Shown: positions 1 through 64,000 of the stretch, in pieces
Layout: every line of letters begins with the position of its first letter
Numbering within the stretch: position 1 is the first letter of the stretch
Assembly (NCBI RefSeq): GCF_000934725.1
Contig: NZ_JYNS01000003.1
Coordinates: 124,001-188,000 of the forward strand
Direction: 5' to 3'
DNA: 64,000 nucleotides
DNA from: Methyloterricola oryzae
GTDB lineage: Bacteria; Pseudomonadota; Gammaproteobacteria; Methylococcales; Methylococcaceae
Notes under the pieces: model-generated
The model's database searches: none
Told to the model about the DNA's origin: nothing
Seen by the model: the letters and a program-made list of their open reading frames with translations, nothing else
Translations under genes and position numbers: made by a program

Positions 1-411
1 GACTATTCCACCCCTTCCCGCGACATGCGCCTGCTCATCGCCATGAAGGTGCTGCAGGGCATGCCGCAGCACTTGCGCGAGCATCCTGAGCTCTATGCAT
101 TGGATGGCGAATCGCCGGATGCCGCCGCAGAGGAGTTGGAGGCCTATCACGCCGCGCGCGCGGAAGAACGTAGCATCACTTACACCCGCAGCGACGGCAG
201 CCTCCAGCGACTAAGCCTCGGTGAATTGCTGGAGCGCAAATCCGCGCTGGAGATGGCCTATAATCCCAACGACTGCGTCGAGGTCCGCTGGGGAGCGCGT
301 CCAGGCAGCCCTGAATATGCAAGCTGCAGGCGCCACGCCCCCGCGGCCCAGGCGGCGCGCATGGAAAAGTTCCGGTCCTGGTTTCGCGATGCGAGACGCC
401 CGCCCCGTTGA
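1..411 (+). CDS. 3' end of a hypothetical protein (5' truncated by window)
   Basis: The frame is open from base 1 to the stop at 411, so the first visible ATG at 25 is probably internal and the true start lies outside the window. The visible 136 residues are charged and hydrophilic, with no signal peptide, membrane segment or known motif. The tail is arginine-rich. It ends 88 bp before the DUF2272 lipoprotein gene on the same strand, so the two may be co-transcribed. I do not recognise the family. Confidence 0.55.
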   Translation, partial: DYSTPSRDMRLLIAMKVLQGMPQHLREHPELYALDGESPDAAAEELEAYHAARAEERSITYTRSDGSLQRLSLGELLERKSALEMAYNPNDCVEVRWGARPGSPEYASCRRHAPAAQAARMEKFRSWFRDARRPPR

Positions 412-499
412 ACTCACCACGCGCCGGTAGCCGCAGCCTGGCCCCCGCACCCCCTGCAGCCGAGGAAACGGCTGCCCATTCGCTACAGGAAAGAAAGCC

Positions 500-1297
500 G
501 TGAAACGCCTGCCGCTGTTACCACCCTTGATCGTCGCCGTGACGCTCGCCGCCTGCGCCGGAAAACCCGCGAAGGCCCCGACGACCCCGGCTAAGCCTGC
601 CCCCGCCGCAACACCCGCGCCAGCCACGCGCCTGCAACCGCCTTTGCCGAGCTACCGTTACGCGCAACGCTCCTACAAGGACCGCATCCTGAGCATGGCG
701 CGCCACGAATGGGAGTTTTTCGGCAATCAGCGGGTCATCTACGACGATCAGGGCGAGAGCATCCCGCGCGTCGGCCAATGGGAGGACGACGACTACCGCC
801 ACGCCGAGCGCGTCAACATGTACTGGCGCTCCGCCCATTCACCCGGTTTGAACGGCTTCGACTGCCAGCAACCCTGGTCCGCCGCCTTCATCAGCTGGGT
901 CATGGAGGCCGCGGGCGTGTCCGAGGAATGGTTCCCGCCAGCCAGGGCCCATTGGGTCTATCTTGCGCATTTTTTGAACGGAGCGCGCTACGGCGACAGC
1001 GTATTCGTGCCCCGGACCATCCGCGAATACTCGCCACGGGCAGGCGACCTGATCTGCGCGACGCGCGAACCGGTGGTGTCCCCCTACATCAGCGAGCCGC
1101 CCCCGGCCTACCTGCTTGAGAACACCAAGCTGCACTGCGACATCGTGGTGGAAAAGCGCGGCCAGACCCTGCATGCCATCGGCGGCAATGTGCGCAACTC
1201 GGTGTCACGCAGCGAGCTGACCCTGACACCCGACGGCTATCTGCAGCCGACACCCACCCGTCAATGGTTTCTGGTGGTGGAGAACCGGCTGGACTGA
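500..1297 (+). CDS. DUF2272-family lipoprotein
   Basis: 265 residues starting at a GTG preceded by an AGGAAAG ribosome-binding site. A hydrophobic N-terminus ends in a lipobox-like LAACAG, so the mature protein should be lipid-anchored at Cys19, followed by an Ala/Pro-rich linker to about residue 50. The rest resembles DUF2272, an uncharacterised domain with a Cys/His pattern recalling papain-like or CHAP folds: FDCQQPWSAAFISW near residue 120, AHWVYL shortly after, and a late HCDIVV. The placement of these Cys and His residues is compatible with a peptidase or amidase, but that is inference. It probably acts in the cell envelope. Confidence 0.75.
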   Translation: MKRLPLLPPLIVAVTLAACAGKPAKAPTTPAKPAPAATPAPATRLQPPLPSYRYAQRSYKDRILSMARHEWEFFGNQRVIYDDQGESIPRVGQWEDDDYRHAERVNMYWRSAHSPGLNGFDCQQPWSAAFISWVMEAAGVSEEWFPPARAHWVYLAHFLNGARYGDSVFVPRTIREYSPRAGDLICATREPVVSPYISEPPPAYLLENTKLHCDIVVEKRGQTLHAIGGNVRNSVSRSELTLTPDGYLQPTPTRQWFLVVENRLD

Positions 1298-1302
1298 ATT
1301 CT

Positions 1303-1446
1303 TCAGTCCTGTGACTCGGCCGTCTTACCCACCAGTTTGTTGGCCTCGTTGCGTGCATAGTTGTTGACGCAAAAGCCGATCGAGAACGCCAGAGTCCCAG
1401 CAAACAAGCCAAACAGGAAGATTTCCACCCACGTAATGCCGATCAT
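1303..1446 (-). CDS. Small single-pass membrane protein (47 aa), unknown
   Basis: A short open frame just past the DUF2272 gene, on the opposite strand. GAGG lies 7 nt before the ATG at 1446, which decides this start over the ATG at 1452, where the spacing would be too short. The product has one hydrophobic helix (about residues 4-27, WVEIFLFGLFAGTLAFSIGF) and a short hydrophilic tail NNYARNEANKLVGK. Its length and single helix recall small accessory subunits of membrane complexes, but I do not recognise it. The ribosome-binding site, the helix and the clean tail are the case for it being real. Confidence 0.5.
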   Translation of the reverse strand: MIGITWVEIFLFGLFAGTLAFSIGFCVNNYARNEANKLVGKTAESQD

Positions 1447-1577
1447 GTGCATACCTCGCGAACTGTTGGCAAACCAGTATTAAAAACCTACCGTTTCACT
1501 ATAACCAGGCATCACGGGTTTACAATAGTGACCTTGTTTTACGTACTGTTCACGATTAAGAAACACGACCCTGGCAT

Positions 1578-2405
1578 TCATTCCTTGACGCCCCCCAGGG
1601 TCAGGCCTTCCATGTAATAGCGCTGCAGCGCGAGGAACAGCAGCAGCACCGGCATCAGGGTCAGGACGGCGGCCGCCATCATCAACTCCGTGTCCTGCAC
1701 GTGCTCCCCCATCAAATTGGCCAGGGCCACCGGCAAGGTATAGCGCTCGCTGTCGGTGAGCACGATGAGCGGCCACAGGAAATCGCTCCAGCTTCCCAGA
1801 AAGGTGAACACCGCCAGGGTCACCAGGATCGGGCGGCACAGGGGCAGCACCAGGCTCCAGTAGATTCGCAGTTCGCTGGCCCCATCGATGCGGGCAGCGT
1901 CGAGCAGGCTGTCGGGTATGGACCGGACGAACTGACGGATCAGAAAGATACCGAAAATGCTCGCCATGCCGGGAACGATCACCCCGGCAAAGGTATTGAC
2001 CAGGCCCAGGTGCTTGAGCAGGAGATACAGCGGCAGCATCGCCACCTGCCCGGGAATCACCATGGCGGCCAGCATCCAACGAAACAATCGATCCCGGCCG
2101 GCAAATTGGAATTTGGCGAAGGCATAGCCCGCCAGGGAATTCAGCAGCACGGACAGAATCGTGGACAGGCTGGCTACCAGCAGGCTGTTGCGCAAGCAAA
2201 GCCCCAGATCCAAGTGGCCGAATAGCGTGCGGTAATGCTCCAGTGTTACCGCTTCAGGCCAGAGCGGAGGCGGGAACCGCACCGCCTCGTTGGCCGGCAT
2301 CAGCGACACGGAAAACATCCAAACCAGGGGGAACAGGGTCAGCACCACCCCAGCCAGCAGGATCAGGTTGACCAGCACCGCCTGCACCCTCCGTGTCCCG
2401 TTCAT
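1578..2405 (-). CDS. Carbohydrate ABC transporter permease (MalG type)
   Basis: 275 residues, second inner-membrane permease of a carbohydrate-uptake ABC importer. The N-terminus has a membrane helix followed by LVWMFSVSL, typical of MalG/UgpE. The EAA loop that contacts the ATPase is visible as LLDAARIDGASELRIYWSLV. About six hydrophobic segments are present. The start at 2405 overlaps the stop of the upstream permease by 4 nt (ATGA), indicating translational coupling. A longer in-frame extension was rejected because it runs through the other permease in the wrong frame. Substrate cannot be read from the sequence. Confidence 0.93.
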   Translation of the reverse strand: MNGTRRVQAVLVNLILLAGVVLTLFPLVWMFSVSLMPANEAVRFPPPLWPEAVTLEHYRTLFGHLDLGLCLRNSLLVASLSTILSVLLNSLAGYAFAKFQFAGRDRLFRWMLAAMVIPGQVAMLPLYLLLKHLGLVNTFAGVIVPGMASIFGIFLIRQFVRSIPDSLLDAARIDGASELRIYWSLVLPLCRPILVTLAVFTFLGSWSDFLWPLIVLTDSERYTLPVALANLMGEHVQDTELMMAAAVLTLMPVLLLFLALQRYYMEGLTLGGVKE

Positions 2406-3289
2406 GGCCGGCGAATCCGCAATTGCACCAGGCTGCCCAGCAGGATCAGGACGAACAGGGCGAAAGCAATGGCAGACGCGTAACCCATGTTCCACCAGCG
2501 GAATCCCTCCTGGAACATCAGCAGGCCGAGGCTGAGGGTGCGATTGGCCGGGCCGCCCTGAGTCATCACATAGGGCTCGGCGAACAACTGCAGGTAACCA
2601 ATCATGGTGATGACGGTCACGAAGATAAAGGTGGGCGCCAGCAGGGGCAGCGTGATATGTCGGAACTGCTGCCATGCTCCTGCGCCGTCGATCTGGGCCG
2701 CTTCGTAAAGACGCCGGGGTATGGCTTGCAGCCCGGCGATGAAAACGATCATGTTGAAGCCGAAGTTCTTCCACACCGCCATCAGGATCAGGGCCGGCAT
2801 GGCCCAATCGGGATCGCCGAGCCAGTCCACCGGATCCAGGCCCAGATGGCTCAGCGCGACATTGAGCAAGCCATGGCGCGGCTGATACAAATAGCGCCAC
2901 ACCACCGCGACAGCCACCAGAGTGGCCACCACCGGCAGGAAGAACAGCACCCGGAACAGACCCTGGAACCTCACCAAGCGGTTGTTCACCAGCAAGGCCG
3001 CCCCCAGGGAAACAGCCACGGACAGCGGTCCACCCACCGCCATGAAGTAAAGGGTGTTCTTCAGCGCGGTCCAGAACAGAGGATCGCCCACCAGGCGCAG
3101 ATAATTGCCTACCCCGACCCAGCGCAACCGGGACAGATCGCCCAGGGCGTAGATGTCGAAATCGGTAAAGCTCAGCATCAGCGCGGCGGCGACTGGCAGC
3201 ACAAAGAAAACGGCGATCAAGACGAGCGCCGGGGCAGCGAACCAGACACCGGGGCTGATGGATGCCAGATCAGGTTTGGCCATGGACAT
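2402..3289 (-). CDS. Carbohydrate ABC transporter permease (MalF/UgpA type)
   Basis: 295 residues with about six membrane helices, the first at FAAPALVLIAVFFVLPVAAALMLSF-like residues 15-38. The EAA signature appears as LYEAAQIDGAGAWQQFRHIT. The protein belongs to the MalF/UgpA/LacF permease family. Start chosen at the ATG at 3289; the ATG at 3283 is equally possible. It follows the binding-protein gene by 29 bp and overlaps the MalG-type permease, so the order is binding protein, permease, permease, as in typical sugar operons. The ATPase is not in this operon and is probably the one at 8820. Confidence 0.92.
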   Translation of the reverse strand: MSMAKPDLASISPGVWFAAPALVLIAVFFVLPVAAALMLSFTDFDIYALGDLSRLRWVGVGNYLRLVGDPLFWTALKNTLYFMAVGGPLSVAVSLGAALLVNNRLVRFQGLFRVLFFLPVVATLVAVAVVWRYLYQPRHGLLNVALSHLGLDPVDWLGDPDWAMPALILMAVWKNFGFNMIVFIAGLQAIPRRLYEAAQIDGAGAWQQFRHITLPLLAPTFIFVTVITMIGYLQLFAEPYVMTQGGPANRTLSLGLLMFQEGFRWWNMGYASAIAFALFVLILLGSLVQLRIRRP

Positions 3290-3318
3290 GCGGCGCGGAT
3301 GCTCCAGACAAGGCGGTT

Positions 3319-4578
3319 CTACCAACGCCCATGGTCCATGAGCCAGCGGCGCTTTTCCAGTATCGCGTCCACATCCTGGTCGAGGGCGGTGAGCGCCGCA
3401 TCCTCCGTCATCTCGCCACGCACCGTGCTTTCCGCGTAGTGCGCCAGCTTGCTGGCGATGCGCTCCCATTCGGGAACCTTGGGCACGGCGGCGACGTGTT
3501 CCAGTTGCACGCGAAACGCCCGGGCCTTGGAATCCTGACCCAAGTCCGGGTCATCCCAGGCCGAAACGCGCGCCGGCAGGTCCCCGGTGCTGCGGTAGAA
3601 ACCGGCTTGAACGCGAGTCTCCGCCAGGAACTGAATCAACTGCCAAGCGTGCTCCCGCTGCCTGGAGCGCGGCGACATGGCGAGACTGGCACCGCCCGCC
3701 AAGGACACACCCGGATACGAAACATCGGGCGCCGGCAGCGGCGCCGTGTCCCACTGATCCTGCAGTCTGTCAGGCAGACGGCGGCGGAACTCTCCCAGGT
3801 TCCAGGGTCCGGTCAGGTAAAGGCCGAAGTAGCCCTCGGCGAACTCCTGGTACAGATTGGAAACCTGGGTGTCGGAAACGGCGGGCGCCAGGCCTTGCCG
3901 GAACAGGTCCACATAGAAGGCAAAGGCCTGGCGAAACGGCGCGGCGCGAAAATCCCCAAAGCGCCCTTCTTCCCTCAGCATCCCCGCGCCCAACTGCTGC
4001 GCGAGGATCACCGGCACCTGCCATTCGTTCACCGGCAACAGGATGGCAAAGCGCCCCTGCTCGCGCAGCCGCTGCATGGCAGCCAGCCAGGCCTCCCAGG
4101 TTTGCGGCGGTTGCGTCACGCCGGCCCGGGCCAGCAGATCCTTGCGGTAGAACAGCACGCGCGTGTCCACGTACCAGGGAATGGCATACAAGCGGCCCGA
4201 CACCCGGCTGGCATCGAGAATGCCTGGAAAGAAGTCACCCAATGGCATGCCGGTGCGGTTAGCCCACGTCGCCAGATCCTCGGCGGCGCCAAGCGCGGCG
4301 AATTCCGCGACCCAGGTGGTTCCCAACTGGAACACATCGGGCATGGCGTCCCCGGCATAGGCGGTGAGCAACTTTTCATGGGCCGCGCTCCAGGGAATCT
4401 GCTGCACCTTGACCTGCACGCCCGGGTGGCGGCGCTCGAATTCCGGCATCAAGCCGCGCACCGCCTCGCCCTCGCGCCCCAGGGCCCAGAACTCGACCAC
4501 GTCCGGTTGCTCGCTGCCGCAGGCCGCCAGCAACAGGGCAACGAGCAGGCCCGGCCAGCGGCGCCGCCTCACCGTCAT
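3319..4578 (-). CDS. Sugar-type ABC transporter substrate-binding lipoprotein
   Basis: 419 residues, family 1 (MalE/UgpB-like) extracellular solute-binding protein. The signal peptide ends in the lipobox LLLAACGS, so it should be tethered to a membrane. The opening strand VVEFWALGREGEAV and the hinge region PDVFQLGTTWVAEF are characteristic. It should capture a carbohydrate or glycerophosphodiester-like ligand for the two permeases downstream. The start at 4578 overlaps the stop of the acetyltransferase gene by 4 nt (ATGA), so the four genes from 5063 to 1578 look like one transcription unit. The ligand is unknown. Confidence 0.9.
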   Translation of the reverse strand: MTVRRRRWPGLLVALLLAACGSEQPDVVEFWALGREGEAVRGLMPEFERRHPGVQVKVQQIPWSAAHEKLLTAYAGDAMPDVFQLGTTWVAEFAALGAAEDLATWANRTGMPLGDFFPGILDASRVSGRLYAIPWYVDTRVLFYRKDLLARAGVTQPPQTWEAWLAAMQRLREQGRFAILLPVNEWQVPVILAQQLGAGMLREEGRFGDFRAAPFRQAFAFYVDLFRQGLAPAVSDTQVSNLYQEFAEGYFGLYLTGPWNLGEFRRRLPDRLQDQWDTAPLPAPDVSYPGVSLAGGASLAMSPRSRQREHAWQLIQFLAETRVQAGFYRSTGDLPARVSAWDDPDLGQDSKARAFRVQLEHVAAVPKVPEWERIASKLAHYAESTVRGEMTEDAALTALDQDVDAILEKRRWLMDHGRW

Positions 4579-5063
4579 AGGGACACTTTCATTTTGCGCC
4601 CGCCGGCCACCTCGAATCCTTCCCGCTCGTAAAAGCTCAGGGTACGTTCGAACTGCGGCAGTGGTGGAGTGGTCACCTCCAGGCGCGTCCAGCTCCGTTG
4701 CCGTCCTTGAGCCTTGACGTGCTCGAGCAAGGCGCGGCCGATACCCTCGCCGCGAAAGCTCGGACGCACGTAAAGCTCGGGAATCATGCCGAAGCAGCCT
4801 CCGGCATAGAGAGCGCGCATTTCCACCGCCGAAATGAAACCCAGCGGGCTGCCGCCATCCGCCGATCGCGCGAGAAAAATCCGATAGCTGCCTTCCTCCA
4901 GCCATTCCGCGCAATGCTTCGCGATCCTTGAGCGATCGGCCTGGAACTGGCGGGCGCCGGTCAAGGCCATGATTTCTTCCAGCAATTCCACGGTCATGAC
5001 GGCAACCGCTTCCGAGTCCGTCATCACCGCCGTGCTGATCAACAGGTTTTCGATTGTTTTCAC
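4575..5063 (-). CDS. GNAT-family N-acetyltransferase
   Basis: 162 residues covering one GNAT fold. The acetyl-CoA pyrophosphate loop is seen as VRPSFRGEGIGRALL (R/Q-x-x-G-x-G/A pattern), followed by a typical C-terminal half ending in FYEREGFEV. The substrate is unknown. It heads the ABC transporter operon and its stop codon overlaps the binding-protein start, which suggests a role linked to the imported compound. That link is inferred from the overlap only. Confidence 0.88.
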   Translation of the reverse strand: MKTIENLLISTAVMTDSEAVAVMTVELLEEIMALTGARQFQADRSRIAKHCAEWLEEGSYRIFLARSADGGSPLGFISAVEMRALYAGGCFGMIPELYVRPSFRGEGIGRALLEHVKAQGRQRSWTRLEVTTPPLPQFERTLSFYEREGFEVAGGRKMKVSL

Positions 5064-5211
5064 TTAGTATTCACCCTTTCACTCACCGGGTCCGGCGCGC
5101 CATGTTCCCCGGCACCTAACATTCGGCATGAAGTAGCCCGGCTACCGTTCCCGCTCGCGTCCCGTGTAACACGTTGGCACCGGCATGCCGCCGAAATCGT
5201 TGAATTGTATT

Positions 5212-5239
5212 TTCTCGCTCTTTAGCATCAAAGCGAGAA
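5212..5239. promoter_or_regulatory. Inverted repeat before the HTH-receiver regulator gene
   Basis: Perfect 8-bp arms TTCTCGCT (5212-5219) and AGCGAGAA (5232-5239) separated by 12 nt lie 37 bp before the regulator start, in the interval shared with the divergent acetyltransferase operon. The position suits an operator for autoregulation or control of both directions. This is inference from symmetry and location. Confidence 0.4.
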
Positions 5240-5276
5240 TCTGGTAACTTGTACGCACATTCGAAACGGTGCGGCC

Positions 5277-5945
5277 ATGTCCGAACAAACGAGTAAGTAC
5301 GCGTTTCTCACCACTCGTGAAGCAGCGAACCGGTTGGGGATTTCCCTGCGGACCGCTCAACTCTGGAGCGAGCAGGGCATCCTGGAAGCCTGGAAAACTG
5401 AAGGCGGGCACCGCCGAATCACCCAGCGCTCCGTGGACCATCTCCTGATGGGCGGCCGCAAGGAGGACGCGCCCAGGGTGGGCGATAAAGCACCGGCTGA
5501 AGTGGCGCAATTTCGGATCACACTGGAACCTGAAATCGAAAAATTGCGGGTCCTGGTCGTAGAAGATGACAACGTACTGCTCAAGCTCTACCGTCTGTGC
5601 TTCGAGCACTGGGATCTTCCCGTCGAGTTGTCCACCGCTAGCAATGGTTATGATGGACTCATTCTGGTGGGCCGCACATCCCCCGACATGCTGATTGCCG
5701 ACCTGATGTTACCTGGCATGGATGGGTTCAGCATGATCCGCACCCTCCACGGCTCTGCACTTCGCGAAGGTCTCGAAATCGTGGTGGTGACCGGACTGGA
5801 TGACACCAGCATAGAAGCCCAGGGCGGGCTGCCTCCAGGAATCAGGGTATTTAAAAAACCGGTACCCTTCGACACCCTGCGAAATCATGTCAAACGCCTG
5901 ATTGACCGGCGCAGAACCTTATCCGGCCTGATGGCAACCCTCTGA
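5277..5945 (+). CDS. Orphan response regulator: N-terminal MerR-like HTH fused to receiver domain
   Basis: 222 residues. Residues 9-58 form an excisionase/MerR-like helix-turn-helix (LTTREAANRLGISLRTAQLW, then GGHRRI, the usual wing). A linker leads to a receiver domain from about residue 90: acidic pair after VLVVED, phospho-acceptor Asp142 in LIADLMLPGMDG, conserved Thr in VVVTGLDD and Lys in VFKKPV. The DNA-binding domain precedes the receiver, the reverse of the common order. No histidine kinase is adjacent, so it is an orphan. It is divergent from the transporter operon and could control it. Confidence 0.85.
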   Translation: MSEQTSKYAFLTTREAANRLGISLRTAQLWSEQGILEAWKTEGGHRRITQRSVDHLLMGGRKEDAPRVGDKAPAEVAQFRITLEPEIEKLRVLVVEDDNVLLKLYRLCFEHWDLPVELSTASNGYDGLILVGRTSPDMLIADLMLPGMDGFSMIRTLHGSALREGLEIVVVTGLDDTSIEAQGGLPPGIRVFKKPVPFDTLRNHVKRLIDRRRTLSGLMATL

Positions 5946-6335
5946 ACAGCGCCTTGATTACGATTATTGACGATTACTGCAGGAAGCGTTCGAGCCCCAT
6001 CACGCCTATTTAAGGCGAATCCGAGCCATGGATACCCCATGTGGTTGCTACCGGCCCGAGCCGATGAAAGCACAAACCCAATTATCCCCGAATAGCAACA
6101 TTCTCCTGCGGAACATCTTAGGATGTCAGATCACTGGAATTCAGTTTTTTCACTTTTTAGATAGAACGCGAAATCGCATTACCGTGAGCCGTAACAGATC
6201 TTTCTGAACTCACCGCGGCGGCTGTACAAGAATAATGGTCGCCTCGCTCTTGCCAGAAAGTGGCCGCAATAAATTATCGACGCCAGCGGTCCGTTCTCTC
6301 TCTCGTATTGGAGGAAATGCCCCACTCCAGTGAAC

Positions 6336-6370
6336 TCAGCCCCACGGAACCTCATGGCACGCGGGGCTGA
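6336..6370. terminator. Hairpin between convergent genes in the 5946-6387 gap
   Basis: The 442-bp interval between the convergent regulator gene and the propeller gene has no open frame I can support. It contains an 8-bp perfect inverted repeat TCAGCCCC/GGGGCTGA with a 19-nt loop, 18 bp past the stop of the minus-strand gene. There is no U-tract, so it is a weak terminator candidate. Nothing else was seen in the gap. Confidence 0.35.
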
Positions 6371-6387
6371 ATCCCTACTTCAGCGCA

Positions 6388-8352
6388 TCAGAAGCTGTTT
6401 TTGGGCAGAATGGGAAAGAAGTTGCCGGCGTCGCAGACCACGCTCGGATCCTTCTTCGAAGGCAGACTGCAGACAACCACCGAGGCCGTTGCGGTCAACC
6501 AGGATTTCTTTACCTTCACCTTCAGCTTTCCGTTCGGCTTTAGGCCCAGCCTGATCAGTTTCAGATCGCTACCTTCCAGATCCAGCACAATGAACAAGCC
6601 CAGGCGCTTCTTCTTCGGCAACTTGTCGGAGTTCCACTGGATCTGATACTTCTTGCCCACCATCCAGGGAGTCCCGTCGTCCGGTGTTAGCAGGGTCACG
6701 CTGGCACCGGTGTTAGGGTCCACCTGTGGTCCCGGGGTATCCGGCGTCGGTGCTTGTACGGTGATCGTGACACGACTGGGATCGCTATCCTCCACGCTGT
6801 CATTTACCACCAACTGGAAGGTATAACTGCCGGCCGTCGCGGGCACGAAAGTCGGCTTAACCGCCGTAGCGCTGGAGAAGCTGACCGCCTCGGGCCCCTC
6901 CACTTGAGACCAGTGGTAGGTAAGTCCCGGACTGGGAACTGGGAAGTAGTTGTCGGGCTCGTAGCTGCCGCTGCCATCCAGGGTAACCGTTTCGCCCACT
7001 TTGACGGTCTGCGCCGAACCGGCATTGGCCACTGGCTGGTTATGGCGGTCATGGACGAATACGCCCGAACTGTCGTAGCGAGAATCCAGGGAAGCCCCCC
7101 AGAATCCGGCCAGGAACCGCCCGTACGCATCGCCCGAAATCACGGGGTAGTTGTCGCCGCTGGAGGTGTCGGCGAATCCCAAGGTCTGGCCGCTGACACG
7201 GTTATGGACGAAGACTCTGCCGCTACCGGACGCCAGATTGGTGGAATCGCTGTAAAAGGCTACCCAGGTGCCGTCCTCTGACAGGGAGGGACGGTATAGT
7301 GAATCGCCGTTGCCGGAGACACCACTGCTGCTGACGCTGGCCTTCGCCAACGTTCCGGTCTGGGTGTCCTTGAGGAATATGTCGCCGGTAACGGAGTCAC
7401 CGGCGATCAGTTGGGTGCCCCGGGAGGGAAATGCCACAAAGCGTCCATCCCCGGATATTGCAGGACAGGATACGGAACTGATTCCCTCACCGCCCTGAGC
7501 CTGCTGACCGCCGAGGCTGCTGGACGAGACCAGGGCAACCTCGTCACTGTTGGCATCATAGAGGAAAATGTCCCACATGCTGTTGGCATCCACCGCTACC
7601 AGATCGCTGGCATAGGACCAAAATGCGATCCGGCTTCCATCGTCGGAGATGGCCGGGCAATCAGACCCAAAGATTCCACCCTCACCGAGGGTCGTGGCGC
7701 TCTTGGAAACCAGTGAGGTTTCGCCGCTGGTCAGATTGTGCGCGTAGATTTGACCGGCGCGCGTGACGCCCGGCACCAGATCGGTGGCATAGGACCAAAA
7801 GGCAACAACTTCGCCGTCACCGGACACATCGCCGCGCTTGCTCTGGCCACCGGCCTGAGTACCACTGGAATCCACGCTGACCAGACGGGTAGAGGCCGGC
7901 GAAGTGCATCGGTCGCGCAGAAAGACGTCGGTTGTACCATTCGCATCGCCGCTCACCAGATTGGTCGAATCCGACTCGAACACCACGCGGCAGCCATCAT
8001 TGGAGATTGAAGGCCAGTCGCTTGAACCGTTGCCATATTGCCCCCCATTGCTGCGGGAGATCAGTTCGGTGGTCCCCAAGCGTCGGTCGCGCAGGAAAAT
8101 CTGATAACCGGAGGTATTGGGACTGACCAGTTTCGACTCACCGGATCGAAACACCACATAACGGCCGTCGGGCGTCACCGCCGCATGATCCGCATTGTAA
8201 AAGCTATCCGGCAAGATGCCATCATTGCCCAGAGAGGCTAGGTCATAGGCCTCCCGCGCGTAGGCCTGGGAGACCATTGAAAGCACGAGAATGCACAGCG
8301 TTGTAAGCCTGGCTGGAAGAAGCGGTTGGGAAACGCCCAAGAATGAATTCAT
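6388..8352 (-). CDS. Secreted TolB/PD40-like beta-propeller protein with PKD domain
   Basis: 654 residues. Start at 8352 is supported by GGAG 5 nt upstream and by a signal peptide ending near VSQAYA. Residues 30-430 contain repeated TolB/PD40-like blades with VTPDGRYVVFRS, ISNDGCRVVFES and ISDDGSRIAFWS, each followed by a loop of the D-I-F-L-x-D type. A PKD-type domain follows (ANAGSAQTVKVGETVTLDGS, then GSYTFQLVV). The last 90 residues are a Lys-rich domain (LPKKKRLGLF) with two Cys, unidentified. It is likely periplasmic or extracellular. No catalytic residues are evident. It is monocistronic with its own upstream promoter region. Confidence 0.8.
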   Translation of the reverse strand: MNSFLGVSQPLLPARLTTLCILVLSMVSQAYAREAYDLASLGNDGILPDSFYNADHAAVTPDGRYVVFRSGESKLVSPNTSGYQIFLRDRRLGTTELISRSNGGQYGNGSSDWPSISNDGCRVVFESDSTNLVSGDANGTTDVFLRDRCTSPASTRLVSVDSSGTQAGGQSKRGDVSGDGEVVAFWSYATDLVPGVTRAGQIYAHNLTSGETSLVSKSATTLGEGGIFGSDCPAISDDGSRIAFWSYASDLVAVDANSMWDIFLYDANSDEVALVSSSSLGGQQAQGGEGISSVSCPAISGDGRFVAFPSRGTQLIAGDSVTGDIFLKDTQTGTLAKASVSSSGVSGNGDSLYRPSLSEDGTWVAFYSDSTNLASGSGRVFVHNRVSGQTLGFADTSSGDNYPVISGDAYGRFLAGFWGASLDSRYDSSGVFVHDRHNQPVANAGSAQTVKVGETVTLDGSGSYEPDNYFPVPSPGLTYHWSQVEGPEAVSFSSATAVKPTFVPATAGSYTFQLVVNDSVEDSDPSRVTITVQAPTPDTPGPQVDPNTGASVTLLTPDDGTPWMVGKKYQIQWNSDKLPKKKRLGLFIVLDLEGSDLKLIRLGLKPNGKLKVKVKKSWLTATASVVVCSLPSKKDPSVVCDAGNFFPILPKNSF

Positions 8353-8819
8353 GAAAGCTCCATGAGACGGTAAAATTCGGAACAGCCCGCGAGGATGATG
8401 GGAGACCAAAAAATTAAGCCAAAGTCTTATCCAAGACGATTCCCGCAGCACACATCAACGACCTTAATTAACTGGTATTTACAAGATCCTCCGCAGCGTC
8501 AAGATAAGCCAAGAACTTATTATAAAATAAGACAAAAAACCTGCCACCTCGAACAAGTGAGTTTCAAGTCAGCGGGATATCGATGCCTTGGCCCACGACT
8601 CCAGCAGCCGCTACACGGCTTGTAAATTCCCTCGACAGCGGCCCCTCTCACTGCATTCCGGCAGAGGCCTCCAGGCCATCGATTCACGCCCCGCTGCACT
8701 ACCGCTACAATCAGGGCCCTGCGTTCTGAACCCGTAAAACGAACTGGAGGTCGTGAGCGCCCCGATCCGGTGGCGCTGTCCGGCCACGACTCGGACGCCT
8801 CCTTGAGAACACCCATGCC
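8353..8819. other. Divergent intergenic region with AT-rich promoter-like segment
   Basis: This 467-bp interval separates the propeller gene (minus) from the ABC ATPase gene (plus). Around 8460-8535 it is AT-rich and includes a palindrome CTTATT-ATAA-AATAAG that contains a TATAAAAT-like -10. Near 8746 there is GGAGG before a GTG that opens a 17-codon frame ending just before the ATPase start. It could be a leader peptide or coincidence. No RNA gene was recognised. Confidence 0.35.
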
Positions 8820-9917
8820 ATGGCCAGCGTCAGCTTTGAAAATGTCGGCAAGATTTACCCCAACGGCCACACAGCGATCCGGCACTTCAACCTGGACATC
8901 GCCGACGGCGAGCGGATGGTCTTCGTGGGGCCATCGGGCTGCGGCAAATCCACGCTGTTGCGCCTGCTGGCCGGCCTGGAGACCATGAGTGAAGGCCGCA
9001 TCCTGATCGGCGGGCAGGACGCCAGCCGTCTCTCGCCCCAGGCGCGCAACGTTGCCATGGTGTTCCAGGATTACGCCCTCTACCCGAACATGACGGTGCG
9101 CGGCAACCTGGAATTTCCGCTGCGCATGCGCAAGCTCCCCGCAGGGGAGATCCGGACTCGCCTGGAGCGCACCGCGGAGATGCTGGCGCTCAGGGATCTG
9201 TTGGAAAGGCTGCCCCGCGAGTTATCCGGTGGTCAGAGACAAAGGGTTGCCATGGGACGCGCCTTGGTTCGAGAACCCGCCGTGTTCCTGCTGGACGAAC
9301 CCCTGTCCAACCTGGACGCCAAGCTGCGCGTGCAGGTCCGGGCGGAAATCGGAGAACTGCAGAAGCGGACCGGAACGACCATGGTGTATGTCACCCACGA
9401 CCAAGTGGAGGCCATGACCCTGGGCGAGCGCATCGCGGTGCTGGAGGGCGGCCGGCTGATGCAGGCGGCCGCGCCCGAGGCGATCTACGAGCAGCCAGCC
9501 AATCCCTTCGTGGCGGGATTTATGGGCAGCCCCCCCATGAACCTGTTTCAGGCGCTCGCAAAATTCGACACGGCCGGAAGGCTGCTGGTGGATCTATGGG
9601 GACATTGGGTTCCGGCCAGGCAGCCCCAGGCCACAAAGGAAACGCCGATTCCGGAATCAGGCCAGTTGACCTGCGGGCTGAGACCAGAGGCGTTTCACGT
9701 CGCCGACGACGGTTGGCTGCAAGCGCGGGCCCTGTGGGCGGATTACCTGGGTCATGAAACCTTGCTGTACTTCAGGCCCGAAGCCGCCCCGGCGGAATCG
9801 GCGCCCCTGGTGGCGAGAATGGCCGGGCAGAGGCTGTTCGCGCAGGGGCAGGCGGTGCGTCTTAAGGTCGACGAAGCAGGCATCTACGCGTTTGCGCCGC
9901 AAGCCAGCCTGACCTGA
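8820..9917 (+). CDS. ABC transporter ATPase, MalK/UgpC type
   Basis: 365 residues. Walker A GPSGCGKST, Q-loop VFQDYALYPN, signature LSGGQRQRVAMGRAL, Walker B VFLLDEPLSNLD and switch His in VYVTHDQVEAMT are all intact. The C-terminal 120 residues form the TOBE/regulatory region seen in MalK and UgpC. It is the only such ATPase in the window and probably energises the permeases at 1578-3289, whose operon lacks one. No strong ribosome-binding site precedes the ATG at 8820. It is separated from its likely partners by a regulator and a propeller gene. Confidence 0.93.
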   Translation: MASVSFENVGKIYPNGHTAIRHFNLDIADGERMVFVGPSGCGKSTLLRLLAGLETMSEGRILIGGQDASRLSPQARNVAMVFQDYALYPNMTVRGNLEFPLRMRKLPAGEIRTRLERTAEMLALRDLLERLPRELSGGQRQRVAMGRALVREPAVFLLDEPLSNLDAKLRVQVRAEIGELQKRTGTTMVYVTHDQVEAMTLGERIAVLEGGRLMQAAAPEAIYEQPANPFVAGFMGSPPMNLFQALAKFDTAGRLLVDLWGHWVPARQPQATKETPIPESGQLTCGLRPEAFHVADDGWLQARALWADYLGHETLLYFRPEAAPAESAPLVARMAGQRLFAQGQAVRLKVDEAGIYAFAPQASLT

Positions 9918-9942
9918 ATCAGGCCAGCCACGCGCCAACTGC

Positions 9943-10770
9943 TTAATGCATCAACTCGTCCAGCCCGCGGGAAGCCTCCTCATAGGGCGGCAGCGATGCC
10001 ATCAGGGCGTCCGCGTCCAGGCCAAGCTTGCTGACAACCGCCTCCGGCAATCCTGCCCGCAGAGCCTCGAGATCGGCCCCCTGGTCCTGCCGCGTAGCCA
10101 GATAATCCGCCAGATGAAACACGCCAGCCAGGGGGATGAAAGGTTCCGCCGCCAGGGGCGAGGGGTAAGCGTTGAATGCTTGGACCAGTTGGTCCGGGAA
10201 GTTCCAGCGCTTGGCCAATTCCGCGCTGACATTGGCATGATTGAATCCGAGCAACCCCGCCTCCACGCCGGCCCGGCTGCCTCCGGTATCCACCGCGCGC
10301 GCGACCACTTGGGCCTGTTCCGGCATCTCCAGGAGAATCAGCAGCATGCCGATATGCAGCATCAAGCCGCCCGAATAGGCCAGGTCCGTCCGTTGTCCGG
10401 CCGGCTTGGCCAGCAGTTGGGCGTATTCCGCCGTAGCGGCGCTCAGGCGCCAGAAGCCCTTGAGGTCAAAGCCCGGAGGTCCCTTGAAGGCGCTCGCCAG
10501 CCCGCTCGCGACCACCAGGGTGCGGACCGCGTTGAAACCCAGCACCATCATGCTGTCATCGATGGAAGCCACCTGACGGGGCAGTCCGAAGCGCGCGGAA
10601 TTGGCCATGCGCAGAACGCGCGCCACCAGCACCTGGTCCATCGCGATCTTCTTGGCAATCTGTTTGCCGTCCGCTTGCGGGTCGTCAAAGCTCTTGATAA
10701 GTTCCAGCACCACTTCTGGAACCGTCGGCAAATTCTGGGTATGGGCAAACATTTCTTCGAGGGTTTTCAT
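9943..10770 (-). CDS. HDOD-domain protein
   Basis: 275 residues, start fixed by AAAGGAG 5 nt before the ATG at 10770. The HDOD fold (HD-related output domain) fills the protein: NLPTVPEVVLELI, AKKIAMDQVLVARVLRMANSA and the LMLHIGMLLI segment. HDOD proteins lack the catalytic His-Asp pair of true HD phosphohydrolases and usually act as signalling adaptors for motility, c-di-GMP or cell-cycle control. There is no GGDEF or EAL domain attached and no signalling partner next door. An upstream in-frame extension of 114 codons lacks a start signal and runs into a terminator, so it was not used. Confidence 0.88.
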   Translation of the reverse strand: MKTLEEMFAHTQNLPTVPEVVLELIKSFDDPQADGKQIAKKIAMDQVLVARVLRMANSARFGLPRQVASIDDSMMVLGFNAVRTLVVASGLASAFKGPPGFDLKGFWRLSAATAEYAQLLAKPAGQRTDLAYSGGLMLHIGMLLILLEMPEQAQVVARAVDTGGSRAGVEAGLLGFNHANVSAELAKRWNFPDQLVQAFNAYPSPLAAEPFIPLAGVFHLADYLATRQDQGADLEALRAGLPEAVVSKLGLDADALMASLPPYEEASRGLDELMH

Positions 10771-10974
10771 GGAGTCTCCTTTTGGACTTTCCGCTCTTGG
10801 CAGCGCAGCGAATTCCTTGGTTTCCCGGCGGAAAGACCGGGCCGACGACAGGAAGTGGACGATTGCAGCGCACGTGCTGCGCTGCTGGATCAGTATAGGC
10901 GACCTGGAGCCCTTCGGACTCACAGAACAGCTGCAGACCATCTCTGGCGCTGCGCGCCCCCCAGCGACTTCCCG

Positions 10975-11013
10975 AAAAAAAAAAGCGTCCGTGCAATAAG
11001 CCCGGACGCTTTT
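10975..11013 (-). terminator. Intrinsic terminator of the VPLPA-CTERM gene
   Basis: An 11-bp perfect stem (AAAAGCGTCCG at 10981-10991 with CGGACGCTTTT at 11003-11013) lies 35 bp past the stop at 11049. On the minus strand it is followed by ten consecutive T residues, a strong rho-independent signal. Confidence 0.88.
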
Positions 11014-11048
11014 GGCATGGGGCAACCGCCCCCGGAGAAAACTTCGAT

Positions 11049-12239
11049 CTAGACTTGGCCGCGTCGGCGTCCGATGATTCCCATGGCAGCAATCGCACTG
11101 CCGAACAGCCATAGAGCCGGCGGCACGGGAACCGGTGCCACAACAGTGCCGAGCAAGTTCAGGGTCAAGGTCTGCCCGCTCCGCTGGCTGGAACTGGCGC
11201 CGGTGCCCAGGGTGTCGCGGAAATGCAGAATATAGGTCGCAGCAAAGCTTCCGACTGAGGAAGTATCGAGGAACGCCGCATAGGACAGGAAATCACCAGC
11301 GCCAAGATTAGAGAATCCTGTCGGCAGATTTGTCGTTAGTGTCGAGGTTCCGCCTGTGCCGGAAATGCCCATGAAATCGAGCCCGGTGCGATCACCACTC
11401 AGATTGAAAAGGCTGAAATCGAATGGAGACACGGAACTGCCTTTCGTCACATTACCGAAATCCAAAGTCAGTTCATTGCTCGCGCTTGATCCAGAATTGA
11501 ATGACGCGAGCGAGTGGAGAAGATAGGTATACGTGAATCCGGCGGTGCCCGACCAAGACAGCGTCGAGGTAGCATTGGAACTTATCAGATTGCTCCCCGT
11601 CAGTTGAGCTGACAAGGCGGACGGTGACCAGGTCAGCCGCACCGCGTTGGAGCTACCACTTCCGACGCTGAGGCTTCCGCTTCCAACAAAGTTATTCAGC
11701 TTTGAGCTAGCAATTGTTTGATTCGAATTGCTTGCGAAGGTATCCGACGCGGACAGCGATTTCGCAGTGCTCGATGCGCTCGTGCTGGCACTCGCGGACA
11801 AGGCGTCTAAGCCATTTGCATTGAATGTCGTACTGGTGATTCCAGTATCGATTGAGCTGTTACTGCCGGTTCTTACCTGAGCCGCACTGGAACTAGTACC
11901 TGAAATGCTGGCGTTTCCGGTGCTGCTGCTTCTCTTCACGGAGCCGTCAACGCTTAAAGTCTGGTCCGAGGTCAGGTCGAAACTGACACCCGTGAGCACA
12001 CCCATGGAGGAATCGAACCGGGCAAGGGCGTTACCTACCGTCAAACTGCCCGCCGAGATAGACGATGCAGAAACCGCTCCGCCGGTTGAAGTCGTATCTT
12101 TCACCGGATTTGGGTTGGTTGTCGTACTGTACGAAAAGTTGGTGCTTGTCGAAATCGTGGCGGCCTGGACGGAAAAACCCGCTATAAACATGGCCGGAAA
12201 ACCCATTAAAGCGATGGATTGAGCGATTTTCTTATTCAT
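11049..12239 (-). CDS. VPLPA-CTERM sorting-domain protein
   Basis: 396 residues. A signal peptide ends near FSVQAA. The middle is very rich in Ser, Thr and Asn, with low complexity. The C-terminus is VPVPPALWLFGSAIAAMG followed by an Arg cluster: a sorting motif, a hydrophobic helix and a basic tail, as recognised by exosortase-type enzymes in Gram-negative bacteria. The protein should be exported and either anchored or released after processing. Its last 60 residues are nearly identical to those of the adjacent pseudogene. No exosortase gene is in the window. Confidence 0.82.
   Translation of the reverse strand: MNKKIAQSIALMGFPAMFIAGFSVQAATISTSTNFSYSTTTNPNPVKDTTSTGGAVSASSISAGSLTVGNALARFDSSMGVLTGVSFDLTSDQTLSVDGSVKRSSSTGNASISGTSSSAAQVRTGSNSSIDTGITSTTFNANGLDALSASASTSASSTAKSLSASDTFASNSNQTIASSKLNNFVGSGSLSVGSGSSNAVRLTWSPSALSAQLTGSNLISSNATSTLSWSGTAGFTYTYLLHSLASFNSGSSASNELTLDFGNVTKGSSVSPFDFSLFNLSGDRTGLDFMGISGTGGTSTLTTNLPTGFSNLGAGDFLSYAAFLDTSSVGSFAATYILHFRDTLGTGASSSQRSGQTLTLNLLGTVVAPVPVPPALWLFGSAIAAMGIIGRRRGQV
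11095..11222 (-). repeat. Direct repeat, copy 1: 3' end of VPLPA-CTERM gene
   Basis: About 128 bp encoding the sorting region, matching 12590-12717 with roughly five differences counted by eye. It points to tandem duplication or recent gene conversion of the C-terminal part. Confidence 0.8.
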
Positions 12240-12471
12240 GACGGCAAGTCCTGTGGTAATGGCTTGTAGATTAAGTTCACCAATACTTAAGCAATCATGA
12301 TGCCAATATTTATTACCATTAAATATCAAATACTTATTACGCCAAGCGGCCCCTTCTGTATAGTTTTCTAAAAATCTTTCACGTACCGGAGAACACACTC
12401 TATCTCGACAGCCTTATACTCAACCTCCGGTTTCCGGGCGAACGTCTATCTCTGTGCACTTTATACAAACA

Positions 12472-12503
12472 GAAAGGCGCCCGAGTATTTAACTCAGACG
12501 CCT
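12472..12503 (-). terminator. Terminator-like hairpin after the VPLPA-CTERM pseudogene
   Basis: Arms at 12475-12486 and 12492-12503 pair over 12 positions (two of them G-U on the minus strand) around a 5-nt loop, 42 bp past the pseudogene stop. The following minus-strand sequence is TTCTGTTTG, a modest U-rich tail. The rest of the 12240-12544 interval holds no supported gene. Confidence 0.6.
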
Positions 12504-12544
12504 GTAAAACCTGGGCCATCCATTGCCCCATTACGAATAAGATA

Positions 12545-13700
12545 TCAGGCTCCGTTGCGTCGCCACCCAACGATGCCCATCCCCGCCAAAGCACTGCCGA
12601 ACAGCCATAGAGCCGGCGGCACGGGGACCGGCGCCACAACCGTGCCGAGCAAGTTCAGGGTCAGGGTCTGCCCGCTCTGCTGGCTGGAACTGGCGCCGGT
12701 GCCCAGGGTGTCGCGGAAGATCAGGGTGTAACTGGCGGCAAAGCTCCCGGCATTCGATGTGTCGAACAGCGCCAGGAAGCTCAGGAAATCCCCGGCGAGC
12801 AGGTCGCTGAACGCGCTCAGATCGGTCGTCAGCACCTCAGTGTCGCCACTGCTGGCGCTAATCCCGATGAAATCAAGCCCTGTGGCCTCATTTTCCAGGT
12901 TGTAAATGTCAAACCCCAGTGGGGCGGCGGCACCGCCCTGCTGGACCGTGCCGAAATCCAGCGTCAGCTCGTCATTGAGATAGCCGCTGTCATTGAAGGA
13001 GGCATAGGCATGATCCACGAAGGTATAGGTGGCAGTCAGGTTACCTTCCCAGGCCAGAGTAGTGGAGGCGCTGGCAGTCGCCCCGGAACCTGCCGAATCG
13101 ACGTTGGCGCGGACGGCAGTGGGGTTCCACTGAAATCCGAGATCGGCGGCAGCCACATGGCCCAGGCCCACTTAGGCCTCAAGCACGCCCGGGTTCGTGA
13201 TCGACTGAATGGAGATTTCGTCATCATTGGTGCTGCGAGATCGCGCAATCCGCGGTGCACGTGATGTTGCTGTTGGCCACATTGCCAAAATCGCCCAGGG
13301 TGATCGTTCCGCCCCAGGCCGCAGAGGTTCCTCCGATTGGATTGAACACGGCGGTATCGGTGCCGATATTGCCGCGGCCGGCAAAGTTCACCTGGGTTGA
13401 AGTGACACTCGTCGCCTGACCTTCCAGGGTCAGAGTCAGATTGGACTCCATATAGAGGGTGGCACCCACCAGAACGCCGTAATAGGGGTCGAACTGCTCC
13501 AAGGCGGGGTGCGTGTAGGTAACCGACGGCGCGTTGAGGACTTTCGCCGTGGTACTCAGGTTCGTATCGACCGCCGAGGCCGTAACGAAGCTGAAATCGG
13601 CAACGTTGGATTCAATATTGTTAGCCTAAGCGGTACTCAGGACTAGGCCACATACTGGCAGTGCCAGTTTGGCCAGTGACTTCGCGAATCGTGTGTGCAT
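12545..13700 (-). pseudogene. Degraded VPLPA-CTERM sorting-domain gene (two stops and a frameshift)
   Basis: Reading from ATG 13700 gives a signal peptide (MHTRFAKSLAKLALPVCGLV) that ends in an in-frame TAG near 13628, immediately after LSTA. The frame then continues as a sensible secreted protein (NNIESNVADFSF onward) to about 13228, where the reading shifts by one base and passes through STNDDEISIQSITN to a TAA near 13172. The frame then runs open to a good C-terminus, VPVPPALWLFGSALAGMG plus basic tail, ending at 12545. Repairing these three lesions gives about 385 residues, the size of its intact neighbour. Sequencing error could explain one lesion but hardly three. Confidence 0.8.
12590..12717 (-). 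repeat. Direct repeat, copy 2: 3' end of VPLPA-CTERM pseudogene
   Basis: Same 128-bp segment as 11095-11222, in the same orientation, inside the pseudogene. The flanking coding sequence is much less similar than this block. Confidence 0.8.
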
Positions 13701-13845
13701 GGATGGCTGCCTTGATTGGGTTCGATTGAATCGTCGACCCTGTAAGGTAATCAGGCCGCCATCCTAATTTTCATATCGATTTCAATTATTTATATAGCTT
13801 TTCCTGGGGCATGAAAAAAATCATGACAAGCGCCAGCGGTGATCT

Positions 13846-16080
13846 TCAGGCGCACTCCAGCCGATCCACGCGCTGGAAACCCCGCGGCAGATGATTGCCC
13901 CGGCGCCCGCGGGTACCCCGGTAATGCTCCAGGTCACTGCCCTGGAGGGTGACGCTGCGTTTGCCCGCATGAACACGCAACGCGGTTCCCGGCGGTAGCG
14001 CCGTCATGGCGACGATGTAATCCTCGCGCTTGGCCAGTTCTCCCGGCTTGATGTCGATGAGCTTGTTGCCCTTGCCCTTGTTCAACACCGGCACTTCATT
14101 GGCGGGTAGCACCAGCAAGCGCCCCTGCAGAGTGACCACCGCCAGCCCGTCGCTCTCCGGCTGCCCGATGCGTAGCGGCACCAGGACCTGCGAGTGATCA
14201 GGCAGGCTCAGCAAGGCCTTGCCCGCCCGGTTCTTGCTGGCCAGTTCGCCCAACTGAATGACGAATCCGTAGCCCGCATCGGAAGCGAGCAGATACCAAT
14301 CCTCCTCCGCGCCGGCCAGCACCGAGCGGAACACGGCGCCCGCGGGCGGGTTCAGCCGTCCGGTCAAGGGTTCGCCCTGGCTGCGCGCCGATGGCAGTTC
14401 ATGGGCAGGCAGCGAATAGCTGCGCCCGGTGGAATCGAGGAAATAGGCAAGCTGGTTGCTGCGTCCCTGAGCCGAGGCCAGGAAGGCATCACCGGTGCGA
14501 AAGCCCAGGCCCGAAGCGTCGATGTCATGACCCTTGGCGGCGCGCACCCAGCCCTTCTCGGACAGGATCACCGTGACCGGCTCGTTGGGAATTAGGGCTG
14601 TCTCGTCGATGGCCTGGGCGCCCTGCCGCACCACGATGGGCGAGCGTCGCGCGTCGCCGTGTTTCTCTGCGTCCTGGGTCAGTTCCTGCTTGATCAGCTC
14701 GTTGAGCTTTTCCCGCGAGCCCAGGATGGTCTGCAGGCGTTCCCGCTCCTGCTCCAACTCGTCCTGCTCGCCGCGTATCTTGAATTCCTCCAGCTTGGCC
14801 AGGTGCCGCAGCTTCAACTCCAGCACCGCCTCCGCTTGCAGGTCGCTGAGGCCGAAGCGCGCCATCAGCACCGGCTTGGGCTCGTCCTCGCTACGGATGA
14901 TCGCGATCACCTCGTCGATGTTGAGGAAGGCGATCAGCAGGCCTTCCAGGATGTGCAGGCGCGCCAGCACCTTCTCCAGCCGGTGGCGCAGCCTGCGGGT
15001 GACGGTATCGGCGCGGTAACTCAGCCACTCCGCCAGTATTTCTTTCAGGCTCTTGACCTGGGGCTTGCCGTTGAGCCCAATCATGTTGAGATTGACCCGG
15101 TAGCTGCGCTCCAGGTCGGTGGTGGCGAACAGATGCGACATCAACTGGTTGACGTCGAAGCGCCGCCCGCGGGGCATGATCACCAGCCGCGTGGGACTCT
15201 CGTGATCCGATTCATCGCGCAGGTCTTCCACCATGGGCAGTTTCTTGGCCTGCATCTGCGCCGCGATCTGCTCCATGATCTTGGCCCCGGACACCTGATA
15301 CGGCAGCGCGGTGATGACGATATTGCCCTCTTCCTGCTCATAGCGCGCCCGCGCCCGGATGGAGCCGTTGCCAGTCTGGTACATGCGCAGGATCTCGGCG
15401 CGCGGCGTGATGATCTCCGCCTCGGTAGGAAAGTCCGGCCCGCGCACCAGCTCACACAACTCGTCCAGGCTGGAATCCGGGGCATCCAGCAGACGGATGC
15501 AGGCACTCACTACCTCGCGCAGGTTGTGGGGCGGGATGTCCGTGGCCATACCCACCGCGATGCCGGTGGTGCCGTTCAGCAACAGATTGGGCAGGCGCGC
15601 TGGCAACAGGGCCGGCTCGTCCAAAGTACCGTCGAAATTGGGCACCCATTCCACGGTGCCCTGCTCCAGTTCCGACAGCAGGGTCTGGGCGTAGGGCGTC
15701 AGGCGCGCCTCGGTGTAGCGCATGGCGGCAAAGGATTTGGGATCGTCCGGCGAACCCCAGTTGCCCTGCCCATCGATGAGCGGGTAGCGGTAGGAGAAGG
15801 GCTGGGCCATCAGCACCATGGCCTCGTAGCAGGCCGAATCGCCATGGGGGTGGTATTTGCCCAGAACGTCGCCCACGGTGCGGGCGGACTTCTTGTGCTT
15901 GGACTGGGCGGATAGGCCCAGCTCCGACATGGCGTAAACGATGCGCCGCTGTACCGGCTTGAGGCCGTCGGCGATATTGGGCAGCGCCCGGTCGAGAATG
16001 ACGTACATGGAGTAATCCAGGTAGGCCTTCTCGGTGAAATCCTTGAGGGGAATGCGTTCGTGGGTGATGGAGTTGCTCAT
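13846..16080 (-). CDS. parC: DNA topoisomerase IV subunit A
   Basis: 744 residues, close to E. coli ParC in length. With ParE it decatenates daughter chromosomes. The N-terminal breakage-reunion domain is intact: [31 protein letters not shown] (the quinolone-determining region, with the wild-type Ser and Glu) and the active-site Tyr in [14 protein letters not shown]-terminal beta-pinwheel follows. The stop and the coiled-coil [10 protein letters not shown] region are normal. It is preceded by about 200 bp with no gene. parE is not in the window. Confidence 0.97.
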
Positions 16081-16288
16081 GCCTTGAGACTGTGAAGCGC
16101 GAAGGAAATGCCGGGCTCAGGCCCGTTCAGCGGGGAATCTTGGCTGATCACGCGTGTTCTGGCAACACGCGGCGTCTCTTGAGATCAGTGCGATGTCGCC
16201 GTCCGCGTCACGTCGAGCGCGGGAGGGCGGCTGGCGCGCCACACCGAAGGTTTTCGGGCGGCGCGCCGCAGAGCATGAGGCAGGCAGT

Positions 16289-16876
16289 TCAGCGCTGATA
16301 GACCCGAAAGTCCGCGCGGCAGCCGCGGTCCACCCACACGCCCCGGTTGTCGGTACCCCAGGAACTGCCTTTGTCACAGCGCACATCGGACAACTGCCGC
16401 TCCACCACAGCCCGGCCGACTGCCATCCCGGCATCGCAGCGGCGGCGGCGATTCTTCTCGCTTTCGCAGCGAATCACCTTGTTCCCACCGCCGCCGTAGT
16501 TGCCGCCGCCGCCAAAGCCGTTGCCCGGATAGACGCGGAATCGCGCCCGGCAACCCTGGTTAACCCAGATGGCATTGCGGTCGTAGCCCCAAGTACGGCC
16601 CTGAACGCAGCGCGTATCCGAGAACTGCTTATCCAGTTCGGCGCGGCCGATAGCCATGCCGGCGCCGCACGAGTTGTTACGGCCTTTGTCACTTTCGCAG
16701 GTGACAGTACGCACCTGCCCACCGTAATTCGGCTGATTGTAGTTGTAGCCGCCTCCATTGCCCCAGCCACCGCCATAACCGCCGCCCCCATAGCCTCCAC
16801 CGCCGTAGCCGCCGCACGCGCTAAATCCAAGAGCCAGGAGAACAATGAGTCCCATCGCAAACAGGCGGATAATCAT
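16289..16876 (-). CDS. DUF3011 lipoprotein with duplicated domain
   Basis: 195 residues. The signal peptide ends in a lipobox-like FSACGG, giving a lipidated Cys. A Gly/Tyr-rich linker (repeated GGYGGGG) follows. Then come two DUF3011-like repeats of about 50 residues, each with the pattern V-x-C-E-S, a central CxAGMA(I/V)GRA and a final GCRARFRVY or GCRADFRVY, so four Cys are conserved per repeat and should form disulfides. It is probably periplasmic or at the outer membrane. Function is unknown in this family. Confidence 0.82.
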   Translation of the reverse strand: MIIRLFAMGLIVLLALGFSACGGYGGGGYGGGGYGGGWGNGGGYNYNQPNYGGQVRTVTCESDKGRNNSCGAGMAIGRAELDKQFSDTRCVQGRTWGYDRNAIWVNQGCRARFRVYPGNGFGGGGNYGGGGNKVIRCESEKNRRRRCDAGMAVGRAVVERQLSDVRCDKGSSWGTDNRGVWVDRGCRADFRVYQR

Positions 16877-16939
16877 CGGTTTTCTTCCTCTGTTAATCGA
16901 AGCAATCTATAAAGAGGCGGTCGAACAGCACGGTTCCGC

Positions 16940-18196
16940 TCAGTGCACGTGCATCATGCTGGCGTGTGGATCTTCCACCAGAAAGCGGGCCAGCGACTCA
17001 CCGTCAGCTCCCTGCCAGGTGACAATTCCCACCTGCGTCGGGGTAAACTCGATCACCTGTTCGCCTGGCTGTAGCACCTGGTCCAGGCCCCATTCGGGAA
17101 TGGCCAGCCGCTTGACCACCGGCTCGGGACTCGTGACCTCGATCACCCAGCGCACCGGCACGCCGGCCTGCAGGTGGAACTCGTCCGGTTCCACGGCGCG
17201 GCCGCCGACCTGCGCGCTGATTTCAAGAGGGGGCATGGTGTGGTTGCGGTGCGGAGCTTCAGGAATGGGCAGTTCCGGCAGTTGGATGTCGGCCAGCAAC
17301 GCCTTTTTTTGCCAATAATTCCACTCCAGGCTCACCGCCCGCATGGCGCCAAAGCGCAGCGAGTCGAAATCCAGTCCGGTGTCACTCATCTTGAGGCCCC
17401 GATTGAGCATCACCGCCCCCAGCACGACGACAATGACCGCCGAGGCCCTGATCAGCTTGGGGGCCAGCTGACGGGAGGCCAGGCTCGCGAAAATGCCGAA
17501 GCCCATCATCATCGGCAGGGTGCCCAGCCCGAAGAAGAACAGCATGGCCGCGCCCTGCGCCATGCTGCCGCTGCCGGCGGCCATGATGTACATGGCCTGC
17601 AGCGGCCCGCACAGCACCATTAGTCCATTGAGCAGCCCGATAACAAAGGGATGACCGTGTTTGCGGGATTGGGTACCGATGAAGCGCAGCAAGAACTTGG
17701 GCGTCTTGATGCGGAAGTTCTGCAAAGCCGGCCAAATGTTGAGCATGCCGATGCCAAACAGCACCAGGAACAGCCCGGCGATGATGCCAATGGCGCCGCG
17801 CACAGCCGGCGTGAAGGCCATTATGGAGCCCAGCCCACCGAACAGGGCGCCAATCAGGGTGTAGGAGAGGGTCTTGCCCGCGCCGTACCACAGGTGCACT
17901 CCGTAACCCGGACGGCCGCCACTGGCCGATTTCATGGTGTAGCTCAGCACCATGGCGCCGCACATGCCCACGCAGTGAAAGCCGGTGAACAGACCGACGA
18001 TGAACAACAGGCCGAAACTCATGTCGCGGCTGAGGGTGGGCAGGCCCTTGACGTGTTGCAGCAAGCCGTCCAGATAGATGACCAGCAACACACCGGCCAA
18101 GCCTAGTATCAACCGGAGCGTGCGGCCGCTGGCGATGGATTGCAGGATAGGAAGCCGGGGCCTTTCGGCGGCGGTGAGGTCTTCGGCGGAATTCAT
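16940..18196 (-). CDS. TauE/SafE-type (DsbD-like) membrane permease with cupredoxin-like C-terminal domain
   Basis: 418 residues. Residues 30-290 hold about seven membrane helices, with GFHCVGMCG in the first pair, the CxxxC of the sulfite-exporter/UreH-DsbD2 group, linked to metal or thiol transport and cytochrome oxidase maturation. Residues 310-418 form a cupredoxin-like beta domain (VPVRWVIEVTSPEPVVKRLA, then VIEFTPTQVGIVTW), but the usual Cys-His-Met copper ligands are not visible. The chain ends in MMHVH, which could bind metal. The gene lies 73 bp beyond the superoxide dismutase gene on the same strand. Confidence 0.82.
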   Translation of the reverse strand: MNSAEDLTAAERPRLPILQSIASGRTLRLILGLAGVLLVIYLDGLLQHVKGLPTLSRDMSFGLLFIVGLFTGFHCVGMCGAMVLSYTMKSASGGRPGYGVHLWYGAGKTLSYTLIGALFGGLGSIMAFTPAVRGAIGIIAGLFLVLFGIGMLNIWPALQNFRIKTPKFLLRFIGTQSRKHGHPFVIGLLNGLMVLCGPLQAMYIMAAGSGSMAQGAAMLFFFGLGTLPMMMGFGIFASLASRQLAPKLIRASAVIVVVLGAVMLNRGLKMSDTGLDFDSLRFGAMRAVSLEWNYWQKKALLADIQLPELPIPEAPHRNHTMPPLEISAQVGGRAVEPDEFHLQAGVPVRWVIEVTSPEPVVKRLAIPEWGLDQVLQPGEQVIEFTPTQVGIVTWQGADGESLARFLVEDPHASMMHVH

Positions 18197-18269
18197 TACG
18201 GTCGAGTGTCAGCGAATGTCAGCGGTTAAGAAATGGGGTGGCATACCTGACCCGGAAGCACGCGCTGTC

Positions 18270-18986
18270 TCATGCCTGCTTTAAGTTCTCCAGGGCGAAC
18301 TCCCAGTTGAGCAGTTTGTCGAGGAGGGCGCTCACATAATCGGCGCGCCGGTTCTGGTAGTCCAGATAGTAGGCATGCTCCCAGACGTCGATGGTCAGCA
18401 GCGGCGTGACGCCGACGGGGCGTTCCGCATTGGACGTCTTGACCACCTTGAGGGTAGCCCCCTCCTGCACCAGCCAGGCCCAGCCGCTGCCGAACTGGGT
18501 CGCTGCGGCTTCGGCCAGCGCCTTTCTGCAGGCTTCGACACTGCCGAACGACGCCTCGATCCTCTGTTTGAGGCTTGCCGGCGGTTCGCCGCCGCCTTTT
18601 GGCTTGAGACTCTTCCAATAGAAGCTGTGATTCCAGACCTGTGCGGCATTATTGAAGATGACGGATTTATCCGCTTTGCCGCTGACCGCGTCGATGATCT
18701 TTTCCAGCGGCAGGTCGGCCAGGTCGGTTCCGGCAATGAGCTTGTTCAGATTATCCACATAGCCTTTATGGTGCTTGCCATAGTGAAAGCTGAGTGTCTG
18801 AGCGGAAATCACCGGTTCCAACGCATTTTCCGCATAGGGCAAGGACGGTAGCTGCACAGGGGCGGCGGCTGCGCCCGCCGTTCGCGGCAGCCCGGCAAGC
18901 AGGCCCGAAGCGGCGACGCCGCCGGCCATCACCAGGAAATGCCGGCGGCTGATGCCGTGACTGTCGGCCTTGTCTTCTAAGCTCAT
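18270..18986 (-). CDS. Tat-exported Fe-type superoxide dismutase
   Basis: 238 residues, start set by GAGGAGG upstream of the ATG. A twin-arginine signal (SRRHFLV at 13-19, hydrophobic stretch, AGAAAA cleavage region) directs the folded enzyme to the periplasm. The catalytic domain keeps the four metal ligands His68, His120, Asp200 and His204 ([35 protein letters not shown]). Gln116 in NNAAQVWNH is the position typical of Fe-dependent enzymes. It converts superoxide to peroxide and oxygen. Most bacterial Fe-SODs are cytoplasmic, so the export signal is notable. It is divergent from telA. Confidence 0.93.
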
Positions 18987-19165
18987 GGATCCTCCTCAGC
19001 ACTCTTCAATGCTCGCGTCAGAAACGCCGCGCCCGTTACGCGGATTTACCGAGAGCTATATTACCTTCCGCACCCCGCCGGCGAAACCGCTTTCGCTCCT
19101 CGCCTGCTGACGGCCCGCCGGGAGTCGGGTAAGCTTTGAACCGCGAGCACAATTCGGGAAAAACC

Positions 19166-20383
19166 ATGAACGAGACCAGTATCGACCAGACCCTGACTCT
19201 GGAGCCCCCCAAGCCCGTCCCTCCGGTGGACAGCGCGCAGGCTTCCACCCTGGTCAAGCTGGATGAGTCGATCCTTGCCAAGCTGGACGGCAAGGTCGCG
19301 GATTTCCTGCGCGAGGTCATGACCGCGGATGTCAACGAACCGCAGTTTCGGGCGCGTCTCAACGGCGTGCACGCCATGGGCAATCGGGAGATACAGGCAG
19401 CAGCGGCAGTTTCCAACGGCCTTCTGGAACGGCCGGTGCGCGCCATGCACAGCGGTGTGTTCGACGAAGGCTCGGCCATTTCCAAATCCTTGTTGCAGTT
19501 GCGCGAGACGGTGGAGCGGCTGGATCCCTCGCGCCAGGGCGATCTGCTGGCGCCGAAGAAGTGGCTGGGCTTCATCCCCGGCGGCAACAAGGCAAAACAG
19601 TACTTCGAAAGCTATCAGTCCGCGCAGGCGCATCTCAACGCCATCCTGCAGTCCCTCTACAACGGCCAGGACGAACTGCGCAAGGACAATGCCGCCCTGG
19701 AGCAGGAGAAGGTGCAGGCCTGGGAGATCATGGGCAAGCTGCAGCAATACATCTATCTGGGCCAGAAGCTGGACGAGGCCATCGAGCGCCACCTGCCGGA
19801 ACTGGAAGCGCAGGACGCCGAAAAAGCGCGAGTGGTGCGCGAAGAAATGCAGTTCTACACCCGCCAGAAAGTGCAGGATCTGCTGACCCAACTGGCCGTC
19901 ACCATCCAGGGCTACCTGGCCATGGACGTGATCCGCAAGAACAACCTGGAACTGATCAAGGGTGTCGACCGGGCCACCTCCACCACGGTTTCGGCCCTGC
20001 GTACGGCCGTGATCGTCGCCCAGGCGCTCACCAATCAGAAGCTGGTACTGGAGCAAATCGCCGCCCTCAACACCACAACATCCAACCTGATCGGCGCCAC
20101 CTCCCAGCTCCTGCTGAAGCAGGCCGCTCAAACCCACGAGCAGGCCGTCAGCGCCACGGTGTCCGTGGACCAGCTGAAGCTGGCCTTCCAGAATATCTTC
20201 CAGACCATGGACGCCATCGCCGGGTACAAGACCCAAGCCCTGACCAGCATGCAACAGACCATCCAGGTCTTGAGCGCGGAGGTGGAAAAAGGTCGGTCCC
20301 TGCTAGACCGGGTCCGTTCCGCGCAGCAGGATGAGGTCATCGCCTCCCTGCCAATCGAGACCGCGGACGACATCCACCTCTAG
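19166..20383 (+). CDS. TelA/KlaA-family toxic anion resistance protein
   Basis: 405 residues, largely alpha-helical, with the family pattern: KLDGKVADFLREV, a central GFIPGGNKAKQYFESYQSAQ, and long C-terminal helices such as TTVSALRTAVIVAQALTNQK. TelA was named from plasmid tellurite resistance, but chromosomal members usually act in envelope stress. ATG at 19166 was preferred over an upstream TTG. It is followed 44 bp later by a PspC-domain gene, a pairing that points to membrane-stress function. Confidence 0.9.
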   Translation: MNETSIDQTLTLEPPKPVPPVDSAQASTLVKLDESILAKLDGKVADFLREVMTADVNEPQFRARLNGVHAMGNREIQAAAAVSNGLLERPVRAMHSGVFDEGSAISKSLLQLRETVERLDPSRQGDLLAPKKWLGFIPGGNKAKQYFESYQSAQAHLNAILQSLYNGQDELRKDNAALEQEKVQAWEIMGKLQQYIYLGQKLDEAIERHLPELEAQDAEKARVVREEMQFYTRQKVQDLLTQLAVTIQGYLAMDVIRKNNLELIKGVDRATSTTVSALRTAVIVAQALTNQKLVLEQIAALNTTTSNLIGATSQLLLKQAAQTHEQAVSATVSVDQLKLAFQNIFQTMDAIAGYKTQALTSMQQTIQVLSAEVEKGRSLLDRVRSAQQDEVIASLPIETADDIHL

Positions 20384-20427
20384 ATCGCGAGCCCAGCGGC
20401 CAGACTTAACGGCGCACGCCGAAAAAC

Positions 20428-21444
20428 ATGCAACGCCTGACCACGCGCGCCAAGTCCAAGGGCCCCGCCAGCCTGCAGCGGAATCTGCAGCGTCGCCGGC
20501 TGGGCGGCGTATGCGCGGGCATTGCCGACTATCTCGGCATCAGGCCCCTGCCCGTGCGGTTCCTGTTTCTCCTGTCCGTGTTCATCTCATTCAGCCTGAC
20601 TCTCTGGGTCTACCTGGCCCTCTGGCTACTGCTCCCCTCCCGCCCGCATGTGCCGATTCCGGAAGTGCCACGGACCCTGCGGCGACGCTTGAAAGCCATG
20701 GAAAAGCAGGTGCGGAAGTGCCATCGCCGCCTCGAACCGCGCCTGGCCGACCTGGCCCAGGAAACCTTTGACGCCATCAAGCTCTTGGCCCCGGCACTGG
20801 CCGTGGGTTCCAGCAACGCGGCGGAAAACCTGCGCAACACTTGCCTCGAGGAATTTCCAGCGCTCCTTGACAGCCTGTTGCGTCTACCCGTCGGCGCCGC
20901 CGCGTTAGACCCGGTTCTCGATCGCCTGGCGGACTTGCATCAGACCCTGCAGGAGGCTGCCACCGCCATGCTGCAGCAAGACATCGGCGCCGCCTGGCAA
21001 CAGGCTGACGGCATCTCGCCCCTGTGGGCCCGTTGGAAAGCGCGCCTGGACGAACTCAAGAGCCGGCTTAACCACCGGGTCAGCGGGGAGATATTGGATC
21101 TGCTGCAGAACATCGAGGAGAAGTTGGCGTTTCTCGCCAACCGCAGCGAGGGTCAGACCAAGGCCTTCGACCTCGACCCGTTTCACGTGAGCAAGATCGC
21201 CGAGGAATACCTGCCGGATGCCGTCGAGCAATATCTGAAACTGCCCCCCGGCATGGCCCGCACCCAGGCCCTGCCCGGCGGCAAGACCGCCGAACAGGCC
21301 CTGCAAGAACAGTTGAACCTGCTCGACAAAGCCCTGTTGGATCTCAGCCGCAGCCTTTACGAACGCAATGCCGGCGCCCTGATGATCCACGGGCATTTCC
21401 TGCGCGAGAAGTTTGCCGACCAGTCCTTCCGGATTCCCGAATAG
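20428..21444 (+). CDS. PspC-domain membrane protein
   Basis: 338 residues. Residues 18-75 match PspC: a basic stretch, LGGVCAGIADYLGI, then one strong membrane helix FLFLLSVFISFSLTLWVYLA. The remaining 260 residues are cytoplasmic-looking, helical and unidentified, with no second membrane segment. PspC domains sense or signal inner-membrane stress in the phage-shock response. The long C-terminal region is not part of classical PspC (about 120 residues). It probably forms an operon with telA. Confidence 0.85.
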   Translation: MQRLTTRAKSKGPASLQRNLQRRRLGGVCAGIADYLGIRPLPVRFLFLLSVFISFSLTLWVYLALWLLLPSRPHVPIPEVPRTLRRRLKAMEKQVRKCHRRLEPRLADLAQETFDAIKLLAPALAVGSSNAAENLRNTCLEEFPALLDSLLRLPVGAAALDPVLDRLADLHQTLQEAATAMLQQDIGAAWQQADGISPLWARWKARLDELKSRLNHRVSGEILDLLQNIEEKLAFLANRSEGQTKAFDLDPFHVSKIAEEYLPDAVEQYLKLPPGMARTQALPGGKTAEQALQEQLNLLDKALLDLSRSLYERNAGALMIHGHFLREKFADQSFRIPE

Positions 21445-21465
21445 CCTCGGCCCGTCAGGCCTGGA

Positions 21466-21942
21466 CTAGGACTGAGCGCGCCCGCTCCCCCTGAAATCCT
21501 GCTGCCGCCAGGCCTCATAGAGCACTACCGCGACGGTGTTGGACAAGTTGAGGCTGCGGCTTTGCTCAACCATGGGCAGGTAAAGCCGCTGTCCGGGAGG
21601 CAGGCTATCCAACACGTTCGCAGGCAGACCGCGGGTCTCCGGACCGAACAGGAAAGCATCACCGGCAACGAAGGCCGCGTCCCCGTAACACCGGACACCG
21701 CGCGTACTCAAGGCGTAGAGCGCGTTGGGCCGGGCCGTCTCCAGGCATTCCGCAAGACTTTCATGCACCTGCATGCTAGCCCATTCACGGTAGTCCAGCC
21801 CGGCGCGCCGCAGGCGCTTGTCATCCAGTTCAAAGCCCAGGGGCTTCACCAGGTGCAGCCGAGCCCCCATGTTGGCGCACAACCGGATGACATTGCCGGT
21901 GTTGGGTGGAATCTCCGGCTGGTACAAAATGACGTGGAACAC
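21466..21942 (-). CDS. trmL: tRNA (cytidine(34)-2'-O)-methyltransferase
   Basis: 158 residues, a minimal SPOUT methyltransferase of the usual TrmL length. It 2'-O-methylates the wobble base of tRNA-Leu with S-adenosylmethionine. Characteristic segments are LYQPEIPPNTGNVIRLC, LFGPETRGLP and the knot ending MVEQSRSLNLSNTVAVVLYEAWRQ. Translation starts at a GTG at 21942, 29 bp after the glgP stop, so it is likely the last gene of that transcript. Confidence 0.95.
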   Translation of the reverse strand: MFHVILYQPEIPPNTGNVIRLCANMGARLHLVKPLGFELDDKRLRRAGLDYREWASMQVHESLAECLETARPNALYALSTRGVRCYGDAAFVAGDAFLFGPETRGLPANVLDSLPPGQRLYLPMVEQSRSLNLSNTVAVVLYEAWRQQDFRGSGRAQS

Positions 21943-21971
21943 CGCGTCGTCGCGCCGGAACCCGCTTCCCC

Positions 21972-24479
21972 TTACTTGACCGACAGCGACGGGACCGGCT
22001 GCAGCTTCCAGATGTCGCGGTTGTACTCGCCGATGGTACGGTCGGTGGAGAATTTGCCGCTGGTGGCGCAGTTGAGAATACTCATGCGCGACCAGGCCTC
22101 CTGGTCCTTGTAGGCCGCGGCCGCCGCCCGCTGCGCCTGCACGTAGCCGTCGAAATCGGCGGCGGTCATCCAGGGATCGTGCGGGCTGCGGATGGACTGC
22201 GCGATGGAATCGAAGATGCCCGGCTCAAACTGGTTGAAGTGGCCGCTCTCGAGCAGGTGCATCACGCGCCGGAAGTCCTCGCTGCGATTGATGAAGGATT
22301 CCGGATCGTAGTGCGGGCGCATGGATTCCACCTCTTCCGCCGTCAGACCGAACAGGAAGAAGTTGTCCGCGCCCACTTCCTGGCGGATCTCGATATTGGC
22401 GCCGTCCAGGGTGCCAATGGTGAGGGCGCCATTCATCATGAACTTCATGTTGCCGGTGCCCGAAGCCTCTTTGCCGGCGGTGGAAATCTGCTCGGAGAGA
22501 TCCGCCCCGGCACAGATGACCTCCATGGCGGACACCCGGTAGTTGGGCATGAAGGTCACTTTCAGCAGACCGTCGGTGGCCGGATCATGGTTCACCACGT
22601 TGGCAACGTTGTTGATCAGCTTGATGATGCGCTTGGCCATGACGTAACCGGGCGCCGCCTTGCCGCCGAACAGCACGCAGCGTGGCGTCCAGTCGGCCTT
22701 GTCGCCGCGCTTTATGCGGTCGTACAGGTGGATGACATGCAGCACGTTCAGCAACTGTCGCTTGTACTCATGCATGCGTTTGACCTGCACGTCGAACATG
22801 GCGTCCGGGTCCACCTCCACGCCCAGTTCGGCCTTCTTGTGCTCAAGCAAACGCTCTTTGTTGGCACGCTTGATCTCGCGCCAGCGCTTGCGGAATGCCG
22901 GATCGTCGGCATAGGGCGCGAGCTTGTTCAACTGAGACAGATCGGTGACCCAGCCTTCCCCGATGGTCTCGGTGATCAGGGCCGCCAGCTTGGGATTGCA
23001 CCAGGCCAGCCAGCGCCTGGGGGTAATGCCGTTGGTCTTGTTGTTGAACTTGTGCGGCCACATTTCGTAGAAGTCGCGGAACAAGCCCTGCATGAGCAGG
23101 TTCGAGTGCAGTTCCGCCACGCCATTGACGGAAAAGCTGCCGACGATGGCCAGGTAGGCCATGCGTACCTGCTGTTCCCAGCCCTCCTCGATCAGGGACA
23201 TGCGCGCAAGCCGGTCGATGTCGCCGGGCCAGCGGGCCGACACCTCGCTGAGGAAGCGGGCATTGATCTCGAAGATGATCTCCAGGAGCCTGGGCAAGAG
23301 CTGGCGGAACAGGCGAACCGGCCAGCGTTCCAGAGCCTCGGGCAACAGGGTGTGGTTGGTGTAGGCCATGGTGCGGCTGGTGATGCTCCAGGCCTGATCC
23401 CAGTTCAACTCGTGCTCGTCGATGAGCAAACGCATCAACTCGGCCACGGCGATACTGGGATGGGTGTCATTGAGCTGGAAGCAGTTCTTCTCGGCAAACT
23501 GGGAGAAGTCCTCGCCGTGATTGGCCACCCACTTGCGGATCACGTCCTGCAGGCTGGCGGAGGCCAGGAAATACTGCTGGCGCAGCCTGAGTTCCTTGCC
23601 GTTCTCGCTGGCGTCATTGGGATACAGCACCATGGAGATGTGCTCGGCCACATTCTTGGCGGCCACCGACTCCGCGTAATCGCCGGCATTGAACTCGTCC
23701 AGATCGAACTCGTCGGTGGCGGCCGCCTTCCACAGACGCAGGGTGTTGACGGTGCCATTCTGGTAGCCCGGGACCGGTATGTCGTAAGGAACCGCCAGCA
23801 CGTCATGGGTCTCCACCCAGCGCAGGTTCTTGCGCCGATCGTGCTCCTCGTAGGTTTCCACCCGCCCGCCGAACCGCACGCGCACCGTGAGCTCCGGGCG
23901 CTCCAGCTCCCACACATGACCGTTGCGCAGCCAGTGATCGGGCTCCTCCACCTGATAGCCGTCCTCGATGTTCTGCCGGAACATGCCGTACTCGTAGCGC
24001 AGGCCATAGCCCATCACAGGCAGTTGCAAGGTGGCGCAACTGTCGATGAAACAGGCGGCGAGACGGCCCAGGCCACCATTGCCCAGTCCCGCGTCGGGCT
24101 CGCTCTCCACCAACTCCTCAAGCTCCAGGCCTATGCTGTGCAGCGCCTTGTGCAAGGGATTGTCGAGGCCCAGATTGAGCATGGCATTGCCCAGGGCGCG
24201 CCCCATGAGGAACTCCATGGACAGGTAATAGGCGTGCTTGCAGTCCGCCTCCTCATAGGCATAGTGGGTGTTCTTCCAGCGCTCCATGAGGCGGTCGCGC
24301 ACCGCGAGGGCCAGGGCCGTATAGCTGTAATGAGCGGACTTGCAGTGTTTGTCGCGGCCCAGAGTGCAGTTGAAGTGGTGACGTATGTCGCGGGCCAGGT
24401 CCTCGGCCTCCATTCCCAGGGGCGGGAGATCCGTCAACCAGGGACTGGGTTTTCCTTTCAGCAGGGGTCTCATTGGCAT
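21972..24479 (-). CDS. glgP: Glycogen/starch/alpha-glucan phosphorylase
   Basis: 835 residues, the usual size. It cleaves alpha-1,4-glucan with phosphate to release glucose 1-phosphate. Landmarks include GNGGLGRLAACFIDS, TNGITPRRWL and the pyridoxal-phosphate-binding region EASGTGNMKFMMNGALTIGT with its Lys. Start at ATG 24479; the ATG at 24473 is an alternative. It lies 173 bp downstream of ntrC on the same strand and upstream of trmL. No other glycogen genes are in the window, though galU and pgl act in neighbouring sugar-phosphate metabolism. Confidence 0.96.
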   Translation of the reverse strand: MPMRPLLKGKPSPWLTDLPPLGMEAEDLARDIRHHFNCTLGRDKHCKSAHYSYTALALAVRDRLMERWKNTHYAYEEADCKHAYYLSMEFLMGRALGNAMLNLGLDNPLHKALHSIGLELEELVESEPDAGLGNGGLGRLAACFIDSCATLQLPVMGYGLRYEYGMFRQNIEDGYQVEEPDHWLRNGHVWELERPELTVRVRFGGRVETYEEHDRRKNLRWVETHDVLAVPYDIPVPGYQNGTVNTLRLWKAAATDEFDLDEFNAGDYAESVAAKNVAEHISMVLYPNDASENGKELRLRQQYFLASASLQDVIRKWVANHGEDFSQFAEKNCFQLNDTHPSIAVAELMRLLIDEHELNWDQAWSITSRTMAYTNHTLLPEALERWPVRLFRQLLPRLLEIIFEINARFLSEVSARWPGDIDRLARMSLIEEGWEQQVRMAYLAIVGSFSVNGVAELHSNLLMQGLFRDFYEMWPHKFNNKTNGITPRRWLAWCNPKLAALITETIGEGWVTDLSQLNKLAPYADDPAFRKRWREIKRANKERLLEHKKAELGVEVDPDAMFDVQVKRMHEYKRQLLNVLHVIHLYDRIKRGDKADWTPRCVLFGGKAAPGYVMAKRIIKLINNVANVVNHDPATDGLLKVTFMPNYRVSAMEVICAGADLSEQISTAGKEASGTGNMKFMMNGALTIGTLDGANIEIRQEVGADNFFLFGLTAEEVESMRPHYDPESFINRSEDFRRVMHLLESGHFNQFEPGIFDSIAQSIRSPHDPWMTAADFDGYVQAQRAAAAAYKDQEAWSRMSILNCATSGKFSTDRTIGEYNRDIWKLQPVPSLSVK

Positions 24480-24652
24480 GGCAAGTCTTCTTGAGTCAGT
24501 GAGTGAGTTCGGCGCGCGACGCGGCGGCGCTCTAGTGCAGCCGTCTGGCCCGTGTCCGGGAAAAAGCCGCAAGTCGCGTCAATCTTTGAATTATCTCACC
24601 AATTCCGCCCGACTTCGACCCAAAGCCAGGCTGCCGGGCCGTCAATGCCGAA

Positions 24653-26074
24653 TCAGACGTCCAGGCTCAATTCACTGATCTTGCGCGTCAGGGTGTTGCG
24701 GCCATAGCCCAGAAGCTTGGCCGCCTCCTGACGCCGGCCCCGCGTGAACTGCAGGGCCGTGGTAATGAGTATGCTCTCGGCGGTGTCAATGGCGTCCTTC
24801 GCCACATTCTTTTCGCCCCGCTTCAGACGCCCGTCCACCCACTGTTTGAAGAAGTCCTCCCAGCCGCCGGCCGCGATCACCGGGAGGTTCTCCTGCCGGG
24901 CCTGCAGCAGCTCGGGTGGCAGATCGTCCAGATGCACCATTTGTCCGGAGGCCATGACCGTGATCCAGCGGCAGGTGTTCTCCATCTGCCGCACGTTGCC
25001 CGGCCAGTCGAGCTGGCACAGGAAAGACTCCACCTCCGGCAGCAGGGTCTTGGTTTCCACATTCAGCTCGGTGCTGGCTTCCTTCAGGAAATGGCGCAGC
25101 AGCAGCGGAATGTCCTGGCGGCGCTCCCGTAGTGGCGGGATGTGCACGCGGATGACGTTCAGGCGGTGGAACAAATCCTCGCGGAAGCGGCCTTCCGCCA
25201 CCAGGTTTTCCAGATTCTGATGGGTAGCGGCGATGATTCTGACGTCGACCTTGCTGGGCATGTGCGCACCCACCGGAAAGAACTCGCCATCGGCCAGCAC
25301 ACGCAGCAATCGCGTCTGCAGTTCGGCGGGCATGTCACCGATCTCGTCCAGGAAAAGGGTGCCGCCGTCGGCCTGCTCGAAGCGTCCGGCGCGGCGTGCC
25401 TGGGCGCCGGTGAAGGCGCCGCGCTCGTGGCCGAACAGTTCCGACTCCAGCAGGTCCCTGGGGATCGCCGCCATGTTGAGGGCGATGAATGGCTTGTTTG
25501 CCCTGGGGCTATGCCGATGCAGGGCCCTTGCCACCAGTTCCTTGCCGGTCCCCGATTCACCGTTGATGAGCACCGTGATGTGGGAGCGGGCCAGGCGCGC
25601 GATGGCCCGGAAAACTTCCTGCATGGCGGGCGCTTCGCCGATGATCTCGGGCGTCTTGGTTGGCGTCAGGCTGGCCACTTCGGCCTGCTCCTGACGCTGC
25701 CGCCGGCCCTGGTTGCAGGCGCGCTGCACCAGGTCCACCGCCTCATCCACATCGAACGGCTTGGGCAGGTACTCGAAGGCGCCGCCGTGAAAGGCTGACA
25801 CCGCGCTCTCCAGATCCGAGTGTGCGGTCATGATGATGACCGGCAGGTTGGGGTGGGTCCCGCGGATCTGATCGAGCAGTTCCAGGCCGTCGATGCCCGG
25901 CATGCGGATGTCGGTGAGGATCGCGTCCGGCTTCGCCTGCTCCAGGGCATCCAGCATGACGTTGGCATTGGGGAAGCAGCGAGCCTGGATATCAGCCTTC
26001 TGCAGAGCCTTTTCCAGAACCCAGCGGATCGAGCGGTCGTCGTCCACTACCCATACTTGGGCGGCATCACTCAT
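24653..26074 (-). CDS. ntrC: Nitrogen regulation response regulator NtrC
   Basis: 473 residues, three domains. Receiver 1-120 with phospho-acceptor Asp55 (LTDIRMPG). A sigma54-interacting AAA+ domain at about 140-375 carries Walker A GESGTGKE, the GAFTGA loop and LFLDEIGDMP. A Fis-type helix-turn-helix ends the protein (RRQEAAKLLGYGRNTLTRKI). Phosphorylated NtrC activates sigma54 promoters under nitrogen limitation. Its start overlaps the ntrB stop by 8 bp, so the two are translationally coupled. Confidence 0.97.
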   Translation of the reverse strand: MSDAAQVWVVDDDRSIRWVLEKALQKADIQARCFPNANVMLDALEQAKPDAILTDIRMPGIDGLELLDQIRGTHPNLPVIIMTAHSDLESAVSAFHGGAFEYLPKPFDVDEAVDLVQRACNQGRRQRQEQAEVASLTPTKTPEIIGEAPAMQEVFRAIARLARSHITVLINGESGTGKELVARALHRHSPRANKPFIALNMAAIPRDLLESELFGHERGAFTGAQARRAGRFEQADGGTLFLDEIGDMPAELQTRLLRVLADGEFFPVGAHMPSKVDVRIIAATHQNLENLVAEGRFREDLFHRLNVIRVHIPPLRERRQDIPLLLRHFLKEASTELNVETKTLLPEVESFLCQLDWPGNVRQMENTCRWITVMASGQMVHLDDLPPELLQARQENLPVIAAGGWEDFFKQWVDGRLKRGEKNVAKDAIDTAESILITTALQFTRGRRQEAAKLLGYGRNTLTRKISELSLDV

Positions 26075-27149
26075 GTTCCTTCTCCAGAGGCAAAAAAATG
26101 GAAAAAACCGTATTTCCAGGCACGCTTGCACACTCCACCAAGCCGCCATGCTGGCTGATCAGCGACTGGGCGATGGAAAGCCCGAGCCCGGTACCCTCCG
26201 CCCGTCCGGTGACCATTGGATAAAAGATCTGATTCATCAGTTCCGGCTTGATGCCGGGGCCATCGTCAATCACGTCGATTTTCGCCACCAAGGGGTGCCG
26301 GCGGTTGCCCAAGGTCACCTGGCGGTGGATACGGGTGCGAATGGTGATGTCGCCCCGTGACCCGACGGCCTGGGCGGCATTGCGGACAATGTTGAGGATC
26401 GCCTGGATCAATTGGTCGCTGTCCCCGTAAACCGCCGGCATGCTCGGATCGTAGTCGCGGATCAGGCTCACCCCCGCGGGCGCTTCTACCTGCACCAGTT
26501 GCCGCACGCGCTCCAGCACCCGGTGGATGTTCAGGCGGCTCTTCTGGGGCGGCTTGTTCGGCGCCAGCATGCGGTCCACCAGGGATTGCAGACGGTCCGA
26601 CTCCTCGATGATGATCTTGGTGTATTCGCGCTGTTCCTGGTCGGCCAGTTCCCGGTCCAGCAACTGCGCCGCCCCGCGCAACCCCCCGAGCGGGTTCTTG
26701 ATTTCGTGCGCCAGCCCGCGCAGCAGCATTTTCGCGGCGTTCTGCTGGGCCAGCAGTTGCTCCTCCATGGAGATGCGTAAATGCCGGTCGACCTGCTGCA
26801 CCTGCACCAGCAAAGCGGGCGAGACGTCGTCCAGGACGGGCGTCATGGTCACATTCACCGTGGCCGGATGCAGCGGCAGGGCCAGCAGAATGTTGCGCCG
26901 CGTCAGCGACACGCCCGACTCCAGCGCTCGTGTCATATCCGCTTCCAGCCCCTGATCGCTGAACAGGAACACCTGGTCCGCCTTCGCGCCCAGAACCTGG
27001 CGCGCACTGACCGCTAGCAGCACCTCGCCTGGCATGTTGATGTAAACCAAAGACAGGGCCGGATCGAACAACAGCACCGCATCGGAGAGGTTGTCGAGAA
27101 TACGGCGGTAAAAGGCGACGGGCGCAAAATTGGGCATGGCATAGGTCAT
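26067..27149 (-). CDS. glnL: Nitrogen regulation sensor histidine kinase NtrB
   Basis: 360 residues: an N-terminal PAS domain (residues 10-125, AVLLFDPALSLVYINMPGE), the phospho-acceptor box LRGLAHEIKNPLGGLRGAAQ, then the ATPase with N box ILNIVRNAAQAV, G1 VIDDGPGI and G2 GTGLGLSIAQSLI. There is no membrane segment, as expected for a cytoplasmic NtrB that responds to PII. It should phosphorylate the NtrC encoded immediately downstream. The distance to glnA (328 bp) includes a terminator and an NtrC-like palindrome, so it may have its own promoter. Confidence 0.96.
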   Translation of the reverse strand: MTYAMPNFAPVAFYRRILDNLSDAVLLFDPALSLVYINMPGEVLLAVSARQVLGAKADQVFLFSDQGLEADMTRALESGVSLTRRNILLALPLHPATVNVTMTPVLDDVSPALLVQVQQVDRHLRISMEEQLLAQQNAAKMLLRGLAHEIKNPLGGLRGAAQLLDRELADQEQREYTKIIIEESDRLQSLVDRMLAPNKPPQKSRLNIHRVLERVRQLVQVEAPAGVSLIRDYDPSMPAVYGDSDQLIQAILNIVRNAAQAVGSRGDITIRTRIHRQVTLGNRRHPLVAKIDVIDDGPGIKPELMNQIFYPMVTGRAEGTGLGLSIAQSLISQHGGLVECASVPGNTVFSIFLPLEKEHE

Positions 27150-27323
27150 TCAATAGTCATGCCAAGGACTTGGATCATGGCATGATGGCAAATCCGAGGC
27201 TGGACAGGGGCGCAACCCGGCGTGGCTAGGCTTTTATTGCACTTGCTCTTGTTGGACGACTGCGCGTCCCTGACTCAGGATGGTGCTAAGGCCTTCAAGC
27301 CACACCCTCTGAGCACAATTCAT

Positions 27324-27340
27324 AGCACCATAATAGTGCA
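27324..27340. promoter_or_regulatory. Candidate NtrC-binding site upstream of ntrB
   Basis: AGCACCATAATAGTGCA matches the enterobacterial NtrC consensus TGCACCAAAATGGTGCA at 14 of 17 positions. It sits about 175 bp before ntrB, between glnA and ntrB, where NtrC controls the ntrBC promoter in enterics. The call rests on motif and position. Confidence 0.5.
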
Positions 27341-27406
27341 GTGCGATGCCAACTAACGGGACACAGGGAGAAAAAAAGCGGAGGAAAGCGACTGGCAGAA
27401 ACAGAA

Positions 27407-27427
27407 AGCGCCCCACTCGGGGGCGCT
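27407..27427 (-). terminator. Terminator-like hairpin after glnA
   Basis: 8-bp arms AGCGCCCC/GGGGCGCT with a 5-nt loop, 50 bp beyond the glnA stop, followed on the minus strand by TTCTGTTTCTG. It should attenuate read-through from glnA into ntrBC. Confidence 0.65.
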
Positions 27428-27477
27428 CTCATAGATTGCAGGCAGGATCGAGGGCTACAGCGGCCCGCGAAAACTCC

Positions 27478-28887
27478 TTACAAGCTGTAGTACATGTCGA
27501 ACTCGACCGGATGGGTGCTCATGCGCAACCGGGTCACTTCCTGGCTCTTCAGTTCGATGTAGGCATCGATCACGTCGTCGGTGAACACGCCGCCCGCAGT
27601 CAGGAAGGCGCGATCCGCGTCCAAGGCTTCCAGAGCCTGGTCGAAGGAGTAGCACACCTGCGGGATGGCTTTCTCTTCTTCCGGCGGCAGGTCGTATAGA
27701 TCCTTGTCCATGGCGTCGCCCGGATGGATCTTGTTGATGATGCCGTCCAGACCCGCCATCAGCATGGCGGAGAACGCCAGGTAGGGGTTGGCGGTGGAAT
27801 CGGGGAAACGTACTTCGATGCGGCGCGCCTTCGGGTTCATCACGTAGGGGATACGGATGGACGCGGAGCGGTTGCGAGCCGAGTAGGCCAGCATAACCGG
27901 CGCCTCGAAGCCCGGTACCAGACGCTTGTAGCTGTTGGTGGAGGCATTGCAGAAGGCATTCAAGGCCTTGGCGTGCTTGATGATGCCGCCGATGTAGTAC
28001 AGGGCCGTTTCCGACAGGCCGCCGTACAGATCGCCGGTGAACAGGTTCACGCCGCCCTTGGCGATGGACTGATGCACGTGCATGCCGTTGCCGTTGTCAC
28101 CCACCAGCGGCTTGGGCATGAAGGTCAGGGTCTTGCCGTAGGCGTGAGCCACGTTCTGCAGCACGTACTTGAGAACCAGCACTTCGTCGGCCTTCTTCAC
28201 CAGGGTGCCGAACTTGACGCCGATTTCGCACTGACCCGCCGTCGCCACTTCGTGGTGATGAACTTCGACGGCCTGCCCCATTTCCTCCAGGGTGTTGCAC
28301 ATGGCGGAACGCAGGTCCTGCAGGGAATCCACCGGCGGAACCGGGAAATAACCGCCTTTCACGCCCGGACGATGGCCGATGTTGCCATCCTCGTAAACCT
28401 TCTCGGAGTTCCAGCCGGCTTCTTCGGAATCGATCTTGAAGAAAGACCCCTGCATGCTGGTACCCCAGCGCACGTCGTCGAACACGAAGAATTCATTCTC
28501 CGGCCCGAAGAAAGCGGTATCGCCGATACCGGTGGACTTCAGATAGGCTTCGGCGCGCTTGGCGATGGAGCGCGGGTCGCGCTCGTAACCCTGCATGGTG
28601 GCCGGCTCGACGATGTCGCAGCGCAGGATGAGGGTGGCGTCGTCGAAAAAGGGATCCATAACGGCGGTGGACGCATCCGGCATCAGGATCATGTCGGATT
28701 CGTTGATGCCCTTCCACCCGGCGATGGACGAGCCATCGAACATCTTGCCGTCTTCGAACAGATCCTCTTCGATGGTGCTAGCAGGAACGCTGACGTGCTG
28801 CTCTTTGCCTTTCGTATCGCAGAAACGAAAGTCCACATATTTGACTTCCTTTTCCTTGATCATCTGAAGTACGTCTTTGGGCGTCAT
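27478..28887 (-). CDS. glnA: Glutamine synthetase, type I
   Basis: 469 residues, identical in length to E. coli GlnA. It makes glutamine from glutamate, ammonia and ATP as a dodecamer. Visible signatures are [17 protein letters not shown], the Asp/Gly loop [18 protein letters not shown], the ATP-binding [17 protein letters not shown] and the regulatory adenylylation Tyr in [12 protein letters not shown]. The Tyr implies control by a GlnE-type adenylyltransferase. AGGAG precedes the ATG. It heads the glnA-ntrB-ntrC cluster and has a candidate NtrC palindrome 172 bp upstream. Confidence 0.98.
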
Positions 28888-28931
28888 GCGCTTCTCCTCT
28901 GGTGAGTGTTATGTATGAATGCCAGTCTGAT

Positions 28932-28948
28932 GGACAATTGCTTTTCCA
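28932..28948 (-). promoter_or_regulatory. Weak sigma54-like element upstream of glnA
   Basis: On the minus strand TGGAAAAGCAATTGTCC has TGG and TTG at sigma54 -24/-12 spacing, but the invariant -12 GC is GT. It lies 45 bp before glnA, downstream of the NtrC palindrome. The geometry is right but the match is poor. Confidence 0.25.
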
Positions 28949-29058
28949 TTCAGGATTTATACCAATGGGCTCGTTATCGGGAATTCCCGACCTTGAGCGA
29001 TATTTGTATTGTGGAGCACCGCATGAGACGAGACCGGATGCACCACCAATGCGCGCAA

Positions 29059-29075
29059 CGCACCAAATTGGTTCA
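29059..29075. promoter_or_regulatory. Candidate NtrC-binding site upstream of glnA
   Basis: CGCACCAAATTGGTTCA agrees with TGCACCAAAATGGTGCA at 14 of 17 positions and lies 172 bp before glnA, overlapping the stop codon of the next gene. A perfect half-site TGCACCA lies about 20 bp further upstream (29039-29045). Confidence 0.5.
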
Positions 29076-30035
29076 CCTCAGCGACCCCAGGACCATCCCT
29101 CGGATACCGGCGATCCCACGGGCGCCATTTTGCCTTGCCTTGGGCAGACAGTCCAAATTCATTCCGCCGAGTGCGTAAACAGGGATGTTGACCGTCGCCA
29201 CCAACTCCCGAAAACGCTCCCAGCCCATCGGGACGGCTTGCGAATGGGAAGGCGTCCGGCACACTGGAGAGAGCACCGCGAAGTCCAGGCCCAGCGCCTC
29301 GGCCTTCTGCAATTCGCTATGGTTATGGCACGAGGCGGCCACCCAGAAGTGGCTGCCCTCCGGCCTTTCGTCCAGTCTGCGCAGGCGGGCCGAGTCCAGG
29401 TGTACGCCTTGGGCACCCAATTCCAGCGCGAGTTGTGGGTCGTGATTGAGCAGCAGGCTCACACCCAGGTCCGCGGCGATCTTCAACGCAGCGGTCGCTA
29501 ATGACCGGTAGGCTCCGTCCGACAAGGCCTTGGCCCGCAGTTGGACCACGCGCACACCGGATGCACCAAGGTTGTGCAAACAGTCCGAGAGATCCTGCTC
29601 TGCCGGGTTGTCCAGAATTGCATAGCGATCGGGCAGCCGGGCCGCGGTCAAAATGGGGCGATTGGCGGCAGGAAATTCAAAGGAAGACAGATCGTCCGCC
29701 GCGACCCAGATAATGGGCTGTCCTTCCCTGCCCTGCGGCGTGCCGGAGAACTCCAGAACCTCAAAGGTATCCAGAAGAACGGACCGGTCGGCATAGGCGT
29801 GGCGCACCTGCAGCAAAGGCTCGCCGCGAAGGACCCGAATGCCCAATTCTTCGTGCAGTTCCCGGTCCAGGGCCTCCAGCGTGGATTCCCCCGCCTCCAC
29901 CTTGCCCCCGGGAAATTCCCACAAGCCCCCCTGATGCAAATGATCGTGGCGGCGGGCGATCAGGACCTCGCCCGCGGCACCGCGAACGACGCCGACGGCG
30001 ACGTGGAGTTCATGGGACTGGACGACTGGATTCAC
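29073..30035 (-). CDS. Nudix hydrolase fused to ThiE/TenI-like domain
   Basis: 320 residues, GTG start. Residues 10-130 form a MutT-type Nudix hydrolase with a complete Nudix box (GGKVEAGESTLEALDRELHE then ELGI), expected to clean oxidised nucleoside triphosphates such as 8-oxo-dGTP. Residues 135-320 resemble thiamine-phosphate synthase/TenI (DCLHNLGASGVRVVQLRAK, GLDFAVLSPVCRTPSH, IPVYALGGMN). This fusion is known in gammaproteobacteria. Whether the second half is a catalyst is unresolved in the family. It is divergent from the patatin gene. Confidence 0.9.
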   Translation of the reverse strand: MNPVVQSHELHVAVGVVRGAAGEVLIARRHDHLHQGGLWEFPGGKVEAGESTLEALDRELHEELGIRVLRGEPLLQVRHAYADRSVLLDTFEVLEFSGTPQGREGQPIIWVAADDLSSFEFPAANRPILTAARLPDRYAILDNPAEQDLSDCLHNLGASGVRVVQLRAKALSDGAYRSLATAALKIAADLGVSLLLNHDPQLALELGAQGVHLDSARLRRLDERPEGSHFWVAASCHNHSELQKAEALGLDFAVLSPVCRTPSHSQAVPMGWERFRELVATVNIPVYALGGMNLDCLPKARQNGARGIAGIRGMVLGSLR

Positions 30036-30330
30036 GCTTTCAAGATTTGCGCGGCATTTGGGCGGGGACGCGAGGCAGCAAAGTCAAACTTCGCGGTAAA
30101 TGATCCAGCATTGTACACAAGGGCAACCCGAGAGCGGCAGCTTCGTGCGCGGCGTCTTGGCCTACCAGCGTGTTCCACTGAAAAAAGCCCGCCCCGTTTT
30201 CCAGCTTACAAGGGCAGCGAACGGAGGTAACATCGGATGCGCCGACTGCCCCGAGGCAGACCAGAGCAGCAGGCAGGAGCCGGCGACGAGCGGAACAAAC
30301 ATGATGAAAAGGATCGAGGGAGGAGAGAAC

Positions 30331-33000
30331 ATGACAGATTTGAACGAAAAGGTAGAGGCGATGCTATCCGGCACGATTGCCTTGCCAGGACGCGACGACA
30401 TCAGGGACATAATCGGGCAACTGAAGGGATCGCTGGATTTCGGGCGCGCGCGCCGACTCCTTACGACGGTTCTGGCAGCCCTTCCAGATGGCCAGCGCAG
30501 CACCTCGTCGGAGGCTGTGTGGCTGACCCAGCAACTGGCGCTGTGCACCTACAAGGACGAAGAACTGCCGCCGGCCAGCCGCCTCGACGACGCCATGAGG
30601 CTGTTGGAAGACATCGGCTTGCGCGAGCCCGGCAACCTGGATGCCGAAACCCTGGCCCTGGGAGGAGCCGTGTGCAAACGGCGCTGGGAGCACGGCGGCC
30701 AGATCGAATTCCTGCACGAGTCCCTCGCCTTCTATACCGCGGCCCATGAACGCAACCCGAACCAGGACATGGGCTACGGCGGCATCAATGCCGCCTTCAT
30801 CTGTGACCTGCTGGCCGCGCGCCTGATCCAGATCGAAAAGCGTAACGGCATTCCGTCCGCCGAAGCGAAGCAGTACCACAAGAAGGCCGAGAATCTGCGC
30901 AAATCCGTGCTCAGGATCCTGGGCCCCATGCTCCGCAGGGACACATCCCTGGGCCGGCAGCACTGGTTCCTGGCAACCCTGGCGGAAGCCCGATTCGGCC
31001 TGGGCGAGTACGAGGAAGCGGGCCGCCTGCTGGAACAGGCCGCGGCGCTCCCCGATGTCAAGGAATGGGAACTGCAATCCACCTTCCGCCAACTCGCTGC
31101 CCTGGCTGACCACCAGAATCTCGCGCCTCCCGCGCCGGGTAGCGACCCCAAGGATTGGGATGCCCCCTGGCAAGCGCTTGCGCGCCTATTGGGCGAGGAC
31201 ACGGCCGCTGCCGCCGGCAGCCACCGCGGACGCGTCGGCCTCGCACTGTCCGGTGGCGGCTTCCGCGCCTCGTTGTTCCACCTCGGCGTGCTGGCGCGCC
31301 TGGCGGAAGTCGATGCCCTGCGCAGCGTCGAGGTCCTCTCTACCGTCTCCGGCGGCAGCATCGTTGGCGCCCAATACTATCTCGAACTGCAAAAGCTGCT
31401 GGAATCCCGCCCCGATCGTGCGCTCGATATCGAGGACTACATCGATCTGGTCAAGCGGGTCCAGACCCAGTTCCTGCAAGGTGTGCAGCGCAATGTGCGC
31501 ATGACTACCTTCGCCAATTTCTTCGACACGCTGCGCATGCTGTTCTGCGCAAGCTATTCGCGCAGTCACAAGCTGGGCGAGGTTTACGAGGACCTGCTGT
31601 ACCGCCGGGTGAAGGATGGAAAGGGCGACAATCCGCGCCACATGGAGCAATTGCTGGTACAGCCGGCCAGTGGCCCGGCATCCACTGCCAAGCGGTTCAA
31701 GCCGAAATTCGAGAACTGGCGGCGGCGCGCCAAGGTGCCCATACTCCTGCTCAACACCACCTCCCTGAATTCGGGGCATAACTGGTTTTTCACCGCCAGT
31801 TGGATGGGCGAACCGCCCGGTCTGGTGGGCGATGAGATCGACAACAACCGCCGCTATCGCCGCCTGTACTACCGGGAAGCGCCGAACCAGGGCCTGCGCG
31901 AGTTTCGCCTCGGCCATGCGGTGGCCGCCTCGTCCTGCGTACCGGGTCTGTTCGAGCCTCTGGTGATCCAGAATCTCTACCCGGGCACGACCGTGCGGCT
32001 GGTCGATGGCGGCGTTCATGACAATCAGGGCGTGCAGGGCCTGCTGGACGAAGGTTGCACCCTGATCCTGTGCAGCGATGCCTCGGGCCAGATGGCCGAC
32101 GTATCCGACCCAGCCGACGACCCGGCGGGCGTGCTGCTGCGCACCGTGTCGGTCCTGCAGGACCGTATCCGCGAAGCAGAGTACCAGGACCTGCAGGGCC
32201 GCCTCGACAGCCGCGCGCTGCAGGGCTTGCTGTTCGTGCACAGCAAGAAGGAACTGGGCGTCGCGCCGGCAACCTGGAACGGTGGAAAGGCAAAGGAAGC
32301 CTTCAGTGGCGCGCTCCCCGACGAACCCACCTCCTATGGCGTCAACAAACGGCTACAGGACAGCATCGCCGCGTTGCGTACCGACCTGGATGCCTTCACC
32401 GACGTGGAAGCCTATTGCCTCATGGCCAGCGGTTACCTGATGACCTCGGCCGAATTGAAAGTGCTCCAGGCGCAGCACCTGAAGGACGGCGGCAAAGGCA
32501 ACTGGGGGAATTTCTCCATCGACGCCCCGGCGCGCAGCGACTGGCCGTTCCTGCCGCTGCTCGACCTTCTGGGCGAAGCCGAGTCCGGCGCCTCGCCGCG
32601 GCGCCAGGACCTGGCCTTCCAGCTGAAGGCGGGCAGCGCCCTGTTTCTCAAGGCCTGGAAGCTGGTGCCGGAACTGAAGCGGCTCGCCACCATCGTGGGC
32701 GCTGGCGCGGCTTTGGCGCTTGTGGTCCTCATCGTGCTGCTGTGGAACGCCCCCCTGTTTTCGCAGCAAATCACCTGGGGTGTCGTCCTCTCGGCCCTCC
32801 TGCTGACTTTCGCCGGCCTGGTGCTACCGGCCTTGAAGTGGCTGAACCCTGCCGGCGAGTCAAAGCAGATAGTGATCAAGGTCGCCATTGGCCTGACGGG
32901 CTATGTCCTGGGCAAGCTGCACCTTTGGTGGATAGACCGCTTGTTCCTAGAGCGCGGCGCGTTGAGCCGTCTGCTTAAGCTCGACGGCAAAAGCAAATGA
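30331..33000 (+). CDS. TPR-S/TRAFs-binding-like domain fused to patatin phospholipase with C-terminal membrane helices
   Basis: 889 residues; start chosen at 30331 after GGAGGAGAGAAC. Residues 35-263 resemble the bacterial relatives of the MAP3K TRAFs-binding (DUF4071, TPR-S) domain: ALGGAVCKRRWEHGG, MGYGGINAAF and HWFLATLAEARFGLGEYEEA. Residues 300-570 are a patatin domain: oxyanion loop SGGGFR at 307-312, nucleophile Ser343 in STVSGGSIVG and catalytic Asp559 in LVDGGVHDNQG. Residues 785-868 hold three hydrophobic helices, so the enzyme should sit in the membrane it may attack. It converges, 29 bp apart, on another TPR-S-like gene. The expected activity is lipid acyl hydrolysis. A role as an immune effector is inference from architecture. 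Confidence 0.82.
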   Translation: MTDLNEKVEAMLSGTIALPGRDDIRDIIGQLKGSLDFGRARRLLTTVLAALPDGQRSTSSEAVWLTQQLALCTYKDEELPPASRLDDAMRLLEDIGLREPGNLDAETLALGGAVCKRRWEHGGQIEFLHESLAFYTAAHERNPNQDMGYGGINAAFICDLLAARLIQIEKRNGIPSAEAKQYHKKAENLRKSVLRILGPMLRRDTSLGRQHWFLATLAEARFGLGEYEEAGRLLEQAAALPDVKEWELQSTFRQLAALADHQNLAPPAPGSDPKDWDAPWQALARLLGEDTAAAAGSHRGRVGLALSGGGFRASLFHLGVLARLAEVDALRSVEVLSTVSGGSIVGAQYYLELQKLLESRPDRALDIEDYIDLVKRVQTQFLQGVQRNVRMTTFANFFDTLRMLFCASYSRSHKLGEVYEDLLYRRVKDGKGDNPRHMEQLLVQPASGPASTAKRFKPKFENWRRRAKVPILLLNTTSLNSGHNWFFTASWMGEPPGLVGDEIDNNRRYRRLYYREAPNQGLREFRLGHAVAASSCVPGLFEPLVIQNLYPGTTVRLVDGGVHDNQGVQGLLDEGCTLILCSDASGQMADVSDPADDPAGVLLRTVSVLQDRIREAEYQDLQGRLDSRALQGLLFVHSKKELGVAPATWNGGKAKEAFSGALPDEPTSYGVNKRLQDSIAALRTDLDAFTDVEAYCLMASGYLMTSAELKVLQAQHLKDGGKGNWGNFSIDAPARSDWPFLPLLDLLGEAESGASPRRQDLAFQLKAGSALFLKAWKLVPELKRLATIVGAGAALALVVLIVLLWNAPLFSQQITWGVVLSALLLTFAGLVLPALKWLNPAGESKQIVIKVAIGLTGYVLGKLHLWWIDRLFLERGALSRLLKLDGKSK

Positions 33001-33029
33001 TGCATGGCGACGCTGGCGCGGATCGAGGT

Positions 33030-34364
33030 TCAGGCTGAGATCTGCGCTGCGCGCCGCAGGAGTTCCTGCTCAACCTGCTCGGCCCACTCCACGTGCTCAT
33101 CCCGCCCGGCGCGGGCCTCGCGGATCAAGCGCAGATTACGGGCAGTGGTTTCCGGCTCCCAGACTTCGCGCACATGGGCGAGGGCCGCGCTCAGCGCCGC
33201 GACCGCCCTCGTCCTGTCCTTGTCCAGTACCGCCAGTTCAAGCAGCGTGGCATGATCCCAATAATCGGGCTGCCCCGTCGCAATGCGCCTCTCCACCGCG
33301 TAGAAGACGACCGGTATGAGCTTCTCGCGGCGGGGGTCGGGCGGATTCCTGAGTTCCATCAGGGTCACCGCGTTGATGCCAGGATAGGCGTCGCGCCAAT
33401 CCGCCTCGAAGCCCTTGAGGTACGCGTCAATCGCCTTCCCTAGCAATCCGTCCGCCAACAACCCGGGACCGGCGGCCTCCCAATGATCCTTATAGACCCG
33501 GCCCAGCAAACCGTAGGTTTCGCTGCTCGGTCCGCGTGCGGCAATCACGTCCAGCAGCACGCGCTCGGCCTCGTCGCGTCGCCCCGCGCGGTTCAGGGCC
33601 ATGCCAAGCTGTTCCTGCACCATGACCGTGGCGGCCAAGGGCCGGGACATCTTCGCCACCAGCGCGATCATGGCGTCCCAGGCCTTGACCGCGCGGTAAG
33701 AAAGGAAAAGATCCAGCACCACCCCGGAGTCGGCATCGGCCAGGTTGCCCAAGTCGGCCTCAATGGCACGCACGGCATCGGCGCCCTGTTTGCGCGCCAC
33801 GGCGAGCTCCGCCTTGCGCTCCTCGGAGTAGCGCACCCGTTCGCGGAAGACATCGGTCTTCAGCCGCTGAATGTCCGGAAAATTCTCCACCATCTGGAAT
33901 ACCGGGCTGTCGGTGGGAAAATCGCGGGCCGCCTTGAGTTTCTCCGTCAATGCGCGCCGGGCCGCCTCCGCCGCGTCCGGTCTGCCGTCGTGCCCCAGGC
34001 GGTAAGGCAGGGCGCGCAGAGGCATCACGTCGAAGGGCAGTTGTCCCATGCCCTCGGCGAAAGTGAGTACCGTAGTGGCCGGCTTCACCGCGTGGCGCAG
34101 TCCCAGTTCATAGAACACGTTGGCGTTGGCATTGGTCAGGTCGGCGACCGCAAACTCGCACAATATGAGCCGCTCGAACATGGGCTTGTGGATCACTCCC
34201 CCGGTCATCTCCTCATCGGCCCGTATCGGCTCGAGGCCGGCGTCCTCGATTGCAGGCCGGATATAGTCCTGATAGACCGCATCGAAATCGATCATGGCGC
34301 CGCCGGCGCTGGCGGCAGGCTTCTTGCCGAAGGGCATGAGGACAAAGCAGAGGGGTCGATTCAT
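33030..34364 (-). CDS. Nucleoside-deoxyribosyltransferase-like (DRHyd) domain fused to TPR-S/TRAFs-binding domain
   Basis: 444 residues; start at 34364 has GGAG 6 nt upstream. Residues 1-125 have a Rossmann-like fold of the nucleoside 2-deoxyribosyltransferase superfamily: CFVLMPFGKK, AVADLTNANANVFYELGLRH with a candidate catalytic Glu86. Residues 170-430 match the TRAFs-binding/TPR-S family closely in pattern: YGLLGRVYKDHWE, FEADWRDAYPGINAVTLME, DYWDHATLLELAVL and WEPETTARNLRLIREAR. The same two domains are found at the N-terminus of animal ASK kinases and in predicted bacterial conflict systems. It may act on NAD or a nucleotide, or bind one as a signal. It is paired tail to tail with the patatin gene. 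Confidence 0.82.
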   Translation of the reverse strand: MNRPLCFVLMPFGKKPAASAGGAMIDFDAVYQDYIRPAIEDAGLEPIRADEEMTGGVIHKPMFERLILCEFAVADLTNANANVFYELGLRHAVKPATTVLTFAEGMGQLPFDVMPLRALPYRLGHDGRPDAAEAARRALTEKLKAARDFPTDSPVFQMVENFPDIQRLKTDVFRERVRYSEERKAELAVARKQGADAVRAIEADLGNLADADSGVVLDLFLSYRAVKAWDAMIALVAKMSRPLAATVMVQEQLGMALNRAGRRDEAERVLLDVIAARGPSSETYGLLGRVYKDHWEAAGPGLLADGLLGKAIDAYLKGFEADWRDAYPGINAVTLMELRNPPDPRREKLIPVVFYAVERRIATGQPDYWDHATLLELAVLDKDRTRAVAALSAALAHVREVWEPETTARNLRLIREARAGRDEHVEWAEQVEQELLRRAAQISA

Positions 34365-34669
34365 GGCGGACTCCAGGTCCTGTTTCACAAGGATTCAAAG
34401 GATCGCACGGCGCTGCCGTTCAGGCCGTCGGCTCGCGCCCGCCCCGAACGGCGTGCACGAGCCGCCCCATTCTAGGCGGAACCTGACAAAGTGCGGGCGG
34501 CTTGTCGCAAAGGCTTCATCGGAGGCCAGCCGGCAGGCCGCGCTAGCACCACAATAAACCATTGAATTCATTGAATTGCAAGCCAGTGATACAGATCATA
34601 CGGTCCTCAATTCGAGTCTGGAATGAAGCTTGCTGCATGCGTGTTGATTCCCTACTGGAGAAACCAGCC
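34365..34669. other. Divergent promoter interval, TPR-S gene / amine oxidase gene
   Basis: 305 bp without a supported gene. It contains a near-direct repeat ATTGAATTCATTGAATT around 34561-34577 and is less GC-rich there than its surroundings, suiting a promoter region for both directions. No operator was recognised. Confidence 0.4.
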
Positions 34670-36253
34670 ATGCTCGAAACGGCTATCATCGGCGCCGGCA
34701 TCTGCGGACTGGCCCTGGCCCAAGGCCTGCACCGTCAAGGACGCAGCTTCGCCCTGTTCGAGGCCCGCGGGCGCGCCGGCGGGCGCGTGCTCACCGCCAT
34801 CAGCCGGCAGGGAACACCCCTGGACCTTGGCCCCACCTGGTTCTGGCCGGAAACCCAGCCGCGCATCACGCGGCTGGTGCGTGATCTGGGCTTGCGCAGC
34901 TTTCCTCAGCACGACACCGGCGAGGTGCTGCGCCTGGCCGATCACGACAAACAGCCGGACAGCGTCCAGCGCCCCAACCTGCACGGCGGGGCGCAGCGGA
35001 TGGAAGGTGGCATGAGCGCCGTGACCCAGGCCCTCCTGCAGGAGTTGCCGGAAGCATCCCTGCGTCTCGGGCATGTGCTGGAGAGTGTGACCGACTGCGG
35101 CGACCATGTCTTGTTGCGGCTTCGGCGCGGCCTGGAGCGCATCGAGGTGCAGGCGCGTCATGTGGTTCTCGCCCTGCCGCCGCGCCTGGTGGAAGAAAAG
35201 ATTGCCTTCGATCCCCCCCTGGACGGCCAGGTGCGCGAAGCAATGCGGGAAACCTACACCTGGATGGCGGATCAGGCCAAGGCCCTGGTGGCCTTTGAAC
35301 GCCCTTTCTGGCGCGAGCAGGGACACTCCGGCAATGCCTTCGTGCATCACGAGCATGTGGTGCTGGGCGAGATTTTCGATGCCTGCGATGCCGATGGCGG
35401 CAAGGCCGCCGTGGGTGGCTTCTTCAGCCTGCCGCCCGAATTCCGGGCCTCGCTGCGTGGGGGCATGTCCATGCTGGTATCCAGCCAACTGGTGCAGGTC
35501 TTTGGAACCGACGCCGAGCACGGTGAACAGCATGTGCACGACTGGGCGGCCGATGACTACACCTGCAGCAGCCGTGACCGCACACCGCCGGACCATCACC
35601 CGGAATATGGCCACCCTGCCCTGCGTTGGCCCCAATGGGACGAAAAGCTGTTTTTCGGCGGCTCGGAAACGGCCACCTACGCTGGCGGCTACCTGGAAGG
35701 CGCCCTGGAAGCGGCCGCCCGCATCCAGCGCAATCTAAGCTTGAGCCTGAAGCCGCAAGCCGCGGCACCGCATTCAAGCGGCAATCAAGCCAGCCTGGAT
35801 CAGTTCAATGCCTGGGTGCAACTCCAGCGCGACGGCGCATTGGAGCGCTACAAGCGGCACTTGCAGCAGAACCTGGCCAAGCAGGTCAAGGAACAGATCA
35901 CCCAGCGCGCCGTTCTCGGCACCATGGAACAGGTCTACAGCGAGGCCTTGACCTTGCTTGACGAACTGCCGTTCAACGCCGCCGAGGAAGGGATCGAGCA
36001 AGGTCGCTGCGGGCTTACCCCCAAGGCGCTGAACCCGTTCCTGGGCTTCAACAAGGCCCTGCTGGACGCGGTGATCGAGCACAATCGCACCTCCTGCGCC
36101 ATGTCCAACTTCCCCGACGAGCACCATGTGTCGCCCGAATACCTGGAAACCATCGCCCGTGACCTGGCCGCCGCCTGGCGCGAGTTCGCCCTGGCGGTCA
36201 ACGACCTGATGATCGCCAAGGCCAGTTCCGAGCGCATCGCCGCGGCGGCATGA
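34670..36253 (+). CDS. Flavin-containing amine oxidase family protein with C-terminal helical extension
   Basis: 527 residues; ATG at 34670 is preceded by GGAG at 9 nt. The N-terminus is a canonical FAD-binding beta-alpha-beta unit (AIIGAGICGLALAQGL), followed by EARGRAGGRV and DLGPTWFW, as in monoamine oxidase-like enzymes. A late FFGGSETATYAGGYLEGALEAA is the C-terminal flavin motif. Residues 375-527 are an additional helical region unlike standard amine oxidases (FNAWVQLQRDGALERYKRHL and on), unidentified. The substrate is unknown. It is divergent from the TPR-S gene. A shared function cannot be shown. Confidence 0.85.
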   Translation: MLETAIIGAGICGLALAQGLHRQGRSFALFEARGRAGGRVLTAISRQGTPLDLGPTWFWPETQPRITRLVRDLGLRSFPQHDTGEVLRLADHDKQPDSVQRPNLHGGAQRMEGGMSAVTQALLQELPEASLRLGHVLESVTDCGDHVLLRLRRGLERIEVQARHVVLALPPRLVEEKIAFDPPLDGQVREAMRETYTWMADQAKALVAFERPFWREQGHSGNAFVHHEHVVLGEIFDACDADGGKAAVGGFFSLPPEFRASLRGGMSMLVSSQLVQVFGTDAEHGEQHVHDWAADDYTCSSRDRTPPDHHPEYGHPALRWPQWDEKLFFGGSETATYAGGYLEGALEAAARIQRNLSLSLKPQAAAPHSSGNQASLDQFNAWVQLQRDGALERYKRHLQQNLAKQVKEQITQRAVLGTMEQVYSEALTLLDELPFNAAEEGIEQGRCGLTPKALNPFLGFNKALLDAVIEHNRTSCAMSNFPDEHHVSPEYLETIARDLAAAWREFALAVNDLMIAKASSERIAAAA

Positions 36254-36363
36254 GCCAGACGGGCAGTTCACCCAGCTTGAAACTCCTGCACTCGCACCGG
36301 CTTCAGCGCCTCGCGCAACGCCGGGGCTGGCGCGCGCCCCACCTACAATGAGCGGAAAAACCC

Positions 36364-36675
36364 ATGAGTACCTATATCAAGACCACACAGGATGGCCGCA
36401 AGGTGGAAGTCATCGAACTTTCCGTCTGCCTGGCCGGTAAACCCGAAGCCGAATACCTGGTGCCCGTGGCCGAGCACCCCAACCGCGATGCGATTCTGCA
36501 AGCGGTGCCGGATGCCACCCACATGGCCGGGCGCCTGCCGCTCAATGCGGAGGAAGCCGCCACGGCGCAGGCTGCTTTGGAAGCCAACAAGCTGGCCTTT
36601 GAGAACAGCCCCAAAGGCCTGGCAGAGCGCATACGCCGCGCCCAGAACCAGGCCATCGCCAACCGGGACGGCTGA
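36364..36675 (+). CDS. Small hypothetical protein
   Basis: 103 residues, soluble, with no signal peptide or membrane helix. The first 50 residues (MSTYIKTTQDGRKVEVIELS onward) look like two or three beta strands. The second half is helical (EEAATAQAALEANKLAFEN). It is 110 bp after the amine oxidase gene on the same strand. I do not recognise the family. Its composition and codon use look like normal coding sequence here. Confidence 0.6.
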   Translation: MSTYIKTTQDGRKVEVIELSVCLAGKPEAEYLVPVAEHPNRDAILQAVPDATHMAGRLPLNAEEAATAQAALEANKLAFENSPKGLAERIRRAQNQAIANRDG

Positions 36676-36698
36676 GCCAGGCGGAAAGGGCGGACGCC

Positions 36699-37301
36699 CT
36701 AGCCACCCAGCCGCCAAACCAGCAGGCGGTTGTTCGCGGGCATTTCAAGATCCGCGACCGGCTGGAGGCCTGCGGCAGCGGCCAAGCCGTTCACGGCCTC
36801 GAAATCGCGGATGGCCATGTGGGCGCCCCGGGCTTGAAGCCATGCATTGAATTGGGCATTGCTATCGCTGGTGAAGCGGCCACCGTAATTGAAAGGGCCA
36901 TACACCGCGAGGACGGCCTCAGGTTCCAGCACATCCGGCAGGCGCGCAAACAGGCACTCCACCTCGGCCCAAGCCATGATGTGCAGCGAGTTGGCGCTAA
37001 ACACCGCGTCGAAGCGTTCTTGGGGCCATTCCTTGCGCACATCCAGGGGAAGCGGCGGCGGCAGGTTAGGCAATGCGGCCTCATCGACCCAGAGCCCGAT
37101 GCCGGCAATCTGCTCCTCCAGATCGGAGGCTTGCCAGCTGAGGTGGGGCAAATGCGTGGCGAAGTACACGGCATGCTGACCGGTGCCGCTGGCAATCTCC
37201 AGCACCTTGCGCCGGCCGGCGAAATGCTCGCGCAGAACGGCGAGGATAGGGTCGCGGTTACGCTCACAGGATGGCGCATGGGGCTTGGCGATGGCGTTCA
37301 T
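36699..37301 (-). CDS. DUF938-family SAM-dependent methyltransferase-like protein
   Basis: 200 residues, the family's usual length. The S-adenosylmethionine-binding motif is KVLEIASGTGQHAVYFA. DAVFSANSLHIMAWAEV and VYGPFNYGGRFTSDSNAQFN are DUF938 hallmarks. The substrate is unknown. It lies convergent with the small hypothetical gene and divergent from iscX. Confidence 0.9.
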   Translation of the reverse strand: MNAIAKPHAPSCERNRDPILAVLREHFAGRRKVLEIASGTGQHAVYFATHLPHLSWQASDLEEQIAGIGLWVDEAALPNLPPPLPLDVRKEWPQERFDAVFSANSLHIMAWAEVECLFARLPDVLEPEAVLAVYGPFNYGGRFTSDSNAQFNAWLQARGAHMAIRDFEAVNGLAAAAGLQPVADLEMPANNRLLVWRLGG

Positions 37302-37385
37302 TGTTTAGGCAAAGTTCATGCGGAAAACCAGTGGCCAGTTTAACGGCCCTGCCGGTTCAGATACATCAAACACAGAGACCAGCCT

Positions 37386-37580
37386 ATGAAATTCAGCGAC
37401 ACCTACGATATCGCCATCGCCCTGAGCGAGGCGCATGCGGACGTCGACCCCCGCTACGTCCGCTTCACCGACCTGCTGAACTGGATTACCGGGCTGGAAG
37501 GTTTCGACGACAGCCTCGAGAAATGCAATGAAAAGGTCCTCGAGGCGATCCAGATGGCTTGGATCGACGAAATCAGCTGA
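37386..37580 (+). CDS. iscX: Fe-S cluster assembly protein IscX
   Basis: 64 residues, matching IscX in length and pattern: VDPRYVRFTDLLNWI, LEGFDDSLEKCNEKVLEAIQMAWIDE. IscX is a small acidic protein that binds IscS and iron and tunes the ISC machinery. It is usually the last gene of the isc operon. Here no other isc gene is present, and instead it lies 14 bp before an Fe-S-binding protein gene. Confidence 0.93.
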   Translation: MKFSDTYDIAIALSEAHADVDPRYVRFTDLLNWITGLEGFDDSLEKCNEKVLEAIQMAWIDEIS

Positions 37581-37594
37581 GCGGAACTGAAAAC

Positions 37595-38938
37595 ATGGAT
37601 ACGCAACTGGACTGGTCGGCCTACGACAGCTACGGCGCGGGCGATGCCTACGCGGCGATCCCGGCGGAAGGCGGTTCCTATGGCAAGGCCGCCGCGGTCT
37701 GCATCGGCAACCGCCAGTGCCAGCGCAGCGATAAGGGGGTGATGTGCCCCAGCTTCCGTGTCACCGGCAATGCCGCCCATTCCACCCAACACCGGGCCGC
37801 CACCCTCAAGGCGGCGCTCAACGGTGAGTACGGCGACAAGCCCTTCCTCGGCCCGGAACTGGAAGCGGCCATGGACCTGTGCCTAGGCTGCAAGGGCTGC
37901 AAGCGCGAATGCCCCAACGGCGTGGACATGGCCCTGCTGCGCGTCGAGGCCCTGGCTCAGCGCTGGAAGCAATCCGGCGGTGCGCCCCTGCGGGAGCGAC
38001 TGATCGCCTACTTGCCGAGGCTGGGCGCGTGGCTGCCGGCCCTGAATGGGCTGCTGTCGCTGCGCGCCCGCCTGCCCTTCCTTGCGCGCCTGGGCGAACG
38101 TTGGCTGGGCATCGCCGCCGGACGCAGCCTGCCCGAGGCCGCAGGGCGAAGTTTCCTGGCGCAGGCGCCGTCGGACTTTGCCGGGAACAAGACCTCGGTT
38201 GTGCTGCTGGTGGACACGTTCTCCAACCATTACGAGCCGGAGAATGCCCAGGCGGCGGTGGATGTGCTGCGCGCGGCGGGCTATGGCGTCATCCTGGCGC
38301 GGGCACCGGCCGGCGAAAGGCCGCTCTGTTGCGGCCGTACCTTCCTGTCAAACGGTCTGGTGGAACAGGCGCGGGAAGAGGCACAACGTACGCTTCGAGC
38401 CCTGGCGCCCCTCGTTGAGCAAGGCTTCCCCGTCATCGGGCTGGAGCCCTCGTGCCTGCTGATGCTGCGGGATGAATACTATGCGCTGGGGCTCGGCGAG
38501 GATGCTGCCACTATCGCCCGCTCAGCGATGCTGCTGGAGGAGTTCCTGGCCAAGGAACACGATGGCAAGCGCCTGGAATTGCCCCTCAAGCCCTTACCGC
38601 AGGAACAGGCGTTGGTGCACGGCCATTGCCACCAGAAGGCCTTCGGCGCCATGAAACCCATGCGCAAGGTGTTGGGCCTGATTCCCGGGCTCAAAACCGA
38701 GTTCATCGAGTCCAGCTGCTGTGGCATGGCCGGCGCCTTCGGACTGGAGGCGGAACACTACGAGGTCTCCATGGCCATGGGAGAACTTGCCCTGTTGCCC
38801 AAAGTGCGTGAGGCCGACATGGACACCCTGGTGATCGCCAACGGCACCAGTTGCCGTCATCAGATCAATGATGGCGCCGAGCGCCAAAGCCTGCATCTGG
38901 CGCGGGTGCTGCGCGCGGCTCTGAACAGCGAGGCCTGA
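37595..38938 (+). CDS. Fe-S protein resembling the C-terminal half of FAD-linked dehydrogenases (CCG domains)
   Basis: 447 residues. One Cys set near the N-terminus (Cys36, Cys42, Cys51 in VCIGNRQCQRSDKGVMCPS) and a ferredoxin-like set Cys96, 99, 102 and 106 (CLGCKGCKRECP) can hold Fe-S clusters. Two CCG domains follow, with CCGRTFLSNG and SSCCGMAGAFG. This matches the Fe-S half of YdiJ/D-2-hydroxyacid dehydrogenase fusions, but the FAD-binding half is missing and no partner gene is adjacent. It should transfer electrons from a separate flavoprotein. Co-location with iscX hints at cluster supply. Confidence 0.85.
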   Translation: MDTQLDWSAYDSYGAGDAYAAIPAEGGSYGKAAAVCIGNRQCQRSDKGVMCPSFRVTGNAAHSTQHRAATLKAALNGEYGDKPFLGPELEAAMDLCLGCKGCKRECPNGVDMALLRVEALAQRWKQSGGAPLRERLIAYLPRLGAWLPALNGLLSLRARLPFLARLGERWLGIAAGRSLPEAAGRSFLAQAPSDFAGNKTSVVLLVDTFSNHYEPENAQAAVDVLRAAGYGVILARAPAGERPLCCGRTFLSNGLVEQAREEAQRTLRALAPLVEQGFPVIGLEPSCLLMLRDEYYALGLGEDAATIARSAMLLEEFLAKEHDGKRLELPLKPLPQEQALVHGHCHQKAFGAMKPMRKVLGLIPGLKTEFIESSCCGMAGAFGLEAEHYEVSMAMGELALLPKVREADMDTLVIANGTSCRHQINDGAERQSLHLARVLRAALNSEA

Positions 38939-38957
38939 GCCGGCCTCAAGCGGGGAC

Positions 38958-38992
38958 GCCTGCCCTTCGCTGCATGGCTGCGAAGGGCAGGC
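38958..38992. terminator. Perfect 13-bp hairpin between convergent genes
   Basis: GCCTGCCCTTCGC (38958-38970) pairs fully with GCGAAGGGCAGGC (38980-38992) over a 9-nt loop, between the Fe-S protein and galU stops. It is likely a bidirectional terminator, although no U-tract follows on either strand. Confidence 0.65.
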
Positions 38993-39012
38993 CGATCAGG
39001 GAGTGGAACCGG

Positions 39013-39900
39013 TTAATCCAGTACCAGGTTGCTGAGATAATCCTTGAATCCGTCGCGCAGTTCGGGGTGTTTCAGGCCCTGTTCCACTGTGGCGATGAGA
39101 TAGCCCAGCTTGGAGCCGCAATCGTAGCGCCGCCCGTGGAACTCATGGGACAGCACCGGCTCGTCCTTGAGCAGCATGGCAATGGCGTCGGTGAGCTGGA
39201 TCTCGCCGCCCGCGCCGCGGGTCACCTGCTCCAGCTTGTCGAAGATGCCCGGGGTCAGGATGTAACGGCCGACCACCGCCAGATTGGACGGCGCCTTGTC
39301 CGGCCTTGGCTTCTCCACGATCTCCTCCACCCGCCCCAGGCTGTTGCCGATGGAATTGGAGCGCACGATGCCGTAGCTTTGGGTTTCCGAGGGGTCGATG
39401 CGCTCCACGCCGAGGATGGAGCACTGCCACTCCTCGAATACCTTGGTCATCTGGTGCAGGCAACCGTCGGCATCATCGTCGATGAGGTCATCGGCGAGCA
39501 GCACGGCGAAGGGCTCATCACCGATCACCGCCTTGGCGCGGCCCACGGCGTGCCCCAGCCCCAGCGCCTCGGCCTGGCGGATGTGGACGCAGGTGACATT
39601 GGGCGGCACGATGTTCTGCACGATCTTGAGTGTCTCTTCCTTGCCGCGCAGGGTCAGCTCGTTCTCCAGTTCGTAAGCCTTGTCGAAATGATCCGAAATG
39701 GCCCGCTTGCTGCGTCCGGTGATGAAGACCATCACCTCGATGCCCGCCGCCACGGCCTCTTCCACTGCGTACTGGATCAGCGGCTTGTCCACCACGGGAA
39801 GCATCTCCTTGGGATTCGCCTTGGTGGCGGGGAGGAATCGGGTGCCCATTCCCGCCACGGGGAATACGGCTTTTCTCACCACTTTTTTCATTGTTTTCAT
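39013..39900 (-). CDS. galU: UTP-glucose-1-phosphate uridylyltransferase
   Basis: 295 residues. It makes UDP-glucose from UTP and glucose 1-phosphate. The nucleotidyltransferase motif [17 protein letters not shown] is followed by [19 protein letters not shown] and the later LADDLIDD and [14 protein letters not shown], all typical of GalU. The start overlaps the cysC stop by 4 nt (ATGA). The enzyme links to the glgP product glucose 1-phosphate and to envelope polysaccharide synthesis. Confidence 0.96.
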
Positions 39901-40514
39901 TGACTCCGTTGGTTTGTCAGGCTGATCTTGCCTTGACGATTGAGGTATTCGAGGACCTGCATGGCGCAGCTATCCAGGTCCTGGGCTCCGGTCATAACCG
40001 TCAGCTCGGGATTAAGCGGCTCCTCGTATGGCGATGAAATGCCTGTGAACTCGGGTATTTCACCGCGCCGCGCGCGCTGGTACAGGCCCTTCACATCACG
40101 CTGTTCGCATACATCGAGGGGGGTGTTGCAGTAGATTTCAATGAAATCCCCTTCCGCCGCCAGGGAACGGACCAGGTCGCGGTCGTGCCTGAACGGCGAG
40201 ATGAAGGCGGTCAGGGCAATGACGCCGGCATCCACGAACAGCTTGCTCATTTCGCCGATGCGGCGGATGTTCTCGGAGCGGTGCTCGATACTAAACCCCA
40301 GGTCCGAGCAGAGCCCATGCCGTACATTGTCGCCATCGAACACATAGGTCCGGCAGCCCAGATCGTAGAGCATGTCCTCCACGCGGTGAGCCAGGGTGGA
40401 CTTGCCAGCCCCGGACAACCCGGTGAACCAAAGGATGAAGCTCTTGTGCCCGTTCATTGCCTCGCGGCGCTGCCGCGTTACGGTCGCCTGGTGCCAGACG
40501 ATGTTTGAATTCAT
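39897..40514 (-). CDS. cysC: Adenylyl-sulfate (APS) kinase
   Basis: 205 residues. It phosphorylates APS to PAPS. The P-loop [11 protein letters not shown], then [19 protein letters not shown] and the lid [19 protein letters not shown]-like region are intact. ATG at 40514 was chosen ([10 protein letters not shown] is the common N-terminus). It is translationally coupled to galU rather than sitting beside cysDN, so it may supply PAPS for sulfated polysaccharides or for assimilation. The context does not decide. Confidence 0.95.
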
Positions 40515-40706
40515 GCCGTGGGTATCTCCCTGTTGAATTGGCGAAGAAGGCAACGGACCGGCTGGCCCGGTGGCTTATATCCCCAAAAGGCGGCACCCGC
40601 GGGTGCCCAGACAGCCTGAGCCATTGGGCAAGGCGCCGCGAGATCGGTCGCAGGGCCTATATATTAGCCGCATTCGCTGCCAGGGCGAAAATCTGAAGGC
40701 AAAAAA

Positions 40707-40728
40707 ACAGGCTCCCGTGGGAGCCTGT
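40707..40728. terminator. Bidirectional intrinsic terminator
   Basis: ACAGGCTCCC and GGGAGCCTGT form a 9-10 bp stem, flanked by seven A before it and five T after it on the plus strand. It lies 43 bp past the stop of the ComEA-like gene and terminates it on the minus strand. Confidence 0.88.
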
Positions 40729-40771
40729 TTTTGCATTCCGGCAGTTTACGCCGGTACCCAACCGATCCGGC

Positions 40772-41122
40772 CTACTTTGGCACTGCCTTGGCGGGCACGG
40801 CCACGGCGGCGCCAGTCGCGCCACCCGGCTGCGCCGGCGGTATGGCCGCTTCAGGCGGCGCAGCGGCCCCGGCACTGAGGCTGCCGAGGTTCTTCTTGAT
40901 GGTCGCCGCCTTGATGCCCTTGACCCGGGCCAGGTCATCGACGCTCTTGAAGGGGCCGTTCTTCTCCCTGTCCTTGACGATGGCCTCGGCCTTGACCTTG
41001 CCGATGTCCTTCAAGGTTGCGAACTGCTCCGCCGTGGCCGTATTGATGTCGATCATTTCGGCCCATGCGCCTGCCGCGAATGCCAGCAGCAGGCAAAAAA
41101 ATCCCAAGCGAATCGTCTTCAT
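40772..41122 (-). CDS. Secreted ComEA-like helix-hairpin-helix protein
   Basis: 116 residues; ATG at 41122 has GAGG 8 nt upstream. A signal peptide ends at AGAWA. The mature part starts with the helix-hairpin-helix pair typical of ComEA (IDINTATAEQFATL, IGKVKAEAIVKDRE, FKSVDDLARVKGI), which binds DNA without sequence specificity, followed by an Ala/Pro-rich tail. ComEA in the periplasm ratchets incoming DNA during transformation. Many similar short proteins have unknown roles. No competence genes are nearby. Confidence 0.85.
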   Translation of the reverse strand: MKTIRLGFFCLLLAFAAGAWAEMIDINTATAEQFATLKDIGKVKAEAIVKDREKNGPFKSVDDLARVKGIKAATIKKNLGSLSAGAAAPPEAAIPPAQPGGATGAAVAVPAKAVPK

Positions 41123-41274
41123 CACGAGGTCCTCCAGATGAAAAACGCCCTAACCGGGCGCGGCTCCACTGTAGAGGGCTCACTTCCATCAATCAATCCG
41201 TCTGAAGACGATTCTTTCCCTAGCAATTGTAGGGACTTGCCTACTTGAGCCTTGGAACGCGGCTTGGCTGAAGA

Positions 41275-42147
41275 TCACAGGCAACGGAACTGCCCGGGCC
41301 AATCACGGTAATTGAATACCTGGCCGGTTTCGCGCACCTTGGCGATGGACGCGAGGTCGATATCGGCGTAAACCCATTGCGCCACATTCAGCTCGCCCAC
41401 AGCCAGCACCCCGTCGTCGGGATAGCCGTAGTCCACCGGCGTATACACCGCGGCCGCGCCGACATTGACATCCACCGCCTCGGACCAGGGCGCATGACCC
41501 ACCGTGGGTGATTGCACAACATAGCACTGGTTTTCCAGGGCACGCGCCTGGCAGCCGATGCGGACGCGGTTATAACCTGCCAGGGTGTCGGTGCAACTGG
41601 GGGCCAGGATCAAATCCGCGCCGGCGGTCACCTGGCGGCGGGCAATCATGGGGAACTCGCTGTCATAGCAGACGTTCACGCCGATCTTGCCGAAGGCGCT
41701 GTCCAGCACCTTGATCTCGCCGCCGCCGGTGATCAGCCACTGCTCGTTCTCGAAGCGGGTCATCTGCAGCTTGTCCTGGAAATCCGAACTGCCGTCGGGA
41801 CGCAGGAAATAGGCGCGGTTGTGATATCCGCCGTCGGCCTGGCGCACGGGGAAGGTTCCCGCCAGGATGTGCAGGCCATAACGCCGTGCCAGCTCGCCAT
41901 AGAGGCCCAGGAAGTCGTCATGCACATCCTGCAGGGCATCCAACTGCCGGGACAGCGAGCGGTAGACCTCTTCGGGAAAGATCGAAGCCAGCTCCATGCT
42001 GAAATACTCGGGGAACAGCAGCAACAGCGCGCCCGCCTCCGCCGCCTCGGCCACCCAGCGCTGGACCTTGGCCTGGTAGGTCGCCCAGTTCTCCAACTGG
42101 CCGATGTCGTACTGGGCCGCCGCGATGCGCAATGAGCGCTGGCTCAT
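41275..42147 (-). CDS. Carbon-nitrogen hydrolase (nitrilase superfamily)
   Basis: 290 residues. The Glu-Lys-Cys triad is visible in LFPEYFSMEL, FQDKLQMTRFE and VNVCYDSEFP. It should hydrolyse an amide or C-N bond of an unknown small molecule. ATG at 42147 overlaps the stop of the upstream acetyltransferase by 4 nt. With the two genes upstream it forms a compact three-gene unit, so the acetyltransferase product or its relative may be the substrate. That is inference. Confidence 0.9.
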   Translation of the reverse strand: MSQRSLRIAAAQYDIGQLENWATYQAKVQRWVAEAAEAGALLLLFPEYFSMELASIFPEEVYRSLSRQLDALQDVHDDFLGLYGELARRYGLHILAGTFPVRQADGGYHNRAYFLRPDGSSDFQDKLQMTRFENEQWLITGGGEIKVLDSAFGKIGVNVCYDSEFPMIARRQVTAGADLILAPSCTDTLAGYNRVRIGCQARALENQCYVVQSPTVGHAPWSEAVDVNVGAAAVYTPVDYGYPDDGVLAVGELNVAQWVYADIDLASIAKVRETGQVFNYRDWPGQFRCL

Positions 42148-42755
42148 TGGCCACCCTCCGCCGCCAAGGGCTTCATCCAGAACACCATGGGCTTCTCGGT
42201 CTCTTCCGCCTGGTCCACGTCTTTCCAACTGTAGGAGGTCTTGAGTTCGGGGTGTTTGACATAGCCGAACTTGGTCCACACCGCGTCCAGCGGGACATAA
42301 TCGGCGGGCCGCAGGGGATGGTCGTCGGGACGCTGCACGCAGCAGAAGCTGCAGTAATCGAAGCGCCCCAGCTTGCGCGCCTGCCCTTCGCGGCCGAGGA
42401 AGAATTCCTTGTAGATGCCCTTGCCGCGGTAGTCACGCAACAAAACCGACTCGCCGCAATAGAAGATGCGCGCGGGATCGTAACCCTGATCCATGAAAGG
42501 CTTCTGGAACTCCTCCGTCTCGTCCTGCATCGGCAATCCGGTGGAGGCGCCAATCACCTTGTCGCCATCCAGGGCCAGCACCACGATGCTGTCGGCCGAG
42601 CGCAAATAGGTCTGCAGGTATTTCTCCTCGTACTCCGCCGTACCGTCGTAGAGGTAAGGAAAATCGCGGAACACCGTGATGCGCAGCCGCGCCAGATCGG
42701 CGAGCCAGGGCCCCAGTTCCGGGCCGGGCAAGTGCTTGATGCTGATGCCGCTCAT
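42144..42755 (-). CDS. GNAT-family N-acetyltransferase
   Basis: 203 residues. The N-terminus LRITVFRDFPYLYDG and the acetyl-CoA loop LRDYRGKGIYKEFF fit a GNAT fold. CSFCCVQRPDDHPLRP is a distinctive segment near residue 140. The substrate is unknown. It lies 5 bp after the NTF2-like gene and overlaps the nitrilase gene, so all three are co-expressed. Confidence 0.87.
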   Translation of the reverse strand: MSGISIKHLPGPELGPWLADLARLRITVFRDFPYLYDGTAEYEEKYLQTYLRSADSIVVLALDGDKVIGASTGLPMQDETEEFQKPFMDQGYDPARIFYCGESVLLRDYRGKGIYKEFFLGREGQARKLGRFDYCSFCCVQRPDDHPLRPADYVPLDAVWTKFGYVKHPELKTSYSWKDVDQAEETEKPMVFWMKPLAAEGGQ

Positions 42756-42760
42756 GGAGC

Positions 42761-43171
42761 TCAGCCCTGGCTGACCTGGGCGATCCAGTCTTCCAGGTTG
42801 TAGTAGTTGGTGATGCGGGCCACCTTGCCATCGCGCACGTCAAAGAAGGCGCCGGCCGGCAGCCGGTATTTCTGGCCCTTGGCGGCGGGCAGGCCCTCGT
42901 CGGTCACCAGGTATTCGCCGAGCACCACGAACTCGGCCGCCGCCCGCGTGCCATCCTCCGTCGCCATGATGACCATGTCCACCAACTGCTCCTTGTAGTT
43001 GCGGTTCATGCGGCCCATGAACGCACGGAACGCCTCTTTGCCGGTTTCGCGTGCGCCCTGGTTGATGTCGTGCACCACATCGTCGGTGAGCAAGCCGAGG
43101 AAGGTCTCCATGTCGCCCGCGTTGAAGGCGGCATAGTAGTTCTGAATGAGGCTGATCGTTTCTTTATTCAT
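42761..43171 (-). CDS. NTF2-like (SnoaL/ketosteroid isomerase-type) protein
   Basis: 136 residues forming one alpha+beta barrel: IQNYYAAFNAGDMETFLGLL, DDVVHDINQG and FFDVRDGKVARITNYYN. Members include isomerases, hydrolases and binding proteins. No function can be assigned. It is the first gene of the NTF2/GNAT/nitrilase unit. Confidence 0.87.
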   Translation of the reverse strand: MNKETISLIQNYYAAFNAGDMETFLGLLTDDVVHDINQGARETGKEAFRAFMGRMNRNYKEQLVDMVIMATEDGTRAAAEFVVLGEYLVTDEGLPAAKGQKYRLPAGAFFDVRDGKVARITNYYNLEDWIAQVSQG

Positions 43172-43297
43172 GGCTTCATCTACCGGTTGATTGACAACGG
43201 CTCGGCCATCGCGGGATGGCGGAAACAGAAAAGTCGGGTACTTTAATGGAAACGGCCAGCCCTGTCGATACGGCTTACGGGCTTGACGCTCCGGGGT

Positions 43298-44656
43298 TTA
43301 CGAAGGCGGGCGCCGGGCGATGACCTTGCCCACCACGGTCCCGCGGGCGAGCTTGGCCTCGATCAATTCGCCCTCGGCGATCTCGGCGCTATCACGCAGG
43401 ATGCTTCCGTCCGCCTGGCGCGTGACGATGGCGTAACCCCGCTGAAGCGTGGCCAGCGGGCTGACGGCGTGCAGGGTTTCGCACAGTTTGGCGCTTGCAA
43501 GGCGTGCGGCTTCGAGGCGGCGCTCCATGCCAGACGCGAGACTGCGCCGCAAGCCGCGGATGCGATCCTCCAGAACGGGCAGGCGCTGTCCGGGATGGCT
43601 GCGGTGAAGCCGCGCCACCAGGGCCTCCAACCGTAACGCGCGCAAGCGCTCCGCCGTCCGCTGCACCCGCCGCAAACGCAGTTCCAGTTCGTCCAGGCGC
43701 TGGGCGTTACGCTGGATCTGACGGACCGGATGGGCCTGCCGCAAGCGCTTGTGGATGAAGCCCAGGGTATCGCTCTGCCGCTGCAGACCCCGTCGCAACT
43801 GGCGCAGCAGCCGGTTTTCCAGGCTGGCCACCCGCTCCAGCCACTCGGTCCGCTCGGGGCTGACCGCCTCGGCGGCGGCGGAAGGCGTCGCCGCGCGAAG
43901 ATCCGCCACCAGATCGGCGATGGTCACGTCCACTTCGTGGCCGACGCCGGACACCAGGGGCGTGCGGCAGGCAAAGATGGCCCGCGCCACGATTTCCTCG
44001 TTGAAGGGCCACAGGTCTTCAAGGCTACCGCCGCCCCGCGCGAGGATGAGGACATCGCACAATCCACTGCGGTCGGCCAGGGCAATGGCGCGTGCGATAT
44101 CCTGGGCGGCCTCGTTTCCCTGCACCCGGGCCGGAAACAGGATCACCGGAAGAGCCGGGAAGCGCCGGCGCAGCACCGTCAGAATGTCGTGCACCGCCGC
44201 GCCGCTAGGGGAGGTGATGACGCCGATGCGGCGCGGCAGAGAAGGCAGCGGCCGCTTTTTGTCGTGGGCGAACAGGCCTTCGGCGTCCAGCCGCCGCTTC
44301 AAGGCCTCGAAGGCGCGGCGCAGCGCGCCGTCACCCAACTCTTCCAGCCGATCCACCACCAATTGGTAATCGCCGCGCGGCTCGTACAGGCTCACCTGGG
44401 CACGCACCAGCACGCTGGCTCCGTTGGCCAGGCGCGTCCCCAATCCGCGCGCACTGCCGCGGAACATGGCGCAGCGCACCTGGGCGTCGCGATCCTTCAG
44501 GGTGAAATAGAGATGGCCGGACGAAGGGGTGGCCAGGTTGGAGATTTCGCCCTCGACCCAAACCGTGCCGAAATGGCTGCTCAGCGCCAGTCTGGCGCTG
44601 CCGTTGAGTTCCGAAACGGTCCAGACTCGCCGTTCCTGCGCATCATCCTGCTGCAT
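43298..44656 (-). CDS. xseA: Exodeoxyribonuclease VII large subunit
   Basis: 452 residues. An N-terminal OB-fold (WVEGEISNLATPSSGHLYFTL) binds single-stranded DNA, and the nuclease domain has RGGGSLEDLWPFNEE and the SGVGHEVDVTIADLVADLRA signature. The C-terminal half is a coiled coil rich in Arg and Leu. With XseB it degrades single-stranded DNA from either end during mismatch repair and damage processing. xseB is not in the window. Confidence 0.96.
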   Translation of the reverse strand: MQQDDAQERRVWTVSELNGSARLALSSHFGTVWVEGEISNLATPSSGHLYFTLKDRDAQVRCAMFRGSARGLGTRLANGASVLVRAQVSLYEPRGDYQLVVDRLEELGDGALRRAFEALKRRLDAEGLFAHDKKRPLPSLPRRIGVITSPSGAAVHDILTVLRRRFPALPVILFPARVQGNEAAQDIARAIALADRSGLCDVLILARGGGSLEDLWPFNEEIVARAIFACRTPLVSGVGHEVDVTIADLVADLRAATPSAAAEAVSPERTEWLERVASLENRLLRQLRRGLQRQSDTLGFIHKRLRQAHPVRQIQRNAQRLDELELRLRRVQRTAERLRALRLEALVARLHRSHPGQRLPVLEDRIRGLRRSLASGMERRLEAARLASAKLCETLHAVSPLATLQRGYAIVTRQADGSILRDSAEIAEGELIEAKLARGTVVGKVIARRPPS

Positions 44657-44671
44657 GCCGCGAACGCGCGC

Positions 44672-45052
44672 TCAGTCGTCCAGGGCCGCGCGCTTAAAGC
44701 GGTGAATGGCGCGGCGGCCCTTCTTGTCGGGCCGCTCATCCGGCGCGATATGGTGCTCCTTGTCCAAACGCCTGCGCTCCAGTTCCGCCTGGCGCTTTTG
44801 CAAGCTTTCGGGAGCTTCTTCGTATAGGAGACAGGCTTCCTTGGCAGGGCGACGTTGCGCGGACAAGGCCAGCACGGTGATATCCCAGCTTAACTGATCC
44901 TTGCTGATCTCCAGGCGCGCACCCACCGCAACATCCTTGCCCGGCTTGACGCGCTGACCATTCAGATGGACTTTGCCGCCGTTGATGGCATCCGTCGCCA
45001 GTTGCCGGGTCTTGAAGAAGCGGGCGGCCCAGAGCCACTTGTCCAGGCGCAT
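44672..45052 (-). CDS. hslR: S4-domain heat shock protein 15
   Basis: 126 residues. The S4 RNA-binding domain at the N-terminus (MRLDKWLWAARFFKTRQLA, GGKVHLNGQRVKPGKDV) and the basic tail match Hsp15, which rescues stalled 50S subunits carrying nascent peptidyl-tRNA. The start at 45052 was chosen because the family begins MRLDKWLW. It lies 15 bp upstream of xseA and 47 bp after the rhodanese gene. Confidence 0.92.
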   Translation of the reverse strand: MRLDKWLWAARFFKTRQLATDAINGGKVHLNGQRVKPGKDVAVGARLEISKDQLSWDITVLALSAQRRPAKEACLLYEEAPESLQKRQAELERRRLDKEHHIAPDERPDKKGRRAIHRFKRAALDD

Positions 45053-45099
45053 GTGCGGGGCGGACTCATGCCCGCCCCCTGCCCGGCCGGGTCCTGCCA

Positions 45100-45468
45100 T
45101 CAGGCGGGATGGGATACCGTCGCCCCGGACTCCTGCCAGGCCTTGAAGCCGCCTGCGAGGCTGACGAGGCCAGTGTAGCCAAGCTTCTGCAGGCTTTCCG
45201 CCGCCAGGGCCGAACGCCCGCCGGACAGGCAGTAGACCAGGATCTCGGCGGTCTGCTTGCCCTGGAAGGCGGGATGGTTGCCAATCTGGAATTCCACGAC
45301 GCCGCGCGGAATGTTGATGGCGCCGGGCAGACAGCCGCCCGCGTACTCACCGGGCTCGCGCACGTCCAGCACGAGGGCCTTGCCCACCATGTCCTGGGCC
45401 TGAGCAACGCTCACCTCGCGGATATTCTGCTTCGCCGCCGCCACCAGATCCATTGCCGTCATCGCCAT
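45100..45468 (-). CDS. Rhodanese-like domain protein
   Basis: 122 residues, one rhodanese fold. LVLDVREPGEYAGG is the entry strand and VYCLSGGRSALAA holds the active-site Cys. Single-domain rhodaneses move sulfane sulfur. AGGAG precedes the ATG. It is on the ispH-to-xseA transcript, downstream of a weak hairpin. Confidence 0.9.
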   Translation of the reverse strand: MAMTAMDLVAAAKQNIREVSVAQAQDMVGKALVLDVREPGEYAGGCLPGAINIPRGVVEFQIGNHPAFQGKQTAEILVYCLSGGRSALAAESLQKLGYTGLVSLAGGFKAWQESGATVSHPA

Positions 45469-45529
45469 GTTGATTCTCCTGCTGTCGCTTAAATATTAGG
45501 GCCTGATTATATAGCGACGACTGGCTGCG

Positions 45530-45549
45530 AAAAAAGCCCCTGCGTCAGG
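45530..45549 (-). terminator. Weak terminator-like hairpin at the ispH stop
   Basis: CCTG-CGT-CAGG (45539-45549) with flanking G-C followed by six T on the minus strand. It overlaps the ispH stop codon, and the stem is short, so it probably attenuates rather than stops transcription. Confidence 0.4.
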
Positions 45550-46483
45550 CGCGCTTGCGCAGTTCCTTGGGCAGGGAGAAGACGACCTTTTCCTCGATCC
45601 CGGCGTTTTCAAGCTCCACATTGCCGCCCCATTCGCGCAGCTGCTCCACCACGCGCTTGACCAGGATCTCAGGCGCCGACGCCCCGGCAGTAACGCCGAT
45701 CTTGCCGGCGCCCGTCACCCAATCCCGGCGCAACTGGTTGGCGTTGTCGATCAGATAAGCTTGCTTGCCCAGCTTCTCGGCGATCTCGCGCAGGCGGTTG
45801 GAATTGGAACTGTTGGGCGAACCCACCACCAGGATCACGTCGCAGGCAACGGCCAGCTTCTTGACGGCGTCCTGGCGGTTCTGGGTGGCGTAGCAAATGT
45901 CGTCCTTCTTCGGCCCGATGATGTTGGGGAAGCGCTGCTTGAGCGCCACCACCACGGCCTCGGTGTCGTCGATGGACAGTGTGGTCTGCGTGACATAGGC
46001 CAGATTGTCGGGATTCTTGACCCGCAGGGTCTGAACATCCTCGGGGGATTCCACCAGGTAGATGCCGCCCTCCGGGTTGTCGTACTGGCCCATGGTGCCT
46101 TCCACCTCGGGATGTCCGGCATGACCGATGAAAATGATCTCGCGCCCGCCGTGGGCATGGTGATGAACCTCGATGTGCACCTTGGTCACCAGGGGACAGG
46201 TCGCGTCGAACACCTGCAGCTGGCGCTCGCGCGCCTCTTCCTGGATCTGCTTGGAAACACCGTGGGCGCTAAAGATCACCGTGGATTTTTCCGGTACTTC
46301 CGACAATTCCTCGACGAATACGGCGCCGCGCTCCCTGAGGCCATCCACCACATAACGGTTGTGGACCACCTCGTGCCGCACGTAGATGGGGGCACCGAAC
46401 ACTTCGATGGCGCGCTCCACGATTTCGATGGCCCGGTCGACGCCGGCGCAAAATCCGCGGGGGTTGGCGAGTATGATTTCCAT
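45545..46483 (-). CDS. ispH: 4-hydroxy-3-methylbut-2-enyl diphosphate reductase
   Basis: 312 residues. Last step of the MEP pathway, producing IPP and DMAPP with an Fe-S cluster. The three cluster Cys are in [24 protein letters not shown] and [22 protein letters not shown] is the substrate loop. Start at 46483 fits the usual N-terminus [12 protein letters not shown]. It lies between rraA and the rhodanese gene. Confidence 0.97.
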
Positions 46484-46582
46484 AGATTTTCTATCTCTGA
46501 ATGACTGAGCTGGACGGTAGGGCATTGTCACATGTTGAAACCGCCGAAGCAACGCGGGCCGGCGCCACCAAGTGACAAGGGA

Positions 46583-47068
46583 TCAGGTCAGGCGGTCCTC
46601 GGCGACGACAATGCCGTCCTCGTCCGCGTACAAATAATAGCCGGTGCGGAAGTTGACGCCGGCGAAGGTGATGAGGCTGTCCCGATCCCCGCCGCCACGC
46701 TTGTGACTCTTCAAGGGATGAGTATGCAGGGCGCGCACGCCGATGGGCAGTTGCGCGATCTCCATGGAATCACGGATGCAGCCGTAGACGATGATGCCGC
46801 GCCAGCCGTTGTCGCAGGCCATGCGCGCCAGGTTGCCCCCCAAGAGCGCGCAGCGGTGGGAACCACCGCCGTCCACCACCAGTACGCGGTCCTCTGCCTT
46901 CTCCTCCAAAGTTGCCCTCAGCAGGACGTTGTCCTCGAACACCTTGAGGGTGGTGATGCGGCCCCAGAACGAACTGGCGCCACCAAAGGAACGGAAGATG
47001 GGCTCTGCGATCTGCAGGTGGCGCGTCTCGGCATGTTGGTCGCAGAGGTCGGGCGTGCTGAATTTCAT
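46583..47068 (-). CDS. rraA: Ribonuclease E activity regulator RraA
   Basis: 161 residues, normal length. FGGASSFWGRITTLK, VVDGGGSHRCALLGGNLA and GIIVYGCIRDS are diagnostic. RraA forms trimers that inhibit RNase E. Related proteins are HMG/CHA aldolases, but the short form and motifs fit RraA. It lies between pgl and ispH, all on the minus strand. Confidence 0.95.
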   Translation of the reverse strand: MKFSTPDLCDQHAETRHLQIAEPIFRSFGGASSFWGRITTLKVFEDNVLLRATLEEKAEDRVLVVDGGGSHRCALLGGNLARMACDNGWRGIIVYGCIRDSMEIAQLPIGVRALHTHPLKSHKRGGGDRDSLITFAGVNFRTGYYLYADEDGIVVAEDRLT

Positions 47069-47228
47069 GGGAATCCGGGCGAGAGGTGAGTGTGATGGCC
47101 AGGGTAACAAAGTTCCGACTGCCGGCCTACCGCAGGCGTCATCGGAGAAAGCGGAATGGCCAGCGTGCAACGGCCCATCATCGGCTAAAGCCTGGAGGCA
47201 CCGTGGAGCATGTTGCTGCAGGCGGAAA

Positions 47229-47936
47229 TCAGGCTTTCGCCGCGAAAACCACCACGGGCGCCTGCGTCTGCGCCAGCACATAGCTCACCGGCCACTGCCG
47301 GTCGGGAGCCGACGATGCCTTCTCGAACACCGCCACCTTGCTGGCGCCGCCAAACTGGAGATAGATCCGGCGCGAGTGAAGAATCCAGGGCAGCGTAAGG
47401 CTCATCCGCTCGGTCGGCGCCACCGCGCCCACTTGAGCCAGGCAGGGCGGCGTATTGGCTACGGTCCCCCCGAGAGCCAGACCGGCCTCCAGTTGCGGGC
47501 TGGCCGGAAACAGCGAGGCAGTGTGGCCGTCGTCCCCCATGCCGAGTATCAGCGCCGCGAAAGGGGTGGCCAACCTGGAGAAGACCCCGGCCAATTCGGC
47601 TTCACCATCCGCCGCGGTGGCCGCACCGGTATACATCGGAACGAAGCGGGCCGCTGCGGCGCGTCCCTGAAGCAAATGGGTACGGACCAGGGCACCGTTG
47701 CTGGCTGGGTCGCTCTCGGGCACCCACCGCTCGTCGACCAGGGTGACCGCCACGCGCTGCCAGTCCAGCTCCATCTCGCGCAGGGCCTCGAACACCGGTA
47801 CCGGCGAACGCCCACCGGATACCGCCAGGGTCGCGGTTTCCTGCTCCCGCAGGGCGGCCCGCAGATCGTCAGCGACGGACGCGGCCAAGGCAGGGGCCAG
47901 CGCGGCGTTGTCGGGGAACCAATGTATGGGTGTCAT
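47229..47936 (-). CDS. pgl: 6-phosphogluconolactonase
   Basis: 235 residues of the DevB/Pgl type. It hydrolyses 6-phosphogluconolactone in the oxidative pentose phosphate pathway. LAVSGGRSPVPVFEAL, VTLVDERWVPESDPASN and ILGMGDDGHTASLFP are the family signatures. zwf and gnd are not next to it. It is the upstream end of the rraA-ispH cluster, 160 bp before rraA. Confidence 0.94.
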   Translation of the reverse strand: MTPIHWFPDNAALAPALAASVADDLRAALREQETATLAVSGGRSPVPVFEALREMELDWQRVAVTLVDERWVPESDPASNGALVRTHLLQGRAAAARFVPMYTGAATAADGEAELAGVFSRLATPFAALILGMGDDGHTASLFPASPQLEAGLALGGTVANTPPCLAQVGAVAPTERMSLTLPWILHSRRIYLQFGGASKVAVFEKASSAPDRQWPVSYVLAQTQAPVVVFAAKA

Positions 47937-48339
47937 CAGCCAAGTCTCCTCATTTCAATCAAGCTATTCGAGGTCCAGCGCGCGGGACCGGGTGTCATGA
48001 AAATCATGCCAGCGACGAACGGTGCCGATTCACGATTCAGTTCGATACCGGGGCGATCCATCAATGTGCCGGGCACTTGAAACCGGAGCCCGGTCTGTCG
48101 CCAGCACAACGATTTGAGAACTCAGCCACTGTCTGGGATCAATCGGGGTGTCCTCATTATCGCAGACCAGTCCGGTCGCGAACGGAAGCTCCAGGCTGCC
48201 GGGCACGTGAAGGGCGTGATGGTAGCCGTCACGTGTCCGGAATGTCCAGCCACAACCAGCTCAGCCGAGGGGGCAGCGCGACCTTGGCGCGCTGTAACGG
48301 CCATTTGCTGGCGCAGCCGTGTTTCACCTATCATGATAT

Positions 48340-48482
48340 TTATTGATCAGGCCCAAAAACACCCTCCTGGTATTTCGGGCCGACGCCAAGGTCGGTACGC
48401 GCCCGACCTTGGCCGGCGCGGCCTCTGGCCGCGCCGGGGCATCCGTGCCCCGCATTAACCCGGCCACTAAGGACCGGGTTAA
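48340..48482 (+). repeat. Structured interspersed repeat, copy A (five consecutive hairpins)
   Basis: 143 bp, matching 58908-59049 in inverted orientation with about eight substitutions and one indel by eye. Five hairpins follow one another: 48350-48381, 48386-48412 (CCAAGGTCGG/CCGACCTTGG), 48415-48435 (GGCGCGGCC/GGCCGCGCC), 48436-48451 (GGGGCA/TGCCCC) and 48455-48482 (TTAACCCGG/CCGGGTTAA). It begins TTATTGATCAGG. No target duplication is visible. It could be a non-autonomous palindromic element or a structured RNA. Confidence 0.88.
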
Positions 48483-48536
48483 TATTACATTTCTAAAAGA
48501 CCTCGCATTCCATCAGCCAATACGGTCGGTCGCGAC

Positions 48537-48752
48537 ATGATCATTTGCATAGCCGAAGACTGAGAGTGGTGCGAGGCCCCGGTCAAGCTGCTGCTCAGCC
48601 TGCGCGAACATTGCCCGGCCCTGTCCGTCGAGCTTTTCTAGGCTGGGGCGGACACCGCTTCCACTCAGTGGCTAAAACAGGTCCCGCAGGTTCAACGGAA
48701 TGCGCTGTCTCTGGAAGGCGCCGGCAGTCCATCGATCCTTGGGCAACTCAAC
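48537..48752 (+). pseudogene. Possible decayed coding fragment (glycosyltransferase-like?)
   Basis: From ATG 48537 the frame reads MIICIAED, stop, EWCEAPVKLLLSLREHCPAL and so on, stop, AGADTASTQWLKQVPQVQ and on to a third stop. Between stops the composition is protein-like and recalls the N-terminus of some putative glycosyltransferases, but the resemblance is from memory and weak. It lies 55 bp after repeat copy A. Confidence 0.3.
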
Positions 48753-49011
48753 CCCTGAAGGACGCCGGGCCGCAACGCTCGCCACCACGGCAAGCCTACG
48801 ACACGGACTGCCCGGAAGGAATCCCATACGCTATCTTTGCCCTGGAGTAATGGCCTCAGTCGCAAGGAGCCAGGCCATCACGCTGTTTAGCGCCCTGTAA
48901 GGTTCGGTTGAGCTTGCGGCTTAAGCATGCCAACCCTAAAGGCCTTGCGCCAGCGGACCTCACAGCGGAAACGAACGACGCTTACCATCCAGCACAACGG
49001 AGAAATCTACG

Positions 49012-50964
49012 ATGAAGGACTGCCCGTCAGCGCGCCACCTGCTGTTCCTGTTTGCCTTGGCAGCCGCCCCGGCTCTGGCCAAAGACGCGCAGCACCATCA
49101 CCACGGAGCTACCCCCGCAGCGGCAGAGCCCGCGCCGCAGAAGTTCACGAGCAAAGGCGTGGTCGTGGAATTTCAGGCCAAGCCGGCCGAATCGGCCGGT
49201 GCCATCATGGAAGGTGAATACACCGACCTTAAATTCCGCGTCACCGATGCGCAGACCAAGAAACCCATAAAAGGGCGCATTCCCGGCGCCTGGATGGACG
49301 TCGCCAAGCAATTCGCCGGCAAGAATCCGGAAAACGCCAGTTGCAAGGACAAGATCGAGACCTACCTGAAGGGCATGGTGGGCGTGCGCCCCATGCTCGA
49401 CCTGAACAGCTATTACCTGCTGGTCTTCAACCAGGACGCCAGTATCTCCGTGATCGACCCCCTCGTGGGCGTCAGTGGACGGACCAACCTGTACGCCAAC
49501 ATCATCCTCAAGCGCCCGCCCGCCGACTGGATCCTGTCGAGGGACGGCAAACGGCTGTTCGTCAGCATGCCCGATGCCGGTCAGGTATCGGTCATCGACA
49601 CGGACACATTCCACGTGGTGACCGACATACCCGCAGGCACCAAACCGACCCGCCTCGGCCTGCAGCCGGACGGGCATTACCTCTGGGTCGGCAACGACGC
49701 GCCAGACGACAACCAGGGGGGCGTCACCGTTATCAATACCGATACCCTGAAACCCGCATCCCACATCGCGACCGGCAAGGGCCATCACGAACTGGCCTTC
49801 TCCGCGGACGACCGCTACGCCTACATCAGCAATCGCGAGAATGGCGGAATCTCCGTCATCGACATCCGCGATCTCAAGAAGGTGAAGGACATCAAGACCG
49901 GCAGCCTGCCCATCGCCCTGCTCACCGCGCCCGCCAGCCGCGCCATCTATGCCGCAGACGGCTTGGACGGCACGGTGACCGTGATCAGTGACGCCAGCCA
50001 GGAAGCTGTTTCCACCATCCAGGCCAAGGCGGGACTGGGTCCCATGCGCATGACGCCGGACGGCCGCTGGCTGCTGGTGCTGAACAGCAAGGAAAGCCTG
50101 GTACACGTGATCGAAGTCGCCACCAACCGCCTGGTCCAGGATATACCAGTAGGCGCGCGGCCCTTCGAAATTGCCATGAGCGACGCCTTCGCCTATGTGC
50201 GCTCACTGGATAGCGAACACGTGGCCATGATCTCCCTGGCCCAACTGGGCAAGCCTTCCGCGGTCCAGCTCAGTACCTTTACCGCAGGGTCCTCGCCGCC
50301 GAAACAGGTGGCCGATCTCGCCATCGGCAGCAGCATGGCCCCCGCCGTGGGCGAAGCCGCCATGCTCGTCGCCAGCCCCGCGGACAACCTCATCTACTAC
50401 TACATGGAAGGCATGCTGGCCCCCTCGGGCAACTTCCGCAATCCGGCCCATAGCGCGCGTGGTCTGCTGGTGGTGGACCGCAGCCTGAAGGAAACCAAGC
50501 CCGGCGAATACACGGCGCGGGTGCGGATACCCGCCTCCGGCGACTACGATGTGGCCTTCCTGCTGGAATCGCCGCGGGTCATCCATTGCTTCCAGGCGCA
50601 TGCGGCCGAGAACCCTTTGCTCAAGGTGGAGCTCAAACCACTGGATATCAACTACGTCGATCCCCAGCGCGCCGTGCTGGTGGGACAAACGGCAAAGATC
50701 AAATTCCGCCTGTTCGACCCCAAGGACAATGCGCCCAAGCCGGGCATGAACGATGTGCGCGTGCTCTATTACGCCGCGCCTGGACTGCAGCGTACCGAGA
50801 CCGCCGCCCGCGACCTGGGGGAAGGCCTGTACGAGGCGGAGCTTGCCATCAAACGTTCCGGCGCCTACTACGTCTACGTGAGCGTGCCTACACTGAAAAT
50901 GGGCTACGGCGACCTGCAGCAGATCAGCCTGATCGCCACCGAGCCGGCGAAGCCCGCGCCGTGA
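49012..50964 (+). CDS. Periplasmic YVTN/cytochrome d1-like beta-propeller protein
   Basis: 650 residues; GGAG lies 9 nt before the ATG. A signal peptide ends at APALA, and the mature N-terminus is His-rich (KDAQHHHHG), a possible metal site. Residues 45-105 look like a small beta domain. Residues 120-440 are a seven-blade-type propeller with YVTN-like repeats (VSVIDTDTFHVVTDIPAGTKP, ISVIDIRDLKKVKDIKTG). Residues 480-650 hold two immunoglobulin-like or FixH-like beta domains (TAKIKFRLFDPKDNAPKPGM). No CxxCH is present, so it does not bind covalent heme. It faces a Sco protein and a cytochrome c fusion nearby. Confidence 0.83.
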   Translation: MKDCPSARHLLFLFALAAAPALAKDAQHHHHGATPAAAEPAPQKFTSKGVVVEFQAKPAESAGAIMEGEYTDLKFRVTDAQTKKPIKGRIPGAWMDVAKQFAGKNPENASCKDKIETYLKGMVGVRPMLDLNSYYLLVFNQDASISVIDPLVGVSGRTNLYANIILKRPPADWILSRDGKRLFVSMPDAGQVSVIDTDTFHVVTDIPAGTKPTRLGLQPDGHYLWVGNDAPDDNQGGVTVINTDTLKPASHIATGKGHHELAFSADDRYAYISNRENGGISVIDIRDLKKVKDIKTGSLPIALLTAPASRAIYAADGLDGTVTVISDASQEAVSTIQAKAGLGPMRMTPDGRWLLVLNSKESLVHVIEVATNRLVQDIPVGARPFEIAMSDAFAYVRSLDSEHVAMISLAQLGKPSAVQLSTFTAGSSPPKQVADLAIGSSMAPAVGEAAMLVASPADNLIYYYMEGMLAPSGNFRNPAHSARGLLVVDRSLKETKPGEYTARVRIPASGDYDVAFLLESPRVIHCFQAHAAENPLLKVELKPLDINYVDPQRAVLVGQTAKIKFRLFDPKDNAPKPGMNDVRVLYYAAPGLQRTETAARDLGEGLYEAELAIKRSGAYYVYVSVPTLKMGYGDLQQISLIATEPAKPAP

Positions 50965-50977
50965 CGGGAGTTGCAAC

Positions 50978-51946
50978 CTAGAGCGGCATCAGGATCTCGA
51001 TTCGGGCGTGGCGGCGCAGGGACTGGATACGCTGGCGGACCGCCGCCTGGGTCTTTTCCGCCTTGAGATAGGACCTTGCCGACTCCCGCGCCTCGGCCTC
51101 CGGGAGCGTGCCGCTACGGCGCTGTTCGAGTTTCAGCACATGGCAGCCCGCGTCGCTCGGCACGGGACCTGTGACCTGCCCTGGCTTCAGACTGGCGACC
51201 GCCTGCTGCAGAAACGGCGTCAGTTGATCCTCGGCCAGGAAGCCGAGATCGCCGCCCGCCGGCGCACTTTGATCCTGCGAATGCTGGCGCGCCAGTGCAG
51301 CGAAATCCGAGCGCGGGCGGCGCGCCTGGGCCAGGATTTCCTGGCAGCGGCTCAGCGCGCCGGCGGGATCGCTGCCGCTGGCAATGAAAATTTGGCGAAT
51401 ACGCACCTGGGCGGGAATGGCGAAGCGTGATGGGTTGGCCACATAGAAACGGTGCACGTCCCGGTCCGACACGCTAACCTTGGGCTGGATGTCCGATTCG
51501 ACCAGCCGCTTCACCGCCAGTTGTTGCCCTACGTAGGCGCGGTAGCCGGCCTCGTCGAACCCGGCCCGTTCCAATCGGCGAGCGAAGGCGTCCTGTGACT
51601 TGAAGTTGGCGCGCATGGCCGCCACAGCCGCATCGACCTCGGCGGTACTGGCGGCGATGTCCTTTCTGGCGGCCTCCTGGGTTAGCAACTCTTCGTCCAC
51701 CAGGGCATCCAGGGCTTCGCCGCGCAGCTTCTTGAGAACCGCGGGGTTGCGGATGCTGGCGATGTTGCGGCCGCGGTCGGACAGAAAGTCCTCGAAATAG
51801 TGCTCGAAGCGCTTGGCGGTGATTTCCTGCCCGTTCACCCGCGCGGCGAGGCCTAAGGGTTCACTCCACCCCGCCACTGGAACCCAAGGCAGCAGGAACA
51901 GCAAACAAAAGCAGACTTTGACGATGAAAGGTTTCACTGTGGGCAT
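50978..51946 (-). CDS. Periplasmic parvulin-type peptidyl-prolyl isomerase (SurA/PrsA-like)
   Basis: 322 residues. A signal peptide ends near AGWSEP. A SurA_N-like chaperone region (LAARVNGQEITAKRFEHYFED) is followed by one rotamase domain (QVRIRQIFIASG, GGDLGFLAEDQLTPFLQQAV, GCHVLKLEQRR). It should assist folding of exported proteins. It is on the opposite strand between the propeller and sco genes, and its 5' end overlaps the proposed 5' end of sco by about 23 bp. Confidence 0.88.
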   Translation of the reverse strand: MPTVKPFIVKVCFCLLFLLPWVPVAGWSEPLGLAARVNGQEITAKRFEHYFEDFLSDRGRNIASIRNPAVLKKLRGEALDALVDEELLTQEAARKDIAASTAEVDAAVAAMRANFKSQDAFARRLERAGFDEAGYRAYVGQQLAVKRLVESDIQPKVSVSDRDVHRFYVANPSRFAIPAQVRIRQIFIASGSDPAGALSRCQEILAQARRPRSDFAALARQHSQDQSAPAGGDLGFLAEDQLTPFLQQAVASLKPGQVTGPVPSDAGCHVLKLEQRRSGTLPEAEARESARSYLKAEKTQAAVRQRIQSLRRHARIEILMPL

Positions 51947-52661
51947 CTTGGATACGTTCTTCGACGGCGATGAATTCGCCACGCGGGATTCTGCTCGGCC
52001 CGCCACACCGGCGGTAACTGTCGGCCAAGCAGCAAGTTTAGGTGGGCGGGCGCTTGCTTTCCACAAGCCGCGGCGGGAACGCCGGGCGGGGCCCAAAATC
52101 CATGCCCTGCTCCTTGCCGCGTGCTTCGCCCTGACACCCACGGTCGGGGAAGCAGGGCAAACCGATACCCCATCCACTAACGTGCAGTTGCTCGACCTGC
52201 CCCTCGCCGACCAGGACGGCCGCAGTGTACGCTTCGCCAGCGAAGCGGTCGGCAAGTCCGTGGTGGCCATCAACTTCATCTACACCTCCTGCACCACCCT
52301 GTGCCCGCTGACTTCCGCCACCTTCAAGAACGTGCAGTCCCGCCTGAAAAACCGACTGGGCAAGGACGTGCGACTGATTTCCATGAGCCTGGATCCCGCC
52401 ACCGACACCCCGGCCCGCCTCAAGGCCTATGCCGCCCGCTACAAGGCCGGAACTGGCTGGCTGTGGCTGACCGGGGAGCCGGGCAACATGAAGCAGGTGC
52501 TGACCGGCCTCGGCGCGTACACCGCATCGATTCAGGAACACCCCCCGCAAGTGCTGGTGGGCGACGGCGCCAGCGGCCAGTGGACCAGCTTCAACACCTT
52601 GCCGGGGCCGGACCGCATCCGCGCCACCGTCGAACAGTTTCTGAAAGCACGCCATGACTGA
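51924..52661 (+). CDS. SCO1/SenC-family protein
   Basis: 245 residues from ATG 51924. A thioredoxin-like fold carries the copper-binding CxxxC (Cys123/Cys127 in YTSCTTLCPLTS) and the distal His206 (IQEHPPQVLVGD). Sco proteins deliver copper to cytochrome oxidase or reduce its Cys ligands. The hydrophobic signal region (ALLLAACFALTPTVGEA) begins only at residue 61, unusually late. In-frame GTG 51939 and TTG 51948 are alternatives but do not remove this oddity. The 3' end overlaps the next gene by 8 bp. Confidence 0.87.
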   Translation: MKGFTVGILDTFFDGDEFATRDSARPATPAVTVGQAASLGGRALAFHKPRRERRAGPKIHALLLAACFALTPTVGEAGQTDTPSTNVQLLDLPLADQDGRSVRFASEAVGKSVVAINFIYTSCTTLCPLTSATFKNVQSRLKNRLGKDVRLISMSLDPATDTPARLKAYAARYKAGTGWLWLTGEPGNMKQVLTGLGAYTASIQEHPPQVLVGDGASGQWTSFNTLPGPDRIRATVEQFLKARHD

Positions 52662-54213
52662 GGCACCCTTGTTCCGGCGGGTGGCCGTAGGCGCCGCCCT
52701 GGCCTGCGCCACCGGTCTTGTCTGGGCGGCTCCACTGACGCCCCAGGAAGCCAAGGGGAAGGCGCTCTATGTGCAGGGCATCGGCGCCAAGGGCAAGCCG
52801 ATCAAGGCCTACATCGGCGATGAATCCAGCGCGGTGGACGGCGACACGGTGCCCTGTGCCGGCTGTCACGGGGAAGACGGCCGCGGCCGTCCCGAAGGCG
52901 GCATCGTACCCACCGACGTCACCTGGTCGAATCTAACGAAGCCCTACGGCCATCACCATGGCAACTACCGCCAGCACCCGGCTTTCACCGAGCGCAGCCT
53001 GGCCACCGCCCTTGCCCGCGGAACGGACCCGGCCGGCAATCCCCTGGACAGCGCGATGCCGCGCTTCGCCCTGAGCAAAGCCGATCTGAACGCCCTCGGC
53101 GCCTATCTCAAGCGCCTGGACACGGCCCCCATACCCGGCGTGGATGATACGCGCATACGCCTGGCGACCGTCCTACCTCTCAGCGGAGCGCAGGAAGCGG
53201 CGGGACGCGACATGCAAGCCGTACTGCAGGCCTATCTCGACGCCGTGAATGCGGGTAGTGGCCTTTACAACCGACGGCTGGAGTTGGAGGTGGTGGCCAT
53301 GGAGACGAACGCGGAAGCCACCGCCGCGAAGCTGCGCAAGCTGCTGGACGCGGAACAGGTGTTCGCCGTTCTCGCGCCCTATGCCCCCGAGCAGGAAGAA
53401 ACCTTGAGCGCACTGCTGGAACAGGCCCAGGTCCCCTATCTCGCCCCCCTGAGCGACTTCCCCGCCTTGAACAGCCGCAGCGGTTTCTTCCTGGCTCCTG
53501 GCATCGAGACCCGCGCCAAAGCCCTGCTGGACTATGCAGGAAAGCGCCTGGATAAGCAGGCCCCGCAATTGACCCTGATTTACCCAGACGCACCCGGCTA
53601 TCGCCAGGCCGCCGTCGCCATGGCGGCTGATGCCGCCGCCCGTGGCTGGCCCGCGCCGCGACAGGCGAACCATACCCCGGACGCGGAGAGCCCGGTGCTG
53701 AAGGAATCCGTTTTGCTGCAGCCCACCGACGCGGTGCTGTTCCTGGGCGGTGAGAATACCCTGAGAGCTTGGTCCGCGCAGCGCCGGGAAGGGCTGACTC
53801 AACCGCTGCTGCTGTTAGCCGGGATCCCACAAGGCCGCCTGACCCAGGATTTACCTGAGGCGGATCTGGAACGGCTCGCCCTCGCCCTGCCCTTTGCGCC
53901 TGACGCTCTAAAACCCGAGGCCATGGAGCCGCTACGTGGCCTGCAACATAAGGCGGGCGTGGGTGACCGCAGCCTTTATCCGGAAAGCTTCGCCATCGCC
54001 GGCACGTCCCTGCTGGTCCAGGCCCTCAAACAGGCCGGACGCGAGCTCAGCCGCCGCAAGCTGGTCGAAGCGCTGGAAAACTTGCGCCAGGTGCCGGTCC
54101 CTCCCTGGCCGGACCTGACCTTCAGCCCCTCCCATCGCATCGGCCTCCGCAGCCTGCCCGTCTACACCGTCGATCGGAAGACCGGTCGGCTGCTGCCAGC
54201 CAACCCGCCTTGA
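52654..54213 (+). CDS. Cytochrome c fused to a periplasmic (LivJ-type) ligand-binding domain
   Basis: 519 residues. A signal peptide ends near VWAAP. A mono-heme cytochrome c domain follows with CAGCHG (Cys68, Cys71, His72) and a probable axial Met in SAMPRF near 135. Residues 165-519 are a type I periplasmic binding fold of the branched-chain amino acid/ANF-receptor type (IRLATVLPLSGAQEAAGRDM, LLDAEQVFAVLAPYAPEQEE). No transporter permease is adjacent. Ligand binding might gate or couple to electron transfer with the Sco and propeller proteins, but that is inference. Confidence 0.87.
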   Translation: MTEAPLFRRVAVGAALACATGLVWAAPLTPQEAKGKALYVQGIGAKGKPIKAYIGDESSAVDGDTVPCAGCHGEDGRGRPEGGIVPTDVTWSNLTKPYGHHHGNYRQHPAFTERSLATALARGTDPAGNPLDSAMPRFALSKADLNALGAYLKRLDTAPIPGVDDTRIRLATVLPLSGAQEAAGRDMQAVLQAYLDAVNAGSGLYNRRLELEVVAMETNAEATAAKLRKLLDAEQVFAVLAPYAPEQEETLSALLEQAQVPYLAPLSDFPALNSRSGFFLAPGIETRAKALLDYAGKRLDKQAPQLTLIYPDAPGYRQAAVAMAADAAARGWPAPRQANHTPDAESPVLKESVLLQPTDAVLFLGGENTLRAWSAQRREGLTQPLLLLAGIPQGRLTQDLPEADLERLALALPFAPDALKPEAMEPLRGLQHKAGVGDRSLYPESFAIAGTSLLVQALKQAGRELSRRKLVEALENLRQVPVPPWPDLTFSPSHRIGLRSLPVYTVDRKTGRLLPANPP

Positions 54214-54255
54214 GGCAAGCCCTCGCCCCAAGGCGCCGCGAGCCTCGCGCTCCCG

Positions 54256-56232
54256 CTACTTCACCGTGACGTCGATGCGGGTGCTGTTGTTAGACGTATT
54301 GGGATCGTTCACCAGCGTACTGAATATGGTGGCCGTGGTGTCCACTGCCGGCGCGCCCAGGCGGGTCGCTTTCGCCTTCAGCTTGAAGGTCTTTGAGGCC
54401 TTTTTCTTCAGGGTTCCCAACTGGCAGGTGACCAGTTGATCGTCCCCCAGGCTGCAGAAACGCGGCAACCGGCTGAAGCGCACATTGTCGGGGAAACGCC
54501 CGCTCACCACAGTCTGGGGGGAAGATACCTTGGACCGGTTCTTGATGGTCAGGGAGAAGGTCCGCGTGCTGTTCAGCTTCACCTTGCGCGGCCCGTTGAA
54601 CTTGATGGAAAGATCGACCGTAGGCAAGTTGCCGGGGGCACCGGCCGTGCCAGCAATCGTGGTGGCAGGGGCCGCTGAATTATTGGAGGGATTCGGATCG
54701 GCCTCGCTGGCGCTCACCTGCGCTGAAGCATTGATGCCGCCGAAAGTCGGCGGCGCCACGGTGACGATGCTCGCGCCGACGTTCTGGCCGCTGGCCAGGT
54801 TGCCGATAGTACAATCCACGCGGCCCACTGACGGCGTGCAGCCCGCCGAAGCGGATACGAAGGTGACGCCCGCCGGCAGCGTCAGCGAGAACTGCACATT
54901 GGATGCGCTGCCGGGCCCATAATTGCTCACCAGTGCGGTGTAGGTCAGGCTGCCGCCGGGGCTGACGGGATCCGGGGCATCGCTGACGCTGACCGCCAGA
55001 TCAGCCCCCACGGCAACGGCCCGCGTGTGGTCATAGACGAACAAGCCGTTGGCATTGGCCAGCAGCAGATTGGCGCCGCTGACCGCCATGGAGTTCATGC
55101 CGGCCAGGTCCTTGTCGATGCTGGTCTTGTCCAGCACAAGACTGGCCGGGTTGCTGGCATCGATCACCAGTAGCTGCGGCTTATCGCCGATGCCGCCCAG
55201 CGAGGAGAAGGCATAGCGCCCCCCGCCCAGGCTCAGCATATTGCTCCAGAAGGTTCGGGAGGGGTACGGCAAGACCTGGCTCGCGAGGATCGAAGGATTG
55301 CGCGGGTCGCTGAGATCCAGCACCGTTGCGACCAGCCCACCCTGTAACAACCGCTCGCCCTCCGCGAAGGGATTGAACCAGCCACCCTGGCTACCAATCA
55401 CCAGCGCCCGGTTGCCGTCCACGGCCACCCCGATGGCGTGGCGCGTGCCCGGAATCGCGAGGCTGCGAACCTCCTGCAATTGGGCCGGATTGGAAATATC
55501 CACCACCCGCACCAAACCGCTGCCGATTTCCGTTTGGGTACCGGTCACCGAGGTGGAAGCCAGCAGCAGGGTATCGGCGGAAGCCAGCGCCATGCGCCAG
55601 ACATGGGAATTGCCGCCATTCAGCCGGCAGTCTCCCCTCAGCGTGCCGGACAGCAGGTCACCCTGCTGATTGAACAGCACGTCACCCAACGCCGGACTGG
55701 CCCGCGTTGGATTGGCAGGATTGTTGAGGTTGAGGGGAATGGACAACAAATCGCCGCCCTGCTGGAAGATCGTCCGCACCGGCAGATCGAAGCAAAGTTG
55801 GAACTGGCTGGCGAAAGCATGGGTCGGCGTCGCAATCAACTGCGCCTGCAGGCTGTATTGCACCAACGGGCTGATGCCCAGGCTGAGGGGGTTGCGGCCA
55901 TCACCGGACAGCGAAAATACGTGAAGCTGGAAAGGCGAATTGCCGTTGGCTTGGCTGGTGGTGGCCAGCAGCAGGCTCCCGTTGATGGCGCAATCGGCAT
56001 AGGCCGTGCCCGCGCCAACGGTGCTGACTAAAGTCGGGGCCGCGGGATTGGCGATATCCAGAACACTGATTCCGCCACCGCCGCACACGTAGGCCAGGCT
56101 GCCCTTGACCGCCACGCTGCGGGCGTCGGGCGCCGGGTATTGACCCAGGAAGGCACGGGCGGCCTGGGCTTCGGAAACCATCAGATACGCCGCCGCCAGC
56201 AGCACCCAGATCCCATACGAGAAGCTTCTCAT
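54256..56232 (-). CDS. Secreted LVIVD-like propeller with DUF11 domains
   Basis: 658 residues from ATG 56232 (GGGGG 5 nt upstream; ATG 56244 is an alternative). A signal peptide ends at SEAQAA. Residues 20-390 contain propeller-type repeats with ISVLDIANPAAPTLVSTVG, VRVVDISNPAQLQEVRS and VLDLSDPRNPSI, as in LVIVD proteins. Two DUF11-like domains follow (DLAVSVSDAPDPVSPGGSLT; DLSIKFNGPRKVKLNSTRTF). It is probably at the cell surface. It lies 163 bp downstream of the di-heme peroxidase gene on the same strand. Confidence 0.82.
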   Translation of the reverse strand: MRSFSYGIWVLLAAAYLMVSEAQAARAFLGQYPAPDARSVAVKGSLAYVCGGGGISVLDIANPAAPTLVSTVGAGTAYADCAINGSLLLATTSQANGNSPFQLHVFSLSGDGRNPLSLGISPLVQYSLQAQLIATPTHAFASQFQLCFDLPVRTIFQQGGDLLSIPLNLNNPANPTRASPALGDVLFNQQGDLLSGTLRGDCRLNGGNSHVWRMALASADTLLLASTSVTGTQTEIGSGLVRVVDISNPAQLQEVRSLAIPGTRHAIGVAVDGNRALVIGSQGGWFNPFAEGERLLQGGLVATVLDLSDPRNPSILASQVLPYPSRTFWSNMLSLGGGRYAFSSLGGIGDKPQLLVIDASNPASLVLDKTSIDKDLAGMNSMAVSGANLLLANANGLFVYDHTRAVAVGADLAVSVSDAPDPVSPGGSLTYTALVSNYGPGSASNVQFSLTLPAGVTFVSASAGCTPSVGRVDCTIGNLASGQNVGASIVTVAPPTFGGINASAQVSASEADPNPSNNSAAPATTIAGTAGAPGNLPTVDLSIKFNGPRKVKLNSTRTFSLTIKNRSKVSSPQTVVSGRFPDNVRFSRLPRFCSLGDDQLVTCQLGTLKKKASKTFKLKAKATRLGAPAVDTTATIFSTLVNDPNTSNNSTRIDVTVK

Positions 56233-56395
56233 AACAACCCCCATCAGAGCCGCCAATCGGAAACGCCGAGGCCGCCGTGACACGAATGTCGCAGCGACCT
56301 GGACGCGGACAAAGCACAGGACATCGGAATCCTGCTTATATCATGAACATGGGCGCACAGCAGCCTGCGCCCACCTAAAGCCGCAAACTATCCGA

Positions 56396-58426
56396 TCAAG
56401 GCGCCAGACCCTGATCGAAGGGCTGCAGTGGTAAATCCCTTCCCCTCTTGCCCACCGCCGGGATCTCCAGCCACTCATCCTGCGCCAGCGTGGTCGCGCC
56501 GCGGGCCGTCACCGATGTTTCGTCGCCCACATGGCCGGTCGGAGTCCTCAGCTGCGGATGATCGAAGGGCGCCCGCTCATAGCTCACGCGCGGATCGGTG
56601 AGGGTCTTGAGGAAAGCGACCAGCCCCGCCTTTTCCCGATCGGTGAGCCCCAGGGGCTCGATATCCGGGTCCTTCTCAGCGTTGCTGAAATTCCCTCCGC
56701 GGTTGTAGAACTCGACCACCTGCTCCAGGGTCGCCATGCTGCCGTTGTGCATGTAGGGCCCCGTCAGGGTCACGTTGCGCAAGGAAGGCGTCTTGAAAGC
56801 ACCCTTGACCGCGATACGGTCGGACGGCGCGGGCTTCGCGGTGCAGTCCAGCGGATCCACCGGCAATTCGAAGGTGCAGGGATCAATTTCAAAAGGATCC
56901 TTGCTGTCCAGGCCAGCCAAGCGCTTCAGGTATTGCTCGCTGAAGGACAGCGGGTTGCCGAAGGGGTCCGTTCCACCTACCGCGATATCCTGACCGGTCG
57001 GCGTCACGCCGATGTTGTAAAAGCCATTGTCATACAGGGCGATGTCTCCATCCCCCATGGTCATGCGCTCCACCAGACCGTTCTCCTCGGTCTCGGCCCG
57101 CAGCGTGGAACCGGCGCCGGTGAAATCGGGCCCTTTGTGACAGTTGATGCAGTGCCCGCCATTGACCTCCCCGGACCCGGCTGCGCGGCCTTGTCCGATG
57201 AACACTTTGAGGCCGAGTTTCTGAAGGGCCGTCAGATTGACGGGAAAGCCATCGGCATCCCGCTCGCCCCGGTCGTACGGCGCGTTGTCGGAAATCAGGG
57301 TGGACTCATAGGCCTGAATGGCCAGGCCCCAGAACATGGAGAAATTGGCCTCCATCTGGGTGAAGAGCCGGCTGCTGTTTCTGACCGGGTACCGGCCGCG
57401 CGCCGCCCAATAAGACCGGTTAAACGCCTGCTGGATCAAATCGGCGTAGCTGCCAGTCAGCCCTTTGGCGGTCGCGCCGCGGTACGGAGCCAGCACGCTG
57501 TCTTGCGCGTGCACTTTCTGCAGGGCCAAGGGTTGCCGGGTCAGCAGCTTGCGCCCCAGGTCGGCGAAGCTGCGGTCGCTGCAGGACATTTCGAAATCGC
57601 TGAGGGGCGGGCCGACTGATTGCGAGGCCAGGGCGGAGTTGATCAGGGCCAGCTTGGCGCCGGTATCGACCCTGCCATCGGGCAGCAGTCGGATCACGTT
57701 GGCTGACACATCGCGCAAGCCGAAGGGATTGTTGCCATTGAAAACGTTGTTGGCGCGACCGTCCCAGAAACTGCGGTATTGGAAGACCGCATTGATCATG
57801 GTCGGCGTATTGCGTGGTTCCACCTTGCGGGTGCCGAGTCCGCCCACATTGAAAATGGGATGATCGCCGCGACGATCACACACGTCCAGGCCGCGCCGCT
57901 TACGCGAACTGGTCACAAAGTCACCGGCGAAGGTTCCCGGGGATGACACGACGTCATCCGTGGTGAACTTGACGCCCGAGTCGCGGTCCGCCGGGTCGTT
58001 GAACTGGTGAAACGGAAAATCGCCCAGACGAAGGGTGTAATTGGGCCCGCTCGTAGTGCCTCCGGAGGCGACCGGCTCGAAGGTGCTGCCGGTGGCTGCA
58101 GCCGCATTGAGAATTCCGGGAGAAATTACGTTCTTGACCCGGTTGTCGGCGCCGGCCTGGAAATGGCAACTGGCGCATGCCAGCCCGTCGCTGCCGGTCT
58201 GCATGTCCCAGAACAGGGCCTTACCCAGGGCCACCGCCGCTTCGCGATTGACGATGATGGGATCATTCCCGTCGTAAAGCCCTGGGACTGGTGGGATGGC
58301 CAGGGTACCCAGCGGCGGCGGTGGCGAGGCATCGAGCACCGGTGGTGCAGCCATCGGCTCCGTGGAAATAAGGCCCAGCGCTACCGCTAGGGCCACGAAA
58401 AAGGCTGGCTTGGTCAGATGTTGCAT
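56396..58426 (-). CDS. Large di-heme cytochrome c peroxidase (MauG/CCP family)
   Basis: 676 residues, about twice the usual CCP length. GGAG lies 5 nt before ATG 58426, and a signal peptide ends near EPMAAP. Two heme c sites are present, CASCH (84-88) and CINCH (426-430), with WDGRANN between them and PYMHNGSMATLEQVVEFYNRGG near 557-578 as in the family. Insertions separate the hemes, and extra Cys (DVCDRRGD, DPCTFELP) may form disulfides. The size recalls the surface-associated cytochrome c peroxidase of methanotrophs, but that is resemblance only. Confidence 0.88.
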   Translation of the reverse strand: MQHLTKPAFFVALAVALGLISTEPMAAPPVLDASPPPPLGTLAIPPVPGLYDGNDPIIVNREAAVALGKALFWDMQTGSDGLACASCHFQAGADNRVKNVISPGILNAAAATGSTFEPVASGGTTSGPNYTLRLGDFPFHQFNDPADRDSGVKFTTDDVVSSPGTFAGDFVTSSRKRRGLDVCDRRGDHPIFNVGGLGTRKVEPRNTPTMINAVFQYRSFWDGRANNVFNGNNPFGLRDVSANVIRLLPDGRVDTGAKLALINSALASQSVGPPLSDFEMSCSDRSFADLGRKLLTRQPLALQKVHAQDSVLAPYRGATAKGLTGSYADLIQQAFNRSYWAARGRYPVRNSSRLFTQMEANFSMFWGLAIQAYESTLISDNAPYDRGERDADGFPVNLTALQKLGLKVFIGQGRAAGSGEVNGGHCINCHKGPDFTGAGSTLRAETEENGLVERMTMGDGDIALYDNGFYNIGVTPTGQDIAVGGTDPFGNPLSFSEQYLKRLAGLDSKDPFEIDPCTFELPVDPLDCTAKPAPSDRIAVKGAFKTPSLRNVTLTGPYMHNGSMATLEQVVEFYNRGGNFSNAEKDPDIEPLGLTDREKAGLVAFLKTLTDPRVSYERAPFDHPQLRTPTGHVGDETSVTARGATTLAQDEWLEIPAVGKRGRDLPLQPFDQGLAP

Positions 58427-58907
58427 ACGGACTCCGAAGTTCGCGTTGACGTAGAAGAACGCCACGCTCAGCGGGAATCGGTTGCAGTTCGAACCTTCCC
58501 CAGGCTTCTTCCCGTTCCCGCCTCCCCGACAGCAGGAGACCAAGATTGCAAGTAGCGCGGCTTACACGGAGTCAACAGCGCAAGTTGGATGCCAGCGGAA
58601 GCAAATCATTAGATTACAATTAGTTGCATGCGATTCTGGATATCCACGAAAGAATTGTGTAAACCCCCGAAAATAAGCACACCCCTTATCAAAATCCTTC
58701 GCCATGCCTGCTCTTTACCCAGAAGGGCCTGGAACCGTGGGACTTCCAGGAGACTGCCGGCCAGAATGGGATGCCTTGTCGCGTCAAAAGCCCAGATCCA
58801 ACCCGTATCATCCGCGTGACAGCCACAGAGGAGCATATCCGCAGGATTCTGGGGGATGGGCCAATTTTCAGCGGAAACTGAAAGCCTCCGAACCTGATTT
58901 CGCACTA
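58427..58907. other. Interval upstream of the peroxidase gene, no supported gene
   Basis: About 480 bp. It should contain the peroxidase promoter near its left end. A minus-strand open frame crosses it and the repeat, but it has no start signal. Nothing else was seen. Confidence 0.45.
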
Positions 58908-59049
58908 TTAACCCGGCCCTTAGTGGCTGGGTTAATGCGGGGCACGGATGCCCCGGCGCGGGCAGAGGCCGCGTCAGCCAAGGTCGGGCTCGTACCGACC
59001 TTGGCGTCGGCCCAAAATACCAGGAGGGTATTTTGGGCCTGATCAATAA
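58908..59049 (-). repeat. Structured interspersed repeat, copy B (inverted relative to copy A)
   Basis: 142 bp. On the minus strand it begins TTATTGATCAGG and ends GGGTTAA, as copy A does. The first hairpin is perfect here (GGCCCAAAATACC/GGTATTTTGGGCC, 13 bp), whereas in copy A it is interrupted. The third hairpin is perfect in A and imperfect in B. Hairpins 2 and 4 are intact in both. Confidence 0.88.
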
Positions 59050-59097
59050 GACCCTCCGCGTAGCCGGGTTTACGGTTCACAGGCTCACGTGGCGGAC

Positions 59098-59775
59098 TCA
59101 GCCGGGCGGCGCGCTTCGCGCTTGCTCCGCTTCCTTTTGCAAGTCGTCAAAAGTCTGTCCTGGCTGGGTGAAATAAACCTTGACCTGCCCGTCCGAGTCC
59201 TCGAGCGTGAAACCCGAACCCGCAAATGAAAACCCACCGACCACCTCGGCCACGTTGACCGCCTTTCCATCCTCCGGCGCCAAGGTGGCCCGGCAGAAGC
59301 GCTCCGAGCATTGGACCTCGGTCAGATTGACATCCGGTATCCGTGACAGATTTTCTTGCGCCTTTTCCGTTACCGATCGGGTCGCGTCAGGGCTGTAAGA
59401 GCCAAGATTCAGGGATTCGTCCATCCATTGCCCGAATTCGGTCTCGGACAACGCCTTGCGCTCCTCCTTGGCGTTCTTGTCTGTCGCCTTCCGATGCTCG
59501 GACACGCGCTGTGGCGCATAAGCCCCTCTCTCGGCTTCCATTTTCTGCAAGCGCGCTTCAAGCAATGCGATTTTTTCAAGCAGTTGCTCGTTTTGGTGCC
59601 TCTCCGTTCCATCGGGAGGGGCCAGGCTTGGCGCCATGGCACCATTCACCACGCGCACAGAACCATTTGAGAAGGCCTCCTCGGGCGAACTCCAATTCCA
59701 TGGGAATTCTGCCGTTGCGGCGGCAGCAAGAATCAAGCAAACCGTAACTAAGACCAAGAGAGAGGGGGTACGCAT
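59098..59775 (-). CDS. Secreted coiled-coil protein of unknown function
   Basis: 225 residues; GGAG precedes the ATG. A signal peptide ends near AAATAEF. Residues 60-85 are a coiled coil (NEQLLEKIALLEARLQKMEA). A C-terminal domain from about 145 contains two Cys in VQCSERFCRATLA, likely a disulfide, and a strand-rich region GFSFAGSGFTLEDSDGQVKV. I do not recognise the family. It lies 48 bp from repeat copy B. Confidence 0.65.
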   Translation of the reverse strand: MRTPSLLVLVTVCLILAAAATAEFPWNWSSPEEAFSNGSVRVVNGAMAPSLAPPDGTERHQNEQLLEKIALLEARLQKMEAERGAYAPQRVSEHRKATDKNAKEERKALSETEFGQWMDESLNLGSYSPDATRSVTEKAQENLSRIPDVNLTEVQCSERFCRATLAPEDGKAVNVAEVVGGFSFAGSGFTLEDSDGQVKVYFTQPGQTFDDLQKEAEQARSAPPG

Positions 59776-59930
59776 GGCAATGTCTCCAAGCGGTGCGACG
59801 GATCAATGCGTCCGCTCGCTAACGAGATGGCAAATGTCAGATCTGTTACCCGTGTGCATCGCGATTGAGCAGGCATGGAAGCTGACATGCCCGCTCAATT
59901 ACCGAGAACTTCTAGGAAATTGACGTCAGC

Positions 59931-60251
59931 TCAGTTGTTGTAACAGATGGCGCTGCACTCAACGTCGGCATCGCTGCTCGCACCCAAAACGGCCTCCAGC
60001 GTCCACACAACGCCACCTTTCGTGACGCGACAGGTGGCCTTTTCCGAGGCGGTGTCGGTGTCTACCACTGCGGTTCTACTCAAATAGCAGAACGTGCTTG
60101 CACTCGGTGACATGTTCACAAACGTGGAGCCAACCGTGTTGTAACGGGTTGCAAACCAGTTCGAATGAGGCGAGACGGCGGCCGCGGGTAAGGCAATCAA
60201 GCTCAGGGCCAGCGCAAGCGCAGAAGAAGCAAAGGCGGTCTTTACTTTCAT
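59931..60251 (-). CDS. Small secreted cysteine-containing protein, unknown
   Basis: 106 residues; GGAGAG lies 6 nt before ATG 60251. A clear signal peptide ends at LPAAA. The mature 80 residues have four Cys (FCYLSR, ATCRVTK, VECSAICYNN), suggesting two disulfides. No family recognised. It lies 155 bp upstream of the coiled-coil secreted protein gene, so the two may be co-transcribed. Confidence 0.6.
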   Translation of the reverse strand: MKVKTAFASSALALALSLIALPAAAVSPHSNWFATRYNTVGSTFVNMSPSASTFCYLSRTAVVDTDTASEKATCRVTKGGVVWTLEAVLGASSDADVECSAICYNN

Positions 60252-60536
60252 GGGATTCTCTCCATTGAGACTGTTCGACAGATTCACGTTGATCGCTAAA
60301 GACCGAATCCGGAATCCCTCCAAACGAAACTAACGGGATCTTGCGGGCTTCGGTGGACATTAAGTTATGATCTTCGTAAAACTATCCCTGTTAAGCATTA
60401 CCCTTTTGGAAGTGAATTCTTTCTCCAGGTCTTGGGTAATGGACGACGTGGGACCACCGCGCCTTAGGTCAACTGCGCGCCGATTCGATTGTTCGACTGC
60501 GATGGGTGGGACACGCCAGTACGGATGAAAAGGCTC

Positions 60537-61511
60537 TCAGGGCTTTCGCGCCAAGAAGACCGCACGGCACGGGGCGGGCAGGCCCTCGCGGGTTCTGCCC
60601 GGGTCGTTGGGGTCAAGAAAGTCGGGAAGGGACTGAAACCGCATCCAGTCGGTTGAGCGCTGCTCCAGACCTGTCGTCTTGCTCACATCCACCAGCCGTG
60701 CCTGCACGAAGCCGCAGCGCTTGAGCCAGCCGGCCAAGGCTTGGCAGGTGGGAATGAACCAGACATTGCGCATCTGCGCATAGCGGCCCTCGGGTACCAA
60801 AACGCGCTCGCCTTCCCCTTCCAGCACCAGGGTCTCCAGCACCAACTCCCCTCCCGGCCGCAGCAAACCCTTGAGTTCCAGGAGGTGATCCATGGGGGAA
60901 CGCCGGTGGTAGAGAACGCCCATGGAAAATACGCTGTCGAAAGCGGCCACATCTGTAGGCACATCCTCGATGCCCAAGGGCAGCACATGCACCGGCCAGT
61001 CACCGGCAAAATGCCTGATGGCGTGAAACTGCATGACGCTGAGCAGGGTCGGATCGATGCCGATGACACGCCTGGCGCCCGCCCCCAGCATGCGCCAGGC
61101 GTGATAACCGTTGCCGCAGCCCACATCGAGCACGACCCTACCCTGCAAGGGCTGCAGGTGCGGGGCGATCCGCCGCCACTTCAGGTCCGAGCGCCACTCG
61201 GTGTCGATATGTATGCCATGGATGCGATAGGGGCCCTTGCGCCATGGATGCAGTTCCCGCAGCAAGGCTTCTATTGCGATGCGCAGGTCAGGATCGCAGG
61301 ATTCGGAACATCCAACCTCAACGGCATCCGCTGTAAAATCCACGCGATTAGCGGGCAGCGAGGGCAACCGCTCCAGGATACCCAGCCAGCGTGTCAGATC
61401 GCCATGGGCGGACGGGGACAGGGCCGTCTCACACTTTACGGACAGCGGTTGCAACCACTCCTTGAGACGAGTCGGAGGGCTTGCAGCGAATAAACTACAA
61501 TATTCCAGCAT
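60537..61511 (-). CDS. cmoB: tRNA U34 carboxymethyltransferase
   Basis: 324 residues, the family's length. CmoB uses carboxy-S-adenosylmethionine to finish 5-oxyacetyluridine at the tRNA wobble position. RKGPYRIHGIHIDTEWRSD, VLDVGCGNGYHAWRMLGAGA and SMGVLYHRRSPMDHL are diagnostic. ATG 61511 was preferred over the GTG at 61535 by comparison with family length. cmoA is not in the window. Confidence 0.95.
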   Translation of the reverse strand: MLEYCSLFAASPPTRLKEWLQPLSVKCETALSPSAHGDLTRWLGILERLPSLPANRVDFTADAVEVGCSESCDPDLRIAIEALLRELHPWRKGPYRIHGIHIDTEWRSDLKWRRIAPHLQPLQGRVVLDVGCGNGYHAWRMLGAGARRVIGIDPTLLSVMQFHAIRHFAGDWPVHVLPLGIEDVPTDVAAFDSVFSMGVLYHRRSPMDHLLELKGLLRPGGELVLETLVLEGEGERVLVPEGRYAQMRNVWFIPTCQALAGWLKRCGFVQARLVDVSKTTGLEQRSTDWMRFQSLPDFLDPNDPGRTREGLPAPCRAVFLARKP

Positions 61512-61637
61512 TTTTCCATTATAAAGGGAGGGCACCTCTGAGAGTCGCCCTGCGTGGGCTCCTCAGGGAGAGCCCGGCCGTCGGCTGGCCGAGTGCCGCC
61601 ACCACCCGCCCCACACGTAGCCTAGGAGAGAACCATC

Positions 61638-62054
61638 ATGCGCACAAACCACCTGCCCCCAAGCCTTAGGATTGCTCTGGCCGCGGCCCTGGCGATTTCG
61701 GCTAACGCCTGCTCTACCATCGAAGTCTACCGGGCGGAGGACACCGAGGAACTTCTGGCTTCCGCCGGATTCAGCATGAAGCCGGCCGATACGCCGGAGA
61801 AGCTTGAACACGTCAAAGTGATGCCGCAGCATGTGCTGACGCCCCAGCAAAAGGATGGAAAGACCGTCTACATCTTTGCCGATGCCAGCGCCTGCCGCTG
61901 CGTCTACACCGGCACCGAAGAGCAATATAAGCGCTTCCAGGACATGGTTCGCCAAAAGCACATGGACATGGACCAGTTCAGTTCTGGCGCCATGAATGAC
62001 CCCACATCGGGTGAGTGGGGCGCTCAAGGCACGGGTCCCTGGTGGCTCTATTGA
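61638..62054 (+). CDS. Small lipoprotein of unknown function
   Basis: 138 residues; AGGAG precedes the ATG. The signal peptide ends in a lipobox-like SANACST, giving a lipidated Cys25. The mature part contains VMPQHVLTPQQKDGKTVYIFADASACRCVYTGTEE in outline, with a Cys-Arg-Cys pair, and a C-terminal tail GPWWLY. Members of this group occur in Gram-negative bacteria without known function. Confidence 0.72.
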   Translation: MRTNHLPPSLRIALAAALAISANACSTIEVYRAEDTEELLASAGFSMKPADTPEKLEHVKVMPQHVLTPQQKDGKTVYIFADASACRCVYTGTEEQYKRFQDMVRQKHMDMDQFSSGAMNDPTSGEWGAQGTGPWWLY

Positions 62055-62248
62055 GCCTTCCTGGCCATAGGCTGCCTCGGTCAGCCACCCGCCATGCCGG
62101 GCGATTTGTTTCGGATGACCGGGGATTGCCTTCGTGCCGAACGCCCGGACGCTAGCCTGATTGACATGCGCGCCACACCGGTTTCTGCAACACGAGCCGC
62201 CTTGAGCATTCCATTCGCGCCCAACCCGCGTAAAGTGGCACTTCCGCC

Positions 62249-64000
62249 ATGAATCGCCAAGAATACCGGCCTCCACACGGCAAGTTGAAGAGTGCAGTCA
62301 TCCGCATCACCGCGCTGGTAGCCGGCCTAGGCTCGACGCTGTTTTTTCTGCTGACCCTTTGGGAGCACCAGTACGGCGCGAACGCTCGAAGCGGGCCACT
62401 GCCAGCGACAGCGGAGGCCGTTCCCATCACCGACGAATCCCAGAGTTACTTCATTGACGCCCTGCACAACGGTGTGGCCGGGGGCCTTTATACCCTCGTG
62501 CTGGCCAGCCTGACCGCATTTGCCGTGCTCAAGGCGGTAAAGACATCCCTCGCGCAGCCGCTCGAGGCGCTGTCCCAGGCGCTGCGTTCCATTGCGGCGG
62601 ACGAGGACGCAGGCCTGCCGCCCCTGCCGGACCATGCCGACGACTCCATCCGGCGATTGTCCGCAAGCATCGATGGCTTGTTGGAACGCTACCATCAGCA
62701 CTTCGAGGCCAAGCAGGCCTTGCTGAGATTCTCGCTGGACCGTGTCAGCGAAGCCGCCTACCTCGTCGACCGCGATGCGCGCATCCGCGACGTCAATGCT
62801 GAGGCCGCCCGGGCCCTAGGGTACAGCCGCGAACAGTTGCTGCGCATGAGCATCCCCGACATCGATCCGGAATTTTCCATGGAGCTCTGGCGTAAAGAGG
62901 GCTTCAAGGTTAAGCCGGACCAGACCCTGACCTTCGAGACCGTGCACAAAGCGGCGGACGGCCGGACCTTTCCGGTGGAGATCAGTGCCGTCTACTCTGA
63001 ATTCGATGGCCGGCCCTACAACCTGGCGCTAGCCCGGGATATCAGCGAGCGCAAGAAAGCGGAAAGGGAACTTCGGGCCAGCGAGGCGCGCTTCCGACAC
63101 CTATTCGAGGAATCACCGGTCGCCTACCAGTCCCTGGACATCCAGGGTCGCTATCTGGATGTGAATCCCGGACTCTGCCGCCTGCTGGGATATGCGCGCG
63201 ACGAGCTGATAGGGCGCTGCTTCGATGAATTCTGGGTCGACGAGATACAACCACAATTCCCCAAGGAATTCGAGGGGTTCAAGCTCCGTGGTAAGGTCAA
63301 CAACGAACTGCAACTGCGCTGCAAAGATGGCAGGGTGTTGTTCGTTGCCCTCGACGGCACCATTCAGCGCGACGAAATCGGGAAGTTCGTGCGCACCCAC
63401 TGTATTCTGCACGACATCACCACGTACCGCATGGCGGAGCAGGCGCTCATGCACTATGCCGCCATCGTGGCGTCGTCGGAGGATGCCATCATCAGCAAGG
63501 ACCTGTCCGGCAAGATTACGAGTTGGAATGGGGGCGCGGAATCCCTGTTCGGTTATCGGGCGGAGGAGATGCTGGGAAAGCCCATCGCGGCGATAATTCC
63601 CGCTGACCGGTGGGAAGAAGAAGGCATGATCATGAAGGGAATCAGCGAAGGCCGGACTTTCAAACATTATGAAACCCAGCGACGTCGCAAGGATGGGCAA
63701 CTGGTGGATGTCTCCGTCACGGTTTCGCCGGTCAAAGACAGACAAGGCGGTATCGTTGGTGCGTCGAAGATTGCCCGCGACATCACGGAACGAAAGCGGG
63801 TCGAGAAGGAACTGCAGCGGCATCGTGAGCATCTGGAGGAATTGGTGGCCGCTCGGACCAACGCCCTGGAGGCACTCAATGGCGAGTTGGAGGCCTTCTC
63901 CTTCTCGGTATCCCACGACCTGCGCACCCCTCTGCGCGCCATTGACGGCTTCTCCCGGTTGCTCGCCAAAAAATATGCGGGCCATTTAGATGAGGAAGGG
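62249..64000 (+). CDS. PAS-rich membrane sensor histidine kinase (3' truncated by window)
   Basis: 584 codons open to the window end, no stop seen. Two membrane helices at about 17-39 and 75-97 enclose a short periplasmic loop. A HAMP-like linker follows, then three PAS domains at about 155-267, 277-395 and 401-517 (each ending in an ISERKKAE-, ITTYRMAE- or ITERKRVE-type segment). The start of the kinase region is visible, with phospho-acceptor His556 in [19 protein letters not shown]. The ATPase domain lies beyond the window. The signal sensed is unknown. Confidence 0.88.

Follow-up and report, generated by a model that had tools for sequence, protein, structure and literature searches.

A five-hairpin repeat of Methyloterricola oryzae is very probably an IS630-type MITE found in several genera of the Methylococcaceae

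The window, a 64-kb stretch of Methyloterricola oryzae DNA, contains two copies of a short and highly structured element. Copy A is flanked by genes for 6-phosphogluconolactonase (− strand, 47229-47936) and for a beta-propeller protein (+ strand, 49012-50964); copy B has a MauG/cytochrome c peroxidase-like gene on one side and an ORF without a Pfam match on the other. Both copies are thus located between genes, as a preliminary description of this DNA had stated; neither overlaps a recognisable gene, and the element has no coding capacity. Its features are as follows.

48341-48484, + strand: element copy A including the TA at both ends, 144 bp
48343-48482, + strand: copy A, element proper without the TA
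48341-48342: left TA, target-site duplication (duplication seen at other copies)
48343-48367, + strand: left terminal inverted repeat TTGATCAGGCCCAAAAACACCCTCC, 17/25 match to the inverted repeat of the candidate IS630 partner
48350-48381, + strand: hairpin 1 (H1), loop CTCCT, from folding of copy A
48385-48413, + strand: hairpin 2 (H2), from folding of copy A
48415-48435, + strand: hairpin 3 (H3), from folding of copy A
48436-48451, + strand: hairpin 4 (H4), from folding of copy A
48454-48483, + strand: hairpin 5 (H5), the right inverted repeat with its own reverse complement, from folding of copy A
48458-48482, − strand: right terminal inverted repeat, − strand reading TTAACCCGGTCC..., 13-15/25 match in copy A and 18/25 in Methylocaldum copies
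48483-48484: right TA, target-site duplication (duplication seen at other copies)
58906-59048, − strand: element copy B, in the opposite orientation to copy A

Folding of copy A gave exactly five consecutive hairpins, the number originally described for a 143-bp element whose coordinates proved correct to within 1-2 bases. Hairpins H2 to H5 are perfect or nearly so, whereas H1 is imperfect in copy A and perfect in many relatives. An end repeat and the reverse complement that follows it form H1 at one end and H5 at the other, and three more palindromes lie between them. The minimum free energy was −83.8 kcal/mol (z = −7.4) for the + strand and −95.2 (z = −6.7) for the − strand, and none of 200 dinucleotide-preserving shuffles folded as well as copy A. 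When 887 sliding windows of 144 nt were folded across the 64 kb, the lowest energy fell on copy B; another low-energy window, at 38017, was set aside as GC-rich, single-copy and lacking inverted repeats. Copy B corresponds to the inverted second copy reported about 10.4 kb away: the two form inverted-repeat arms of 132 nt that are 93% complementary and 10,421 nt apart, and over the whole element they are 94% identical.

The nucleotide search for further copies that had been proposed as a check gave 30 match places in the Methyloterricola oryzae genome (4.9 Mb, 73 contigs). These represent about 26 confident elements at unrelated sites, as in two cases a pair of places belongs to one copy with an internal deletion, and the final two matches are marginal. 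Beyond this genome, the element was present in 8 of 60 related genomes, belonging to five further genera of the same family (9 of 61 genomes and six genera with its own included), and was missing from all 24 genomes that represent the order's other families. Methylocaldum sp. 14B has dozens of copies, and Methylococcaceae MAGs also carry them. A scan of 84,980 species for an exact 25-base motif found it only in Methylocaldum sp. 14B, two Methylococcaceae MAGs and a MAG labelled Methyloversatilis. Transfer to the Betaproteobacteria, which that last label would imply, was rejected: the flanks of the copies in this MAG match those in genome G030, and our genome set places G030 in the genus of Methylocaldum 14B. 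The public MAG concerned, Methyloversatilis universalis TT109_59_23 (DYIL01000004.1, DYIL01000038.1; loci L113, L115 and L127), seems to be a member of the Methylocaldum genus and carries the same contig as G030:C66. Plasmid and phage collections gave no match to the element.

Alignment of the oriented copies revealed sharp boundaries, TA-TTRATCAGGCC...GGCCGGGTTAA-TA, beyond which the flanks were unrelated, and imperfect terminal inverted repeats (TTRATCAGGCC / TTAACCCGGCC). All 89 selected non-redundant copies had TA at both start and end, in a set chosen by an end pattern that itself contains TA and that 96 of 111 near-full-length copies passed. Since the end-finding step had demanded TA, empty sites provide the independent evidence for its duplication. 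The copy at L041 sits inside a different dispersed repeat, which also occurs in dozens of uninterrupted copies; in three of these (L202, L073, L120) the junction has the sequence CATTAATCG or CATTAATTG, with a single TA; likewise, comparison of the occupied locus L096 with its empty counterpart L083 showed a single TA in the empty site. The only preference in the flanks was for T at −1 (72%) and A at +1 (66%), base usage being flat further out. A high-copy dispersed repeat, GGCATTCGAGTGAACATTAATCGTAGGATGGGTAGAGCGAAGCGAAACCC, occurs in genomes of the Methylocaldum genus (at many places in G014, G021 and G026), with the element inserted in one copy. Several ORFs next to the element (at L004, L039, L069, L072, L085, L093 and L129) end 6 bp inside it, from which it appears that its TTAATAA/TTATTAA ends may supply a stop codon to adjacent genes.

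A scan for the IS630 DDE domain gave several matches in relatives. One genome, G013, has five identical insertion sequences of 1,116 bp with 25-bp inverted repeats (terminal inverted repeat TTAACCCGGCCATAAAATACCGTAC) and TA flanks; each of the five identical transposase genes lies between two inverted TATTAACCCGGCC motifs that are 1,116 bp apart end to end. The 345-aa transposase matched the IS630 family NF033545 (NCBIfam) at 1.5e-70 and DDE_3 at 6.6e-41, and winged-helix domains were detected too. An 82% relative in G027 ends in TTAACCAGGCAACATAATACCGTAC and TTAACCCGGCCATGAAATATCGTAC, and its left end (TTAACCAGGC) differs from its right end (TTAACCCGGCC) just as the left end of the five-hairpin element (TTAATCAGGCCCGTAAATACC) differs from the right (TTAACCCGGCCTATAAATA), with A on the left and C on the right (CAGG vs CCGG). 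Left ends of the element matched the insertion sequence ends at 17-18 of 25 positions and the right end in Methylocaldum did so at 18, where shuffles scored 7 on average; the right end of copy A matched at only 13-15 of 25, and the best terminal identity anywhere was 72%. The Methyloterricola oryzae genome itself gave no DDE_3 match and no match to the partner transposase at 1e-20, and the draft assembly of Methylocaldum 14B yielded no intact insertion sequence with these exact ends. Mean identity among copies was 98.2% for the Methylocaldum 14B type and 87.0% in the Methyloterricola oryzae genome. The expansion in Methylocaldum 14B looks recent; the copies in Methyloterricola oryzae, given their 87% identity and a genome without a transposase of that group, are probably relics.

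The dispersed copies, the sharp ends, the TA duplication with its empty sites, the inverted repeats in common with an IS630 element and the existence of an intact transposase relative together make it very probable, on sequence grounds, that the element is an IS630/Tc1-mariner-type MITE of the Methylococcaceae moved by a separate IS630-family transposase. On the same evidence, the suggestion of a non-autonomous mobile palindromic element was well founded. We infer that a transposase of the G013 type moves it in trans. A transposase from another IS630 group than the G013/G027 clade, which is rather unlikely, would agree with terminal identities of just 17-18/25 and with the presence of other IS630 transposases in Methylocaldum genomes, of which the one in 14B, with 33% identity, has different ends. 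However, the G013 clade was the only one found with ends sharing TTAACC[C/A]GGCC and AAATACC at the same spacing and with the same left/right asymmetry, and isolate 16, which has many copies of the element, holds a 77%-identical C-terminal transposase fragment adjoining a TTAACCCCGGCC end. Several palindromes in a dispersed, intergenic repeat would also be expected of a REP/BIME-like element that is moved as a single strand by a hairpin-recognising Y1 (RAYT / IS200-IS605) transposase. That route is exceedingly improbable here, as a TA target duplication and terminal inverted repeats common with a DDE IS630 element are foreign to it, and the GTAG tetranucleotide of REP-type hairpin bases was not seen in the sequence.

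The preliminary description had offered a structured RNA family as its other possibility. We considered this as a gene for an sRNA or regulatory RNA whose fold is what is conserved and which is multicopy by chance. The strong fold on either strand would suit such an RNA, and sRNAs derived from MITEs are known in Coxiella (PMC5896051). Across 43 diverse copies 92.5% of cells were paired, and seven pairs had changed on both sides, with 28 such cells against 9 in shuffles; however, few of these double changes were independent, most being two inherited between-genus differences in H2, and the RNAalifold covariation term was −0.06. H4 was paired in only 71.7% of cells, leaving about 28% unpaired, and was broken in many isolate-16 copies. 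Among the Methyloterricola oryzae copies, stems had diverged less (about 0.02-0.09) than loops (about 0.08-0.28), a pattern in the fold's favour, but the loops, where an RNA would bind its partners, were thereby the most variable parts. Rfam gave nothing at gathering scores and only sub-threshold matches at chance level with permissive thresholds. With crude ORF calls, orientation to genes was unbiased (16 convergent, 23 divergent, 17 tandem same and 20 tandem opposite) and there was no clear preference for gene ends. As the TA duplication and the empty sites also mark the element as mobile DNA, we consider the RNA family very unlikely; as a general property of the copies, this half of the earlier proposal was neither needed nor supported. 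A CsrA/RsmA sponge, considered from AGGAG in the H1 loop and CANGGAUG in H4 on the − strand, was not supported: among the Methyloterricola oryzae copies the loops of H4 (0.132) and H1 (0.088) diverge more than the stems (0.024-0.086), and the broken H4 copies of isolate 16 also undercut it.

The difference between stems and loops is consistent with weak selection on the fold and also with correction of one arm by the other at the DNA level, and the hairpin pattern needs no RNA function. Loops were found inverted between intact arms in H1 at L085 and L097 and in H5 at L079 and L093; in genome G003 the H5 loop at L216-L218 and L220 is inverted relative to L211, again between intact palindromic arms. 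These inverted loops suggest a hairpin- or cruciform-mediated inversion. Taken with the lower divergence of stems and the compensatory changes in the arms, they allow a speculative reading, to which we give little weight: processing of extruded hairpins in DNA, by arm-to-arm correction and loop inversion, might keep the arms matched, so that the MITE gains and maintains a series of distinct palindromes. Each end repeat would then be enclosed in a hairpin of its own, which might regulate the access of transposase.

For the MITE itself we propose the following route. A separate insertion sequence, for which the 1,116-bp element of G013 with its 345-aa DDE transposase is the candidate, would make an IS630-family transposase that recognises the terminal inverted repeats of the MITE and then excises it. 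The excised MITE would go into a TA, preferably within T-TA-A, and this TA would be duplicated. The five hairpins would arise from the pairing of each end repeat with its own reverse complement and from the three palindromes between, and would be part of the anatomy of the DNA; if transcribed, they would be expected to fold strongly in either direction. Cut and paste is the presumed mode of movement, by analogy with ISY100 of the IS630 family, for which cut-and-paste transposition with insertion at TA has been shown in vitro (PMC2170065), and the chemistry of the MITE is expected to resemble that of ISY100. IS630 insertion sequences such as this one have a DDE transposase, a TA target duplication and short inverted repeats, of which the last two are common to the five-hairpin MITE; the insertion sequences are autonomous, whereas the MITE is without a gene.

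A close parallel is the RUP element of pneumococcus, an intergenic MITE of about 107 bp with about 108 copies and a TA target duplication, whose inverted repeats resemble those of the IS630-family element IS630-Spn1, its proposed mover (PMC2229807, PMC3049150). The logic and the type of evidence are the same as for the five-hairpin MITE; however, RUP is AT-rich and forms a single tight fold in which its two ends are paired, whereas our element is G+C-rich and has a hairpin of its own for each end with three more between. The Correia or NEMIS repeats of Neisseria are also small and TA-ended, with inverted repeats of 24 bp and transcripts that fold and are proposed targets of RNase III (PMC2229807); in contrast to the five-hairpin MITE, they form a single end-to-end stem loop and have other inverted repeats. 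According to the review of Delihas, known MITEs usually fold into a stem loop in which the two ends pair; CIR of Caulobacter and Brucella is an exception, with local arms in place of a single end-to-end stem (PMC2229807). CIR resembles our element in these local arms, but consists of two arms plus a GANTC-containing linker and has no inverted repeat at its ends, whereas those of the five-hairpin MITE are clear.

A literature search, with subscription papers and ISfinder outside its scope, found no report of a MITE in Methylocaldum or the Methylococcaceae. The family is new, its kind is well known and its multi-hairpin anatomy is modestly unusual, providing an example of an IS630 MITE whose ends lie in separate hairpins and not in one end-to-end stem. 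The Methylococcaceae, which include biotechnologically used methanotrophs, thereby gain a MITE family for which a candidate transposase can be named, and in which a recent expansion (Methylocaldum 14B, with copies 98% identical) and a relic state (Methyloterricola oryzae) can be compared. For annotation, it accounts for the strong secondary structure at about 26 intergenic places in the Methyloterricola oryzae genome, which might otherwise be taken for RNA genes.

Several variants and related sequences were also observed. Two copies lie head to tail at the Methylocaldum locus L117, and internal deletions have removed one or two of the five hairpins while keeping both ends at L227-L229 in G026 and at L022 and L024 in Methyloterricola oryzae. 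Genome G026 also has a second MITE, of 116 bp (L223-L226 on G026:C1, e.g. 1328066-1328181), which folds end to end. Its ends, TATTAATCCGGCCC / TATTGACCCGGCCC, are related to those of the five-hairpin element, but its interior is different and is built on an inverted GTTCGCCCTGAGCTTGTCGAAGG repeat. In the same genome four end-repeat motifs, TATTGACCCGGCC, occur at a spacing of about 1,486 bp (G026:C1:4467026-4471499), suggesting a tandem array with one MITE end per unit. A lone 34-bp palindrome in G003 (L219, G003:C56:12888-12921) is the same as hairpin 5, with TA on both sides and no recognisable element adjoining it, and may be either a remnant or a mobile unit of minimal size.
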